From an uncultured Alphaproteobacteria bacterium (GTDB lineage Bacteria > Pseudomonadota > Alphaproteobacteria > HIMB59 > GCA-002718135): a stretch of DNA of 48,621 nucleotides. This document shows, one piece after another, positions 1 through 48,621 of this stretch. Location of the stretch: positions 1 through 48,621 of the forward strand of contig CACEMP010000009.1 of NCBI GenBank assembly GCA_902560675.1, given 5' to 3'. The translations under genes and the position numbers were made by a program. How positions within the stretch are numbered: position 1 is the first letter of the stretch; every line of letters starts with the position of its first letter. The notes under the pieces were generated by a model. The model saw nothing but the letters and a program-made list of their open reading frames with translations. It did not search any database and had not been told where the DNA came from.

Positions 1-1948
1 GGCTATTGTTGATACTAGAGATAATATCGATGGTTATTTTCCAAAGAAAGCTAATGAATTAGGTATTACTATTATAAAAGGTCATGAAATCAGTGATACT
101 GTTGGAAGATTAAGAATTAGAGAAATAAAATTAAAAAAAATTACAAGTGAAAAAAGTAATGAAAAATCTTCTATTAATATTAAATGTGATCTTTTAGCAA
201 TTGCTGGGGGTTGGACCCCTACTGTACATTTATTCACTCAATCAAAAGGAAAACTAAAATTTAGAGATTTAGATGGAAGTTTTATTCCTAGTGAGGTTTA
301 TCAAGATACATTATGTGTTGGAAGTTGCAATGGTGATTATAATTTAAATGAAATATTATTAAAAACTCAAGAAAATACATATAAATATTTAAATGATAAT
401 CAGCAAAATGAACTTAGTGAAGTAAATTATAAATCAGATGATCCAAAGCATGGCAAACACGAAAATGTTTGGATTACATCAAAGAACAATATCTCACGAA
501 CAAAAATGTTTGTAGATTTTCAAAACGATGTAACAGCAAAAGATATTAAATTAGCTTTAAAAGAGGGTTTTCAATCCATTGAACATGTTAAACGTTATAC
601 AACTACAGGAATGGCAACTGATCAAGGTAAGACCAGTAATGTTAATGCACTTGGAATAATATCAGAGTTAACAAATACAGAAATTTCTGAATTAGGTACG
701 ACAACATTTCGCTTACCCTATAAGCCAGTAACATTTGGAGCAATTGCTGGACGTCATGTTAAAGAATTTTTTGATTTAGAGAGAACAAGCCCAATGCATC
801 AATGGCATATTAATAATAAAGCTTTATTTGAGGATGTAGGTCAATGGAAAAGAGCCTGGTATTATCCTCAAAGGAATGAAAGTTTTCAGTCTGCTTTAAA
901 TAGAGAAGTAAAAGCAACTAGAGATAGTCTAGGGATATTAGATGCATCAACGCTTGGTAAAATAGATATCAAGGGAAGAGATGTTAGTGAATTCCTAAAT
1001 AGAATTTACACAAATTCTTGGTCAAAATTAGAAATTGGAAAATGTCGATATGGTGTAATGTTAGGCGACGATGGGATGGTTATTGATGATGGTGTAACAA
1101 CTAGATTAGACAAGTATCATTATCTCATGTCAACAACTACAGGAAATGCAGCATCAGTAATGTCGAAATTAGAAGATTGGTTACAAACAGAATGGCCAGA
1201 ATTAGAAGTATATTTAACATCAGTAACAGAAAACTATGGAACGATAAGCTTAAATGGTCCAAATTCAAAAAAATTAATGCAAAGACTAGTTCCAGATTTT
1301 GATTTTTCAAAAGAAAATTTTCCTCATATGAGTTTTAAGAATATTAATATTGATGGAATAAAATGTAGAGTCATGCGTATAAGTTTTACAGGAGAAATGT
1401 GTTACGAAATAAATGTTCCATCTGGCTATGCTAAAAATCTTTGGGAACTTTGTATAGATAAAGGTAAAGAATTTAATATTACACCATATGGTACTGAAGC
1501 GATGCATGTACTGCGTGCTGAAAAAGGTTTTATCATTGTTGGTCAAGAAACAGATGGATCAGTGACACCAATAGATCTGGATATGGACTGGATAGTTAGT
1601 AAGAAGAAATATGATTTTATTGGTAAAAGGGCATTATATAGAAGTGATACTATTAAAAAAGATAGGAAACAATTGGTTGGATTAAAAACTAGAGATCCAA
1701 ATAAAGTTCTTGAAGAAGGATCTCAATTGGTTGAAGAAATAACTGCCCTACCTATGAAAATGGTTGGTCACGTTACCTCTAGTTACTATTCACCTAATTT
1801 AAAAAGTTCTTTTGCTCTAGCTTTAATTAAAGGTGGTCTTGAAAAAAAAGGAAGTGTTTTAATTGCTCCAATGGAAAATGAAAATATTGAGGTAGAAATA
1901 ACTAGTCCAATATTTATTGATCCTGAGAATCAAAGGGTTAATCAATGA
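1..1948 (+). CDS. soxA: Sarcosine oxidase alpha subunit, 3' part (5' end outside window)
   Basis: The reading frame is open from the left edge (first full codon at base 2) to the stop at 1946-1948, giving 648 residues of a protein that is usually about 950-1000 long, so roughly the first third is missing. The first 170 residues are the end of the FAD/NAD-binding oxidoreductase part (AIAGGWTPTVHLFTQ motif). From the segment MHQWHINNKALFEDVGQW onward comes the GcvT/aminomethyltransferase fold that binds tetrahydrofolate. Heterotetrameric sarcosine oxidase oxidatively demethylates sarcosine to glycine and forms 5,10-methylene-THF. The ATG at 506 is internal and is not the real start. The stop overlaps the soxG start in an ATGA, as expected for a soxBDAG operon whose first genes lie upstream. 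Confidence 0.93.
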   Translation, partial: AIVDTRDNIDGYFPKKANELGITIIKGHEISDTVGRLRIREIKLKKITSEKSNEKSSINIKCDLLAIAGGWTPTVHLFTQSKGKLKFRDLDGSFIPSEVYQDTLCVGSCNGDYNLNEILLKTQENTYKYLNDNQQNELSEVNYKSDDPKHGKHENVWITSKNNISRTKMFVDFQNDVTAKDIKLALKEGFQSIEHVKRYTTTGMATDQGKTSNVNALGIISELTNTEISELGTTTFRLPYKPVTFGAIAGRHVKEFFDLERTSPMHQWHINNKALFEDVGQWKRAWYYPQRNESFQSALNREVKATRDSLGILDASTLGKIDIKGRDVSEFLNRIYTNSWSKLEIGKCRYGVMLGDDGMVIDDGVTTRLDKYHYLMSTTTGNAASVMSKLEDWLQTEWPELEVYLTSVTENYGTISLNGPNSKKLMQRLVPDFDFSKENFPHMSFKNINIDGIKCRVMRISFTGEMCYEINVPSGYAKNLWELCIDKGKEFNITPYGTEAMHVLRAEKGFIIVGQETDGSVTPIDLDMDWIVSKKKYDFIGKRALYRSDTIKKDRKQLVGLKTRDPNKVLEEGSQLVEEITALPMKMVGHVTSSYYSPNLKSSFALALIKGGLEKKGSVLIAPMENENIEVEITSPIFIDPENQRVNQ

Positions 1949-2520
1949 ATTTAACTTACAGTAATGTTTTGAATATAAATAAAAAAAATTACAATGGAGT
2001 AACAATAGAAGAAAGAGCTTTATCAGGTAAAATAAATATACGAGGTAAAAGTTCAGACAAAGAATTTATGAAAAATATAGGCTCAGTATTAAATCTAGTT
2101 TTACCAATTGAGCCAAATGTAAGAATTTTTAATAATAATATTAGTATTATGTGGCTTGGTCCCAATGAATGGTTAGTTGAAACACCAGAAAATGAGAAAG
2201 ATGAAATTATTACTCTATTAGAAACTAAGCTCAATCCAGAAAAAACAGCGATAACCGATATTTCGTTTAATAAAACTGTTTTACGGCTTGAAGGGGCAAA
2301 GGTATTTATTTTACTTTCTAAATTTCTTGTAGCAAACTTAGAAAATATTTTGGAAACTAATTTTTCTGTAGCTCAAACTATATTTATAAAAATTCCAGTA
2401 CTTTTTATCAGAAATAATACTGATAAAGAAGAGACTTCACTAGATTTACATTTAAACAGATCACATGCAAAATATGTTTATGATTTATTAGTTGATGGTA
2501 GTAAAAATCTTAATATTTAA
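1945..2520 (+). CDS. soxG: Sarcosine oxidase gamma subunit
   Basis: This 191-residue protein directly follows soxA with a 4-base ATGA overlap, which implies translational coupling. The sequence has the small SoxG/GcvT-like signature: a WLGPNEWLVETP segment near residues 70-81, then TDISFNKTVLRLEG and a C-terminal DLHLNRSHAKYVYDLL. SoxG is a non-catalytic subunit of the alpha-beta-gamma-delta sarcosine oxidase and acts in the cytoplasm. Length and position match the family. The last 29 bases overlap the start of the next gene in another frame. Confidence 0.88.
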   Translation: MNLTYSNVLNINKKNYNGVTIEERALSGKINIRGKSSDKEFMKNIGSVLNLVLPIEPNVRIFNNNISIMWLGPNEWLVETPENEKDEIITLLETKLNPEKTAITDISFNKTVLRLEGAKVFILLSKFLVANLENILETNFSVAQTIFIKIPVLFIRNNTDKEETSLDLHLNRSHAKYVYDLLVDGSKNLNI

Positions 2521-2974
2521 TTTATTTTTTATCTTAATTTCTTTAAGCACAGTATTATCTGGTAAAACTATATTTGGAAAAGCAAAAGTAATTGATGGTG
2601 ATACTATACATATTTACAAAAATAAAATAAGGCTGCATGCTATTGATGCGCCTGAAACAAATCAAACATGTAAAGAAAATAATAAAGTCTGGAATTGTGG
2701 TGTGGAATCAACAAAGTTCTTAAAAGAATTAATTGGTAATAATAAAATTGAATGCATAACTAAAGGTAAGGATCGATATAATAGATTTATTGGGATCTGC
2801 TACAAAGATAATTTAGATTTAAATAGTGAAATGGTTCTGAATGGATGGGCAATAGCTTATCGCTATTATTCAAAAGATTATGTTGAAGAAGAAGAAGAAG
2901 CAAAACAAGAAAAAAAAGGTATATGGATTGGGGATTTTGAAGAGCCCTATTTATTCAGAAAGAAAAATAAATAA
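2495..2974 (+). CDS. Secreted thermonuclease-like (SNase family) protein
   Basis: This is a staphylococcal-nuclease-fold protein of about 159 residues. An N-terminal hydrophobic segment (KILIFNLFFILISLSTVLS) is a signal peptide or anchor. The SNase core follows: VIDGDTIHIYKNKIRLHAIDAPET contains the Asp, Arg and Glu of the active site, and GKDRYNRFIG supplies the second Arg. Family members hydrolyse DNA or RNA with Ca2+, here probably in the periplasm. A TTG at 2492 is one codon upstream of the ATG chosen here. The start lies inside soxG (about 26 bases overlap), so expression may partly depend on sox transcription. The stop abuts the convergent gene with no gap. The substrate in vivo is unknown. 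Confidence 0.8.
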   Translation: MVVKILIFNLFFILISLSTVLSGKTIFGKAKVIDGDTIHIYKNKIRLHAIDAPETNQTCKENNKVWNCGVESTKFLKELIGNNKIECITKGKDRYNRFIGICYKDNLDLNSEMVLNGWAIAYRYYSKDYVEEEEEAKQEKKGIWIGDFEEPYLFRKKNK

Positions 2975-3646
2975 TCAACCATGATGTTGGGAATCTTTTA
3001 AATAAATTAAATTTTCTATTTCTTTATCTTTATTTTTAATTATTTTTTTTAGCTCATTTAACTCGTTTTCAAAACTACGATTTTTCTGTTCAATTTGTCT
3101 AAGTTCTGATTTTAGTATTGAATTTTCAATATTTACTTCTTCCAAATCTTCAGTTGATGCAGAACTTTCTAATTCTATTTCTAATTTTTGAACAAGATCT
3201 TCGTATTTTGACAATTGTTCATTTAATTCAGTTATTTTATTTTCAAGTTTGTTAAGTTTCTCAATACTTTCTGAATTATTTTCTAATGTGTTATTTTCTA
3301 GATTTGATATATTGTTTAGAGATTGTTCATAATCATTCTTAATTGTATTGAATGATTCATTTAAAGCTCTTATTTCTTCACGTAAGTTTTTTATTTGATT
3401 ATCTCTAAATTTTAATCGCTGATCTTTTTGAAATATTTCAAGTTTAAGTTCTTGTATTTCAGATCGTAAACTTGATTCATCAACAACACTACTAGGAATG
3501 ATTTCAATAGGTGGCTCAGTTTGATCAGTTGAAAAATCTAAAGAAGGCAAATAGAAAAAAATACCAAAGATAACTATAATTGAAATGACTAATAAGATTC
3601 TATTTCTTCTTCTTTTTCTTGCTTGTAAACCTACAAAACCTACCAT
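2975..3646 (-). CDS. Membrane-anchored coiled-coil protein of unknown function
   Basis: I do not recognise a named family. The ATG at 3646 gives a 223-residue protein; a TTG seven codons upstream (3667) is possible. It has a short basic cytoplasmic N-terminus (LQARKRRRNR), one transmembrane helix (ILLVISIIVIFGIFFYLPSL), then about 170 residues of heptad-like sequence rich in E, K, L, N and S, which is predicted as a long coiled coil facing the periplasm. It is the last gene of the directon that starts with the DMG dehydrogenase gene and lies 18 to 38 bases after the acyltransferase gene. A structural or scaffold role is possible but not shown. Confidence 0.6.
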   Translation of the reverse strand: MVGFVGLQARKRRRNRILLVISIIVIFGIFFYLPSLDFSTDQTEPPIEIIPSSVVDESSLRSEIQELKLEIFQKDQRLKFRDNQIKNLREEIRALNESFNTIKNDYEQSLNNISNLENNTLENNSESIEKLNKLENKITELNEQLSKYEDLVQKLEIELESSASTEDLEEVNIENSILKSELRQIEQKNRSFENELNELKKIIKNKDKEIENLIYLKDSQHHG

Positions 3647-3684
3647 ATGAACTCTATAAAACGGCAAGTGTAAAAAATAAATAT

Positions 3685-4518
3685 TTAATTATTATTAAAT
3701 TGTGGATCTAAAGAATATGTGGTTGACCTTAAGTACTGAGTAATTTTTTTGATATCTCCAATTTTTACAAGGTTTTCGTAAGGTATAAGTGAACCAAAGT
3801 ACATATAGATATCATCGCCTATCTTTCTTTTAAGTTCATACATACACAAAGAGTATCTAAATGTTTGTCCTATTTTATTAGCAATATGGTAAAGTTGACT
3901 GTTTTGACCGTCAAAAAAAATTGGTAACACAGGACTTTTAGTTTTAAGAACTAGTTTAGATACCCATTGTTTCCACTCACCATCGTCAGCTTTTGTATTT
4001 TTTTTTAAGTTTTGTTTAGTTGCTATCGTTCCAGAGGGGAAAACAACTAGAACACCTTCATTATGCAAAACTTTTTCAGCTTCTTTACGTGTATTAATGT
4101 TAGTTAATAGAGCTTCTTTATTTTCATTAAAATCAATTGGTAATATTTTGTCTTTTACTGCCTCTGCTTGCCTTAAGACTTTATGTGTAACCATTTTATA
4201 ATCTTGTCTTACTTTTGAAATTGCTGAACATATGGATACACCATCAGCAACTCCAAAAGCATGATTTGCTATAACAATTAATTTTCCTTTTTTTGGAATG
4301 TAACTACCGTCCTGAAAATTAGTTATTAAATTAAAATTTAATTTATCTACTGCATCATCCCAAAAAAGCTCAGGAGGTCTATTTTCAGATAAATATTCAT
4401 CATATAATTTTTTTAATTTTAATTTTCCTGTTAATAATTCAGTAATCTTAATAAATATTTGGCCAATAAAATTTACTTCCGCTGTTGCAAAAGTAAATAC
4501 AATCTTATCTTTATTCAT
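3685..4518 (-). CDS. PlsC-type lysophospholipid acyltransferase
   Basis: This 277-residue protein has the two hallmark acyltransferase blocks: IANHAFGVADG near residues 83-93 (catalytic His86 with Asp92) and VVFPSGTIATK near 158-168, the equivalent of the FPEGT substrate-binding motif. The His-Asp spacing is one residue longer than the textbook HX4D, as in the 'NHPFGxxDG' branch of the family. These enzymes transfer acyl groups to lysophosphatidate, lyso-ornithine lipid or related acceptors at the inner membrane. The acceptor cannot be told from sequence. It sits 46 bases downstream of the ETF-QO gene and may be read through from it, though no functional link is evident. Confidence 0.75.
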   Translation of the reverse strand: MNKDKIVFTFATAEVNFIGQIFIKITELLTGKLKLKKLYDEYLSENRPPELFWDDAVDKLNFNLITNFQDGSYIPKKGKLIVIANHAFGVADGVSICSAISKVRQDYKMVTHKVLRQAEAVKDKILPIDFNENKEALLTNINTRKEAEKVLHNEGVLVVFPSGTIATKQNLKKNTKADDGEWKQWVSKLVLKTKSPVLPIFFDGQNSQLYHIANKIGQTFRYSLCMYELKRKIGDDIYMYFGSLIPYENLVKIGDIKKITQYLRSTTYSLDPQFNNN

Positions 4519-4564
4519 AATAAAAATGAATCAATTTAAATAAAATAAGTATTTTTCAAATATA

Positions 4565-6193
4565 TTACATATTTGCATAATTTGGCCCCCCACTACCTTC
4601 AGGTACAACCCAATTTATGTTTTGTGATGGTTCTTTAATATCGCATGTTTTACAATGAATACAATTTTGAGCGTTTATAACGAATTTTGGAATTTCAGGA
4701 TCAGTTTTATCTACTTCGTAAACACCAGCCGGACAATATCTTTGAGAAGGTTCATCATATTTATTGAGAGTATAGTTGATTGGAAGATCTTTATCTTTTA
4801 ATTGCAAATGAACTGGTTGATCAGACTCATGGTCTGTACCTGTTAAATATACAGAGCTCGTTTTATCAAAAGTATAAATACCGTCGTATTTTGGATATTC
4901 AATTTTTTTAGAGTCTTTTGCAAGTTGTAATGACTCATGATCAGCATGCTTATGCTTTAGTGTAAATGGAAGCTTTCCTCTGAAAATAATCTGATCAATG
5001 CCTGTAAAAATTATTGCTGGTATCAAACCCCAATTAAAACTAGGCTTAACATTTCTTGCAGCATGTAGTTCTTTGTACAACCAAGATTTATTAAATTTTT
5101 TTTCATAATTTGAAAGTGGCATCGAATTACTTAAATAATCAACAATCGTCTCTCCAGCAATAATTCCACTCTTCATAGCTGTATGAGATCCCTTTATCTT
5201 TGGCATATTAAGAGTTCCTGCATCACAACCGACCAATAAAGCACCCGGTAAATACATCTTGGGCAAACTTTGTAAACCTCCCTCTATTAGAGCTCTTGCA
5301 CCATATGCAATTCTTTTACCATTAGTTAAAATTTTTTTAATTGCTGGATGAGTTTTGAATTTTTGAAATTCATCGTAAGGGGATAAATAGGGATTTTTAT
5401 AATCTAGGCCAATAACGTAACCTAAAAAAATTTGTTTCTTTTCTGCAAAATAACAAAAACTTCCACCATAGGTTGAGTTATCTAAAGGCCAACCTGCTGT
5501 ATGCATTACCAAACCCTCATCATGCTGAGTTTTATCAATTTCCCAAATTTCCTTAAAACCTATTCCATATTGTTGAGGTGATTTTCCTTCAGATAAATTA
5601 TATTTTTTTATTAATTCTTTTCCAAGGTGTCCTCTGCATCCTTCAGCAAAAACTGTAACTTTTGCATTTATATTTATACCTGGTTCATAACTATCCTTTT
5701 TATTCCCATCTTTATCTATTCCCATATCTCCTGTTTGAACTCCAATAACTGAATTATCTTCTGAATATAATATTTTAGAAGCAGCAAACCCTGGAAAAAT
5801 TTCAACACCTAAATTTTCAGCTTCATTTGCTAACCATCTGCATAAGTTTGCTAAACTAATTATATAATTATTATGATTTTTTTGAACATTTGGTAAAAGC
5901 CATGTTGGCCAACTAAAAGATTTATTTTTAGATAAAAAAAGAAACTTTTCTTTTGAGACTTTTGTTTTAATAGGCGAGTCTTTATCTCTCCAATCTGGAA
6001 TAAGTTCATCTAATGCTCTTGTTTCAAAAACGTTACCACTTAAAATATGAGCACCAACCTCAGATCCTTTTTCTAATATACAAACGTTTGTATCAGGACT
6101 TAATTGTTTTATTTTGATTGCTGTTGCTAAACCTGAGGGACCAGCTCCTACAACAACTACATCATACTCCATTGTTTCACGATTTACTTCCAT
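4565..6193 (-). CDS. Electron transfer flavoprotein-ubiquinone oxidoreductase
   Basis: This 542-residue protein is full length for ETF-QO. An N-terminal FAD-binding Rossmann motif (VVVVGAGPSGLATAIKI) is followed by the ETF-QO core (GIGFKEIWEID, YGGSFCYFAEKKQIFLGYV, KIKGSHTAMKSG). The C-terminal 4Fe-4S domain has Cys487, Cys511, Cys514 and Cys517. It takes electrons from reduced ETF and passes them to ubiquinone at the inner membrane. It is the fourth gene of the DMG dehydrogenase-etfB-etfA-ETF-QO run and closes an electron path from methyl-amine oxidation to the respiratory chain. A second in-frame ATG eight codons in (6172) is also possible. Confidence 0.97.
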   Translation of the reverse strand: MEVNRETMEYDVVVVGAGPSGLATAIKIKQLSPDTNVCILEKGSEVGAHILSGNVFETRALDELIPDWRDKDSPIKTKVSKEKFLFLSKNKSFSWPTWLLPNVQKNHNNYIISLANLCRWLANEAENLGVEIFPGFAASKILYSEDNSVIGVQTGDMGIDKDGNKKDSYEPGININAKVTVFAEGCRGHLGKELIKKYNLSEGKSPQQYGIGFKEIWEIDKTQHDEGLVMHTAGWPLDNSTYGGSFCYFAEKKQIFLGYVIGLDYKNPYLSPYDEFQKFKTHPAIKKILTNGKRIAYGARALIEGGLQSLPKMYLPGALLVGCDAGTLNMPKIKGSHTAMKSGIIAGETIVDYLSNSMPLSNYEKKFNKSWLYKELHAARNVKPSFNWGLIPAIIFTGIDQIIFRGKLPFTLKHKHADHESLQLAKDSKKIEYPKYDGIYTFDKTSSVYLTGTDHESDQPVHLQLKDKDLPINYTLNKYDEPSQRYCPAGVYEVDKTDPEIPKFVINAQNCIHCKTCDIKEPSQNINWVVPEGSGGPNYANM

Positions 6194-6216
6194 TTTTGTT
6201 ATTTTAATAAATTAAT

Positions 6217-7170
6217 TTATTGTTGAATAGTATTTAATTTATCTAGTTCAGAAGACAACTGTGGCAATGCCTCAAATAAATCAGCATTAAGACCATAATC
6301 TGCCACATTAAAAATGGGTGCTTCTTCATCTTTATTAATAGCTACAATAACTTTACTCTCTTTCATTCCAGCTAAATGTTGAATAGCACCGGAAATACCT
6401 ACGGCTATATATAAGTCAGGAACAACAACTTTACCAGTTTGTCCAACCTGATAGTCGTTTGATACATATCCTGCATCTACTGCTGCTCTCGATGCTCCAA
6501 CTGCTGCGTTTAATTTGTCAGCAATTTCATTTAGTAGTTTGAAATTTTCTGCACTTTGTAAACCTCTTCCACCAGAGATAACCACTCTCGCAGTACTTAA
6601 TTCTGGTCTTTCTGATTGCGACTCTTCTCTGTCAATAAATTCCACAGTATTGTTTTGTGTTTCAAATTCTAATTTTTCTACAATATCACTACCACCACTT
6701 ATTTCAACAGGATCAAATGACGTAGGTCTTATTGTAATTATTTTTTTTTTGTCATTTGATTTAACTGTGGCAATTGCATTACCTGCATAAATTGGTCTCA
6801 TAAAAGTATCACTACTTATAATTTTTATAACATCACTTATTTGAGCTAAGTCTAGCTTTACTGCTATTCTAGGAAATATATTTTTACCAAATGTTGTAGC
6901 TGGAGCCATTATATGAGAATATTTTTCTGAAATAGAAATTACGATTGGTTCTATATTCTCTGCAATAGGATTTTTCAATTTTTCATTATCAACAAAAATT
7001 ACTTTTGAAACTTTTTCACACTTTGCAATTTTTTTTGCCAATTCTTCACACTGAAAACCAGTTACAAGTACATCAATCTCTTGCTTAATTTGTGAAGCTG
7101 CGGATATTGTATTAAGAGTTGAAGATTTAATATCTACATTATTATGCTCGGCTAAAACAAGTATACTCAT
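6217..7170 (-). CDS. etfA: Electron transfer flavoprotein alpha subunit
   Basis: This 317-residue protein starts [11 protein letters not shown], typical of ETF alpha. Its C-terminal FAD domain has the conserved [45 protein letters not shown] and [17 protein letters not shown] blocks. With EtfB it forms the soluble heterodimer carrying FAD that accepts electrons from several dehydrogenases. Its start overlaps the end of etfB in ATGA (7167-7170), which suggests translational coupling and equal expression. Confidence 0.97.
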
Positions 7171-7916
7171 ATTACTTTTGCCTCATGTTTTAATTTTTGA
7201 ACAAGTTCAGAAACATCATTTACCATAATTCCTTTTTGACGAACTGGAGGCTCTTCAACTTTTATTTGATCAATTCTAGGATTAATATCAATTGCAAGAG
7301 AAGTTACATCTTTAACATCTATAGTTTTTTTCTTAGCTTTCATAATATTTGGAAGTGATGCGTATCTTGGCTCATTTAATCTTAAGTCACATGAAGCAAC
7401 AAATGGTATGCTTACCTTTATTCTTTCAAGTCCTTCATCTATTTCTCTGGTGACTGTTGCTGATTTATCTTCTATTTCAATCTTTGAAGCGAATGTTGCT
7501 TGTGGCCAATTTAGTAGAGCTGATGTCATTTGACCTGTTTGATTAGAGTCATCATCAATAGCTTGTTTACCCATTAGAATTATAGAGGGTTTTTCTTCTT
7601 CTGCAATTTTTGATATTATTTTTGATATAGCTAATGGCTCCAGCTCATTGTCTGTTTTAACATGAATTCCTCTATCAGCTCCCATAGCTAAAGCAGTTCT
7701 AATTGTTTCTTGTGCTTTATCACTTCCAATTGAAAGGATGATAACCTCTTCTGCTTTACCGGATTCTTTTATACGAAGAGCTTCTTCGACTGCATTTTCA
7801 TCTGGAGGGTTCATAGACATTTTCACATTGTCTTTTTCAACACCACTTCCATCCGGTTTGACTCTTATCTGAACATTATAATCTATTACCCTTTTTACTG
7901 TAACTAAAAGTTTCAT
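7167..7916 (-). CDS. etfB: Electron transfer flavoprotein beta subunit
   Basis: This 249-residue protein begins [19 protein letters not shown] and has the ETF beta nucleotide-binding blocks [20 protein letters not shown] and [17 protein letters not shown], plus the [20 protein letters not shown] segment near the recognition loop. Length is normal. The start follows the stop of the dimethylglycine dehydrogenase gene after a single base, so the dehydrogenase and its acceptor are probably made from one mRNA. ETF could also serve sarcosine or acyl-CoA dehydrogenases. Confidence 0.97.
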
Positions 7917-7917
7917 A

Positions 7918-10353
7918 TTAGTTTCTCAATTTATCATTTTTTGGATCATAAGGACTATCTTCAATAACGGTAACTTTGTGTTTTTTGTCAAGTATGTCCA
8001 TTTCTAAATTTTGTCCGACTTTAGCATATGTAGGTTCCACCATACCAATTGCTAAAGATTTTTTCACTCTAAAACCGTAGTTACCTCCTGTCGCACGACC
8101 TATAACCTTACCTTCGCTATAAATAGGATTATTGCCCAAAGCATCAGCATCTTCTATATCATGAACTTCCAAAGTTACCATTTTGTTTTTAAAGCCTTTT
8201 TGTTGCCATTCCACAAGAGCATCTCTTCCTACAAAGTTACCTTTATTTAGATGTACAAATCTATCAAGTCCAGACTCAAAAGCTGCATACTCAATTGACA
8301 TTTCAGTTCCAACCAATTTATATGTTTTCTCCACTCGTAGACTTTCCATAGCTCTTATTCCAAATGGCTTTAAACCAAAATCTTCACCAGAATCTATAAG
8401 TTTATCAAAAATATGATTTTGATATTCTATTGGATGGTGTAATTCCCAACCAAGTTCACCAACAAAATTCATACGCATAGCAATTGATGGTGCTAAACCT
8501 ACATTAATTTTTTTTGATGAAAGCCATGGAAATTTTTCATTTGATAAATCAGTTCTAGTAACTTTAGATAAAATATCTCTTGATTTAGGACCTGCAAGAA
8601 CAAGTACACCCATACTATTCGTTAAATTTTCATAAATTACTGAGCCATCTTTTGGCATCCATTTAAGTATCCAATCATGATCTAATCTTTGAAATGCACC
8701 AGCCGAAACTAAATAGAAAGAGTTTTCTTTCTCTTTGGCAATTGTAAATTCAGAATGAACTCCCCCAGCAGTGTTCAAAGCATGACATAAATTTACTCTT
8801 CCATTTTTCTTAGGTAATTTATTAGCAACTAAGTAATCCAAAAAATTTTCTGCACCTGGTCCTGATATTCGACACTTAGCAAAAGCTGACATATCAAGTA
8901 ATCCTGCATTCTCAGCAACATTCTTACACTCATTACCTACATGTTCGAACCATTTCGATCTTCTAAATGACCAATCATCTTTTTGTAATTCTTTAGATGG
9001 AGCGAACCAGTTTGCTCGTTCCCAGCCAAATTTTTGTCCAAAAACAGCGCCTAGATCTTTTAGTCTATCGTGACATGGAGATTGTCTTAGAGGTCTACCC
9101 TCTTCTCTCTCTTCATCTGGATAATGAACAGTGAATACATTTGCGTAAGCTTCCTCATTCTTTTCAATCAAGTAAGATTCAGTTGCGTAGTCTCCAAACC
9201 TTCTTGGATCAACACCAAGCATATCAATAGTAGGCTCACCATCTACAATCCACTCAGCAATTTGCCAACCAGCTCCTCCTGCCGCTGTAATGCCAAAACT
9301 ATGGCCTTCATTTAACCAGAAGTTTTTTAAGCCCCAAGCAGGTCCTACAATAGGACTTCCATCTGGAGTATAACAAATTGCACCGTTGTATACTTTCTTA
9401 ACTCCAACCTCTCCAAATATAGGAACTCTATGAATTGCTGATTCAATGTGAGGTTCTATTCTCTCTAAATCTTCTTGGAATAGTTCAAATTCAGATTCTT
9501 TGTCAGGACCGTCTAGATAACAAACCGGCGCTCCTTTTTCATAAGGCCCTAAAATTAAACCTCCTCGTTCTTCTCTCATATACCATGAACTATCAGAGTC
9601 TCTAAGAACACCCATCTCTGGTAATCCTTGCTCTTTTCTTTTAAGTATTTCTGGATGATCGTCTGTTACAATGTATTGATGTTCTACAGGAATAACTGGA
9701 ACTTCAAGACCTACCATTTTACCTGTTTGCCTTGCAAAATTTCCACTGCATGAAACAACATGCTCACACTCGATTGAACCCTTATCAGTTTCAACAACCC
9801 ACATATCATCTTTATTTTTTTTAATTCCTGTTACTGTTGTATTTCTATAAATCTCTGCACCTTTATCTCTTGCGCCTTTAGCTAATGCCTGAGTTAAATC
9901 TGCTGGTTGAATATATCCATCTTCTGGATGTTGGATTGCACCAATTAACCCATCTATGTTACAAAGTGGCCATATTTCTTTTACTTGTTCAGGAGTTAAG
10001 AATTTTACATCAACACCTATTGTTTTAGCTACACCTGAGTATTGATAATACTCATCCATTCTATCTTTTGTTGTAGCTAATCTAATATTGGATACTACAC
10101 TGAAACCAACTTTTTGACCTGTTTCTTCCTCAAGTGTTTTATATAATTTAACTGCATATTTGTGAAGTTGTCCAACTGAGTAACTCATATTAAATAATGG
10201 TAAAAGTCCAGCTGCATGCCAAGTTGATCCAGATGTTAATTCTTTTCTTTCGACAAGAACTACATCTGACCAACCTTTTTTAGCTAAATGATAGAGTGTG
10301 CTGACACCAACTGCACCCCCTCCTATAACTACAACTTTTGACTTTGATTTCAT
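7918..10353 (-). CDS. Dimethylglycine dehydrogenase-like FAD/THF enzyme
   Basis: This 811-residue two-domain protein begins with a DAO-type FAD domain containing [20 protein letters not shown]. His46 in GSTWHAAGL matches the residue to which FAD is covalently bound in DMG and sarcosine dehydrogenases. The second half is a GcvT-like tetrahydrofolate-binding domain ([37 protein letters not shown]). The reaction is expected to be oxidative N-demethylation of dimethylglycine, or sarcosine as second choice, giving methylene-THF and reduced FAD handed to ETF. The gene heads the directon with etfB, etfA and ETF-QO, which strongly supports an ETF-linked dehydrogenase rather than an oxidase. Upstream lies a 54-base divergent region shared with the thioredoxin-fold gene. 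Substrate specificity is inferred. Confidence 0.9.
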
Positions 10354-10407
10354 TATTACTATTTAATACTGTACTTCATTAATCATATTAAATAGAGTGG
10401 GTCAATC

Positions 10408-11031
10408 ATGAGATACTTCAAACAACAGATTTTAGTGGTTATTATCAGTACAATAAGTTGTCTTTCAACAAATGCTGAAATTACAGTAAATGAATTATTT
10501 TTTGATGAGTCTAAGCCTTTTCACCTAAAAATAATTGATGTCATTCCAAAGGAAGGAATAATTCAAATTGGAAATGATGATTCTAAGAATACAATTATTG
10601 AATTTATGGATTATTTTTGTGGCTATTGTAAAAAAGTTCATCCAGAATTATTACAAATAGCAAAAGAACGTGACGACACACGTTTAATTTTTTTGCAACA
10701 CCCAATATTAAGTCAATCTTCAAAAGTTTTAGCTAGTATGGTAATTGCAGCAAACATGCAGGGTAAAGGTATTGAGTTTCATAATGCTATATTTGGTATA
10801 GAAGGAAACTTAAATAGTGATAAACTAAATAAAATCATAGATGATTTAGAAATCAATAGTGCCAAGCTTAATATTGATATGAGTAAAGAAAAGGTATCAA
10901 ATATTGTTAATTTAAGCTCTTTTTTAGCAAATGGTTCTGGAGCAAGAGGAACACCTACTTTTTTTATTAATAAAGAATTTGTTGTTGGATATATTTCTAT
11001 TGATAGAATTAAAGCCTTATTGAATGAATAA
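10408..11031 (+). CDS. Periplasmic DsbA-family thioredoxin-fold protein
   Basis: The 207-residue product has a signal peptide (about residues 1-23, ending TNA), then a thioredoxin fold with the active-site motif Cys71-Gly-Tyr-Cys74 in FMDYFCGYCKKVHPE and the cis-proline loop GTP (Pro183) in GARGTPTFFINKEFVVGY. This matches the Com1/DSBA-like group common in alphaproteobacteria, which oxidises or isomerises protein disulfides in the periplasm. It stands alone on the plus strand between two minus-strand genes and is closed by the hairpin at 11031-11056. Oxidase versus isomerase activity cannot be decided from the motif. Confidence 0.88.
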   Translation: MRYFKQQILVVIISTISCLSTNAEITVNELFFDESKPFHLKIIDVIPKEGIIQIGNDDSKNTIIEFMDYFCGYCKKVHPELLQIAKERDDTRLIFLQHPILSQSSKVLASMVIAANMQGKGIEFHNAIFGIEGNLNSDKLNKIIDDLEINSAKLNIDMSKEKVSNIVNLSSFLANGSGARGTPTFFINKEFVVGYISIDRIKALLNE

Positions 11032-11056
11032 AAGCTCCACATAGAATGGAGCTTTT
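11031..11056. terminator. Bidirectional rho-independent-like terminator
   Basis: A perfect 9-bp stem, AAAGCTCCA (11031-11039) with TGGAGCTTT (11047-11055), encloses a 7-base loop and has A- and T-rich flanks. It starts within the stop codon of the thioredoxin-fold gene and lies just before the stop of the convergent DmdA-like gene, so it can end transcripts from both sides. Confidence 0.8.
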
Positions 11057-11067
11057 AATATAATCTA

Positions 11068-12399
11068 TTATTTATCAACAACCTCTCTAGTATTTGCGTT
11101 ATGAGATTCAGTAAAAGGAATAGGTACAATTTCTGCTTCAACTGGGGTTCCTGGAGATTCAGAATATTGATCAGGAAGATGAACTTTATATTTTTTTCCA
11201 AAATTACCAATTGGAAAACCATTTTTATTTAAAGTGCCATCAAAAGGAACATATCCCATAGCAATGTTTCTGCCCTGCTCAGGGTGGTACCAAGGTGATG
11301 TAATGAAGCCACAAGGATCGCTTCCATCTTCGGATACTAACCAAAAATCTGGTGCATATTCTTCAATTGGTTTACCGCCAAGACTTAACCCGACCAATTG
11401 AAGTTTATAAGGTTTCTTACCATCTTTTAGATCCGCTTTCATCTTTTCAAGAACAGTTTTACCAACATAATCAGATGTTTTATTCCATTCACCTTTTCCA
11501 GATAATGAGACTTGATAGCCTAAATTACACTGAAATGGGTTGTGTTGATTATCCATATCTTGACCCCAAGATAATATCCCAGCTTGAATTCTTCTGTGAT
11601 GAGCTGGCGCAATGACCATTAAATTATGTTTTTTTCCAGCCTCTAAAACAGCATTCCACATATCATCAGCATATTTAGTAGAATCATAGAGATAGATTTC
11701 AAAACCAGCTTCACCAGAAAAACCTGTTTGTGAAATTATACATTCTCTTCCACCAACTGTAGCTGCAGCCAAACCATAAAATGGCATTTCATCAACATTC
11801 ACTTGATCGCCTATCAAATCTTTCATTAAAGCATGTGCTTTTGGACCCTGAATCTGTACTGGGCTCACATCTATTTCATCAATAGTAACATTAAACCTAT
11901 TGTCATGATTTACTCCTTGTAAATAAAGACCAATATCTGAATCTGATAGAGAAAACCAAAATTCATCTTTTGATATTCTTAAAAGTATAGGATCATTTAA
12001 CACACCACCATATTGATTACATAAAATTACGTATCTGCCTCTCATAGGTGATATTTTAGTAGCATCCCTTGTTATAACGTAATCAACAAAAGCTTCTGCA
12101 TCAGGGCCTTTTACCTGAATTTGTCTTTCAACAGCTACATTCCACATAGTTACATGGTTTTTTATTGCTTCATATTCAACCATAGCTCCACCATCTTCTG
12201 GTTTAACATAACCTCTTGGATGATAAATCCTGTTGTATACAGTTGCTCTCCAACATCCCGCCTCCATTGACAAATGCCAATAGGGTGATTTTCTTACTCT
12301 GGTTGAAATCAGCATTTGAACTGGTGTAGGACCACTTTGCCTTAAATTGTAGGGAACCCTTCTATCCGATTGATCCACTGACGTAGAATGTTTAATCAT
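11068..12399 (-). CDS. DmdA-like / GcvT-family aminomethyltransferase-fold enzyme
   Basis: This 443-residue GcvT-fold protein resembles DMSP demethylase DmdA in its opening block (STRVRKSPYWHLSMEAGC, then ATVYNR) and in HVTMWNVAVERQIQVKGPDA, GGVLNDPILLRI, FSLSDSDIGLY and GFSGEAGFEIYLY. It is about 75 residues longer than typical DmdA, with an extra N-terminal segment (about 28 residues) and a longer C-terminal region. It may therefore be a DMSP demethylase relative or another THF-dependent demethylase (O- or N-methyl). A strong Shine-Dalgarno AAGGAG lies at 12406-12411, six bases before the ATG. Its neighbours sox and DMG dehydrogenase also feed C1 units to THF. I leave the symbol empty because substrate cannot be assigned. 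Confidence 0.75.
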   Translation of the reverse strand: MIKHSTSVDQSDRRVPYNLRQSGPTPVQMLISTRVRKSPYWHLSMEAGCWRATVYNRIYHPRGYVKPEDGGAMVEYEAIKNHVTMWNVAVERQIQVKGPDAEAFVDYVITRDATKISPMRGRYVILCNQYGGVLNDPILLRISKDEFWFSLSDSDIGLYLQGVNHDNRFNVTIDEIDVSPVQIQGPKAHALMKDLIGDQVNVDEMPFYGLAAATVGGRECIISQTGFSGEAGFEIYLYDSTKYADDMWNAVLEAGKKHNLMVIAPAHHRRIQAGILSWGQDMDNQHNPFQCNLGYQVSLSGKGEWNKTSDYVGKTVLEKMKADLKDGKKPYKLQLVGLSLGGKPIEEYAPDFWLVSEDGSDPCGFITSPWYHPEQGRNIAMGYVPFDGTLNKNGFPIGNFGKKYKVHLPDQYSESPGTPVEAEIVPIPFTESHNANTREVVDK

Positions 12400-12405
12400 T
12401 AAAAA

Positions 12406-12411
12406 CTCCTT
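12406..12411 (-). promoter_or_regulatory. Shine-Dalgarno of the DmdA-like gene
   Basis: AAGGAG on the minus strand lies six bases before the start codon at 12399. Strong SD sites are not common in this window (most genes show none), so this one supports the chosen start and suggests high translation. Confidence 0.7.
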
Positions 12412-12551
12412 AAATAAATATGTCTTTTGTGTATTTAAACTTTAATAGGTGCGCAATGATAAAGTTCACATCAATTGAAAAAAATGGTGGAACTTAATTT
12501 AACCAAGATTTAGTCTTAGTTTTGACAGTTTCGTAAAATATTGTAGGTATA

Positions 12552-13460
12552 ATGAAATTTAGTAATTTGATTTTAATTTTATCTTATCTGTTATTTTTAA
12601 GTGGATGTTCAGCTAGCTACAAAAGATTAGCTAGTTTTGAAGAGAAAGAACCCATTAGTTTTCAAGAACATTTATTCATTGAATATAAAAAAAAGGCTAC
12701 TTTTGAGGCTGAAGAAATGCATGATTGGAACTCGGCTAAATTGTATTCTGAGAAGGCACTAAAGAGTTTAGAAACAGATAAAATATATCCTGAAAAAATT
12801 TCACATTGGGATATTCCTAATGAAAATATTCAAGAAATAAAAATTGCCTATGATAATCTTATGACGATATATGAAGAGGCAAGAATTAGTGATCCTTTTA
12901 ATTTAGCAAGGGCAATTTCTTCTTTAGATTGCTGGTCGGAACAACAGGAGGAGAATTGGCAAACATGGGATATTATTAATTGTAAGGAGGATTTTTTAAA
13001 TTCTATACATAATATTTATAAAAAAATATCAACTTTGGATAATGATGAAAAGATTATAGATAATACGAATAAAAAATCTAAAGATAAATCTAATAATGAT
13101 ATTACAATAGTTACTAAAAACAAAGATGATAAACTAATGCAAATAATATATTTTGATTTTGATATGTTTAATGTATCTCAAATGAGTAAAGATAAAATAG
13201 AAATTTTTTTAGAAAGTTATGGAAGTATGATTAATGAATACTTAATTGTTGGTCACACTGATACTAAAGGAACAAAGGATTATAACTTAACTCTTTCAAT
13301 TAAAAGAGCAAACGTAGTAAAAGAAATATTAATTGATTATGGAATTAAAGAAAGCAATATAAAAATACTTGGTAAAGGTGAGGAATCCTTAGCTGTTTAT
13401 ACTCAAGATAACATTAAACAACCTGCAAATAGAAGAGTAGAAATAAAAAAAACAAATTAA
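12552..13460 (+). CDS. Outer-membrane lipoprotein with C-terminal OmpA domain
   Basis: The 302-residue product has a lipoprotein signal peptide with lipobox LSGC (lipidated Cys19) and a central Lys/Glu-rich region. The C-terminal OmpA/Pal-like peptidoglycan-binding domain runs from about residue 195 and includes IYFDFDMFNVSQMSKDKI, IVGHTDTKGTKDYNLTLSI and PANRRVEI. Such proteins tether the outer membrane to peptidoglycan. It is not the usual pal gene, because no tolB/ybgF lie beside it and the N-terminal half is long and unlike Pal. Its neighbours apaG and trkH are on the same strand. Confidence 0.85.
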   Translation: MKFSNLILILSYLLFLSGCSASYKRLASFEEKEPISFQEHLFIEYKKKATFEAEEMHDWNSAKLYSEKALKSLETDKIYPEKISHWDIPNENIQEIKIAYDNLMTIYEEARISDPFNLARAISSLDCWSEQQEENWQTWDIINCKEDFLNSIHNIYKKISTLDNDEKIIDNTNKKSKDKSNNDITIVTKNKDDKLMQIIYFDFDMFNVSQMSKDKIEIFLESYGSMINEYLIVGHTDTKGTKDYNLTLSIKRANVVKEILIDYGIKESNIKILGKGEESLAVYTQDNIKQPANRRVEIKKTN

Positions 13461-13499
13461 CTTTTTTTTATATTTATTTTGGTATATTGACCTTTTTTA

Positions 13500-13892
13500 A
13501 TGTATTCAAAAACGACTAAAAAAATAAATATTACTGTAAAACCTTATTATCTTGAGGATCAGTCAGAACCTGAGGATCAACATTATGTTTGGGCATATAA
13601 GGTAACAATTGATAATCAAGGAAATGAAAAGGTTCAGTTAGTAAATAGATATTGGAGGATAATTGATGCTAAGGGTATATTACAAGAAGTTCGTGGTAAA
13701 GGTGTTGTTGGTGAACAACCTATCTTAAATCCAGGAGAAAAATTTGAATATACTAGTGGTACACCCTTAACTACTTCTTCAGGTTTTATGGAAGGAATAT
13801 ATGAAATGCAAAATGATAATGGAAATACTTTTGATGTTGAAATACCTCAATTTGCATTAGATACACCATTTGAAAATAATAAATTAAATTAA
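13500..13892 (+). CDS. apaG: ApaG domain protein
   Basis: At 130 residues this is a standard-length ApaG (DUF525) protein: EDQHYVWAYKVTIDNQG, LVNRYWRIIDAKG, VRGKGVVGEQPILNPGE, FEYTSGTPLTTSSGFMEG. The fold is fibronectin-III-like. ApaG has been linked to Co2+/Mg2+ resistance in enterobacteria, but its biochemical role is not settled. It lies 12 bases before trkH and 39 bases after the lipoprotein gene, probably in one transcript. Confidence 0.95.
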   Translation: MYSKTTKKINITVKPYYLEDQSEPEDQHYVWAYKVTIDNQGNEKVQLVNRYWRIIDAKGILQEVRGKGVVGEQPILNPGEKFEYTSGTPLTTSSGFMEGIYEMQNDNGNTFDVEIPQFALDTPFENNKLN

Positions 13893-13904
13893 ATCATAAA
13901 AACA

Positions 13905-15353
13905 ATGAGAGACTTTAGGTCGATATTAAATATTATAGGAATTTTAATATGTATTGAGGCTGTAGCAATGCTTATTCCAATGAGTTTTGATCTGTATTAT
14001 AACAACCATGATTGGTTACAATTTTTTTATTCTAGTTTAGTTACATTTTTTATAGGTATAATTTTATATCTTTCATTTAGAAAAAAAAATATTAAGCTGG
14101 GAATTAGGCAGGCATTTTTATTAACAATTTCTTCCTGGTTAGTAATATCTTTATTTGGAGCTATTCCATTTGTGTATTCTTCATCTTCTCTTTCATATAC
14201 AGATGCTTTTTTTGAATCAGTTAGTGGGATTACCACCACAGGTTCAACTGTAATTAATGATTTAGAAAACCTTTCAGAGGGTATTTTAATATGGAGATCA
14301 CTGCTACAATGGTTTGGTGGTATTGGAATTATAGTTCTCGCAATGGCAATATTACCAACACTGCAAATTGGTGGAATGCAACTTTTACACATGGAACACG
14401 ATGATCCTTATGAAAAAACAATTCCAAAAGTTAATAGATTTGTAGTTGAGTTATTTTTACTTTATGTTTTTTTATCAATCATTTGCTGTTTATTGTATTT
14501 TTTAAATGGAATGAAAGGGTTTGATTCTATAATTCATGCAATGACTACAATTTCAACTGGCGGTTTTTCAAATTATGATAAATCATTTTTATATTTTAAT
14601 TCTTTTCAAATAGAAATTATCAGTGTTATTTTTATGTTAATTGGTAGTTTGCCATTTGTATTATATCTACAATTTATACATACTCAAAAAAAATTAATCT
14701 TTAAAGACGATCAAATAAAGTTGTTTTTTATAATTTTGTTAATAATTATTTTATTAACTACAATTTGGTTAAGCACAAACAAATCTTTGGACTTACTATC
14801 TGCATTTAGAATTGCTTTATTCAATATAACATCTATTTTAACTGGAACCGGCTATACTAGTAGTGATTTTTCCAATTGGGGAAGCTTTGGAATTGTAATA
14901 ATGATGATTATTATGTTTGTTGGTGGATGTGCTGGGTCAACGACTGGTGGAATTAAAATATTTAGATTACAAATACTATTTAGAGGTGCAATTACTCAAG
15001 TCAAAAAACTAACTCAACCTCATGCAGTACTAGTTATGAGGTTTAACGGTAAAACTGTCAATGAAAATACATACAACTCTATAATGGGTTTTTTCTTTAT
15101 GTATATTTTTTTGTTTATTTTATCTGCTGTATCACTAAGTTTATTTAATTTAGATTTTCTAACTGCCTTTTCAGCAGCGGCTTCAGCAATATCAAATGTT
15201 GGTCCCGGTTTAGGTGAAATGATTGGACCTAGTGGAAATTATTTTTTATTAGACAACGGTGCTAAATGGATATTGTCTCTAACAATGATAATTGGAAGAC
15301 TAGAAATTTTTACAGTATTAGTTCTTTTATCTGTTAATTTTTGGAGAAGTTAA
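13905..15353 (+). CDS. trkH: TrkH-family potassium uptake membrane protein
   Basis: The 482-residue membrane protein has the four P-loop repeats of the Trk/Ktr/HKT family: SGITTTGSTV, TTISTGGFSNY, TSILTGTGYTSS and SAISNVGPGLGE, each with the selectivity-filter glycine. FVGGCAGSTTGGIK is also typical of TrkH. It moves K+ across the inner membrane and normally works with the NAD-binding gating subunit TrkA, which is not in this window. The stop overlaps the convergent lipoprotein gene by 4 bases. Confidence 0.95.
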   Translation: MRDFRSILNIIGILICIEAVAMLIPMSFDLYYNNHDWLQFFYSSLVTFFIGIILYLSFRKKNIKLGIRQAFLLTISSWLVISLFGAIPFVYSSSSLSYTDAFFESVSGITTTGSTVINDLENLSEGILIWRSLLQWFGGIGIIVLAMAILPTLQIGGMQLLHMEHDDPYEKTIPKVNRFVVELFLLYVFLSIICCLLYFLNGMKGFDSIIHAMTTISTGGFSNYDKSFLYFNSFQIEIISVIFMLIGSLPFVLYLQFIHTQKKLIFKDDQIKLFFIILLIIILLTTIWLSTNKSLDLLSAFRIALFNITSILTGTGYTSSDFSNWGSFGIVIMMIIMFVGGCAGSTTGGIKIFRLQILFRGAITQVKKLTQPHAVLVMRFNGKTVNENTYNSIMGFFFMYIFLFILSAVSLSLFNLDFLTAFSAAASAISNVGPGLGEMIGPSGNYFLLDNGAKWILSLTMIIGRLEIFTVLVLLSVNFWRS

Positions 15354-15922
15354 GTACTTAAATAATCTCCCATATAAATCGATAATTGGTTTTTAGTCTC
15401 ATTAATAAAATCTTTTATTGCTTCTAATAATAAATCATTAATAATTAATTCAACTTCGTTTAATGAAATATACTTTTGAGATGTTGTAGATCTTGAAGTT
15501 TCAACAGTTGTATTTGCTTCTAAAAAACCGCTACTATCATAAAGTTCATATTCAACTAGAAAGAACAACTCATATTTAAATATAGTTTTTTCTTCATATT
15601 TTTTGGCATCAACATTTTCAATTTCATTTTTTGTAATTGATGCGTCTAAAATATTAATAACTAATTTATTTTCATTTCCAATTTTTAATATATTTTTGTT
15701 ATGCCACTCCACAATTATATCAATTGGTGATTTTTGAATTTGTTCTTCGATATTATTTTGAGAAAAAACAGGATTATACTTTTTATTAATTTCTATATCT
15801 TTTGAGTTAATTGAAATAATATCAAGTTGTGAAGTATTAATTTCAATTGGCTTTAATATTTCAACAGGTTGACATGATAAAACCATTAACAAAATTAAAA
15901 TTAAACTATTTTTTAAGTACAT
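15350..15922 (-). CDS. Small putative lipoprotein of unknown function
   Basis: This 190-residue protein has an N-terminal hydrophobic segment ending in the lipobox-like MVLSC (Cys17), so it is probably lipidated after secretion. The body holds VDIIVEWHNKNILKIG-like and FFLVEYELYDSSGFLEA segments that look like beta strands with no family I can name. The start overlaps the end of argF by 17 bases, which puts it in the argD-argF transcript although no link to arginine synthesis is apparent. The 3' end overlaps trkH by 4 bases tail to tail. Confidence 0.6.
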   Translation of the reverse strand: MYLKNSLILILLMVLSCQPVEILKPIEINTSQLDIISINSKDIEINKKYNPVFSQNNIEEQIQKSPIDIIVEWHNKNILKIGNENKLVINILDASITKNEIENVDAKKYEEKTIFKYELFFLVEYELYDSSGFLEANTTVETSRSTTSQKYISLNEVELIINDLLLEAIKDFINETKNQLSIYMGDYLST

Positions 15923-16802
15923 AAATTAATATAGCTTGTTGAATATACATTCTATTTTTTGCTTGCTTTAATACTACGGAATTTTTTCCATCAAGAATGT
16001 CTGATGTTACCTCTTGACCTCTTTTAGCGGGTAAGCAATGCATAAAAATTACATTATTTGCAGCATTACTAATGATTTTTTTATTCACTGTATAGTTTTT
16101 AAAGTATTTTTTTTTGTTTTTATTTTTTTCACCCATAGAAACCCAAACATCAGTCATTATACAATTTGAATTATTTGATCCTAATATTGGATCAGAAAAA
16201 TGGTTTAAATTTTTATTTTTATATACTTGAAATTCTTTTTTATAATTTTTAAAAATTGCTCTTGGAATAATTAAATTCAATTTAAAATTATAAATTGTTT
16301 GAAGATGAATAAGAGAACGTAAGACATTATTATAATCACCTATCCAAGCAATATTAGCATTTTTTATATTATTAAGATTCTCTTGTAGGGTTAAAAAATC
16401 TCCAAGTATTTGGCATGGATGGCTATATTCAGTTAAACCATTTATAATCGGTAAAATATTTTCTTTACTTAAATTTACTATTTGTTTGTGATCATTATTT
16501 CTTATCATTATACAATCAATATATTGACTTAACACATTAAGAACATCTTCAGCTTTTTCTCTTTTATCATCAAAGCCGATATCTTTACTTTGCAGTTCTA
16601 AAACAGAACCTCCTAATTTTTGCATTCCTACATTGAAACTTAATCTCGTTCTTAATGACTGTTTTTCAAAAATTAAACCGAGAGTTTTATCTTTACAATA
16701 TGAAGAATATTTTTTTGGATTTTTTTTAATTTTTTTAGCAAGTGAAATTATTTTATCAATTTCTTCTTTTTTAAAATTATTAATATCAATAAAATGTTTC
16801 AT
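15906..16802 (-). CDS. argF: Ornithine carbamoyltransferase
   Basis: The 298-residue enzyme joins carbamoyl phosphate and ornithine to citrulline. It has the carbamoyl-phosphate loop SLRTR at residues 49-53 (usually STRTR; Leu replaces Thr), then EYSHPCQILGDF, the ornithine-specific DVWVSMGE and the HCLPAKRGQEVT catalytic loop. The Leu in the SxRTR motif is slightly unusual, but other specificity motifs are canonical for ornithine rather than acetylornithine. It overlaps argD by 4 bases (ATGA) and follows it in the same transcript. Confidence 0.93.
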   Translation of the reverse strand: MKHFIDINNFKKEEIDKIISLAKKIKKNPKKYSSYCKDKTLGLIFEKQSLRTRLSFNVGMQKLGGSVLELQSKDIGFDDKREKAEDVLNVLSQYIDCIMIRNNDHKQIVNLSKENILPIINGLTEYSHPCQILGDFLTLQENLNNIKNANIAWIGDYNNVLRSLIHLQTIYNFKLNLIIPRAIFKNYKKEFQVYKNKNLNHFSDPILGSNNSNCIMTDVWVSMGEKNKNKKKYFKNYTVNKKIISNAANNVIFMHCLPAKRGQEVTSDILDGKNSVVLKQAKNRMYIQQAILIYVLKK

Positions 16803-17977
16803 ATGGATAGTTCTTTAATACTCTTTTTAATTATTGTAATTGATTTATCAATCTCTTTATAGGACACTATAAGTGGTGGGGCTAATCTTACTATATTATC
16901 TGAAGCAGGTACATTTAGTAATTTATTTTTTTTAAGTTGTTCAGAAAAATCAATATTGCTAATATTTGTTTTGATTCCTAATAGCAATCCTGCACCTCTC
17001 ACCTCTGAAATAATATTAGATGTATTTTCTAATTTTTTTAAATTTTTCCAGAAATATCTTGCTGTTTTATCAACTTTTGAAAGAAATGTTTTATTAGAGA
17101 TAATTTTTAAAACTTCCAAACCCACACTCATGGCTAACGGATTACCACCATATGTTGATCCATGACTACCCTTAGTCATTGCGACACATGCTTTATTTGT
17201 TGACATGCAAGCTCCAAGTGGAAAGCCAGATCCAATACCTTTTGCCACAGACATAATATCAGGTTTTATTTTTGCCCATTCATGTGAAAATAATTTACCA
17301 GATCTACCAAATCCACACTGAACTTCATCAAAAAAAAGTAATATATTTTTTTCGTTACAGATTCTTCTTAATAATTTTAAAAAACTTAGATTAGCAGGAC
17401 GAATACCTCCTTCTCCTTGAATAGGCTCAATAATAATACCAGCTGTTTTTTTATTAATTGCTAATTTTAATTTTTTTTCATTATTAAATTCAATTTGTTT
17501 AAAGCCATTAAGCATAGGGCCAAAGCCATCAGAGTATTTTTTATTTTTTTGTGCCGAAAGCGCTCCATAAGTTCTGCCATGAAAAGCACCATCAAAAGAA
17601 ATAATCTCTGTTTTTTTAGTCTTATGATATGAATGATATCCTCTAATTATTTTAATTCCACATTCAATAGACTCAGCACCAGAATTAGTAAAAAAAACTT
17701 TATCTGCAAAAGAATTTTTACAAAGTAATTTAGCAAATTGTTCTTGTGTTTTAATTTTATATAAGTTTGATATATGCCAAAGTTGTTTCGATTGATTATT
17801 CAGAGCCTCTATTAGTTTTGGATGACAATGACCAAGAGAGTTTACAGCTATTCCACTTGCAAAATCTAAATATTTTTTGTTTTGACTAGTATATAAATAA
17901 CATCCTTTTCCTTTTACAAATTCAAGAGTTTTATTGCCATAAGTTGGCATAACATTTGATAAAGGTTTTTTAACCAT
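16799..17977 (-). CDS. argD: Acetylornithine aminotransferase
   Basis: This 392-residue class-III aminotransferase has NSGAESIECGIKI, the GAFHGRTYGALSAQ block, EPIQGEGGI, the PLP-binding Asp217 in FFDEVQCGFGRSG and the Schiff-base Lys246 in SVAKGIGSGFPLGA. It converts N-acetylglutamate semialdehyde to N-acetylornithine and may also act on succinyl-diaminopimelate as in many bacteria. The argD-argF pair with ATGA overlap is common in alphaproteobacteria. The upstream ABC permease gene stops 2 bases before the start. Confidence 0.95.
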   Translation of the reverse strand: MVKKPLSNVMPTYGNKTLEFVKGKGCYLYTSQNKKYLDFASGIAVNSLGHCHPKLIEALNNQSKQLWHISNLYKIKTQEQFAKLLCKNSFADKVFFTNSGAESIECGIKIIRGYHSYHKTKKTEIISFDGAFHGRTYGALSAQKNKKYSDGFGPMLNGFKQIEFNNEKKLKLAINKKTAGIIIEPIQGEGGIRPANLSFLKLLRRICNEKNILLFFDEVQCGFGRSGKLFSHEWAKIKPDIMSVAKGIGSGFPLGACMSTNKACVAMTKGSHGSTYGGNPLAMSVGLEVLKIISNKTFLSKVDKTARYFWKNLKKLENTSNIISEVRGAGLLLGIKTNISNIDFSEQLKKNKLLNVPASDNIVRLAPPLIVSYKEIDKSITIIKKSIKELSI

Positions 17978-17979
17978 AT

Positions 17980-18750
17980 TTAAAATTTAATTTTATATCC
18001 TTTGTGAAACATAAAATAGCATATTAAAATTAATATAATATTGATAAATATTAAGAATATTGATCCATGAATTAACGAGCTATCAGAAATACCTGTGAAA
18101 GCATATCTGAAACCATCGATATTATAAAAGAATGGATTAAATGAAGAAACTGTCTGCCAAAACTCAGGAAGTCTCGAAATTGAATAGAATGTTCCTGATA
18201 AAAAAGTAAGAGGTAAAACAATAAAGTTAGTTATACCTTGTTGCTGATCCCATTTGTCTGCCCAAATACCAACAATTGTACCCAAAGTTCCCATCATTGT
18301 ACATCCCATCAATGAGAAAAATAATAGTGCTATATAAGAGTGGACATGAAGTGGCACAAATATCATAACTCCTAAAGTTGTTACTATACCGCACACAACA
18401 CCTCTGCAAACTGAGCCAATTATAAATCCGAATGCTAATTCAAGATTGTTTAATGGAGCCATTAAAATGTCTACTATATTACCTTGAAATTTTGATTGGC
18501 CAATACTTGATGCAGAATTAGCAAAAGAGTTTTGAAGCATCGTCATCATTATCAAACCAGGTGCAATAAAATAAGGAAGATCAATACCATTTATTGAATT
18601 AACAGATCTACCTAGAGCTAAACTAAAAACAGCTAAAAATAATAAAGAGCTAATAGCTGGTCCAATCACAGTTTGTATTCCAACTTTTAAGAACCTAAAG
18701 ACTTCTTTTTTTACTAATGTAAGAAAACAAAGATAATTATAGTAAATCAT
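17980..18750 (-). CDS. ABC-2 type transporter permease
   Basis: The 256-residue product has six predicted transmembrane helices and the ABC-2 export permease signature: TVIGPAISSLLFLAVFSLALG near the N-terminus, FIAPGLIMMTMLQNSFANS, and FLSGTFYSISRLPEFWQ before the last helices. It resembles the YadH/NodJ branch. Its ATPase partner is not adjacent and must be encoded elsewhere. It begins the argD-argF directon and is divergent from recX across 33 bases. Substrate is unknown. Confidence 0.85.
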   Translation of the reverse strand: MIYYNYLCFLTLVKKEVFRFLKVGIQTVIGPAISSLLFLAVFSLALGRSVNSINGIDLPYFIAPGLIMMTMLQNSFANSASSIGQSKFQGNIVDILMAPLNNLELAFGFIIGSVCRGVVCGIVTTLGVMIFVPLHVHSYIALLFFSLMGCTMMGTLGTIVGIWADKWDQQQGITNFIVLPLTFLSGTFYSISRLPEFWQTVSSFNPFFYNIDGFRYAFTGISDSSLIHGSIFLIFINIILILICYFMFHKGYKIKF

Positions 18751-18783
18751 ATTAGAAGTTTTCTTTTAATATATTTAAATTAT

Positions 18784-19269
18784 TTGTATATTAATTTAGT
18801 GGACGAAAAAAAACTCTTAAAATATGCGGTTGATTACTTAAGTAAATACGATTCCTCAAAGAATAATTTAGTTAAAGTACTTAAAAGAAAAATTTTAAGA
18901 TTAAATATAACAAATTTTGAGAAAAAAAAACTCATAGATATTATTGAAAGTATAATTTTAAAATTAGAAAAAAATAAATTTATTGATGATGATAGATATA
19001 GCTCAATAAAAATACTTTCTTTATCAAATTCTGGGAAATCTAAAAATTTTATTTTTAATTACTTGATAAAAAAAGGAGTGAGTAAATCTCAAATTCAAAA
19101 TAATTTAAATTTAATAAAGCAAGATAATGATAATTGGGAATTAGAGTCAGCAAAAATTTTTGCTAAAAAAAAGAAAATATTAGAAAAAAATGAAAGTTAT
19201 GAAAAAAAATTAGCAAAAATGGCAAGGGCTGGGTTTAGCTATGATATATGTAAAAAAATATTAGGTTAA
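18784..19269 (+). CDS. recX: RecX-like regulatory protein
   Basis: The 161-residue, Lys-rich protein shows the three-helix repeats of RecX: KLLKYAVDYLSKYDSSKNNL, then KLEKNKFIDDDRYSS and NYLIKKGVSKSQIQNN, and a third repeat ending KMARAGFSYDICKKIL. RecX binds RecA filaments and modulates recombination and the SOS response. recA is not in this window. The listed start is TTG (18784); a GTG at 18799 is the alternative and neither has a clear Shine-Dalgarno site. The gene overlaps the convergent AI-2E-type gene by 4 bases. Confidence 0.8.
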   Translation: MYINLVDEKKLLKYAVDYLSKYDSSKNNLVKVLKRKILRLNITNFEKKKLIDIIESIILKLEKNKFIDDDRYSSIKILSLSNSGKSKNFIFNYLIKKGVSKSQIQNNLNLIKQDNDNWELESAKIFAKKKKILEKNESYEKKLAKMARAGFSYDICKKILG

Positions 19270-20270
19270 ATTTCCTTAATATGAATCTTACCTTCTAACA
19301 ATCTAGCGATCTGCTTGGTTGTTTCAAATCTTTCAAATGAAATTCTGATGATTGCAGTTAAGGGTGCTGCAAGAAGAACACCAATAAAACCCCAAATCAT
19401 TCCCCAGAAAATTAAGGATAAAATAATCGTAATTGGATGTAATCCAAAACTCTCACCAAATATTTTAGGTTCTACAAAATTTCCTACTACTTGATGAATA
19501 ATCGTGGGTAGAATTATAATTAATATAACTAGTGTTGGATCGTTATATTGAAGGAAAGCAATTGGTAATGGAAGTAAAACAGCAATTACAGAACCAATAA
19601 CTGGAATAAAATTTAAAATAAATGTTAAGCTACCAAAAATGAAAGCTAATTCTAAACCTAATAACCAATAAATTAATCCTGCAGCAACACCTGTAAAAGC
19701 TGATGTTAAAAATTTCGTAAATATATACTTTTTGACTAATCTAATAATGTCATTCCACTCATCAGAAGTATTCTTGGGAGGGGTACCAAGTAACAAAAAA
19801 AGAGTAATTATTACAACTAAGAGAAACTTTGAAATAAAATTCGCACTGTTACTTAATATAACTCCAGCCCAATTAGTAATGGGTAACTCTGCAATTGTGT
19901 TTCTAATTGTTTCTCTATCAATATTAATTTCGAATTCTTGAAGCTGAATGATAATTGCCTCTATTAAAATAATTACCTTTTGATTATAATCATCCGCTGA
20001 CTCTAAAAATGTTGCAACTGAAGAAACAATAAATGGAACTATAATTGAGAATAAAAGTACAATTAAACAAATACTAATAAAAACTGCTATAAATCTGTGT
20101 ACACGAAGATTTATAGTCTGAAAATCAATTATTGGATCAATTAATATCCTTAAAAGAAGTGCTAAAACAAATGGGACCATTATAGGTTGAGAGAAATTTA
20201 AAATAAATGCAACAGCGATACTGGCTAATATAAATAGAGAGCCAGAAATTACGCGATTATTTTCATTCAT
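19266..20270 (-). CDS. AI-2E family (PerM-like) transporter
   Basis: The 334-residue membrane protein has an N-terminal pair of helices (FILASIAVAFILNFSQPIMVPFVLALLL split), a large periplasmic-type region and a C-terminal bundle with FILNFIPVIGSVIAVLLPLP and PKIFGESFGLHPITIILSLI, the family's diagnostic motifs. Family members have been linked to autoinducer-2 export, Na+/H+ exchange and other roles, so the substrate is open. Its ATG overlaps the TAA of the upstream MscS gene (TAATG), so the two are likely co-translated. Confidence 0.88.
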   Translation of the reverse strand: MNENNRVISGSLFILASIAVAFILNFSQPIMVPFVLALLLRILIDPIIDFQTINLRVHRFIAVFISICLIVLLFSIIVPFIVSSVATFLESADDYNQKVIILIEAIIIQLQEFEINIDRETIRNTIAELPITNWAGVILSNSANFISKFLLVVIITLFLLLGTPPKNTSDEWNDIIRLVKKYIFTKFLTSAFTGVAAGLIYWLLGLELAFIFGSLTFILNFIPVIGSVIAVLLPLPIAFLQYNDPTLVILIIILPTIIHQVVGNFVEPKIFGESFGLHPITIILSLIFWGMIWGFIGVLLAAPLTAIIRISFERFETTKQIARLLEGKIHIKEI

Positions 20271-21406
20271 TATTTCTTAGTAGATTGAGGATTAAAAATT
20301 TCTGTTTTTTCATCTGATAATTTTTCAACATAAAGTGATTGACTTGGAAACGCAAAACCAGCTTCATTATTTTCAACTATTTCTATTATTTTGACAGCAA
20401 GATTTTCTTTTATTTTTAAAAATTCTGCCCATTCATTCGTAACAGTAAATGTTTGCACTAACATATCAATAGAACTATCAGAAAAACTATCTATTCGAAC
20501 ATAGAAACTTGCGTTTTGATTTTTTGCAAAGTTATCATCTTTTTCAATTAAATTATTTATCTCCTCTCTGATATTTTTTAATTGATCAATACTAGTTCTA
20601 TATTCTAATCCAATTAGCCATCTTATACGTCTATGATGTCTTCTTGTGTAATTAGTTACAGACTGCTCTGCAAATTTATAATTTGGGACCATTACTGGAG
20701 TTGAATCAAATCTTCTAACAAGGGTTGATCTAAATCCAATTTGTTCAACAACCCCCTCTACTTCACCTGAAACTAATATTACATCACCAACAGTAAACCT
20801 CTTTTCCATTAGTATCATGATACCACTAATCAAATTTTTAAATAAATCTTGAGCACCCAGTGCAACTGCTACACCAAATAAACCTAATCCTGCAATTACT
20901 GGTCCGACTCTTATGCCCCACAATTCTAAAATTGCTACAGCTCCGAGAACAATAACAAGAATTTTTAAACCTTTAAGAGTCCAATCAACTAAAGGTTTTG
21001 AAATTTTTGACTCAAAGTTTTTTATTACAAATGAAAAGGGTATAATCAATTGATGTAGTAGCCAGAATATAAAAATTGTAATTAATGATCTGTTTAGTAA
21101 ATCTAAAAAATCTTGATTGTTATCAGAAATATCCAAATATGAAGAAGCTATAAAAAAACCTAAAACAACAGGGAGAAATTTTAATGGTCCATCAAGTACT
21201 TCAATAACAGCGTCATCAATTTGATTGGATGTTCTCGAAACAATTTTTGATAATCGATTAAGAATAAATCTAGCAATAAGTCTTCTAAGTAAATAAAAAA
21301 GCAGAAAAATTACTAGACTAACTATGATATCAGTAGCGTTTATGCCAAAAACACCATTATTCCAAACATCTAAAAAAAGGTCGGTAAAACTATTGAATGT
21401 TTCCAT
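20270..21406 (-). CDS. MscS-family mechanosensitive channel
   Basis: The 378-residue product has several N-terminal helices and then the pore-lining and beta-domain block of MscS: GLGLFGVAVALGAQDLFKNLISGIMILMEKRF shows the glycine/alanine-packed TM3, followed by FTVGDVILVSGEVEGVVEQIGFRSTLVRRFD and VMVPNYKFAEQSVTNYTRR. Such channels release solutes during hypo-osmotic shock. It is divergent from the glutathione peroxidase gene across only 26 bases. Confidence 0.92.
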   Translation of the reverse strand: METFNSFTDLFLDVWNNGVFGINATDIIVSLVIFLLFYLLRRLIARFILNRLSKIVSRTSNQIDDAVIEVLDGPLKFLPVVLGFFIASSYLDISDNNQDFLDLLNRSLITIFIFWLLHQLIIPFSFVIKNFESKISKPLVDWTLKGLKILVIVLGAVAILELWGIRVGPVIAGLGLFGVAVALGAQDLFKNLISGIMILMEKRFTVGDVILVSGEVEGVVEQIGFRSTLVRRFDSTPVMVPNYKFAEQSVTNYTRRHHRRIRWLIGLEYRTSIDQLKNIREEINNLIEKDDNFAKNQNASFYVRIDSFSDSSIDMLVQTFTVTNEWAEFLKIKENLAVKIIEIVENNEAGFAFPSQSLYVEKLSDEKTEIFNPQSTKK

Positions 21407-21432
21407 AAGCGATATATCTTATACTCACTAAC

Positions 21433-21969
21433 ATGAAAATTAAATTTTTACTTGTTTTTTTGATTATGCTTAACTTAAAGAATACTTTATTAGCCAATGA
21501 AACAGTGAATTTATACGATTTCTCATTTGAAGATATTGACGGCAATCAAGTAAATTTAGAAAAGTTTGCAGGTAAGCCAATTTTAATAGTAAACACAGCT
21601 TCAAGATGTGGTTTCACTCCACAGTATGAAGATCTTCAAAATTTATTTATTAACTATAGAAAAAGTGATTTAACAATAATAGCTACTACGAGCAATTCCT
21701 TCAATCAAGAATATTCAGATACTGAAGATATTAAAAAAATATGTTTAGTTAACTACGGCGTAGGTTTTGTTACTTCATCGCCAATGGATGTTAAAGGTAG
21801 TAGTGCCCATCCAATCTATGCATGGATTGACAAAGAGTATAACGAAAAACCAAAGTGGAATTTTTATAAATATCTTTTTGATAGAAATGGACAGCTCATC
21901 AAATCATGGTCTTCTATGACAAAACCAAATAGTATAAAAATTACAAATATAATAGATCGATTAATTTAA
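21433..21969 (+). CDS. Secreted glutathione peroxidase-family protein (Cys type)
   Basis: The 178-residue protein has a signal peptide (about residues 1-21, ending LLA). The catalytic set of the GPx family is Cys59 in NTASRCGFTPQYEDLQ, a Gln in the SFNQEYSD segment, and Trp142-Asn143 in KWNFYKYLFD. The peroxidatic residue is Cys, not selenocysteine, as usual in bacteria, and the enzyme is likely thioredoxin- rather than glutathione-dependent. The FPCNQFGxQEP motif is degenerate (TTSNSFNQEYSD). It would reduce peroxides in the periplasm. A strong terminator follows. Confidence 0.87.
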   Translation: MKIKFLLVFLIMLNLKNTLLANETVNLYDFSFEDIDGNQVNLEKFAGKPILIVNTASRCGFTPQYEDLQNLFINYRKSDLTIIATTSNSFNQEYSDTEDIKKICLVNYGVGFVTSSPMDVKGSSAHPIYAWIDKEYNEKPKWNFYKYLFDRNGQLIKSWSSMTKPNSIKITNIIDRLI

Positions 21970-21970
21970 A

Positions 21971-22000
21971 AAAAAAGGGCAAATAAATCTGCCCTTTTTT
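21971..22000. terminator. Bidirectional rho-independent terminator between gpx and groEL
   Basis: AAAAAAGGGCA (21971-21981) pairs with TGCCCTTTTTT (21990-22000) around an 8-base loop. The GC core GGGC/GCCC with an A tract on one side and a T tract on the other is a classic two-way terminator for the convergent peroxidase and groESL transcripts. Confidence 0.9.
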
Positions 22001-22021
22001 AATAATTATTTTTATAAAAGG

Positions 22022-23498
<1,477 letters not shown>

Positions 23499-23804
23499 TT
23501 ATTTTTTTTTCTTACTTGAAGTAATAATTCCCATGATGTCAGACTCTTTCATAATTAAAAAATCATCTCCATTCATTTTTACTTCAGTACCAGACCATTT
23601 TCCAAAAAGTATTTTATCTCCTTTTTTGACATCCAATGGTACAAGTTTTCCTGTTTCATCTCTTGCTCCAGAACCAACTTCTAATACTTCGCCTTCCATT
23701 GGTTTTTCTTGAGCAGTATCAGGGATAATGATTCCCCCTGCTGTTTTTTGATCAGAGTCTACTCTTTTTACAAGCACTCTGTCATGTAAAGGTCTAAATT
23801 TCAT
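23499..23804 (-). CDS. groES: Co-chaperonin GroES (10 kDa chaperonin)
   Basis: The 101-residue protein is a full-length Gro[21 protein letters not shown], the mobile loop [37 protein letters not shown] and [13 protein letters not shown]. It caps the GroEL ring during protein folding. A GAGGAAA Shine-Dalgarno (23806-23812) supports the start. It is 21 bases upstream of groEL in one operon and lies behind the CIRCE operator. GroES is intact although its partner gene here is broken. Confidence 0.97.
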
Positions 23805-23847
23805 ATTTCCTCATTTGTTAACTAATTGAAATTCAATAATTTTTTTA

Positions 23848-23874
23848 TTAGCACTCTTATTATAAGAGTGCTAG
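23848..23874. promoter_or_regulatory. CIRCE operator (HrcA-binding inverted repeat)
   Basis: TTAGCACTC-N9-GAGTGCTAG is the CIRCE element (consensus TTAGCACTC-N9-GAGTGCTAA) with one mismatch at the last base. It lies 44 bases upstream of the groES start. HrcA repressor binding here would hold groESL off until heat or unfolded-protein stress. A weak promoter-like pair, TTGAAT (23898-23903) and TTAAAT (23877-23882) on the minus strand, sits just upstream with 15-base spacing. hrcA is not in this window. Confidence 0.92.
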
Positions 23875-23956
23875 TTATTTAAGCATTATTAGAGTCTATT
23901 CAAGCAAAAATCAAAAAAAAATTCGAATTTTATAAAGTTATGATATTTTTAAAAAA

Positions 23957-24979
23957 ATGTTGTTTTTTAGTGTTTTTTTTAGAACTCTTGGTTTTTTGAG
24001 TGCATTATTAATTTTTTTTATCATTATTAGTGTTTTACTTCATTTTTCAAATAACACAGAAAAAAAACAGTTTATAATTACAGACGGTATCCAGAGCTCT
24101 AAGAATATTATTGCAAAAATTAATTTAAATGGACCAATTTTTAATAATAATATTAATATATTAGGAAATAATCTTTATAATTACATAGATCCAAAATTAG
24201 TAAAATCTTATTTAGAAGAATTAAAACAATTAGAAATAAGCGTCCTAATTATAAATATAAATTCTCCTGGCGGAACAGTAAGCGCTACTGCTGAGTTGGA
24301 AGAAATTATCTCTGAATTTAAGAAAAATAGAAACACTAAAGTGTATTTCTTTACAAAAGAAATTTTAGCATCGGGAGGATATTGGGTAGCAACCACAGCT
24401 GATAAAATATTTGCAACTTATGGATCAATTATAGGTAGTATCGGAGTCAGTGGACCTAGTTGGTTTTACTATAATACACCAAGTAGTTTATCCTCAGGAG
24501 TCTTTGGCCAGACAATTGAAACTAAAGGAGGTATAGAAGTTTTTAACCAGAATGCTGGTGAAGGGAAAGATTTGTTTAATCCATTTAGACGGCCTAGTAG
24601 TTATGAAATCAAACACTTACAAAGTATCGTTGATGGTATTTATATTGATTTTATAACAAAAGTTTCAAAAAGCCGTAAAATTGAAATTTCAAATTTAAAA
24701 AATAATATTGGAGCTGTAATCTATAGTAGTAATCAAGCGAAAAATAATTTTTTGATTGACGATATCTTGAATTACGAATCACTTATCAAATTAATTATTA
24801 AGGAAAATCAATTTGAAGATTACAAAATTTATGAAAATAAGGTTAGCAATTCAATTCTATCAAATTTACTAGTTAAGTATAAAAACCAAAGTAATGAAAA
24901 TTATTTCCCTAAAAACATTTGCAGAAATTTTCAAAATAATATTAGTGTTATAATTCCAGTTTATTTAAAAGATTGTTGA
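23957..24979 (+). CDS. S49-family signal peptide peptidase (SppA-like)
   Basis: The 340-residue protein has an N-terminal membrane anchor (about residues 8-30), then the serine protease core: INSPGGTVSATAELEEI, the nucleophile Ser139 in ILASGGYWVATTADKIFA, GSIIGSIGVSG, and the general-base Lys204 in GEGKDLFNPFRR. IYSSNQAKNNFLIDDI is the conserved end of the core. It cleaves signal peptides left in the membrane after secretion. The short form with a single S49 domain resembles Bacillus SppA rather than the double-domain E. coli enzyme. The C-terminal 60 residues are variable. Confidence 0.85.
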   Translation: MLFFSVFFRTLGFLSALLIFFIIISVLLHFSNNTEKKQFIITDGIQSSKNIIAKINLNGPIFNNNINILGNNLYNYIDPKLVKSYLEELKQLEISVLIININSPGGTVSATAELEEIISEFKKNRNTKVYFFTKEILASGGYWVATTADKIFATYGSIIGSIGVSGPSWFYYNTPSSLSSGVFGQTIETKGGIEVFNQNAGEGKDLFNPFRRPSSYEIKHLQSIVDGIYIDFITKVSKSRKIEISNLKNNIGAVIYSSNQAKNNFLIDDILNYESLIKLIIKENQFEDYKIYENKVSNSILSNLLVKYKNQSNENYFPKNICRNFQNNISVIIPVYLKDC

Positions 24980-24980
24980 A

Positions 24981-26003
24981 TTAAATTATATTACTTAGTT
25001 CCTGAATTTTAACAATTAGATTTTTATAGTAATTGCTTTGTGATAAAACATTTTTATGGATATATTTTTTAGCTAATGCAGAATGATTTTCAACTTCAAC
25101 TGTATCAGAAACGATTTTATTATGGTTAAGATTATTAATTTGACATAGGTTTAAATATCTATTTTTGAGAACTTTTTCACTATCTCTAAAAGAAGGTGTG
25201 ATTTCCAAAATTTCTGTCCCAGGTTTACAAAAAATAATATTTGCTAAATTAGACCCATGTGGAGCTATAATTTTATCAGCATTTGAAAAGATTTCTATTT
25301 GCTCATTTATTTCATATAATTGAGGATTTATAACCCTATATCCATTATCTCTTAAAAGGGTTACGACATCGGCTTCGTTTAAAATTTTTCTATAATTAGA
25401 ATCTTCTCTAGTAACATATATTTTTTTACTAATTTCTACATTTGTTTTTGGATTTATAAATTTTTTTAATATTTTAATTGAATCATTCATACTCAAAAAC
25501 TGAGGAAAATCAGAATCTATAAAATGATAAAAATCATCATCTAAAAAAACAAACGTAAATTCAATATTCAGAGATTTTAAGATACTTTTAATAAAATTTC
25601 TATATTTGTTAGATGAGTTTCTATGAATAGCTAGTTTTATATTTGTTTTTTTATTAAAAAAAATCCTTGGCAAAAATTGTAGTAAATTTGAATAATAATT
25701 ATTACCTGCATTTGATCCAAGAATATAAAGTTGGTTAAAATTTTTAAATGAATTTTTATTTTCTTTAAAGTTATCAAAAAATTTTTGGGAATAAAAATGA
25801 GAAGTATTGTTAAGATCTCTATTAAATAATGATGAAAATGTTTCATTATTCTCTGTAATTGGGAAATAGTAAAATGAATCTGAAAAAAAATTACCTTTTA
25901 GAATATTACAATTAATTGATAGATTACTAAAATTTGCATTAAAAAATAAATTTGATAGACTTTTATCGTTTTTTATTTTTGACGAATTAATATCAATTAT
26001 CAT
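24981..26003 (-). CDS. Glycosyltransferase family 61-like protein
   Basis: The 340-residue protein shows the GT61 (DUF563) C-terminal pattern: KKIYVTREDSNYRKILNE, then IEIFSNADKIIAPHGSNLAN and IIFCKPGTEILEI. GT61 enzymes transfer sugars such as xylose or GlcNAc, and bacterial members often sit in surface polysaccharide loci. Here it stands alone between sppA and tRNA-Arg, with no other glycan genes nearby, and is very Asn- and Phe-rich in its N-terminal half. No signal peptide or membrane helix is evident. Acceptor and donor are unknown. Confidence 0.72.
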   Translation of the reverse strand: MIIDINSSKIKNDKSLSNLFFNANFSNLSINCNILKGNFFSDSFYYFPITENNETFSSLFNRDLNNTSHFYSQKFFDNFKENKNSFKNFNQLYILGSNAGNNYYSNLLQFLPRIFFNKKTNIKLAIHRNSSNKYRNFIKSILKSLNIEFTFVFLDDDFYHFIDSDFPQFLSMNDSIKILKKFINPKTNVEISKKIYVTREDSNYRKILNEADVVTLLRDNGYRVINPQLYEINEQIEIFSNADKIIAPHGSNLANIIFCKPGTEILEITPSFRDSEKVLKNRYLNLCQINNLNHNKIVSDTVEVENHSALAKKYIHKNVLSQSNYYKNLIVKIQELSNII

Positions 26004-26061
26004 TTTATTATTTAGAATAATACAGATTTATACAAATTTATATAATAACATTTTTTATTTT

Positions 26062-26138
26062 TGGCGCGCCTGAGAAGAGTCGAACTCCTAACCTTATGAT
26101 CCGTAGTCATACGCTCTATCCAATTGAGCTACAGGCGC
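26062..26138 (-). tRNA. tRNA-Arg(ACG)
   Basis: The minus strand reads a complete cloverleaf: acceptor GCGCCTG pairs with CAGGCGC, followed by discriminator G and an encoded CCA; D arm GCTCAATTGGATAGAGC; anticodon loop CTACGGA with anticodon ACG; T arm TTCGACTC. The A34 is expected to be deaminated to inosine, so TadA should exist in the genome. Confidence 0.95.
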
Positions 26139-26191
26139 TTTATGTTATTATACACTTTAATCTGTTGCTATTCTACTTTATGATATTATTA

Positions 26192-26746
26192 ATGAACAAA
26201 TATGTTATATTTTTTATTATTTTATCTTTAAGTATAAGTGTAAATAATAAATCATATAGTGAAACTGGTTTGGAAATACCTAGATATGTTTCATTAAAAT
26301 CAAATGACGCAAATTTACGTATTGGTCCAAGTATAAATTATCCAATAAGTATAAAATATATTACAAAAAACTTTCCATTAAAAGTTGAAGAAGAATATAA
26401 AGATTGGAGAAAAGTTTCTGATTTTAAAAATAATGAAGGATGGATTCACAAAAGTTTGATTAAAGGTGATAGATACGCAATTATAATATCTAAAAATAAC
26501 TCCCACATTTTTAATACTGTAAATGGAAAAAAAATAGGAGAGATATCTAATGGTTCATTAATATATTTATCAAAATGTAAGATAAATTGGTGTCTAATCT
26601 CTAAAGACAATAATAAAGGTTGGGTAGAAAAGAAAAATATGTGGGGAATAAAAGATAGTGAAAAATTTAACATCAATATATTGCAAAATTTTATTGATTA
26701 TTATTATAATTCAATAAATCTATTAGAAAATATGCTTAAGAAATAA
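26192..26746 (+). CDS. Secreted SH3-domain protein
   Basis: Starting at the ATG at 26192 gives 184 residues with a signal peptide (MNKYVIFFIILSLSISV, cleaved near SYS). Two bacterial SH3 (SH3b) repeats follow: RYVSLKSNDANLRIGPSINY through KNNEGWIHKSLIKGD, and NGKKIGEISNGSLIYL through NKGWVEKKNMWG. This matches the alphaproteobacterial 'SH3-like' periplasmic proteins thought to bind peptidoglycan. The longer frame that starts at 26096 would overlap tRNA-Arg on the other strand and adds no conserved sequence; ATG 26180 is another option. Confidence 0.8.
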   Translation: MNKYVIFFIILSLSISVNNKSYSETGLEIPRYVSLKSNDANLRIGPSINYPISIKYITKNFPLKVEEEYKDWRKVSDFKNNEGWIHKSLIKGDRYAIIISKNNSHIFNTVNGKKIGEISNGSLIYLSKCKINWCLISKDNNKGWVEKKNMWGIKDSEKFNINILQNFIDYYYNSINLLENMLKK

Positions 26747-26755
26747 GTTAATATT

Positions 26756-26830
26756 TGGCTGGGGCGGTAGGATTCGAACCTACGAATGCCGACTCCAAAA
26801 ACCGGTGCCTTACCGCTTGGCGACGCCCCA
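26756..26830 (-). tRNA. tRNA-Gln(TTG)
   Basis: The minus strand holds TGGGGCG...CGCCCCA acceptor stem, D arm GCCAAGCGGTAAGGC, anticodon arm CCGGT-TTTTGGA-GTCGG with anticodon TTG, T arm GTAGGTTCGAATCCTAC, then GCCA with the CCA encoded. It closely matches known bacterial glutamine tRNAs and starts 10 bases after the SH3 gene on the opposite strand. Confidence 0.95.
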
Positions 26831-26886
26831 ATAATGTTATTGAGACACTTAGTGTAAATATATGCTTTATGCAAGAATGTTAAATG

Positions 26887-28008
26887 TCACTTGCCATCAA
26901 ACATTTTGTAATTTGCTTTTTCTAGCCAATTTTTATTTGGTTCAATTCCCCATCCGGGTTTATCATCAATAATTAAATGTCCGTTGTCAACTTTTGGATA
27001 ATCATTATAAATATCATTCTGCCAAGGATAAAAATCCTCACCCTCAATAGAATATTCTAAATATGGCCCAGCATTTTCTATAGCCGCTAATAAGTGTAAA
27101 GTAAAAATTGTAACTAATGACATATTAGCTGCATGAGGTGTGCAAATCATATTTTTTTTAGATGCATATTTTGCCACTCTTAATGTTCTCTCTATTCCAC
27201 CTAAATATAGAATATCTGGCTGTATTACATTTACAATTTTTTCATCAATATACTTTTTGAATATTGTTATGCTATTATCTTGTTCTCCACCAGTTATATT
27301 TAAATCTAAAGTTTCAGTTACTTTTTTAGTCCATTCGTGCTCCCAGTATGGGCAGGGTTCCTCATAATGAATAATGCCATTACTTTCTAAAATTTTACCA
27401 ATTTCAATTGCTTTGTCAGGGGTATAACAACTATTAGCATCTACTAACAAATCACTGTTTTTAAAATTTTTTCCCATTAGTGAAATAATTTCTTCTGTAC
27501 GACCCTCCCACTCATCTTGATTCCTTCCAACTTCAGAGCCAATTCTAAATTTAAAAGCAGTAAAACCACTCTCATCAATTAATTTCTTAAATCTATCAAC
27601 TTCATCTGCAGGTGTAATTTGTCTTTTCATACTTGATCCATAAACTTTTATTTTTTTTGTTTTACATTTTCCAATTAAATCACAAACAGGTTTATTTTTT
27701 ATTCTTCCATGCATGTCCCAAATAGCAGTATCTATTCCTCCTAGTGCTCTACACATATAAGTACCAGGAAATTTGTGTTGTTTATCATAAATCAGGTCTA
27801 TTAAATTTCCTAAGTTATTTAAATCTGCTATGTTAGCTCCAATAATAAAAGGAGCAACCTGGCGATATAATACTTCAGTACTTATATCTGAGTTATAAGG
27901 GGATATTTGTCCCCAGCCAAAATTATTTGTATCAGTTGTTATTTTTACTAAAGTAACACCCTTAATAAATTTACTATCTGTATATGTTTCAATCTTTGAG
28001 ATTTTCAT
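26887..28008 (-). CDS. Enolase-superfamily (mandelate racemase/muconate lactonizing-like) enzyme
   Basis: The 373-residue protein has the capping N-domain and the barrel residues of the superfamily: K153-x-R155 in FKFRIGSE, metal ligands Asp190 (LLVDANSCYTP), Glu216 (YEEPCP) and Glu242 (TGGEQDN), and His292 in CTPHAANMS. This set matches the mandelate-racemase type with a His general base rather than dipeptide epimerases, which use a second Lys. Members abstract an alpha proton next to a carboxylate, most often as acid-sugar dehydratases. It is the last gene of the dpp-M19-GMC operon (ATGA overlap with the GMC gene, Shine-Dalgarno AAGGAT before the start). Substrate unassigned. Confidence 0.82.
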   Translation of the reverse strand: MKISKIETYTDSKFIKGVTLVKITTDTNNFGWGQISPYNSDISTEVLYRQVAPFIIGANIADLNNLGNLIDLIYDKQHKFPGTYMCRALGGIDTAIWDMHGRIKNKPVCDLIGKCKTKKIKVYGSSMKRQITPADEVDRFKKLIDESGFTAFKFRIGSEVGRNQDEWEGRTEEIISLMGKNFKNSDLLVDANSCYTPDKAIEIGKILESNGIIHYEEPCPYWEHEWTKKVTETLDLNITGGEQDNSITIFKKYIDEKIVNVIQPDILYLGGIERTLRVAKYASKKNMICTPHAANMSLVTIFTLHLLAAIENAGPYLEYSIEGEDFYPWQNDIYNDYPKVDNGHLIIDDKPGWGIEPNKNWLEKANYKMFDGK

Positions 28009-29615
28009 TTATTATCCTTAATTAAATCAGAGCACTTTTCTCCAATCATCATGCATGCAGCATTTGTGTTACCTGAAATAAGATTTGGCATTACTGAACC
28101 ATCAGCAACTCTTAAATTTTTAAATCCATGAACTTTTAGTGAATTATCAACAACAGAATCTTTATCGCTAAATCCCATCTTACATGTTCCTACTGGATGA
28201 TAGGTAGTTTTAGAGTTTTGTCTAATAAAATCAATTTTTTCATTTTCAGAATTTACGAATTTATGCGGACCAACCTTTCTTTCAACAAAATTTTTTAAAG
28301 GCTTTGTTTGTGAAATTTTATTTGATAAATTGTATGCTTTTAGCATTAGAGATAGATCATTTTCATGATCAAAATAATTTGGATTTATAGATGGATGATC
28401 TATAGGATTATTTGAATTAATTTTTACATAACCTTTGCTTTTTGGTCGTAGTACACATGGAGCAATTGTAAAGCCAGAAAAAAGATCAGGTTGAATAGAT
28501 GAATATTTTGAATTAGTTAAATTGGTGGCTGTTAATGGTAGAAAATAGATTTGTAAATCAGGAGTATTAATCGATTGATCAGACTTAACAAAAGCACCTG
28601 CTTGATTAATACTTAATGTTAGTGGACCATTTTTGAATAAAAACCATTTTAAAAAATAAAATATTTTGTTAGTAATTGGTCTTAAATCATCATTTAATGA
28701 TCTTACAATCGTTTTATAATGTAATGCTACATTAAGATGATCTTGCAGGTTTTTACCAACATATTTTAAATGTTTTACTTTTTTGATATTATAATTATTT
28801 AAATCTTCGAAATCTCCAATACCTGATAATTGAAGAATTTGAGGAGAAGATATAGAACCTGCACTTAAAATTATCTCACCATTACAGTTTGCAAAAAATT
28901 TTTTTTTATTTTTTAAATACTCGATACCAATTGCGATATCATCTTTAAATATAATTTTTGATACATGTGATGATGTTATTAATTTAAAATTTTTATTTTT
29001 AATTTTTCTCAAATATTCTCTTGAAACGTTACTTCTCACACCTTTATTTGTATTTAGTTGATATAAGCCTACGCCTTCTTGATCTTTGCCATTAAAGTCA
29101 TTATTTTTAATTATTCCTAAATTTATACAGGAATCTATAAAATGGTCTGTCAATTGATGTTTTTCTTTTTCAATATTGGAAATTTTAATTTGCCCATTAT
29201 CATTATGATATGATGTTTTTCCTAAATAATGAGCCTCAAGTTTTTTGAAGTAAGGAAGCACGTCATCCCAACCCCAATTATTTATTTTCCAATTATCATA
29301 ATCTTCTTTTTGACCTCTTATATAAACCATTGCATTTATCGAGCTGGACCCTCCAAGAATTTTTCCTTTTGGCCAATAATCTCTTCTATTATTTAACCCT
29401 TTGATTTTTTCAGTATAGTATTTCCAATTAACTTGATTATTGTTAAAGAGATAACCATAACCAGCTGGTATTTTTACTGTAATTTTATTGTCATTATTAC
29501 CAGCTTCTACAAGTAGTATTTTTTTATTAGGAAAATACTCACACAATCTATATGCTATTATTGATCCTGCAGAACCAGAACCAATAATAATATAATCATA
29601 TGTTTCATTAGCCAT
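28005..29615 (-). CDS. GMC-family FAD-dependent alcohol/choline dehydrogenase-like
   Basis: The 536-residue protein shows the GMC signature throughout: YIIIGSGSAGSIIAYRL (FAD-binding), GKILGGSSSINAMVYIRGQ, IILSAGSISSPQILQLSGIG, and the active-site His473 in TTYHPVGTCKMG with the C-terminal VADGSVMPNLISGNTNAA. It oxidises an alcohol to an aldehyde or ketone with FAD and resembles BetA in overall length. It need not be choline-specific: it sits in a peptide-transport operon, 3 bases after the M19 gene and overlapping the enolase-superfamily gene, which suggests a polyol, amino-alcohol or hydroxy acid as substrate. Confidence 0.88.
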   Translation of the reverse strand: MANETYDYIIIGSGSAGSIIAYRLCEYFPNKKILLVEAGNNDNKITVKIPAGYGYLFNNNQVNWKYYTEKIKGLNNRRDYWPKGKILGGSSSINAMVYIRGQKEDYDNWKINNWGWDDVLPYFKKLEAHYLGKTSYHNDNGQIKISNIEKEKHQLTDHFIDSCINLGIIKNNDFNGKDQEGVGLYQLNTNKGVRSNVSREYLRKIKNKNFKLITSSHVSKIIFKDDIAIGIEYLKNKKKFFANCNGEIILSAGSISSPQILQLSGIGDFEDLNNYNIKKVKHLKYVGKNLQDHLNVALHYKTIVRSLNDDLRPITNKIFYFLKWFLFKNGPLTLSINQAGAFVKSDQSINTPDLQIYFLPLTATNLTNSKYSSIQPDLFSGFTIAPCVLRPKSKGYVKINSNNPIDHPSINPNYFDHENDLSLMLKAYNLSNKISQTKPLKNFVERKVGPHKFVNSENEKIDFIRQNSKTTYHPVGTCKMGFSDKDSVVDNSLKVHGFKNLRVADGSVMPNLISGNTNAACMMIGEKCSDLIKDNK

Positions 29616-29618
29616 AAT

Positions 29619-30599
29619 CTATTTCCAATTTTTTTTTGCTATCCTTAAAAAATTTTCTCCCAGTATTCCTTTTATATCTTTAATCGAATAGTTTTTCTTT
29701 ATTAGAATATTTGTTACATCGAATATTTTTTCTGGTTCAAAATATATAAAACCTTCCATATTATTCAGATACTCTTTTGGTAAACCAAATTTGTTTGATT
29801 TAACCTGTCTTAAAAATTGTTTTTGATAATAGACATAGTCTAATCCTAATCCAATATGCTTTGGACCAACTAAATCAGCTATATAATCAATATTATTAAC
29901 AAAATTTTCTGGAGATATATCGTTATTTTTTAGAAAATGCCCGAAACCAACTATTCCAATTAATCCATCTGTTCGTGCACATTTTTTTATTTGCTCATCT
30001 GATATATTTCTATTTGTTTTTTTTAACTTATTTGGATTAGAGTGAGAAAAAATTACAGGTTTGTTTGACAGTTCTATTGCTTCTAATGAACTCTTATAAC
30101 CAGTGTGTGTTAAGTCAACTATCATTCCAACCCTGTTCATTTCTTTAATAAGTGCTTTTCCATAAAGACTAAGTCCTGCATTTGCTGGTTCAAAACAGCC
30201 ATCGGCAGCTTTAGATCTATAATCTTTTGCTAGAAGCATGTGTCTTATACCCAAATCATAAAAAACTTTTACATTACTAACTTTACCACCAAGCATCTCA
30301 GAGCCTTGAAAATGAAAACCTAAAGCCAGTTTATTTAAATTTTTAGCATTTCTTATTGTTGCAATATTTTCTGCAAAAACATAGTTTTTATTTTTTTTAA
30401 TATATCTTTTTACTTCTTTTATATATTCAACAGTTTGTTTAGTATTCATCCTTTCAACACCAACACTTAGGCTAACAAAACCGAATTTTGATTTATAATA
30501 TCTGTCTAGAATATTATCTTTATTTTGTGCTTCAGGAACCCAAGGCAGGGTTAAGTCACAGATAATAGACTGATTATATAAACGTAATTTATTTTTCAT
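29619..30599 (-). CDS. Membrane dipeptidase-like (peptidase M19) protein, atypical metal site
   Basis: The 326-residue protein follows the renal dipeptidase fold: Glu101 in GFHFQGSEMLGG, His165 in VDLTHTGYKSS, His186 in PVIFSHSNP and Asp254 in IGLGLDYVY. The N-terminal HxD ligand pair of classic M19 enzymes is absent; the corresponding stretch reads IICDLTLPW. Loss of that pair removes ligands of one zinc, so the enzyme may use a single metal or act on a non-peptide substrate. It lies 2 bases after the ABC ATPase gene and 3 before the GMC gene, so it probably processes what the importer brings in. No signal peptide is visible, which fits a cytoplasmic location. Confidence 0.82.
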   Translation of the reverse strand: MKNKLRLYNQSIICDLTLPWVPEAQNKDNILDRYYKSKFGFVSLSVGVERMNTKQTVEYIKEVKRYIKKNKNYVFAENIATIRNAKNLNKLALGFHFQGSEMLGGKVSNVKVFYDLGIRHMLLAKDYRSKAADGCFEPANAGLSLYGKALIKEMNRVGMIVDLTHTGYKSSLEAIELSNKPVIFSHSNPNKLKKTNRNISDEQIKKCARTDGLIGIVGFGHFLKNNDISPENFVNNIDYIADLVGPKHIGLGLDYVYYQKQFLRQVKSNKFGLPKEYLNNMEGFIYFEPEKIFDVTNILIKKNYSIKDIKGILGENFLRIAKKNWK

Positions 30600-30601
30600 T
30601 T

Positions 30602-32248
30602 CTAACCTTCAGTATAAAGGGTTGATTTATAATTTATATTTCTTTCTTTTATGTTTGGTAAATTTGCTAAAAGTGCTTTTGTGTAAGAATGTGATGGTTG
30701 GGAAAATACTTTTTTTGAATTTCCTAGTTCAACGATTTCTCCAAAATACATAACAGCTACTCTATTACTAATGTAATTTACTACACTTAAATCATGACTT
30801 ATGAATACAATTGTTAAATTTTTTGTCTTATTTAATTTTAAAATTAGATTTAATATTTGAGCTTGTATTGAAACATCTAAAGCTGAAACGATTTCATCAC
30901 AAATAAGAACTGATGGATTTACCGCAAGAGAACGAGCAATCGCAATTCTTTGTCTTTGACCACCTGAAAATTGATGAGGATATCTAAACATTAGATCAGG
31001 ACTTATGCCACAATCATTCATAAATTTAGATACATATTCTTTTGATTGTTGTTTATTAATGATTTTATGAACAATTGGTGCTTCTGATATTATATCTATA
31101 ATTTTTTTTCTAGGATTTAATGAACTATAAGGATCTTGAAAAACCATCTGTATATCCAACGATGTCTTTTTGGCATATGAAATTTCTTTTTGATTATAAA
31201 ATATATTACCTGAATTCTTTTCTAATATACCTGATATAATTTTACCAAGAGTTGATTTACCACAACCTGACTCACCAACGACTCCAAGTATCTCGCCTCT
31301 TTTAATATTCAAAGATAAATTTTTTATAGCTTTATCAGGTTTTAAATCATGTTTATTTGCTTGAAAGAATGTGAATAAATTTGAAGCAAAAGTATTTCTC
31401 TTTTCATATATTTTTGTTAGATTTTGAATGTTAATTACATTATCATCTATCTTTCTTTCTTCATTAATATTACCTTTAGGAATAGAATTGATTAGTTTTT
31501 TTGTATAAGAATGTTGAGGATTATCTAAAATATTATCAACTCCTCCAGTTTCTACAATCTTGCCATTATACATGATAGATATTTTATCAACTAATCCAGA
31601 TAGAACTGATAAATCATGAGTAATCCATATTAAAGCAGTATTGTTTTCCTTACAAAGTTTCTGTGTTAAATAAAGTATTTGAGCTTGAGTTGTTACATCT
31701 AAGGCTGTTGTTGGCTCATCTGCTATAATAAGATCGGGTTTATTTATTAGAGCTATTGCTATCGCAACTCTCTGTCGCATACCTCCAGAAAATTCGTGTG
31801 GATAATTTTTAATTTTTATTTCTGCATCTTTAATACCTACTTCAATAAGTGATTGTACTGCAAGATTTTTAGCTTCCTTATAGCTAATTTTATTATGAGC
31901 TAAAACTGCCTCTATCATTTGAGTTTCAATACTTAGAATTGGATTTAATGACATTGTTGCATCTTGAAATATCATAGAAATTTTTTTTCCTCTAATTGAC
32001 TTCATTTTTTTTTCATTCAGTTTTGTAATGTCTTTTCCATTGAAATAAATTTTCCCTTCAACAATTTTTCCTGGTTCTTGTAATAGATTGATTATAGATA
32101 GCCCCATTACAGATTTTCCTGATCCTGACTCTCCTGCAATTCCATGTATCTCACCTGATGATATATTAAAATTTATATCATCCACAGCTTTCACTATATT
32201 TTCTCTTGTAAAAAAATGAGTTTTCAAATTTTTGATTTCTAAAATCAT
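30602..32248 (-). CDS. Fused DppD-DppF type ABC transporter ATPase
   Basis: The 548-residue protein contains two complete ABC domains. The first has Walker A GESGSGKS (39-46), signature FSGGMRQR and Walker [10 protein letters not shown]. The second has [16 protein letters not shown] and [12 protein letters not shown]. Each ends with an oligopeptide-type C-terminal extension ([13 protein letters not shown] and [13 protein letters not shown]). It powers import by the adjacent permease pair of a peptide/nickel/opine-type transporter. Fusion of the two ATPases is common in this family (GsiA, YejF). It overlaps dppC by 4 bases. Confidence 0.95.
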
Positions 32249-33126
32249 ATATTCAGCCTAGGATTTAATAAAATTCTTAATCTATCAGAAAATATATTTA
32301 TACTTATTACTGTTATTAACAAAAATAAACCCGGGTAAAGACTCATCCAATATTTACCTACAATAATATATTCATAACCATTAGAAATTATTAATCCAAT
32401 TGAGGGTTCAGTTATTGGCAGGCCAACTCCAAGAAAAGAGAGAGATGCCTCTAGAGTTATTGCAAAGGCTAAATTAATTGTACTTAATACAATAATTGGT
32501 GGTAGACAATTTGGTAATAAATGGCCGAATACAATTCTATACTGAGGTAAACATAAACATTTGGCAGAATAAAAATAATCTTTTTCTTTTTCAGATAATG
32601 CAGAGCTTCTTATAACCCTAGCGAAAGTAGCCCACTGACTCATTACTAAAGCAAAAACAACATTTTCTAATCCTCTACCTAAAATAGATAATAAAACTAA
32701 TGCGATTAAAAAACTTGGCATAGCTAACACCATATCAGCTACTCTCATAATGAAACTATCAACTATTCCTCCAAAATAAGCACTTACTACTCCTAAAATT
32801 ATTCCAATTATTAAAGAAATAACTACACTTAATATTCCAACATAAAGACTAATCCTTAGGCCGTAAATAATTGCGCTTAATAAATCTCTTCCTTGATCAT
32901 CTGTTCCTAGAAAAAAATAATTATTCTCATAAGATTGAGACAGGGGTGGTAATAGAGAATCTAATATATTTAATTGAGATAAATCATATGGATTTTGCAG
33001 TGTAAAAAGAGGTCCAAAAATTACTAATATTAAAATGAAAATCAAATTTATTAAAAAAAATAATGCTAACTTATCTTCAGAATAAATTTTTACAAAATCT
33101 ACAATATTGAATTCGTTTTTTTTCAT
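32245..33126 (-). CDS. DppC-type peptide/opine ABC transporter permease
   Basis: The 293-residue membrane protein has the DppC N-terminal helix, the FLGTDDQGRDLLSAIIYGLRISL motif and the EAA loop near ARVIRSSALSEKEKDYFYSAK, ending with LSFLGVGLPITEPSIGLI. It forms half of the membrane channel with the upstream DppB-type protein. Its ATG overlaps the dppB stop as TAATG, which indicates coupled translation. Confidence 0.94.
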   Translation of the reverse strand: MKKNEFNIVDFVKIYSEDKLALFFLINLIFILILVIFGPLFTLQNPYDLSQLNILDSLLPPLSQSYENNYFFLGTDDQGRDLLSAIIYGLRISLYVGILSVVISLIIGIILGVVSAYFGGIVDSFIMRVADMVLAMPSFLIALVLLSILGRGLENVVFALVMSQWATFARVIRSSALSEKEKDYFYSAKCLCLPQYRIVFGHLLPNCLPPIIVLSTINLAFAITLEASLSFLGVGLPITEPSIGLIISNGYEYIIVGKYWMSLYPGLFLLITVISINIFSDRLRILLNPRLNI

Positions 33127-34097
33127 TACTTATCTGATATCCTTATCCGAGGGTCTAAAAGAGAGTATAAAATATCTACAATTAGATTAACTAACATGAA
33201 AATAAAAACTGTAACTAAAAGATAAGCAACAATTACTGGGCGATCTAAAAGAGTTATAGACTCAATAATAAGTCTACCCATTCCGGGCCAAGCAAAGATA
33301 CTTTCAGTAATAACTGCAAATGCAATTAGAACTGAAAATTGTAATCCTATAACTGTAACAATTGGAATTAGTATATACTTTAATAAATGATAATAAATTA
33401 TCCTAAATCTACTTAAGCCTTTTGCCCTCGCAAATTTTATAAAATCCAAAGGAAGAGTCTCTTGAATACCAGCAAATGTTAATCTTATAACCAATGCTAG
33501 AGGGTAAAGTGCTAAATTTATTGATGGAAGTGCCAGATGTTTAAGTCCATCGAAAGTTAAAAAACTAAAGTAAAATCCAAATATTTCTACCGTATCTCCC
33601 CTTCCAGTTGATGGAAAAAAATTGTAACTTACAGCAAAAATCATAATTAAAATCAAACCAACCCAAAAAGTTGGTAAGCTAAAGAAAAAAATTGACATTG
33701 CTAAAATTGATTTACTAATGAAATTATCTGGATTCAAGCCAGCGATAGTACCCAACGGTATACCAATTATAATGGCAATTAATAGAGCACTAATTGTTAA
33801 CTCTAATGTTGCTGGTAGACGCTCAAGTATTAAAGATATAGCAGGTCTATTGTGAACAAAAGAATAACCTAATTCTCCCTTAAAAGCATTTTGTAAAAAA
33901 ATATAATATTGCTCAAATAATGATTTATCTAGACCTAAATTTTTAATTGTTTTTATTTTTTCTTCCTCAGAAGCTTCAGGATTAATCAAAACATCAATTG
34001 GGTTACCAATTGCATAAACTGCAGCAAAAACTAGCAGTGACATAATAAGTAAAACTATAAAGCTTTGTATTATTCTATTCGTTAAGAAAATTAGCAT
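33126..34097 (-). CDS. DppB-type peptide/opine ABC transporter permease
   Basis: The product, about 323 residues from the ATG at 34097, has the DppB hallmarks: first helix with LTNRIIQSFIVLLIMSLLVF, LGLDKSLFEQYYIFLQNAFKGELG, the EAA loop (FIKFARAKGLSRFRIIYYH) and ESIFAWPGMGRL. The longer frame starts at ATG 34127, but that codon lies inside the hairpin at 34118-34143, so the internal start is preferred. It pairs with dppC and the fused ATPase. The substrate class (peptide, opine or other) cannot be told from the permease. Confidence 0.92.
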   Translation of the reverse strand: MLIFLTNRIIQSFIVLLIMSLLVFAAVYAIGNPIDVLINPEASEEEKIKTIKNLGLDKSLFEQYYIFLQNAFKGELGYSFVHNRPAISLILERLPATLELTISALLIAIIIGIPLGTIAGLNPDNFISKSILAMSIFFFSLPTFWVGLILIMIFAVSYNFFPSTGRGDTVEIFGFYFSFLTFDGLKHLALPSINLALYPLALVIRLTFAGIQETLPLDFIKFARAKGLSRFRIIYYHLLKYILIPIVTVIGLQFSVLIAFAVITESIFAWPGMGRLIIESITLLDRPVIVAYLLVTVFIFMLVNLIVDILYSLLDPRIRISDK

Positions 34098-34117
34098 TGA
34101 AAGATTCTTATAATTTA

Positions 34118-34143
34118 TGAAGAGCATAAAATTATGCTCTTCA
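34118..34143 (-). promoter_or_regulatory. Intercistronic hairpin between dppA and dppB
   Basis: TGAAGAGCAT and ATGCTCTTCA (34118-34127 and 34134-34143) form a perfect 10-bp stem that can extend to 12 bp over a tiny AT loop. It lies between the stop of the binding-protein gene (34156) and the dppB start. No strong T tract follows in the direction of transcription, so it more likely stabilises the dppA mRNA or causes partial termination, which would raise binding protein over permease. Confidence 0.6.
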
Positions 34144-34155
34144 TATAATTTTTTT

Positions 34156-35727
34156 TTAGTTAGCTTTTTTTACTAACATTACTTCAAAAGCTTCGTCTGC
34201 TCTTGGAGTATAGTCAACCTTATCAGTTGTACCAACTGTCACAAATTGTGAATGAAGTGGAATTGCACCTTGATCTTCAGCAATCAAAATTTCCATAGCT
34301 CTTTTTAGATAATTCTCATAGACTTCCATATCAAAAGCTGCAGAAGCTCTTTCTACTGCGTCATCAAATTCACTATTTGAATATCCTCCAGCATTCCAGC
34401 TACCATAACCTTCCTCTTTCGTGTGGAAAGCAGCACTTAATGACATCAATGATGAACCAGTAAAAGCATTATCCCATCCAATCATAGACAGGCTAAATTC
34501 CTGTTTGTTTAATCTTCCAAAATAAACTGCTTTAGGCATTGTCTCTACTTGCATTTTCAAACCAATTTTTGAAAGCATTTGAGCAATTGCTTGAGCTATT
34601 TTGTCATCATTTACATAACGATCATTAGGCGCATGTACTGTTAAACCAAAACCATCAGCATATCCAGCTTCAGCCATTAATTCTTTAGCTTTATTTACAT
34701 TGAATTCATTTTCAGGAATGTTTTCACTGTAACTAAAAAATCCTTTTGGAACAACTTGATTTGCCTCCTCAGCTAGTCCATCCATAACCTTTGAAACAAT
34801 TGCATTTCTATCAATGGCCAAAGAAAGAGCTTTTCTTACTCTTTTATCTTTTAATGGATTAACTGACATAGCATTTCCGTCATTATCAGTTACAAATGGC
34901 GAATTGTCATTTTGTGTATCTACATATAACCATAAAGTTCTTGCACTTGCTCTTTTCGCAACTTTAAATCCTTCTTTAGACTCAACAGCCGGAACCGATG
35001 AAGGTGATAATCCCTCAAGAATATCAACGTCACCTGCTAACAGTGCAGCTACTCTAGAGGCTCCATCAGGCATAATTTTAAAAGTTACATCATGAAAATC
35101 AGGTTTTGTACCCCAATAATTATCATTGATTGTAATTTGATAATTATCTCCAGGAGTATAACTTTTGAATTTGTATGGACCTGTTCCAATTGCTACTTTA
35201 CCAGAAGCAAAATCCTCAGTTGTTGAACCGTCAACATTACTCTTTGATACTATTGCAACACCAGATAATCTTCTAAGAAGTAATGGATAAGGATTTTTAG
35301 TCTTAACAACTAAAGTATGACTGTCAGTTGCTTCAACAGAGTCAATCATATTAACATTTGATTCATAGCTTGCAGGATTGTTAGGGATATTTGGTATTCT
35401 GTCTATTGAAAAAATAACATCATCCGCTGTGAAGTCACTTCCATCATGAAACTTAACTCCTTTTCTTAGATTAAATTTCCAAGTTAAATCATCAACATTT
35501 TCCCATGACTCAGCAAGGCGAGCAACTATGTTTGCATTTTCATCTCTGTCAATTAATCTTTCAAAAATATATCTAGAATAAGCAGCATTTGGCCCAAGAT
35601 ACAACCAATGTGGATCAACGGAAGGATCATGAGGAGTCGCAACTGTTAAATTGTCACTTAAAACTGATTTACTTAAAAAAATAATTGAAGCAAAAACGAA
35701 AAAAGTTTTTAAAAATTTCTTAATCAT
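34156..35727 (-). CDS. Family 5 extracellular solute-binding protein (DppA-like)
   Basis: The 523-residue periplasmic binding protein has a signal peptide (residues 1-24, ending VLS). The SBP family 5 blocks are LAESWENVDDLTWKFNLRKG, VKFHDGSDFTADDVIFSID, GTGPYKFKSYTPGDNY and KDKRVRKALSLAIDRNAIV. It captures the substrate for the following DppBC-DF importer. The family binds peptides, but also nickel, opines and sugars. A GGAGGA Shine-Dalgarno at 35731-35736 and a good promoter upstream suggest strong expression. Confidence 0.95.
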   Translation of the reverse strand: MIKKFLKTFFVFASIIFLSKSVLSDNLTVATPHDPSVDPHWLYLGPNAAYSRYIFERLIDRDENANIVARLAESWENVDDLTWKFNLRKGVKFHDGSDFTADDVIFSIDRIPNIPNNPASYESNVNMIDSVEATDSHTLVVKTKNPYPLLLRRLSGVAIVSKSNVDGSTTEDFASGKVAIGTGPYKFKSYTPGDNYQITINDNYWGTKPDFHDVTFKIMPDGASRVAALLAGDVDILEGLSPSSVPAVESKEGFKVAKRASARTLWLYVDTQNDNSPFVTDNDGNAMSVNPLKDKRVRKALSLAIDRNAIVSKVMDGLAEEANQVVPKGFFSYSENIPENEFNVNKAKELMAEAGYADGFGLTVHAPNDRYVNDDKIAQAIAQMLSKIGLKMQVETMPKAVYFGRLNKQEFSLSMIGWDNAFTGSSLMSLSAAFHTKEEGYGSWNAGGYSNSEFDDAVERASAAFDMEVYENYLKRAMEILIAEDQGAIPLHSQFVTVGTTDKVDYTPRADEAFEVMLVKKAN

Positions 35728-35730
35728 ATT

Positions 35731-35736
35731 TCCTCC
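35731..35736 (-). promoter_or_regulatory. Strong Shine-Dalgarno of dppA
   Basis: GGAGGA on the minus strand lies 3 bases before the ATG window edge (ATG at 35725-35727). It is one of the few near-perfect SD sites in the window and fixes the start of the binding-protein gene. Confidence 0.75.
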
Positions 35737-35750
35737 ATAAATATAAGTTA

Positions 35751-35778
35751 ATTAAACACTCAATATTTATTATGTCAA
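35751..35778 (-). promoter_or_regulatory. Predicted sigma-70-type promoter for the dpp operon
   Basis: On the minus strand TTGACA (35773-35778, perfect -35) is followed after 16 bases by TTTAAT (35751-35756, 5 of 6 matches to -10). The transcription start would fall about 15-17 bases before the dppA ATG, leaving just room for the Shine-Dalgarno. AT-rich sequence raises the chance of false hits, but the perfect -35, spacing and position are persuasive. Confidence 0.55.
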
Positions 35779-35795
35779 ATTTTATCGCTAAATAA

Positions 35796-37154
35796 TTAAA
35801 GTTTTAGAAGATCTTTTATTTGATAAGCAAAATAAACTAATTTTAAGTATATTTTTCGAAAACTAGAAATTGGTATTTTTTTTGGTAAACCCTTATATAC
35901 CCTTGAAATATTAAGACTACCATAGTTAGAACCATGGACTAACTTAGAAAGTTGCATTCCAGACCATGGAGCTGAACTTACGCCATTTGCATGGTAACCA
36001 AAACTATAAAAAATATTTTCATCTTCAATTTTTCCTATAGAGGGTGCTAACTTTGTTGTAAATGCAACCAGCCCTCGCCAAGTATAATCAATGTTTATAT
36101 TTTTCCATTCAGGAAAAACTGATTTAAAATCTTTTTCAATAATTTTAGAAATATTTTTGTGAGATTTATCACTGCCACTGATATCGCCTCTAGCGCCAAA
36201 AAGAATTCTATTATCTGGTAATTTTCGATAATAATACAAAAGATTACGAGTATTAACTATGGGCGAATATGTTTTAAAATTATGCAGTGAAAGCTCTCTA
36301 TCTGACAATGGATTTGTTACAATAATATTTGAAATTATTGGAAGGATTCTAGAATCTATTTGCTTAATTAAACCATCTTGATAAAAACCATTAGTAGCAA
36401 TAACAATTTTTTTTGATTTAATTATTTTATCATTTGCTTTAGCAATATAGAAATCTGCTTCTTTAGTCACAGATGTTATTTTTGTTTTATGAAAAATATT
36501 AATTTTATTTTTTAAAGCAGCATTTAAAAGGCCTAAGTAAAATTTTAGGGGATTTAATGCAAATCCAGGTTTGTAAGACAAGGCTCCGAATTGTTCATTG
36601 CCTGAATGTCCAATTTTATCAAATTCTTCTTTATTATGTATTTTTGATTCAATTCCAAATATCTTATTATAAATTTCACTCTCTTTGATTAATTTATCAA
36701 ACTTACTTTCAGTATGTGCTACAACATAATTTTGGTTGCCTGAAACATCACAGTCAATATTGTATTTATTTATAAGATTTTTAGTATAATTTGTTCCCTC
36801 AATACAATTTTTAAAAAAAGATATTGTTTCATCTTTACCATATCTTTTCATTAATTGATTTATCGTCAGTTTTGTTGGTGGTATGCAACAAAAACCTGCA
36901 TTTCTTGTTGATGCGCCCCATCCTATTACTCCAGCGTCAACTATACAAATATTAAGATTATATTTTTCAGACAAATTTATTGCGCACGATAATCCTGTAT
37001 ACCCAGCACCAATAATTAAGACATCAAATTCTTCATTTTGACTCATAATTTCTAGGTTTAAAAATTTACTATAATTAGTATCTAGAGAAAACCAATATGA
37101 CTTAGGCAAATCTTTAAAATTGTATATGTCGTTATGATACATAGGATGATACAA
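35796..37154 (-). CDS. DAO-family FAD-dependent amine oxidoreductase (PuuB-like)
   Basis: The 452-residue protein has an N-terminal leader of about 40 residues, then the FAD Rossmann motif FDVLIIGAGYTGLSCAINLS and the GWGASTRNAGFC motif typical of gamma-glutamylputrescine oxidase-like enzymes. Downstream, GALSYKPGFALNPLKFYLGL and YTWRGLVAFTTKLAPSIG match the DAO substrate domain. It likely oxidises a secondary or primary amine, releasing an aldehyde and ammonia or amine. It precedes the dpp operon by 68 bases on the same strand, so it may share its regulation, though dppA has its own promoter. Confidence 0.85.
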   Translation of the reverse strand: MYHPMYHNDIYNFKDLPKSYWFSLDTNYSKFLNLEIMSQNEEFDVLIIGAGYTGLSCAINLSEKYNLNICIVDAGVIGWGASTRNAGFCCIPPTKLTINQLMKRYGKDETISFFKNCIEGTNYTKNLINKYNIDCDVSGNQNYVVAHTESKFDKLIKESEIYNKIFGIESKIHNKEEFDKIGHSGNEQFGALSYKPGFALNPLKFYLGLLNAALKNKINIFHKTKITSVTKEADFYIAKANDKIIKSKKIVIATNGFYQDGLIKQIDSRILPIISNIIVTNPLSDRELSLHNFKTYSPIVNTRNLLYYYRKLPDNRILFGARGDISGSDKSHKNISKIIEKDFKSVFPEWKNINIDYTWRGLVAFTTKLAPSIGKIEDENIFYSFGYHANGVSSAPWSGMQLSKLVHGSNYGSLNISRVYKGLPKKIPISSFRKIYLKLVYFAYQIKDLLKL

Positions 37155-37233
37155 TTACTATTCTAATTAAAAAAATGAAACATAAATTTTATAAAAGTAT
37201 TTAAATTACATATTGCAATACTATTTAAAATTT

Positions 37234-37938
37234 ATGTTAAATTATCATATTGCTAAGTCGACAATTATCTATCTTTTTTTAATGTTCTTATTTTTTTCTT
37301 CTCAAAGCAACGCTAATAATAACATAATTTATGAAAAGCTTGCAAAAGATTGGCCCAAAATATTTCCTGATGGCAATAGAAATGCAGCAGGGCCAAGATT
37401 TTTTAAATATATTTTAGATCAAAATTTAGAATATGAAGAGTTTATACAATTTAATAAGTTATACTGCGCAGTTTCAGGCTCTCTAATTCCTCCTGATACT
37501 CAACCAGATGAAATTTTCCTTACTAGAGTGGAAAATGATGAAAAAATTTGTGGTGAATATTATAAATGTTGCTGGCCTTGTTTATGTGATGTAATGAAAT
37601 ATTCAGAAACTAAAAAAATAAACTTTAAATTTAAAGATCAATCAAAAGATATTTATACAATTGTTATAGATAATCCTTGCAATAAAAATGATTTTCCTGA
37701 ACTTGTTAATCGAGATTATTTTTGTGAAGGTAATGAATTAAATAAAGAATATACCTACTCAGTAGATAACAAACTTGTTATCGGTTTATTACATAATGCA
37801 AAAAAATGTGATGCTTACGATATTGATTATATAAAAAATGATCAAATTACTGGTCCTATGTGTGAAGCTAGAAATAGTATGCCACTTGAGGAGTTGAATT
37901 TTGGTATGGGCGATATTTTTATTCGATTGGCAAATTGA
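37234..37938 (+). CDS. Secreted cysteine-rich protein of unknown function
   Basis: I do not recognise this family. From the ATG at 37234 it is 234 residues (a TTG at 37213 is seven codons earlier). A signal peptide (STIIYLFLMFLFFSSQSNA) is followed by a mature domain with ten cysteines, five of them in one block, CGEYYKCCWPCLCD. Conserved-looking features are FPDGNRNAAGPRFF, the Cys cluster, NPC, a CEGNEL segment and MCEARNSMP. The cysteines could form disulfides in the periplasm or bind metal. It is the first gene of a plus-strand run with the ASPIC/UnbV and DUF4396 genes and ends against the next gene, so they are likely co-expressed. Confidence 0.7.
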   Translation: MLNYHIAKSTIIYLFLMFLFFSSQSNANNNIIYEKLAKDWPKIFPDGNRNAAGPRFFKYILDQNLEYEEFIQFNKLYCAVSGSLIPPDTQPDEIFLTRVENDEKICGEYYKCCWPCLCDVMKYSETKKINFKFKDQSKDIYTIVIDNPCNKNDFPELVNRDYFCEGNELNKEYTYSVDNKLVIGLLHNAKKCDAYDIDYIKNDQITGPMCEARNSMPLEELNFGMGDIFIRLAN

Positions 37939-37949
37939 AAATACTTGAA

Positions 37950-39365
37950 ATGAATAAGTTAATTTTTATTTTTATAATGTTATTACCAAGTATGGCTAAA
38001 GCAGAATTTTTTTCTAATATATCAGATATAATTGAGAATAATATCAGTCGACTAAGTTACGGAGTTTCTGTAACTGACTTTGATCAAGATGGAAACTATG
38101 AGTTTATTGTTACAGGTTTTGGTTATTCTAATCTTGCTCTTACTTATAAAAATGGGAAACTAATTAATACAATTCTAAATCCTTTATTCATTGATGAGGA
38201 TAGAAATACTATTGGTGTATCAGCTTGCGATATAGATCAGGATGGTTTTGAAGAAATTTATTTCTTAAACACTGACACGTATAGTGGAGAAAAAAAATAC
38301 TCTGATAGATTATTAGATAACAATAATAATATTTTTGATTATTTTGAGTTAGAAAAAAATTTAGAAAATTTAAATTTAACTGCAGGTAGATCAGTTGTTT
38401 GTGTAGACAGAAACGGGTCAGGGAAATACGGAATATATGTGGCTAATTATGGAGGTCCTACGAGATTTTATGAAATTGAAAAAGATAAAGTTGAAGATTT
38501 AGCGCCAATTATTGGAATTGATCAGATAACTGGAGGGAGAGCTGTTATTTCAGGACATATTCTTTCTGATAATATGGATATATTTGCTGCGAATGAGCGT
38601 GGTCCAAATTTTTTATATAAAAATATTAACGGTAATTTTAATGATATTGCCATGGAAAAAAATGTGCAAGATACTTTTCAAAATGGTCGAGGTACTGCAT
38701 TAACTGATTTTTTATATAGAGGGCAACTTGATATCGTCACAAGTAACTGGGAAGGTTATCATCGTATTTTTGTAAAACAAAAAGAGTCTTTTCTTGATAT
38801 GTCTACATTGGAATTTAGAGCACCAAGTAGAATACGCACCGTAATATCCGCTGATTTTGATAATGATGGTTATGATGAAATTTTTTTAAATAATATCGGT
38901 CAACCAAATAAACTTTTTCGTATTCTTGACGAAGGAGTCTTAGAAGAAATTAATCTGGATGAAGCACTTGAAGCTCAGGGTCTAGGAACTGGTGCTGCTG
39001 TTGCTGATATTGATGGAGATGGAATTTTAGAATTACTTATTTCTCATGGTGAATCTGGAGCACAGCCACTTAGTTTATTTAAAGCAAATGTATCAAATAA
39101 AAATTATATTAGAATCAAACCTCTCAACACCTTTGGTGCTCCAGCTAGAGGTGCAACAGTCACATTACATACAAATTTAAGAAATCATGCAAAGACTATT
39201 GATGCAGGCTCAGGATATTTATGTCAAATGGAACCAGTTGCACATTACGGTTTACGTGAAGGTGAAATCATTAAAAATATAACAATCAAATGGACGAATG
39301 GTACAATTGATAGCTATGAAATTAATGATATAAATAATACATTCGAATTTAAACAAGGAATATAA
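37950..39365 (+). CDS. FG-GAP/VCBS repeat protein with ASPIC/UnbV domain (CRTAC1-like)
   Basis: From ATG 37950 the protein is 471 residues with a signal peptide (MNKLIFIFIMLLPSMAKA). It has repeated calcium-loop FG-GAP units, e.g. TDFDQDGNYEFIVTG, CDIDQDGFEEIYFLN, DFDNDGYDEIFLNN and DIDGDGILELLISHG, which build a beta-propeller. The C-terminal ASPIC/UnbV domain is seen in FGAPARGATVTLHT and HYGLREGEIIKNITIKWTNG. Such proteins are extracellular or periplasmic; a biochemical role is not established. A TTG at 37935 overlaps the previous stop. It lies 3 bases before the DUF4396 gene. Confidence 0.88.
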   Translation: MNKLIFIFIMLLPSMAKAEFFSNISDIIENNISRLSYGVSVTDFDQDGNYEFIVTGFGYSNLALTYKNGKLINTILNPLFIDEDRNTIGVSACDIDQDGFEEIYFLNTDTYSGEKKYSDRLLDNNNNIFDYFELEKNLENLNLTAGRSVVCVDRNGSGKYGIYVANYGGPTRFYEIEKDKVEDLAPIIGIDQITGGRAVISGHILSDNMDIFAANERGPNFLYKNINGNFNDIAMEKNVQDTFQNGRGTALTDFLYRGQLDIVTSNWEGYHRIFVKQKESFLDMSTLEFRAPSRIRTVISADFDNDGYDEIFLNNIGQPNKLFRILDEGVLEEINLDEALEAQGLGTGAAVADIDGDGILELLISHGESGAQPLSLFKANVSNKNYIRIKPLNTFGAPARGATVTLHTNLRNHAKTIDAGSGYLCQMEPVAHYGLREGEIIKNITIKWTNGTIDSYEINDINNTFEFKQGI

Positions 39366-39368
39366 TTT

Positions 39369-39827
39369 ATGTCTGTTACTGAAACATTAAAAAAACCAGC
39401 TCCACGTTTTCATTGGAAATGTAAACATACATGGAGAAGAAGTGCTAAAAATACTGCTTGGTGTTTGCTAGGATGTAGTATTGGCGATTTTGGAACCATA
39501 CTTTATTTTCAATTAACTGGCATTCCTTGGCCTACTCTTTATATTATGATCCTAGCAATCATTAATGGTATTATTACTAGCATCATTTTAGAGACTGTCG
39601 TTTTATCAAGACAAATGATTATCAGCAAAGCTTTTAAAACAGCCATAGGAATGAGTTTAATTTCAATGGTGTCTATGGAAATAGCCATGAATGCAGTTGA
39701 CTGGATCATTATGGGTGGCGCTAAACTTGTATGGTGGGTAATACCTATAATGCTTCTTGCAGGCTTTCTAACGCCGTGGCCATATAATTATTACAGATTA
39801 AAAAAATATAATATTGCCTGCCATTAA
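39369..39827 (+). CDS. DUF4396-family membrane protein
   Basis: The 152-residue protein has four predicted transmembrane helices and the family block WRRSAKNTAWCLLGCSIGDFGTILYFQ, then METAMN-like residues SMEIAMNAVDWIIMGG and a C-terminal TPWPYNYYRLKKYN. The Cys and Met/His residues in helices have led to suggestions of metal handling for this family, but no function is proven. The start follows the ASPIC gene by 3 bases, so the two are in one transcript with the cysteine-rich gene. Confidence 0.75.
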   Translation: MSVTETLKKPAPRFHWKCKHTWRRSAKNTAWCLLGCSIGDFGTILYFQLTGIPWPTLYIMILAIINGIITSIILETVVLSRQMIISKAFKTAIGMSLISMVSMEIAMNAVDWIIMGGAKLVWWVIPIMLLAGFLTPWPYNYYRLKKYNIACH

Positions 39828-39884
39828 TTAGATTAATTTACATACAAATATTGAAATTAGTTTAAATCCACATATCTCATATTG

Positions 39885-40349
39885 ATGATTAGAATATTAC
39901 TTACATTATTATTTATTAGTTCTGGTGTATTTGCTGCTGCTAGTTCAGACGACAGTAGCTCAAGTATGACTGCTGGTGAACAAGTTACTAAGCTTTACGA
40001 TAAAGCGTACGAATTAGTCTATTACAAGAAATTTGATAAATCGATCAAATTGCTTGAAAAAATAGCTAAGCGTAAAGATCTTGGTGATAAAAAAGCTGAT
40101 GTGTATAATTTGCTTGGTTTTAGTTACAGAAAACATAGTGAGCCAGATTTAGACAAAGCTTTCGATGCATATCAAATTGCATTAGAAGCAAACCCTGAAC
40201 ATTTAGGAGCACACGAATATCTAGGTGAACTTTACATCACACTTGGAAAGATAGATAAAGCAAATGAGATGTTGTTAAAGTTAGAAACTTTAGCTGGAAC
40301 TAATTCTATGGAATATAGAAAATTAAAATCAGCAATTGATAATTCATAA
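39885..40349 (+). CDS. Periplasmic TPR-repeat protein
   Basis: The 154-residue protein (ATG at 39885; TTG 39882 just before it) has a signal peptide (MIRILLTLLFISSGVFAAAS). Then come three TPR helices-pairs: YELVYYKKFDKSIKLLEKI, KADVYNLLGFSYRKHSEPDL and HLGAHEYLGELYITLGKIDK. It is a likely protein-protein interaction module in the periplasm. It is separated from the DUF4396 gene by 57 bases and is followed by the hairpin at 40357-40380. Confidence 0.8.
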   Translation: MIRILLTLLFISSGVFAAASSDDSSSSMTAGEQVTKLYDKAYELVYYKKFDKSIKLLEKIAKRKDLGDKKADVYNLLGFSYRKHSEPDLDKAFDAYQIALEANPEHLGAHEYLGELYITLGKIDKANEMLLKLETLAGTNSMEYRKLKSAIDNS

Positions 40350-40356
40350 CTATTAC

Positions 40357-40380
40357 AATTGCTCTTTATGAAGAGCAATT
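40357..40380 (+). terminator. Intercistronic hairpin after the TPR gene
   Basis: AATTGCTCTT (40357-40366) and AAGAGCAATT (40371-40380) form a perfect 10-bp stem with a TATG loop, immediately after the TPR stop and six bases before the DUF4149 start. Only a short T run follows, so this may be a leaky terminator rather than a full stop. Confidence 0.55.
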
Positions 40381-40386
40381 TAACCT

Positions 40387-40815
40387 ATGATAATTTATAC
40401 TCTTAATTTTTTATTAGCACTCTTAATAGGATCTATGATTTTCTTTATGGCTATTGTCTCGCCCTCAGTCTTTGCCACATTAAGTACTAATGCCAGCAGT
40501 AAATTTTTAAGAATAATTTTTCCTCGAATGTTTTTATTTGGGTTTATAATAGCTTTTTTATCTTTAATCCTTAGTTATATTTCAGGTAATATTTTAAATT
40601 CTATTTTATTAATAGTAGTGGCTGTAAGTTTTATTATTAATAGAAATTATTTAACCCCCAAAATTAATAATTTTAGAGATAAAGAATTAGAAGGCGATAA
40701 AAAAGCATCTTCAAGTTTTAAATATATGCATTTGCTTTCAGTTTTATTATTTGTATTGAATTTTGTTATTCTAATTGGGATCGTAATTAATAACTACCTT
40801 AATTATAATTTATAA
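40387..40815 (+). CDS. DUF4149-type small membrane protein
   Basis: The 142-residue product has four transmembrane helices. The first carries SMIFFMAIVSPSVFATL and the middle has NRNYLTPKINNFRDKE, a pattern found in DUF4149/TMEM205-like proteins. Function is unknown. It overlaps the 3' end of pdeM by 13 bases tail to tail. Confidence 0.72.
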   Translation: MIIYTLNFLLALLIGSMIFFMAIVSPSVFATLSTNASSKFLRIIFPRMFLFGFIIAFLSLILSYISGNILNSILLIVVAVSFIINRNYLTPKINNFRDKELEGDKKASSSFKYMHLLSVLLFVLNFVILIGIVINNYLNYNL

Positions 40816-41456
40816 ACTTTATCCTGTCCCACAGGATAAATATTCAAATTATTCTTACCTAATACATCACTTATTTGTTTAGAATGGATATCCAATCCAC
40901 CCGTTAAAATTCCAAAACTTGGTAAAATGAATATTTTTTCATTATGTATAAAACATGTTTTAAAAATAGTTTTTCCTCTGTGTGAAATTTTTACCTTTGG
41001 ATGATAGTGACCACAAATTTGAAATAAAGATGTTTCGATAGGTATGTGTGTAAATAATAATTTATCAATTTTGTAATTGGTAAAATTTTTAAAACCTTCA
41101 ATTTGTATATTTTTATCATGATTACCCTTGATCCATATGAAATCAGTATTTTTCATATATTGACTAAGATTTTTATGATCTTGATCTTTTAAACTCAATG
41201 TTGATAAAACATCATGTAATAAATCACCAACAATAATTAAATTACTTGGTTTAAACTTATCTAAACTAACAAAAATTTTGTTTAATATTTCTTTTGTATC
41301 ATACGGAGGTAAGAATTGCTTATTCTTTGCATAACTAATAGATTTTCCTATATGTAAATCTGATACGATGAGAGTATTTAGTCTTTTCCAATAAAGAGAT
41401 TTATCTGGGTAAGCATGAAATTCTTCATTACCAAAATTAATTAATTGATAGTACAT
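40803..41456 (-). CDS. pdeM: Ligase-associated metallophosphoesterase PdeM
   Basis: The 217-residue protein has the calcineurin-type metal motifs: VSDLHIGKS, IVGDLLHD, IKGNHDKN and CGHYHPKV. It is short and single-domain, as expected for PdeM, the phosphodiesterase/endonuclease of the ligase-associated DNA damage set. Its start overlaps the 3' end of the helicase gene by 20 bases, so translation is probably coupled. Assignment as PdeM rests on context plus length; other small metallophosphoesterases share the motifs. Confidence 0.88.
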   Translation of the reverse strand: MYYQLINFGNEEFHAYPDKSLYWKRLNTLIVSDLHIGKSISYAKNKQFLPPYDTKEILNKIFVSLDKFKPSNLIIVGDLLHDVLSTLSLKDQDHKNLSQYMKNTDFIWIKGNHDKNIQIEGFKNFTNYKIDKLLFTHIPIETSLFQICGHYHPKVKISHRGKTIFKTCFIHNEKIFILPSFGILTGGLDIHSKQISDVLGKNNLNIYPVGQDKVYKL

Positions 41457-43887
41457 TCGCCTCTTTTAATATTTCATTTTCTAAATCCTCTAAAATATAT
41501 TCATCAGTTTCCTTTTTTGATAAATTTTCTCTATTTATTTCAAGAATAATTGGAACAGCCAATGGTGAGATACTTGTGAGTTTTTTTAATATAATTTTTT
41601 TATCAATTTTTTTTAAGATTTCTCTAAGTCTATCATAATCAATCATATTCTTTTTTGCGTCTTCATATGATGATTTTAGAAGAATGTGATCTGGTTCATT
41701 TTTTTTGAGAACTGTATAAATTAGATCAGAACTAAATAAAACTTGCTTTCCAGTTTTTTCCATCCCTGGCAACCTTCTTTCTATTAAACAAGATATAATT
41801 GCATTATCTCTAAACAATCTTTTGACTATTGAAGTTTCTTCAAGATAATTATCTAAATGTTTATCTAACAATCCTAAATTTAGAATTGTTTTAATTTCTT
41901 TAACTTCTTTTATAGACCATAAAACAATAGCATAATCACTTGCGACAAAACCTAGAGGTTTATAGTTAAATTCCTTAAAACCTCTCAGCAATAAAAATCC
42001 TAGTGTTTGATTGGCATGCCATCCTGCAAAAGTATAGATAACAGTATAAAAATTTTTTTTTCGGGGGAATTGTTCCACTAGATATTCATCTTTTTTAGGA
42101 ATTTTAGATATATTTTTTTGTCTTTTTAACCATTCAGTAATTTGCTCTGGATATAAATCCCACATATTACTTTTTGCCAGTAAAGCCCTAACTGAGTTAG
42201 CCAAATTTGTTGATAATGGCATTCTGCCTCCAGAGTATGATGGAATTTTTGAAATTAAAGATTTACTTCTTTTAACTTGTACTAAATTGTTTTTCATTGA
42301 TTGAAATTCTAGTACTTGACCGGCAAATATAAATGAATCACCTTGAGAAAGATTTTGAATAAAAACTTCTTCTATATTCCCTAACGTTTTTGTTCCAAGT
42401 TTTATTTTTAACATCGGATTTTCAATTATTGTTCCAACATTCATGCGGTATTTTCGTGTTTCTCTTCTATTTACTAGCTTATAAATATTTTTATTTTCTC
42501 TCAATTGGAAAATTCTCTTAAATTGATCATAATTTTTTAAAACATATCCGCCATCTTGTATGAGATTAATCAATTGTTTAAACTCATTAAGTTTTAATTT
42601 TTTGTATGGATATGCTTTGATAATTTCTTTGTAGAGATCATTAATATCAAATTGCCCCGCACAAGCCGTTGCAAAAATATGTTGCGCTACAACATCAAAA
42701 CTTCCTTTTTTTAAATCTATTTTATCTAAGTTATTTTTTTTTATTTCTTCAATAGCAGCTTTTGCTTCGATAAATTCAAAACGATTAGTAGGTACTAAAA
42801 TTGCTTTTGAAGGTGTATTTAAATTATGATTAGATCTTCCTACACGCTGTAATAATCTATTAATTCCTTTAGGCGCTCCAACTTGAATAATTTTTTCTAA
42901 ATCTCCATAATCTAATCCGAGTTCTAAAGAAGAAGTCGCTACAACACAGTCAACTAATCCTTTGCTAAGATTATTTTCTACTTTTAATCGTAAGTTTTTT
43001 TCTAATGAACCATGGTGAACAGCAATTTTTAATTTTTTCTTATTAATTAGCCATAAGTTTTTAAACATATATTCGGCTTGCGCCCTCGTATTAACAAAAA
43101 TAATAGTTAATTTTGATTTCATTATTTCTTTATAGATTTCATTAATAGAATACGTAGCCATATGACCAGACCAAGGAATACGTTCTTTTGATTCTAAAAT
43201 TTTAATCTTAGGTAAAACTGAATTTTGATAAGAAACTATTTTTGGTTTTTTGCGGCAAAGCCATTTTTTGGCGTCTTGTTTATTCTTGAGAGTTGCTGAC
43301 AAACCTATTCGTTGTAAATTTGGAGAGTAAGTTTGCAATCTTTCAATATTTAAACTTAGAAGATCAGCTCTCTTATTATCTAAAAAAGTGTGTATCTCAT
43401 CGATAATTATATATTTTAGATTTTGAAGAAATTCTTTCGCATTTTCATATGAATTTAACAATGCAAGTGACTCTGGAGTTGTAATAAGGATATTAGGAGG
43501 TTTTTGTTTTTGTTTTTGTTTTTTATATGGTGTTGTGTCGCCTGTTCTTACTTGAAATGAAATATTTAAATCAAGCTCTTTAATAGGTTTCTCTAAATTT
43601 CTTACAATATCGTTTGCAAGAGATTTTAATGGAGAAATATAGAGTGTATGAAGACCTTTAAAGTTTTTTAATTTTATTAAATTATCAATTGGATTAATAA
43701 ATCCTGTTAACGTTTTGCCAGCACCAGTAGGAGCAAATACAACAACATCAGATCCACTTTGAACATGCTGAAACGTTTCAATTTGATGTGGAAACCAGGA
43801 CCATTTTTTTTTCTTCATCCACTTGTTTAGGGGGTGTAATAATAAGGGATTCGATTTATTTATATTCATATGGATTTCATTAATCAT
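41437..43887 (-). CDS. Ligase-associated DEXH-box helicase (Lhr-like)
   Basis: The 816-residue superfamily 2 helicase has Walker A APTGAGKT (52-59), DEIH box (163-166), SAT at 197-199, and VATSSLELGLDYGDLE plus QRVGRSNH for motifs V and VI. The C-terminal Lhr-type winged helix and DUF4145-like region includes FQSMKNNLVQVKRSK. It is the helicase of the ligase-associated four-gene repair set. The frame opens at ATG 43887, which overlaps the divergent exonuclease gene by 18 bases. The internal ATG at 43869 would leave both starts back to back (CATATG). A TTTTTG repeat encodes a Lys-Gln run at residues 123-129. Confidence 0.92.
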   Translation of the reverse strand: MINEIHMNINKSNPLLLHPLNKWMKKKKWSWFPHQIETFQHVQSGSDVVVFAPTGAGKTLTGFINPIDNLIKLKNFKGLHTLYISPLKSLANDIVRNLEKPIKELDLNISFQVRTGDTTPYKKQKQKQKPPNILITTPESLALLNSYENAKEFLQNLKYIIIDEIHTFLDNKRADLLSLNIERLQTYSPNLQRIGLSATLKNKQDAKKWLCRKKPKIVSYQNSVLPKIKILESKERIPWSGHMATYSINEIYKEIMKSKLTIIFVNTRAQAEYMFKNLWLINKKKLKIAVHHGSLEKNLRLKVENNLSKGLVDCVVATSSLELGLDYGDLEKIIQVGAPKGINRLLQRVGRSNHNLNTPSKAILVPTNRFEFIEAKAAIEEIKKNNLDKIDLKKGSFDVVAQHIFATACAGQFDINDLYKEIIKAYPYKKLKLNEFKQLINLIQDGGYVLKNYDQFKRIFQLRENKNIYKLVNRRETRKYRMNVGTIIENPMLKIKLGTKTLGNIEEVFIQNLSQGDSFIFAGQVLEFQSMKNNLVQVKRSKSLISKIPSYSGGRMPLSTNLANSVRALLAKSNMWDLYPEQITEWLKRQKNISKIPKKDEYLVEQFPRKKNFYTVIYTFAGWHANQTLGFLLLRGFKEFNYKPLGFVASDYAIVLWSIKEVKEIKTILNLGLLDKHLDNYLEETSIVKRLFRDNAIISCLIERRLPGMEKTGKQVLFSSDLIYTVLKKNEPDHILLKSSYEDAKKNMIDYDRLREILKKIDKKIILKKLTSISPLAVPIILEINRENLSKKETDEYILEDLENEILKEANVLSIN

Positions 43888-44859
43888 CAGTTATTTATCA
43901 AAGATATAAATGTACATATAGATCCAATATTTCCGAAAAAAACAGCAATTATTACACATGGTCACGCAGATCATGCCCGATTTGGACATGATCATGTTAT
44001 TGCTACTAGGCAGACAATAGACATAATGAAAATTCGCTACGGAGATAAATGTGCGAAGAAATTTACTCCTCTTAAATACGGGCAAAAATATTCAATAAAA
44101 AACTATGATTTTACTCTTTACCCTGCAGGACATATTTTGGGGAGTGCTCAAGTTTTAATTGAGAAAGATAATCATCGTTTAGTCATCACAGGTGATTATA
44201 AAGTGGGAAAAGATGAGACATGTAAAAATTTCAAACTGGTAAAATGTGATACTTTAATTACCGAAGCAACATTTGGCTTACCCATATTTCAACATCCAGA
44301 TCCCAAAGATGAAATTCAAAAACTTATTCAATCAGTAAAGATAAATAAACATAATTGTCATATTGTTGGGGCGTATGCACTTGGAAAAGCACAAAGAGTA
44401 ATGAATCTTTTACGCCAGCAGAATTATACTGAAACAATTTATATTCATGGATCTTTAGAAAAGTTGTGTGAATATTATTCAAAAGAAAAAATTAATATTG
44501 GAAAATTTGAAAAAGTTTCCTCAAAAGATGAAAGTTTTTATGAGAGTAAAATAATTATTGCACCTCCATCAGCATTAAAGGATCGATGGTCAAGACGATT
44601 TCCTAATCCTATTATTTGTATGGCAAGTGGATGGATGACAGTTAAGCAAAGAGCAAAGCAACAAGGTATTGAGCTACCATTAGTAATTAGTGATCATAGT
44701 GATTGGAATGAATTACTAGATACAATTAAAAAATCAAAAGCAAAAAATATTTTAATTACACACGGCCAGGAAGATGCTTTGGTTTATTATTGTAAGACAC
44801 AAAATCTTCTATCTAAACCTCTTTCTATACAAGGAAGAAGTGATGAGGAAATAGAATGA
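43870..44859 (+). CDS. Ligase-associated MBL-fold DNA exonuclease
   Basis: The 329-residue metallo-beta-lactamase fold protein has the zinc motif THGHADH (29-35), GHDHVIATRQT, then LYPAGHILGSAQ and TGDYKVGKDET. The C-terminal half includes ITEATFGLPIF and LITHGQEDALVYYC, which fit the beta-CASP-type nuclease set seen in Artemis/SNM1. It is predicted to degrade or process DNA ends. The ATG at 43870 lies directly next to the divergent helicase, and the stop overlaps the ligase start as ATGA. Confidence 0.9.
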   Translation: MDFINHQLFIKDINVHIDPIFPKKTAIITHGHADHARFGHDHVIATRQTIDIMKIRYGDKCAKKFTPLKYGQKYSIKNYDFTLYPAGHILGSAQVLIEKDNHRLVITGDYKVGKDETCKNFKLVKCDTLITEATFGLPIFQHPDPKDEIQKLIQSVKINKHNCHIVGAYALGKAQRVMNLLRQQNYTETIYIHGSLEKLCEYYSKEKINIGKFEKVSSKDESFYESKIIIAPPSALKDRWSRRFPNPIICMASGWMTVKQRAKQQGIELPLVISDHSDWNELLDTIKKSKAKNILITHGQEDALVYYCKTQNLLSKPLSIQGRSDEEIE

Positions 44860-46424
44860 AAAAATTTTCTTCCTTACTTCATAACTTAATTTTAACACCA
44901 AGTCGAAATACTAAAATCAAATTACTTCAAGATTATTTTAAAACACTAGATATTAATCGTGCTTACGCTCTAGCGATTTTATCTAATCAACTTTCATTTC
45001 AATTTATTAAAGCATCTAAACTTAGAGAACTTGTCTATGAACAAGTGGATAAACATTTATTTGATTTTTCTTATGACTATGTCGGAGATTTAGCAGAAAC
45101 AATATCTTTAATTTGGCCAACAAAAATAGGGGGAAGGTCAAAAAATTTATCAACTTTAATAGAAAATATAAAAGAAATTGAAAAATCAGAAATCAATAAA
45201 GAATTTACTAAAATTTTGAGTCAATTATCTAATAATGAAAGATGGACTTTGATTAAAATTTGTACTGGTGGTTTACGAATTGGAGTATCCGAGAGATTAG
45301 TTAAAACTGCTTTAGCTGATCTATATAAAAAGTCTATAAATGAGATTGAAGAAATTTGGCATGGTCTACAATTTCCTTATCACAATTTATTTCAATGGTT
45401 AAAAAACGAAACATCAAAACCTAAAATAGATTTTAGAAAATTATTTCATCCTATGATGCTTGCTAATCCTGTTGATGAGGAAAAAGATTTTAAAAAATTA
45501 AATGCTAATGAGTTCCAAGCAGAATATAAATGGGATGGAATTAGGGTTCAGCTTATGGTTTCACCAAAAAGTGTCTCTCTATACTCAAGAACAGGTGAGA
45601 ATATATCATCTGCTTTTCCAGAAATAATTGAATTTACTAGAGGTGATGCTGTAATTGATGGGGAATTACTTGTAGGAAAAAATTTTAAACCTCATAGTTT
45701 TAATGATTTGCAACAAAGATTAAATAGGAAGAAAGCATCAAAAGATCTTCAAGGAAAATTTCCTGTTTTCATTCGAGCGTATGATATTCTTTTTTATAAA
45801 GGAAAAGATCTTAGAAAATTATTTTTATTTGAAAGAAGAAAGTATTTAGAAAAATTTCAAAAAGAAAATAAAAGCAATAAAATAGATATATCTTCAATTA
45901 TAAAATTCTCTACTTGGGCAGAATTAACAAAATATAAAAACAATTTTGATGATGACTTAAATGAAGGAGTAATGATTAAACTTAAAAATAGTGAATATTT
46001 GCCAGGGAGGAAAAAAGGGTATTGGTATAAGTGGAAAAAAAACCCAAAACTAGTTGATGCTATTTTGATGTATGCTCAACGAGGACATGGGAAGAGATCG
46101 TCATATTATTCAGATTTTACTTTTGGAGTTTGGAAAAAAAATGAATTAGTACCTATAGGAAAAGCTTATTCAGGTTACACTGACAAAGAACTTCTAGTTT
46201 TAGATAAATTTATACGAAATAACACTACCAATAAATTTGGTCCTGTAAGAGAAGTAAAAAAGGAAATAATTCTAGAGGTTGCCTTTGATGATGTTTTCCC
46301 AAGTAATAGGCATAAATCAGGTGTCGCCATGCGTTTTCCTCGTATTCATAGAATTAGGTGGGATAAACCAATTAATGAAGTAATTTCGATTGAGGAATTT
46401 AAGAAAGAATTTAAAATAAGTTAA
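44856..46424 (+). CDS. ATP-dependent DNA ligase of the ligase-associated module
   Basis: The 522-residue ligase has the N-terminal DNA-binding domain (WTLIKICTGGLRIGVSERLV), the nucleotidyltransferase motif with adenylated Lys225 in EYKWDGIR, VIDGELLV (motif III), EGVMIKL (motif IV) and YWYKWKKN (motif V), plus an OB-fold domain ending RFPRIHRIRWDK. It seals nicks using ATP, unlike the NAD-dependent LigA for replication. It ends the exonuclease-ligase pair and overlaps ispE by 14 bases tail to tail. Confidence 0.94.
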   Translation: MKKFSSLLHNLILTPSRNTKIKLLQDYFKTLDINRAYALAILSNQLSFQFIKASKLRELVYEQVDKHLFDFSYDYVGDLAETISLIWPTKIGGRSKNLSTLIENIKEIEKSEINKEFTKILSQLSNNERWTLIKICTGGLRIGVSERLVKTALADLYKKSINEIEEIWHGLQFPYHNLFQWLKNETSKPKIDFRKLFHPMMLANPVDEEKDFKKLNANEFQAEYKWDGIRVQLMVSPKSVSLYSRTGENISSAFPEIIEFTRGDAVIDGELLVGKNFKPHSFNDLQQRLNRKKASKDLQGKFPVFIRAYDILFYKGKDLRKLFLFERRKYLEKFQKENKSNKIDISSIIKFSTWAELTKYKNNFDDDLNEGVMIKLKNSEYLPGRKKGYWYKWKKNPKLVDAILMYAQRGHGKRSSYYSDFTFGVWKKNELVPIGKAYSGYTDKELLVLDKFIRNNTTNKFGPVREVKKEIILEVAFDDVFPSNRHKSGVAMRFPRIHRIRWDKPINEVISIEEFKKEFKIS

Positions 46425-47247
46425 TCAGATTATTTTCACTTACATGTGTCCATAGATTAGAAAAACTTTGTTGAAAATTTTTTTGTGCATTTAAAGCATG
46501 CTCTTTTTTTTCAAAAACACTATAAATACAAGACCCACTTCCTGTCAGTCTTGAAAATACAACATCCTCAAAATCTTCCAAGATATTTATTATAGATAAA
46601 AATTCAGGTTCATTTTTTTTTAGAATATTTTCAAAATCATTTCCAGAATCTTGATCATTAATTTCTTCTAAATCAAAGTCAGTGTTATAATTAAAATCTA
46701 CTGTTCTAAATGAATCATACATTTTTTTAGTAGAACATTTAAAAGAGGGTTTAATTAATAAAAAATAATATTTTGGAAAATGAACATTGGCAATTAAATC
46801 ACCCTTTCCTCTTACTAGTGCATCTTTTTGGTTCAAAAAAAAGGGAATATCAGAACCAAGTTCAACATAATCAAAGATATTTTTCTTTTTTATTAATTCT
46901 AGGTTTTCTAAAATTTTTATGACGCTTGCAACATTAGACGAGGCCGAACCCAGACCTGCTTCATAAGGAAAATTTTTTGATATAGTGAAAAGAAGTTTGG
47001 GTCTATCTTCATTAATGAAAGTAAATAATCTGGTAATAATACAGTCTTCAAATTGATTATTTTTTGGAGCAAATTTACCTTTGTAGATTACTTCAAATTT
47101 ATTGTGAGGTTGAACAGTTATCTCGTCATAAAGGTCAATAAAAGTTATTCCAGTTCGAATATTGTGAAATCCATCGTCTCTTTTATTTATAATTTTTAAA
47201 AATAAATTAATTTTAGCAGGTGATTTTTCAATTATTTTATCCAGCAT
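46411..47247 (-). CDS. ispE: 4-diphosphocytidyl-2-C-methyl-D-erythritol kinase
   Basis: The 278-residue GHMP kinase has the opening SPAKINLFLKI (Lys12 catalytic-region), the ATP motif YEAGLGSASSNVASV (95-109, a variant of PxGxGLGGGSSNAA) and Asp133 in GSDIPFFL, with RLTGSGSCIYSVF near the C-terminus. It phosphorylates CDP-ME in the MEP pathway for isoprenoids. The upstream TPR gene overlaps its start by 11 bases, as often seen in alphaproteobacteria. Confidence 0.92.
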   Translation of the reverse strand: MLDKIIEKSPAKINLFLKIINKRDDGFHNIRTGITFIDLYDEITVQPHNKFEVIYKGKFAPKNNQFEDCIITRLFTFINEDRPKLLFTISKNFPYEAGLGSASSNVASVIKILENLELIKKKNIFDYVELGSDIPFFLNQKDALVRGKGDLIANVHFPKYYFLLIKPSFKCSTKKMYDSFRTVDFNYNTDFDLEEINDQDSGNDFENILKKNEPEFLSIINILEDFEDVVFSRLTGSGSCIYSVFEKKEHALNAQKNFQQSFSNLWTHVSENNLINLF

Positions 47248-48547
47248 AAAAGTTTTCTATCTTACTTTGAACTTCGTCTTGAATTTCATCCTCAGGATCA
47301 GCTAACTCAAGAGCTTGTTGCCAAAAGTGCATTGCTTCTCTTTTGCGGTTCATAGCATAATAGATATCGCCAAGATGATCTAGAGATATTGCCTCACCAG
47401 GTGCCATATCAATTACTTTTTCCATTAGTCTAGCTGCTTCTTCTAAATTATTTTTTTTAAAATAAGCCCAAGCAAGACTGTCTATTATATAAAAACTGTC
47501 TGGGTTAGCATCATAAGCTTCCATTAACATTTGAAGTGATTGATCTAAACGAACATCTCTTTCAATCCAACCGTAAGCAAGATAATTTAATACATCTGGA
47601 GATCCAGGATTTAAGTCTAGTGAAGTAAGAAAATCTTTTTCTGCTTTTTTCCAATTATCTAATCTTTCATAACAAATTCCACGCATATAAAAGATTTTCC
47701 ATAAATCATTTTCTTGTTCATCAATTAGTTCATTGTAAATTGAAATAGCTAAATTATATTTTTTTTCATAACGATAAAAATCCCCTAATACCTTTTTAAT
47801 AAAATAATTATTATTTGTATTTTTAAGAAGTATTTTTATTTCTTTTTCTGCTTCTTCAAATGTAAGGAAAGTTGAAAAATTATAAGCAAGACTCTTTTGT
47901 GCTTCTATAAAATAGGGGCTATTAATTTTAATTTTCTCAAATATCTCTCTTGCTTCTTTGTCTTTTCTAATATTTTGGAATAATTCACCTTTAATAATTG
48001 TTGCTCGATCATTTGTTGGATCTATTATTTCTGCAAGAGATACGTAAAAGAGTAGAAAGTCATAATTTAAATTTCGTTGATTAGAATTAGAAAAAGATTG
48101 GGCGACAATGTCAACTAATGAATTGCTTATTGTATTATTATTTTTTAAATTATTGTTATTGAAAAAAATAAAATCAATTAATTCATTTTTATTTTCTATT
48201 TCTTTAAAAATTTTATCTATTTCTCTAAATTTACCATTTTGATAAAAATAAGTTAACTTTACAATATATGCCTCTTGATTATTAGGGTCTTGCAATAATA
48301 TTTCATCAGATATTTTTTCAGCTAGAGATATATCTCCAACTATTACGGCTGCAACAACATTATCTAATAAGTTTTCGTTTGAAAGGTTTGATCTATTAAT
48401 GCTGAAATTTGAGAGACTAATTGAATAATCCTGATTTTTAAAAGCAGATTGAGATATTAGGAAATTTGAACTACTGGATGCTAACGTAGAATTGTAATAA
48501 AAACACAGAAAACATACAAATAAAAGATTTTTTAGCAAATTAATCAT
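47237..48547 (-). CDS. Secreted TPR-repeat protein
   Basis: The 436-residue protein has a signal peptide (residues 1-23, FVCFLCFYYNSTLAS), then many TPR units: EEAEKEIKILLKN, KYNLAISIYNELIDEQEN, KKAEKDFLTSLDLNPGSPDV, NYLAYGWIERDVRLDQSLQM, FKKNNLEEAARLMEKVIDMA and MNRKREAMHFWQQALELAD. It is the alphaproteobacterial-type TPR protein that precedes ispE. It is a likely periplasmic protein-interaction scaffold; partner unknown. Its stop overlaps ispE by 11 bases. Confidence 0.85.
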   Translation of the reverse strand: MINLLKNLLFVCFLCFYYNSTLASSSSNFLISQSAFKNQDYSISLSNFSINRSNLSNENLLDNVVAAVIVGDISLAEKISDEILLQDPNNQEAYIVKLTYFYQNGKFREIDKIFKEIENKNELIDFIFFNNNNLKNNNTISNSLVDIVAQSFSNSNQRNLNYDFLLFYVSLAEIIDPTNDRATIIKGELFQNIRKDKEAREIFEKIKINSPYFIEAQKSLAYNFSTFLTFEEAEKEIKILLKNTNNNYFIKKVLGDFYRYEKKYNLAISIYNELIDEQENDLWKIFYMRGICYERLDNWKKAEKDFLTSLDLNPGSPDVLNYLAYGWIERDVRLDQSLQMLMEAYDANPDSFYIIDSLAWAYFKKNNLEEAARLMEKVIDMAPGEAISLDHLGDIYYAMNRKREAMHFWQQALELADPEDEIQDEVQSKIENFYAG

Positions 48548-48594
48548 TTAAAAAAATTATTAGTTACAATAATATTAAATAATTGTAATTTTGC

Positions 48595-48621
48595 ATGAAT
48601 CAATCAGATAAAAAAAATTTA
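48595..48621 (+). CDS. Possible start of next gene, cut by window edge
   Basis: An ATG at 48595 opens an uninterrupted 9-codon frame (MNQSDKKNL) to the right edge, divergent from the secreted TPR gene. A TAATATTAAAT stretch at 48571-48581 could be a -10 region. In alphaproteobacteria a polyprenyl diphosphate synthase often lies next to this TPR-ispE pair, but nothing here proves that. Confidence 0.25.

Follow-up and report, generated by a model that had tools for sequence, protein, structure and literature searches.

What does a protein of the peptidase family M19 do once it has lost the first two metal ligands of the dipeptidase site? The question is raised by a gene in a 48,621-nucleotide contig of an uncultured alphaproteobacterium (CACEMP010000009.1; this whole stretch is called the window below), whose product a first-pass annotation had described as dipeptidase-like and devoid of the N-terminal HxD motif (Table 1). 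The product matches the Pfam model PF01244 (Peptidase_M19) with 246.3 bits against a curated cut-off of 26; a search of the NCBIfam profiles gave no matching model at E 0.001. The Pfam match starts only at position 32 of the profile, which corresponds to residue 24 of the protein, so the HxD strand falls outside it. An AlphaFold2 model computed from 58 sequences (the window protein and those of fetched loci) has a mean pLDDT of 94.6, with 274 of 326 residues at 90 or above and a stretch of lower confidence around residues 21–30. In a fold comparison with VIA-align, 17 M19 entries rank first (Z 35.6–43.8) and the next listed entry reaches Z 17.1. Sequence and predicted fold together place the protein in family M19.

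Table 1. Positions in the window of the M19 gene, of the residues discussed and of the neighbouring genes
Feature	Positions	Strand	Basis
M19-fold amidohydrolase-like protein (P0001), 326 aa, intact ORF	29619..30599	-	Pfam and AlphaFold2
Strand 1, residues 15–19 (D-L-T-L-P); T17 and P19 at the places of the canonical His and Asp ligands	30543..30557	-	alignment
End of strand 3, residues 96–98 (H-F-Q); Q98 for the bridging Glu, H96 a candidate compensating residue	30306..30314	-	alignment
Glu101	30297..30299	-	variable among relatives; outside the ligand column
Lys125-Asp126, just after strand 4	30222..30227	-	alignment and AlphaFold2 model
His165, retained; beta-site ligand by homology	30105..30107	-	alignment
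His186, retained; beta-site ligand by homology	30042..30044	-	alignment
Arg197, invariant	30009..30011	-	alignment
Asp254, retained; catalytic Asp by homology	29838..29840	-	alignment
DAO-type FAD oxidoreductase, upstream of the binding protein	35796..37154	-	profile match
Family-5 solute-binding protein; homologue adjoins M19 in two distant genomes	34156..35727	-	profile match and neighbourhoods
OppB-type permease	33126..34127	-	profile match
OppC-type permease	32245..33126	-	profile match
Fused OppD-OppF type ABC ATPase, upstream of the M19 gene with a gap of 2 bases	30602..32248	-	profile match
GMC oxidoreductase, downstream of the M19 gene with a gap of 3 bases	28005..29615	-	profile match
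Mandelate racemase/muconate lactonizing (enolase superfamily) protein, 4-base overlap with the GMC gene	26887..28008	-	profile match

The replacement of the HxD pair proposed by the annotation, which had read the start of the protein as CDLTLP, was confirmed. Strand 1 spans residues 14–19 in the model, and the N-terminal sequence SIICDLTLPW lacks the HxD pair of the binuclear renal-type dipeptidases. The residues of the human renal enzyme that the annotation named are metal ligands, and in an alignment of 201 M19 proteins the canonical D-G-H-N-D corresponds to residues 15–19, with Thr17 in place of His20 and Pro19 in place of Asp22. We rejected a gapless alignment on the shared Leu-Pro, which would set the His against D15 and the Asp against T17, because W-D-x-T in the relatives of the window protein corresponds to W-D-x-H in a sister clade; D15 is therefore the conserved Asp that precedes the His. 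A ‘swapped D-x-H’ arrangement of ligands in that sister clade was likewise discarded, since the Asp of the D15 column precedes a His that is conserved.

The change reaches further into the metal site than had been claimed. The canonical Glu (E125 counted along the chain of 9h0b), which we take to be the bridging metal ligand, aligns with Gln98 in both phmmer and profile alignments with solved M19 structures. The annotation had assigned a metal-binding role to Glu101, which does not hold: this residue aligns three positions past the bridging Glu, where GliJ and 9h0b carry His, and its position holds E, N, D, R or T among 14 rows of the wider group to which the window protein belongs (window included). 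His165, His186 and Asp254 were correctly placed and do not vary across the 58 aligned sequences. They form the half of the site that is the beta site of the amidohydrolase superfamily. Across the larger set, His186, Arg197 and Asp254 occur in 201 of 201 proteins and His165 in 199, the two exceptions being the only proteins that combine a strand-1 His with Leu at the bridging position. The window protein thus keeps the beta-site His pair, the catalytic Asp and the substrate Arg of the binuclear enzymes; Arg197 is presumably the Arg that contacts the substrate carboxylate. Such near-universal retention reads as constraint and not as decay. Judged from these alignments, the binuclear zinc site must be altered, as had been expected, the two-metal dipeptidase site is not kept, and the reaction probably differs from that of a dipeptidase.

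The closest known protein by both sequence and fold is 2i5g, an ‘amidohydrolase’ of Pseudomonas aeruginosa (27–28% identity; Z 43.8, rmsd 1.9 over 317 residues). Like the window protein, it has the M19 fold without HxD, carries Gln for the bridging Glu and keeps the His/His/Arg/Asp set. The two differ in strand 1, which reads IDGLIIAKW in 2i5g and CDLTLPW in the window protein, and 2i5g has Gly and Tyr-Asn at the places of His96 and Lys125-Asp126. M19 proteins of the renal dipeptidase type (human DPEP1, Sco3058, GliJ) resemble the window protein in fold (Z 39–40), in the beta-site His pair, in Asp254 and in Arg197, whereas their strand-1 His and Asp, bridging Glu and strand-4 His are all replaced in it.

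The combination seen in 2i5g and the window protein, Gln at the bridging position and no His on strand 1, recurs in a large part of the M19 proteins collected. In the 201-row set, which includes the window protein (L083) and is biased towards it, 142 proteins show this pattern, 54 have His and Glu, two His and Leu, and one Glu without His; two more, both with Gln, are cut off at strand 1. The His is accordingly missing in 143 of the 201 proteins of this biased sample, 142 of which carry Gln. The set comprises 80 loci chosen by similarity to the window protein, 31 from its own genome and relatives, and 90 from a phylum-wide search that gave an M19 match in 98 of 299 genomes; the 90 were the 30 best matches and 60 hand-picked loci, 44 of them picked for a late start of the profile match. 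These phylum-wide loci divide into 49 without His and with Gln, 39 with His and Glu, and two with His and Leu, counts that yield no frequency on account of the hand-picking. A second retrieval of the window (L001) was dropped from all counts, as was a repeat (L203) of the second M19 gene of the same genome (L002), and some loci duplicate one place (for example L137 and L143).

That second M19 protein also lacks HxD, its strand 1 reading IDGLEYCNW, and its gene lies near those of a sarcosine-oxidase-alpha-like protein and two DAO oxidoreductases. A study of Vibrio natriegens places a ‘predicted dipeptidase (pepD)’ upstream of dgcAB and the same gene at the same place in P. aeruginosa (PMC12093977). 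Our literature search found nothing on 2I5G, PA5396, PA5397 or DUF5943; PA5396 was absent among the matches listed for ‘membrane dipeptidase’, HxD-less members were untreated in the titles and abstract openings of the matches listed for the M19 family, and a query with the human ligand residue names gave no match. We assume that the P. aeruginosa gene at the dgcAB place encodes 2i5g. The window protein thus belongs to a large kind for which there is a solved structure but, in the literature searched, no assigned function, and the functional lead for its HxD-less relatives is genomic position only. Examples from marine bacteria adjoin sarcosine-oxidase-like, betaine-transport or dimethylglycine genes, neighbours which hint at a common step in the use of dissolved organic nitrogen. 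Since the metal site implied by the name ‘membrane dipeptidase’ is missing from many proteins that match the M19 model, their automatic annotation is probably wrong. Near HxD-less M19 genes at two loci we observed genes for proteins of 553 and 584 aa that look alike by eye (L203, 6054–7712, and L018, 3310–5061, both on the minus strand), neither with a Pfam match at 1e-8; in L018 the 584-aa protein is followed by a DUF3726 protein.

The distribution of these traits was examined on a tree of 112 rows, computed with the strand-1 and bridging columns removed and with a root that serves for drawing only; near-duplicates and six rows with long or odd branches (L110, L164, L197, L180, L185, L186) were left out. 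The deepest split sets the canonical HxD proteins and seven HxD-less rows (L155, L183, L170, L171, L176, L177, L181) against the rest of the HxD-less rows. In a 97-row tree built with the trait columns, L170 and L177 were among the rows on the HxD-less side. The window protein shares its side of the split with L188, whose strand 1 reads as in 2i5g, but belongs to a separate subclade: it groups with L003, L204, L205 and L206 (support 99/95; L204 is 45% identical to it), and the strand-1 signature of this group is CD[LM][TC]LPW. The suggestion that the altered start marks a distinct subfamily is borne out by this clade.

On the 112-row tree, 56 rows have both the strand-1 His and the Glu, 53 have neither, two have Glu without His (L011 and L221, both in the window protein's own wider group) and one has His without Glu (L135). 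On this tree the His changes at least twice and the Glu at least four times. An independent-pairs test of coupled change found two pairs only, too few for significance, so that a coupled loss of the two ligands is suggested and not proven.

A 35-row group (support 99/96) unites the clade of the window protein with the 21-row W-D-x-H clade (for example L005 and L194). Fourteen rows of the wider group were classed by hand as of the DxT type; Thr17 is present in nine of them, the rest having Cys, Val or Leu. The W-D-x-H clade resembles them in Cys135 (20/21) and His248 (21/21), and differs from the window protein in keeping the strand-1 His and the Glu, in having Cys or Gly for the Asp and in carrying Asp at position 96 (21/21). 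At this position the DxT-type rows have His (10/14) or Asn (4/14), canonical rows mostly Gly (18/35) or His (6/35), and other rows Gly (36/42). The alignment thereby suggests that each clade rebuilt the inner wall of the metal site in its own way, and His or Asn96 might compensate for the ligands lost in the group of the window protein. In the W-D-x-H clade (L194, L005, L153 and 18 other rows) only the strand-1 Asp is lost, and its Asp96 is a candidate for the relocation of a ligand. These signatures give a sorting rule for M19 proteins: HxD with E; HxC or HxG with D96 and E; TxP with H96 or N96 and Q; and LxY with G96 and Q. The strand-1 and strand-3 signatures also name specific residues for tests.

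A further peculiarity lies just after strand 4. At position 125 the window protein has Lys, where most HxD-less rows have Tyr and 29 of 35 canonical rows have His. The pair Lys125-Asp126 occurs in five of 246 aligned entries, which represent the three genomes of the window's lineage, two counted twice, and it replaces a Tyr/Phe-Asn otherwise constant among the relatives. Lys125-Asp126 and its like are lineage-specific extras on top of the HxD-less M19 kind, and with this replacement the chemistry of the window protein may have drifted from that of its relatives.

The gene stands within an apparent operon whose order is binding protein, OppB, OppC, fused OppDF, M19, GMC oxidoreductase and enolase-superfamily protein, neighbours overlapping or lying 2–28 bases apart; the DAO-type gene is possibly part of it. 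Orthologues of the M19 protein (93–94% identity) were found in two of 161 other genomes of the order at E 1e-50. With its own genome this makes three of 162, so the operon looks accessory, although most of the order's genomes are incomplete; among those at least 90% complete the count is 0 of 20.

Neighbourhoods compared at 23 loci of relatives show a family-5 binding-protein match near eight. At two of these, in distant genomes, the protein stands beside a DxT-type M19 and is 42–43% identical to that of the window (L235 and L238); at the other six identity is 24–28%, and permease matches occur too at L010, L013 and L245. The stretch compared around the close relatives L236 and L237 contained no family-5 importer: the M19 gene of L236 adjoins a class-III aminotransferase gene, and that of L237 is surrounded by a TRAP-type permease, an NMT1-like binding protein and a carbon-nitrogen hydrolase. 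None of the 23 loci has a GMC gene among its neighbours, and enolase matches are confined to two weak ones, at 24.6% (L240) and 22.0% (L247), both near W-D-x-H relatives. Of the operon partners, only the binding protein thus recurs beside two distant M19 relatives. Conversely, the neighbourhoods of ten homologues of the enolase-type protein include a GMC gene in nine and an M19 gene in none, and the GMC and enolase-type genes therefore look like a separate module, joined here to the importer and the M19 gene. The partners had been called unusual, a description that applies only in part. The pair itself (26887–29615 in the window) is recurrent in alphaproteobacteria (L278–L287; enolase-type proteins about 49–54% identical), and in L278, of the same genus, it follows genes that by eye resemble nagA and SIS-domain sugar genes. 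The solved structures nearest to the enolase-type protein are 3t8q, 3u4f, 3tcs and 3t9p, all with family-level names only.

The retention of His165, His186, Asp254 and Arg197 suggests a one-metal hydrolase acting on a carboxylated solute. The reading that we favour, with a probability of roughly 0.55, is that of a cytoplasmic amidohydrolase of M19 fold with one metal at the beta site, unlikely to be an ordinary dipeptidase, whose substrate would be brought in by the neighbouring family-5 ABC importer. A single ion held by His165, His186 and Asp254, perhaps with Gln98 or His96, would activate water to cleave a small carboxylated solute at an amide or similar bond, after which a product would be oxidized and dehydrated by the GMC and enolase-type enzymes. 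We infer the number of metals, the reaction, the substrate and the order of the pathway from the residue replacements, conservation, predicted fold and gene order reported above. Escherichia coli NagA (N-acetylglucosamine-6-phosphate deacetylase), from a different family of the amidohydrolase superfamily, offers an analogy, having lost the strand-1 HxH and working with a single metal. The precedent is imperfect because NagA keeps its bridging Glu and the window protein does not. The E. coli site is described as mononuclear, QxN being the single-metal motif that replaces HxH; pointing the other way, single mutations at expected ligand or metal-site residues abolished the activity of the two-metal mycobacterial NagA (PMC6016474).

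The strongest competitor, which we nevertheless regard as unlikely, is a metal-free and non-hydrolytic use of the fold, in which Arg197 and the His pair would bind a carboxylated ligand in an isomerase, a lyase or a regulatory pseudoenzyme. Three of the five residues that classically contact the metals are indeed gone, and the bridging charge is removed in nearly every row that has lost the strand-1 His. However, the beta-site His pair and Asp254 persist in every one of these rows, and a metal-free binder would have no need to keep them together. Rather less probable is a fuller metal site completed by substitute ligands, either His96, which precedes Gln98 by two residues on strand 3, or Lys125 and Asp126. 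The restriction of position 96 to His or Asn in the wider group and to Asp in the sister clade would fit this, as would the fixation of Lys125-Asp126 across three genomes; yet Asn is a poor ligand, His96 is found in canonical rows too, and the other rows of the wider group lack Lys125.

We give little credence to a more specific proposal, that Lys125 is carboxylated and holds the single metal with His165 and His186 in place of the strand-3 Glu, with His96 and Asp126 as secondary helpers. Carboxylated Lys binds metal in phosphotriesterase and dihydroorotase. If the proposal were true, the metal carboxylate would have moved from strand 3 to strand 4 in this lineage, and the subtype of the metal site would have switched within one enzyme family. 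Least credible of all is an ordinary M19 dipeptidase with tolerated substitutions living on imported dipeptides: the Pfam score above cut-off, the adjoining Opp/Dpp-type transporter and the retained Arg197 would agree with it, but both strand-1 ligands and the bridging Glu are replaced, and such transporters carry other solutes too, the agrocinopine-binding AccA ranking above dipeptide-binding proteins as the second-best solved relative of the window's binding protein.

Elsewhere in the window, at 22022–23477 on the minus strand, the only groEL found in the genome is broken into two frames, which match residues 1–243 and 313–554 of an intact 558-aa relative, about 69 residues between them being missing. 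A second copy is possible, the genome being 82% complete; since groEL is normally essential, the break is likely an assembly artefact.
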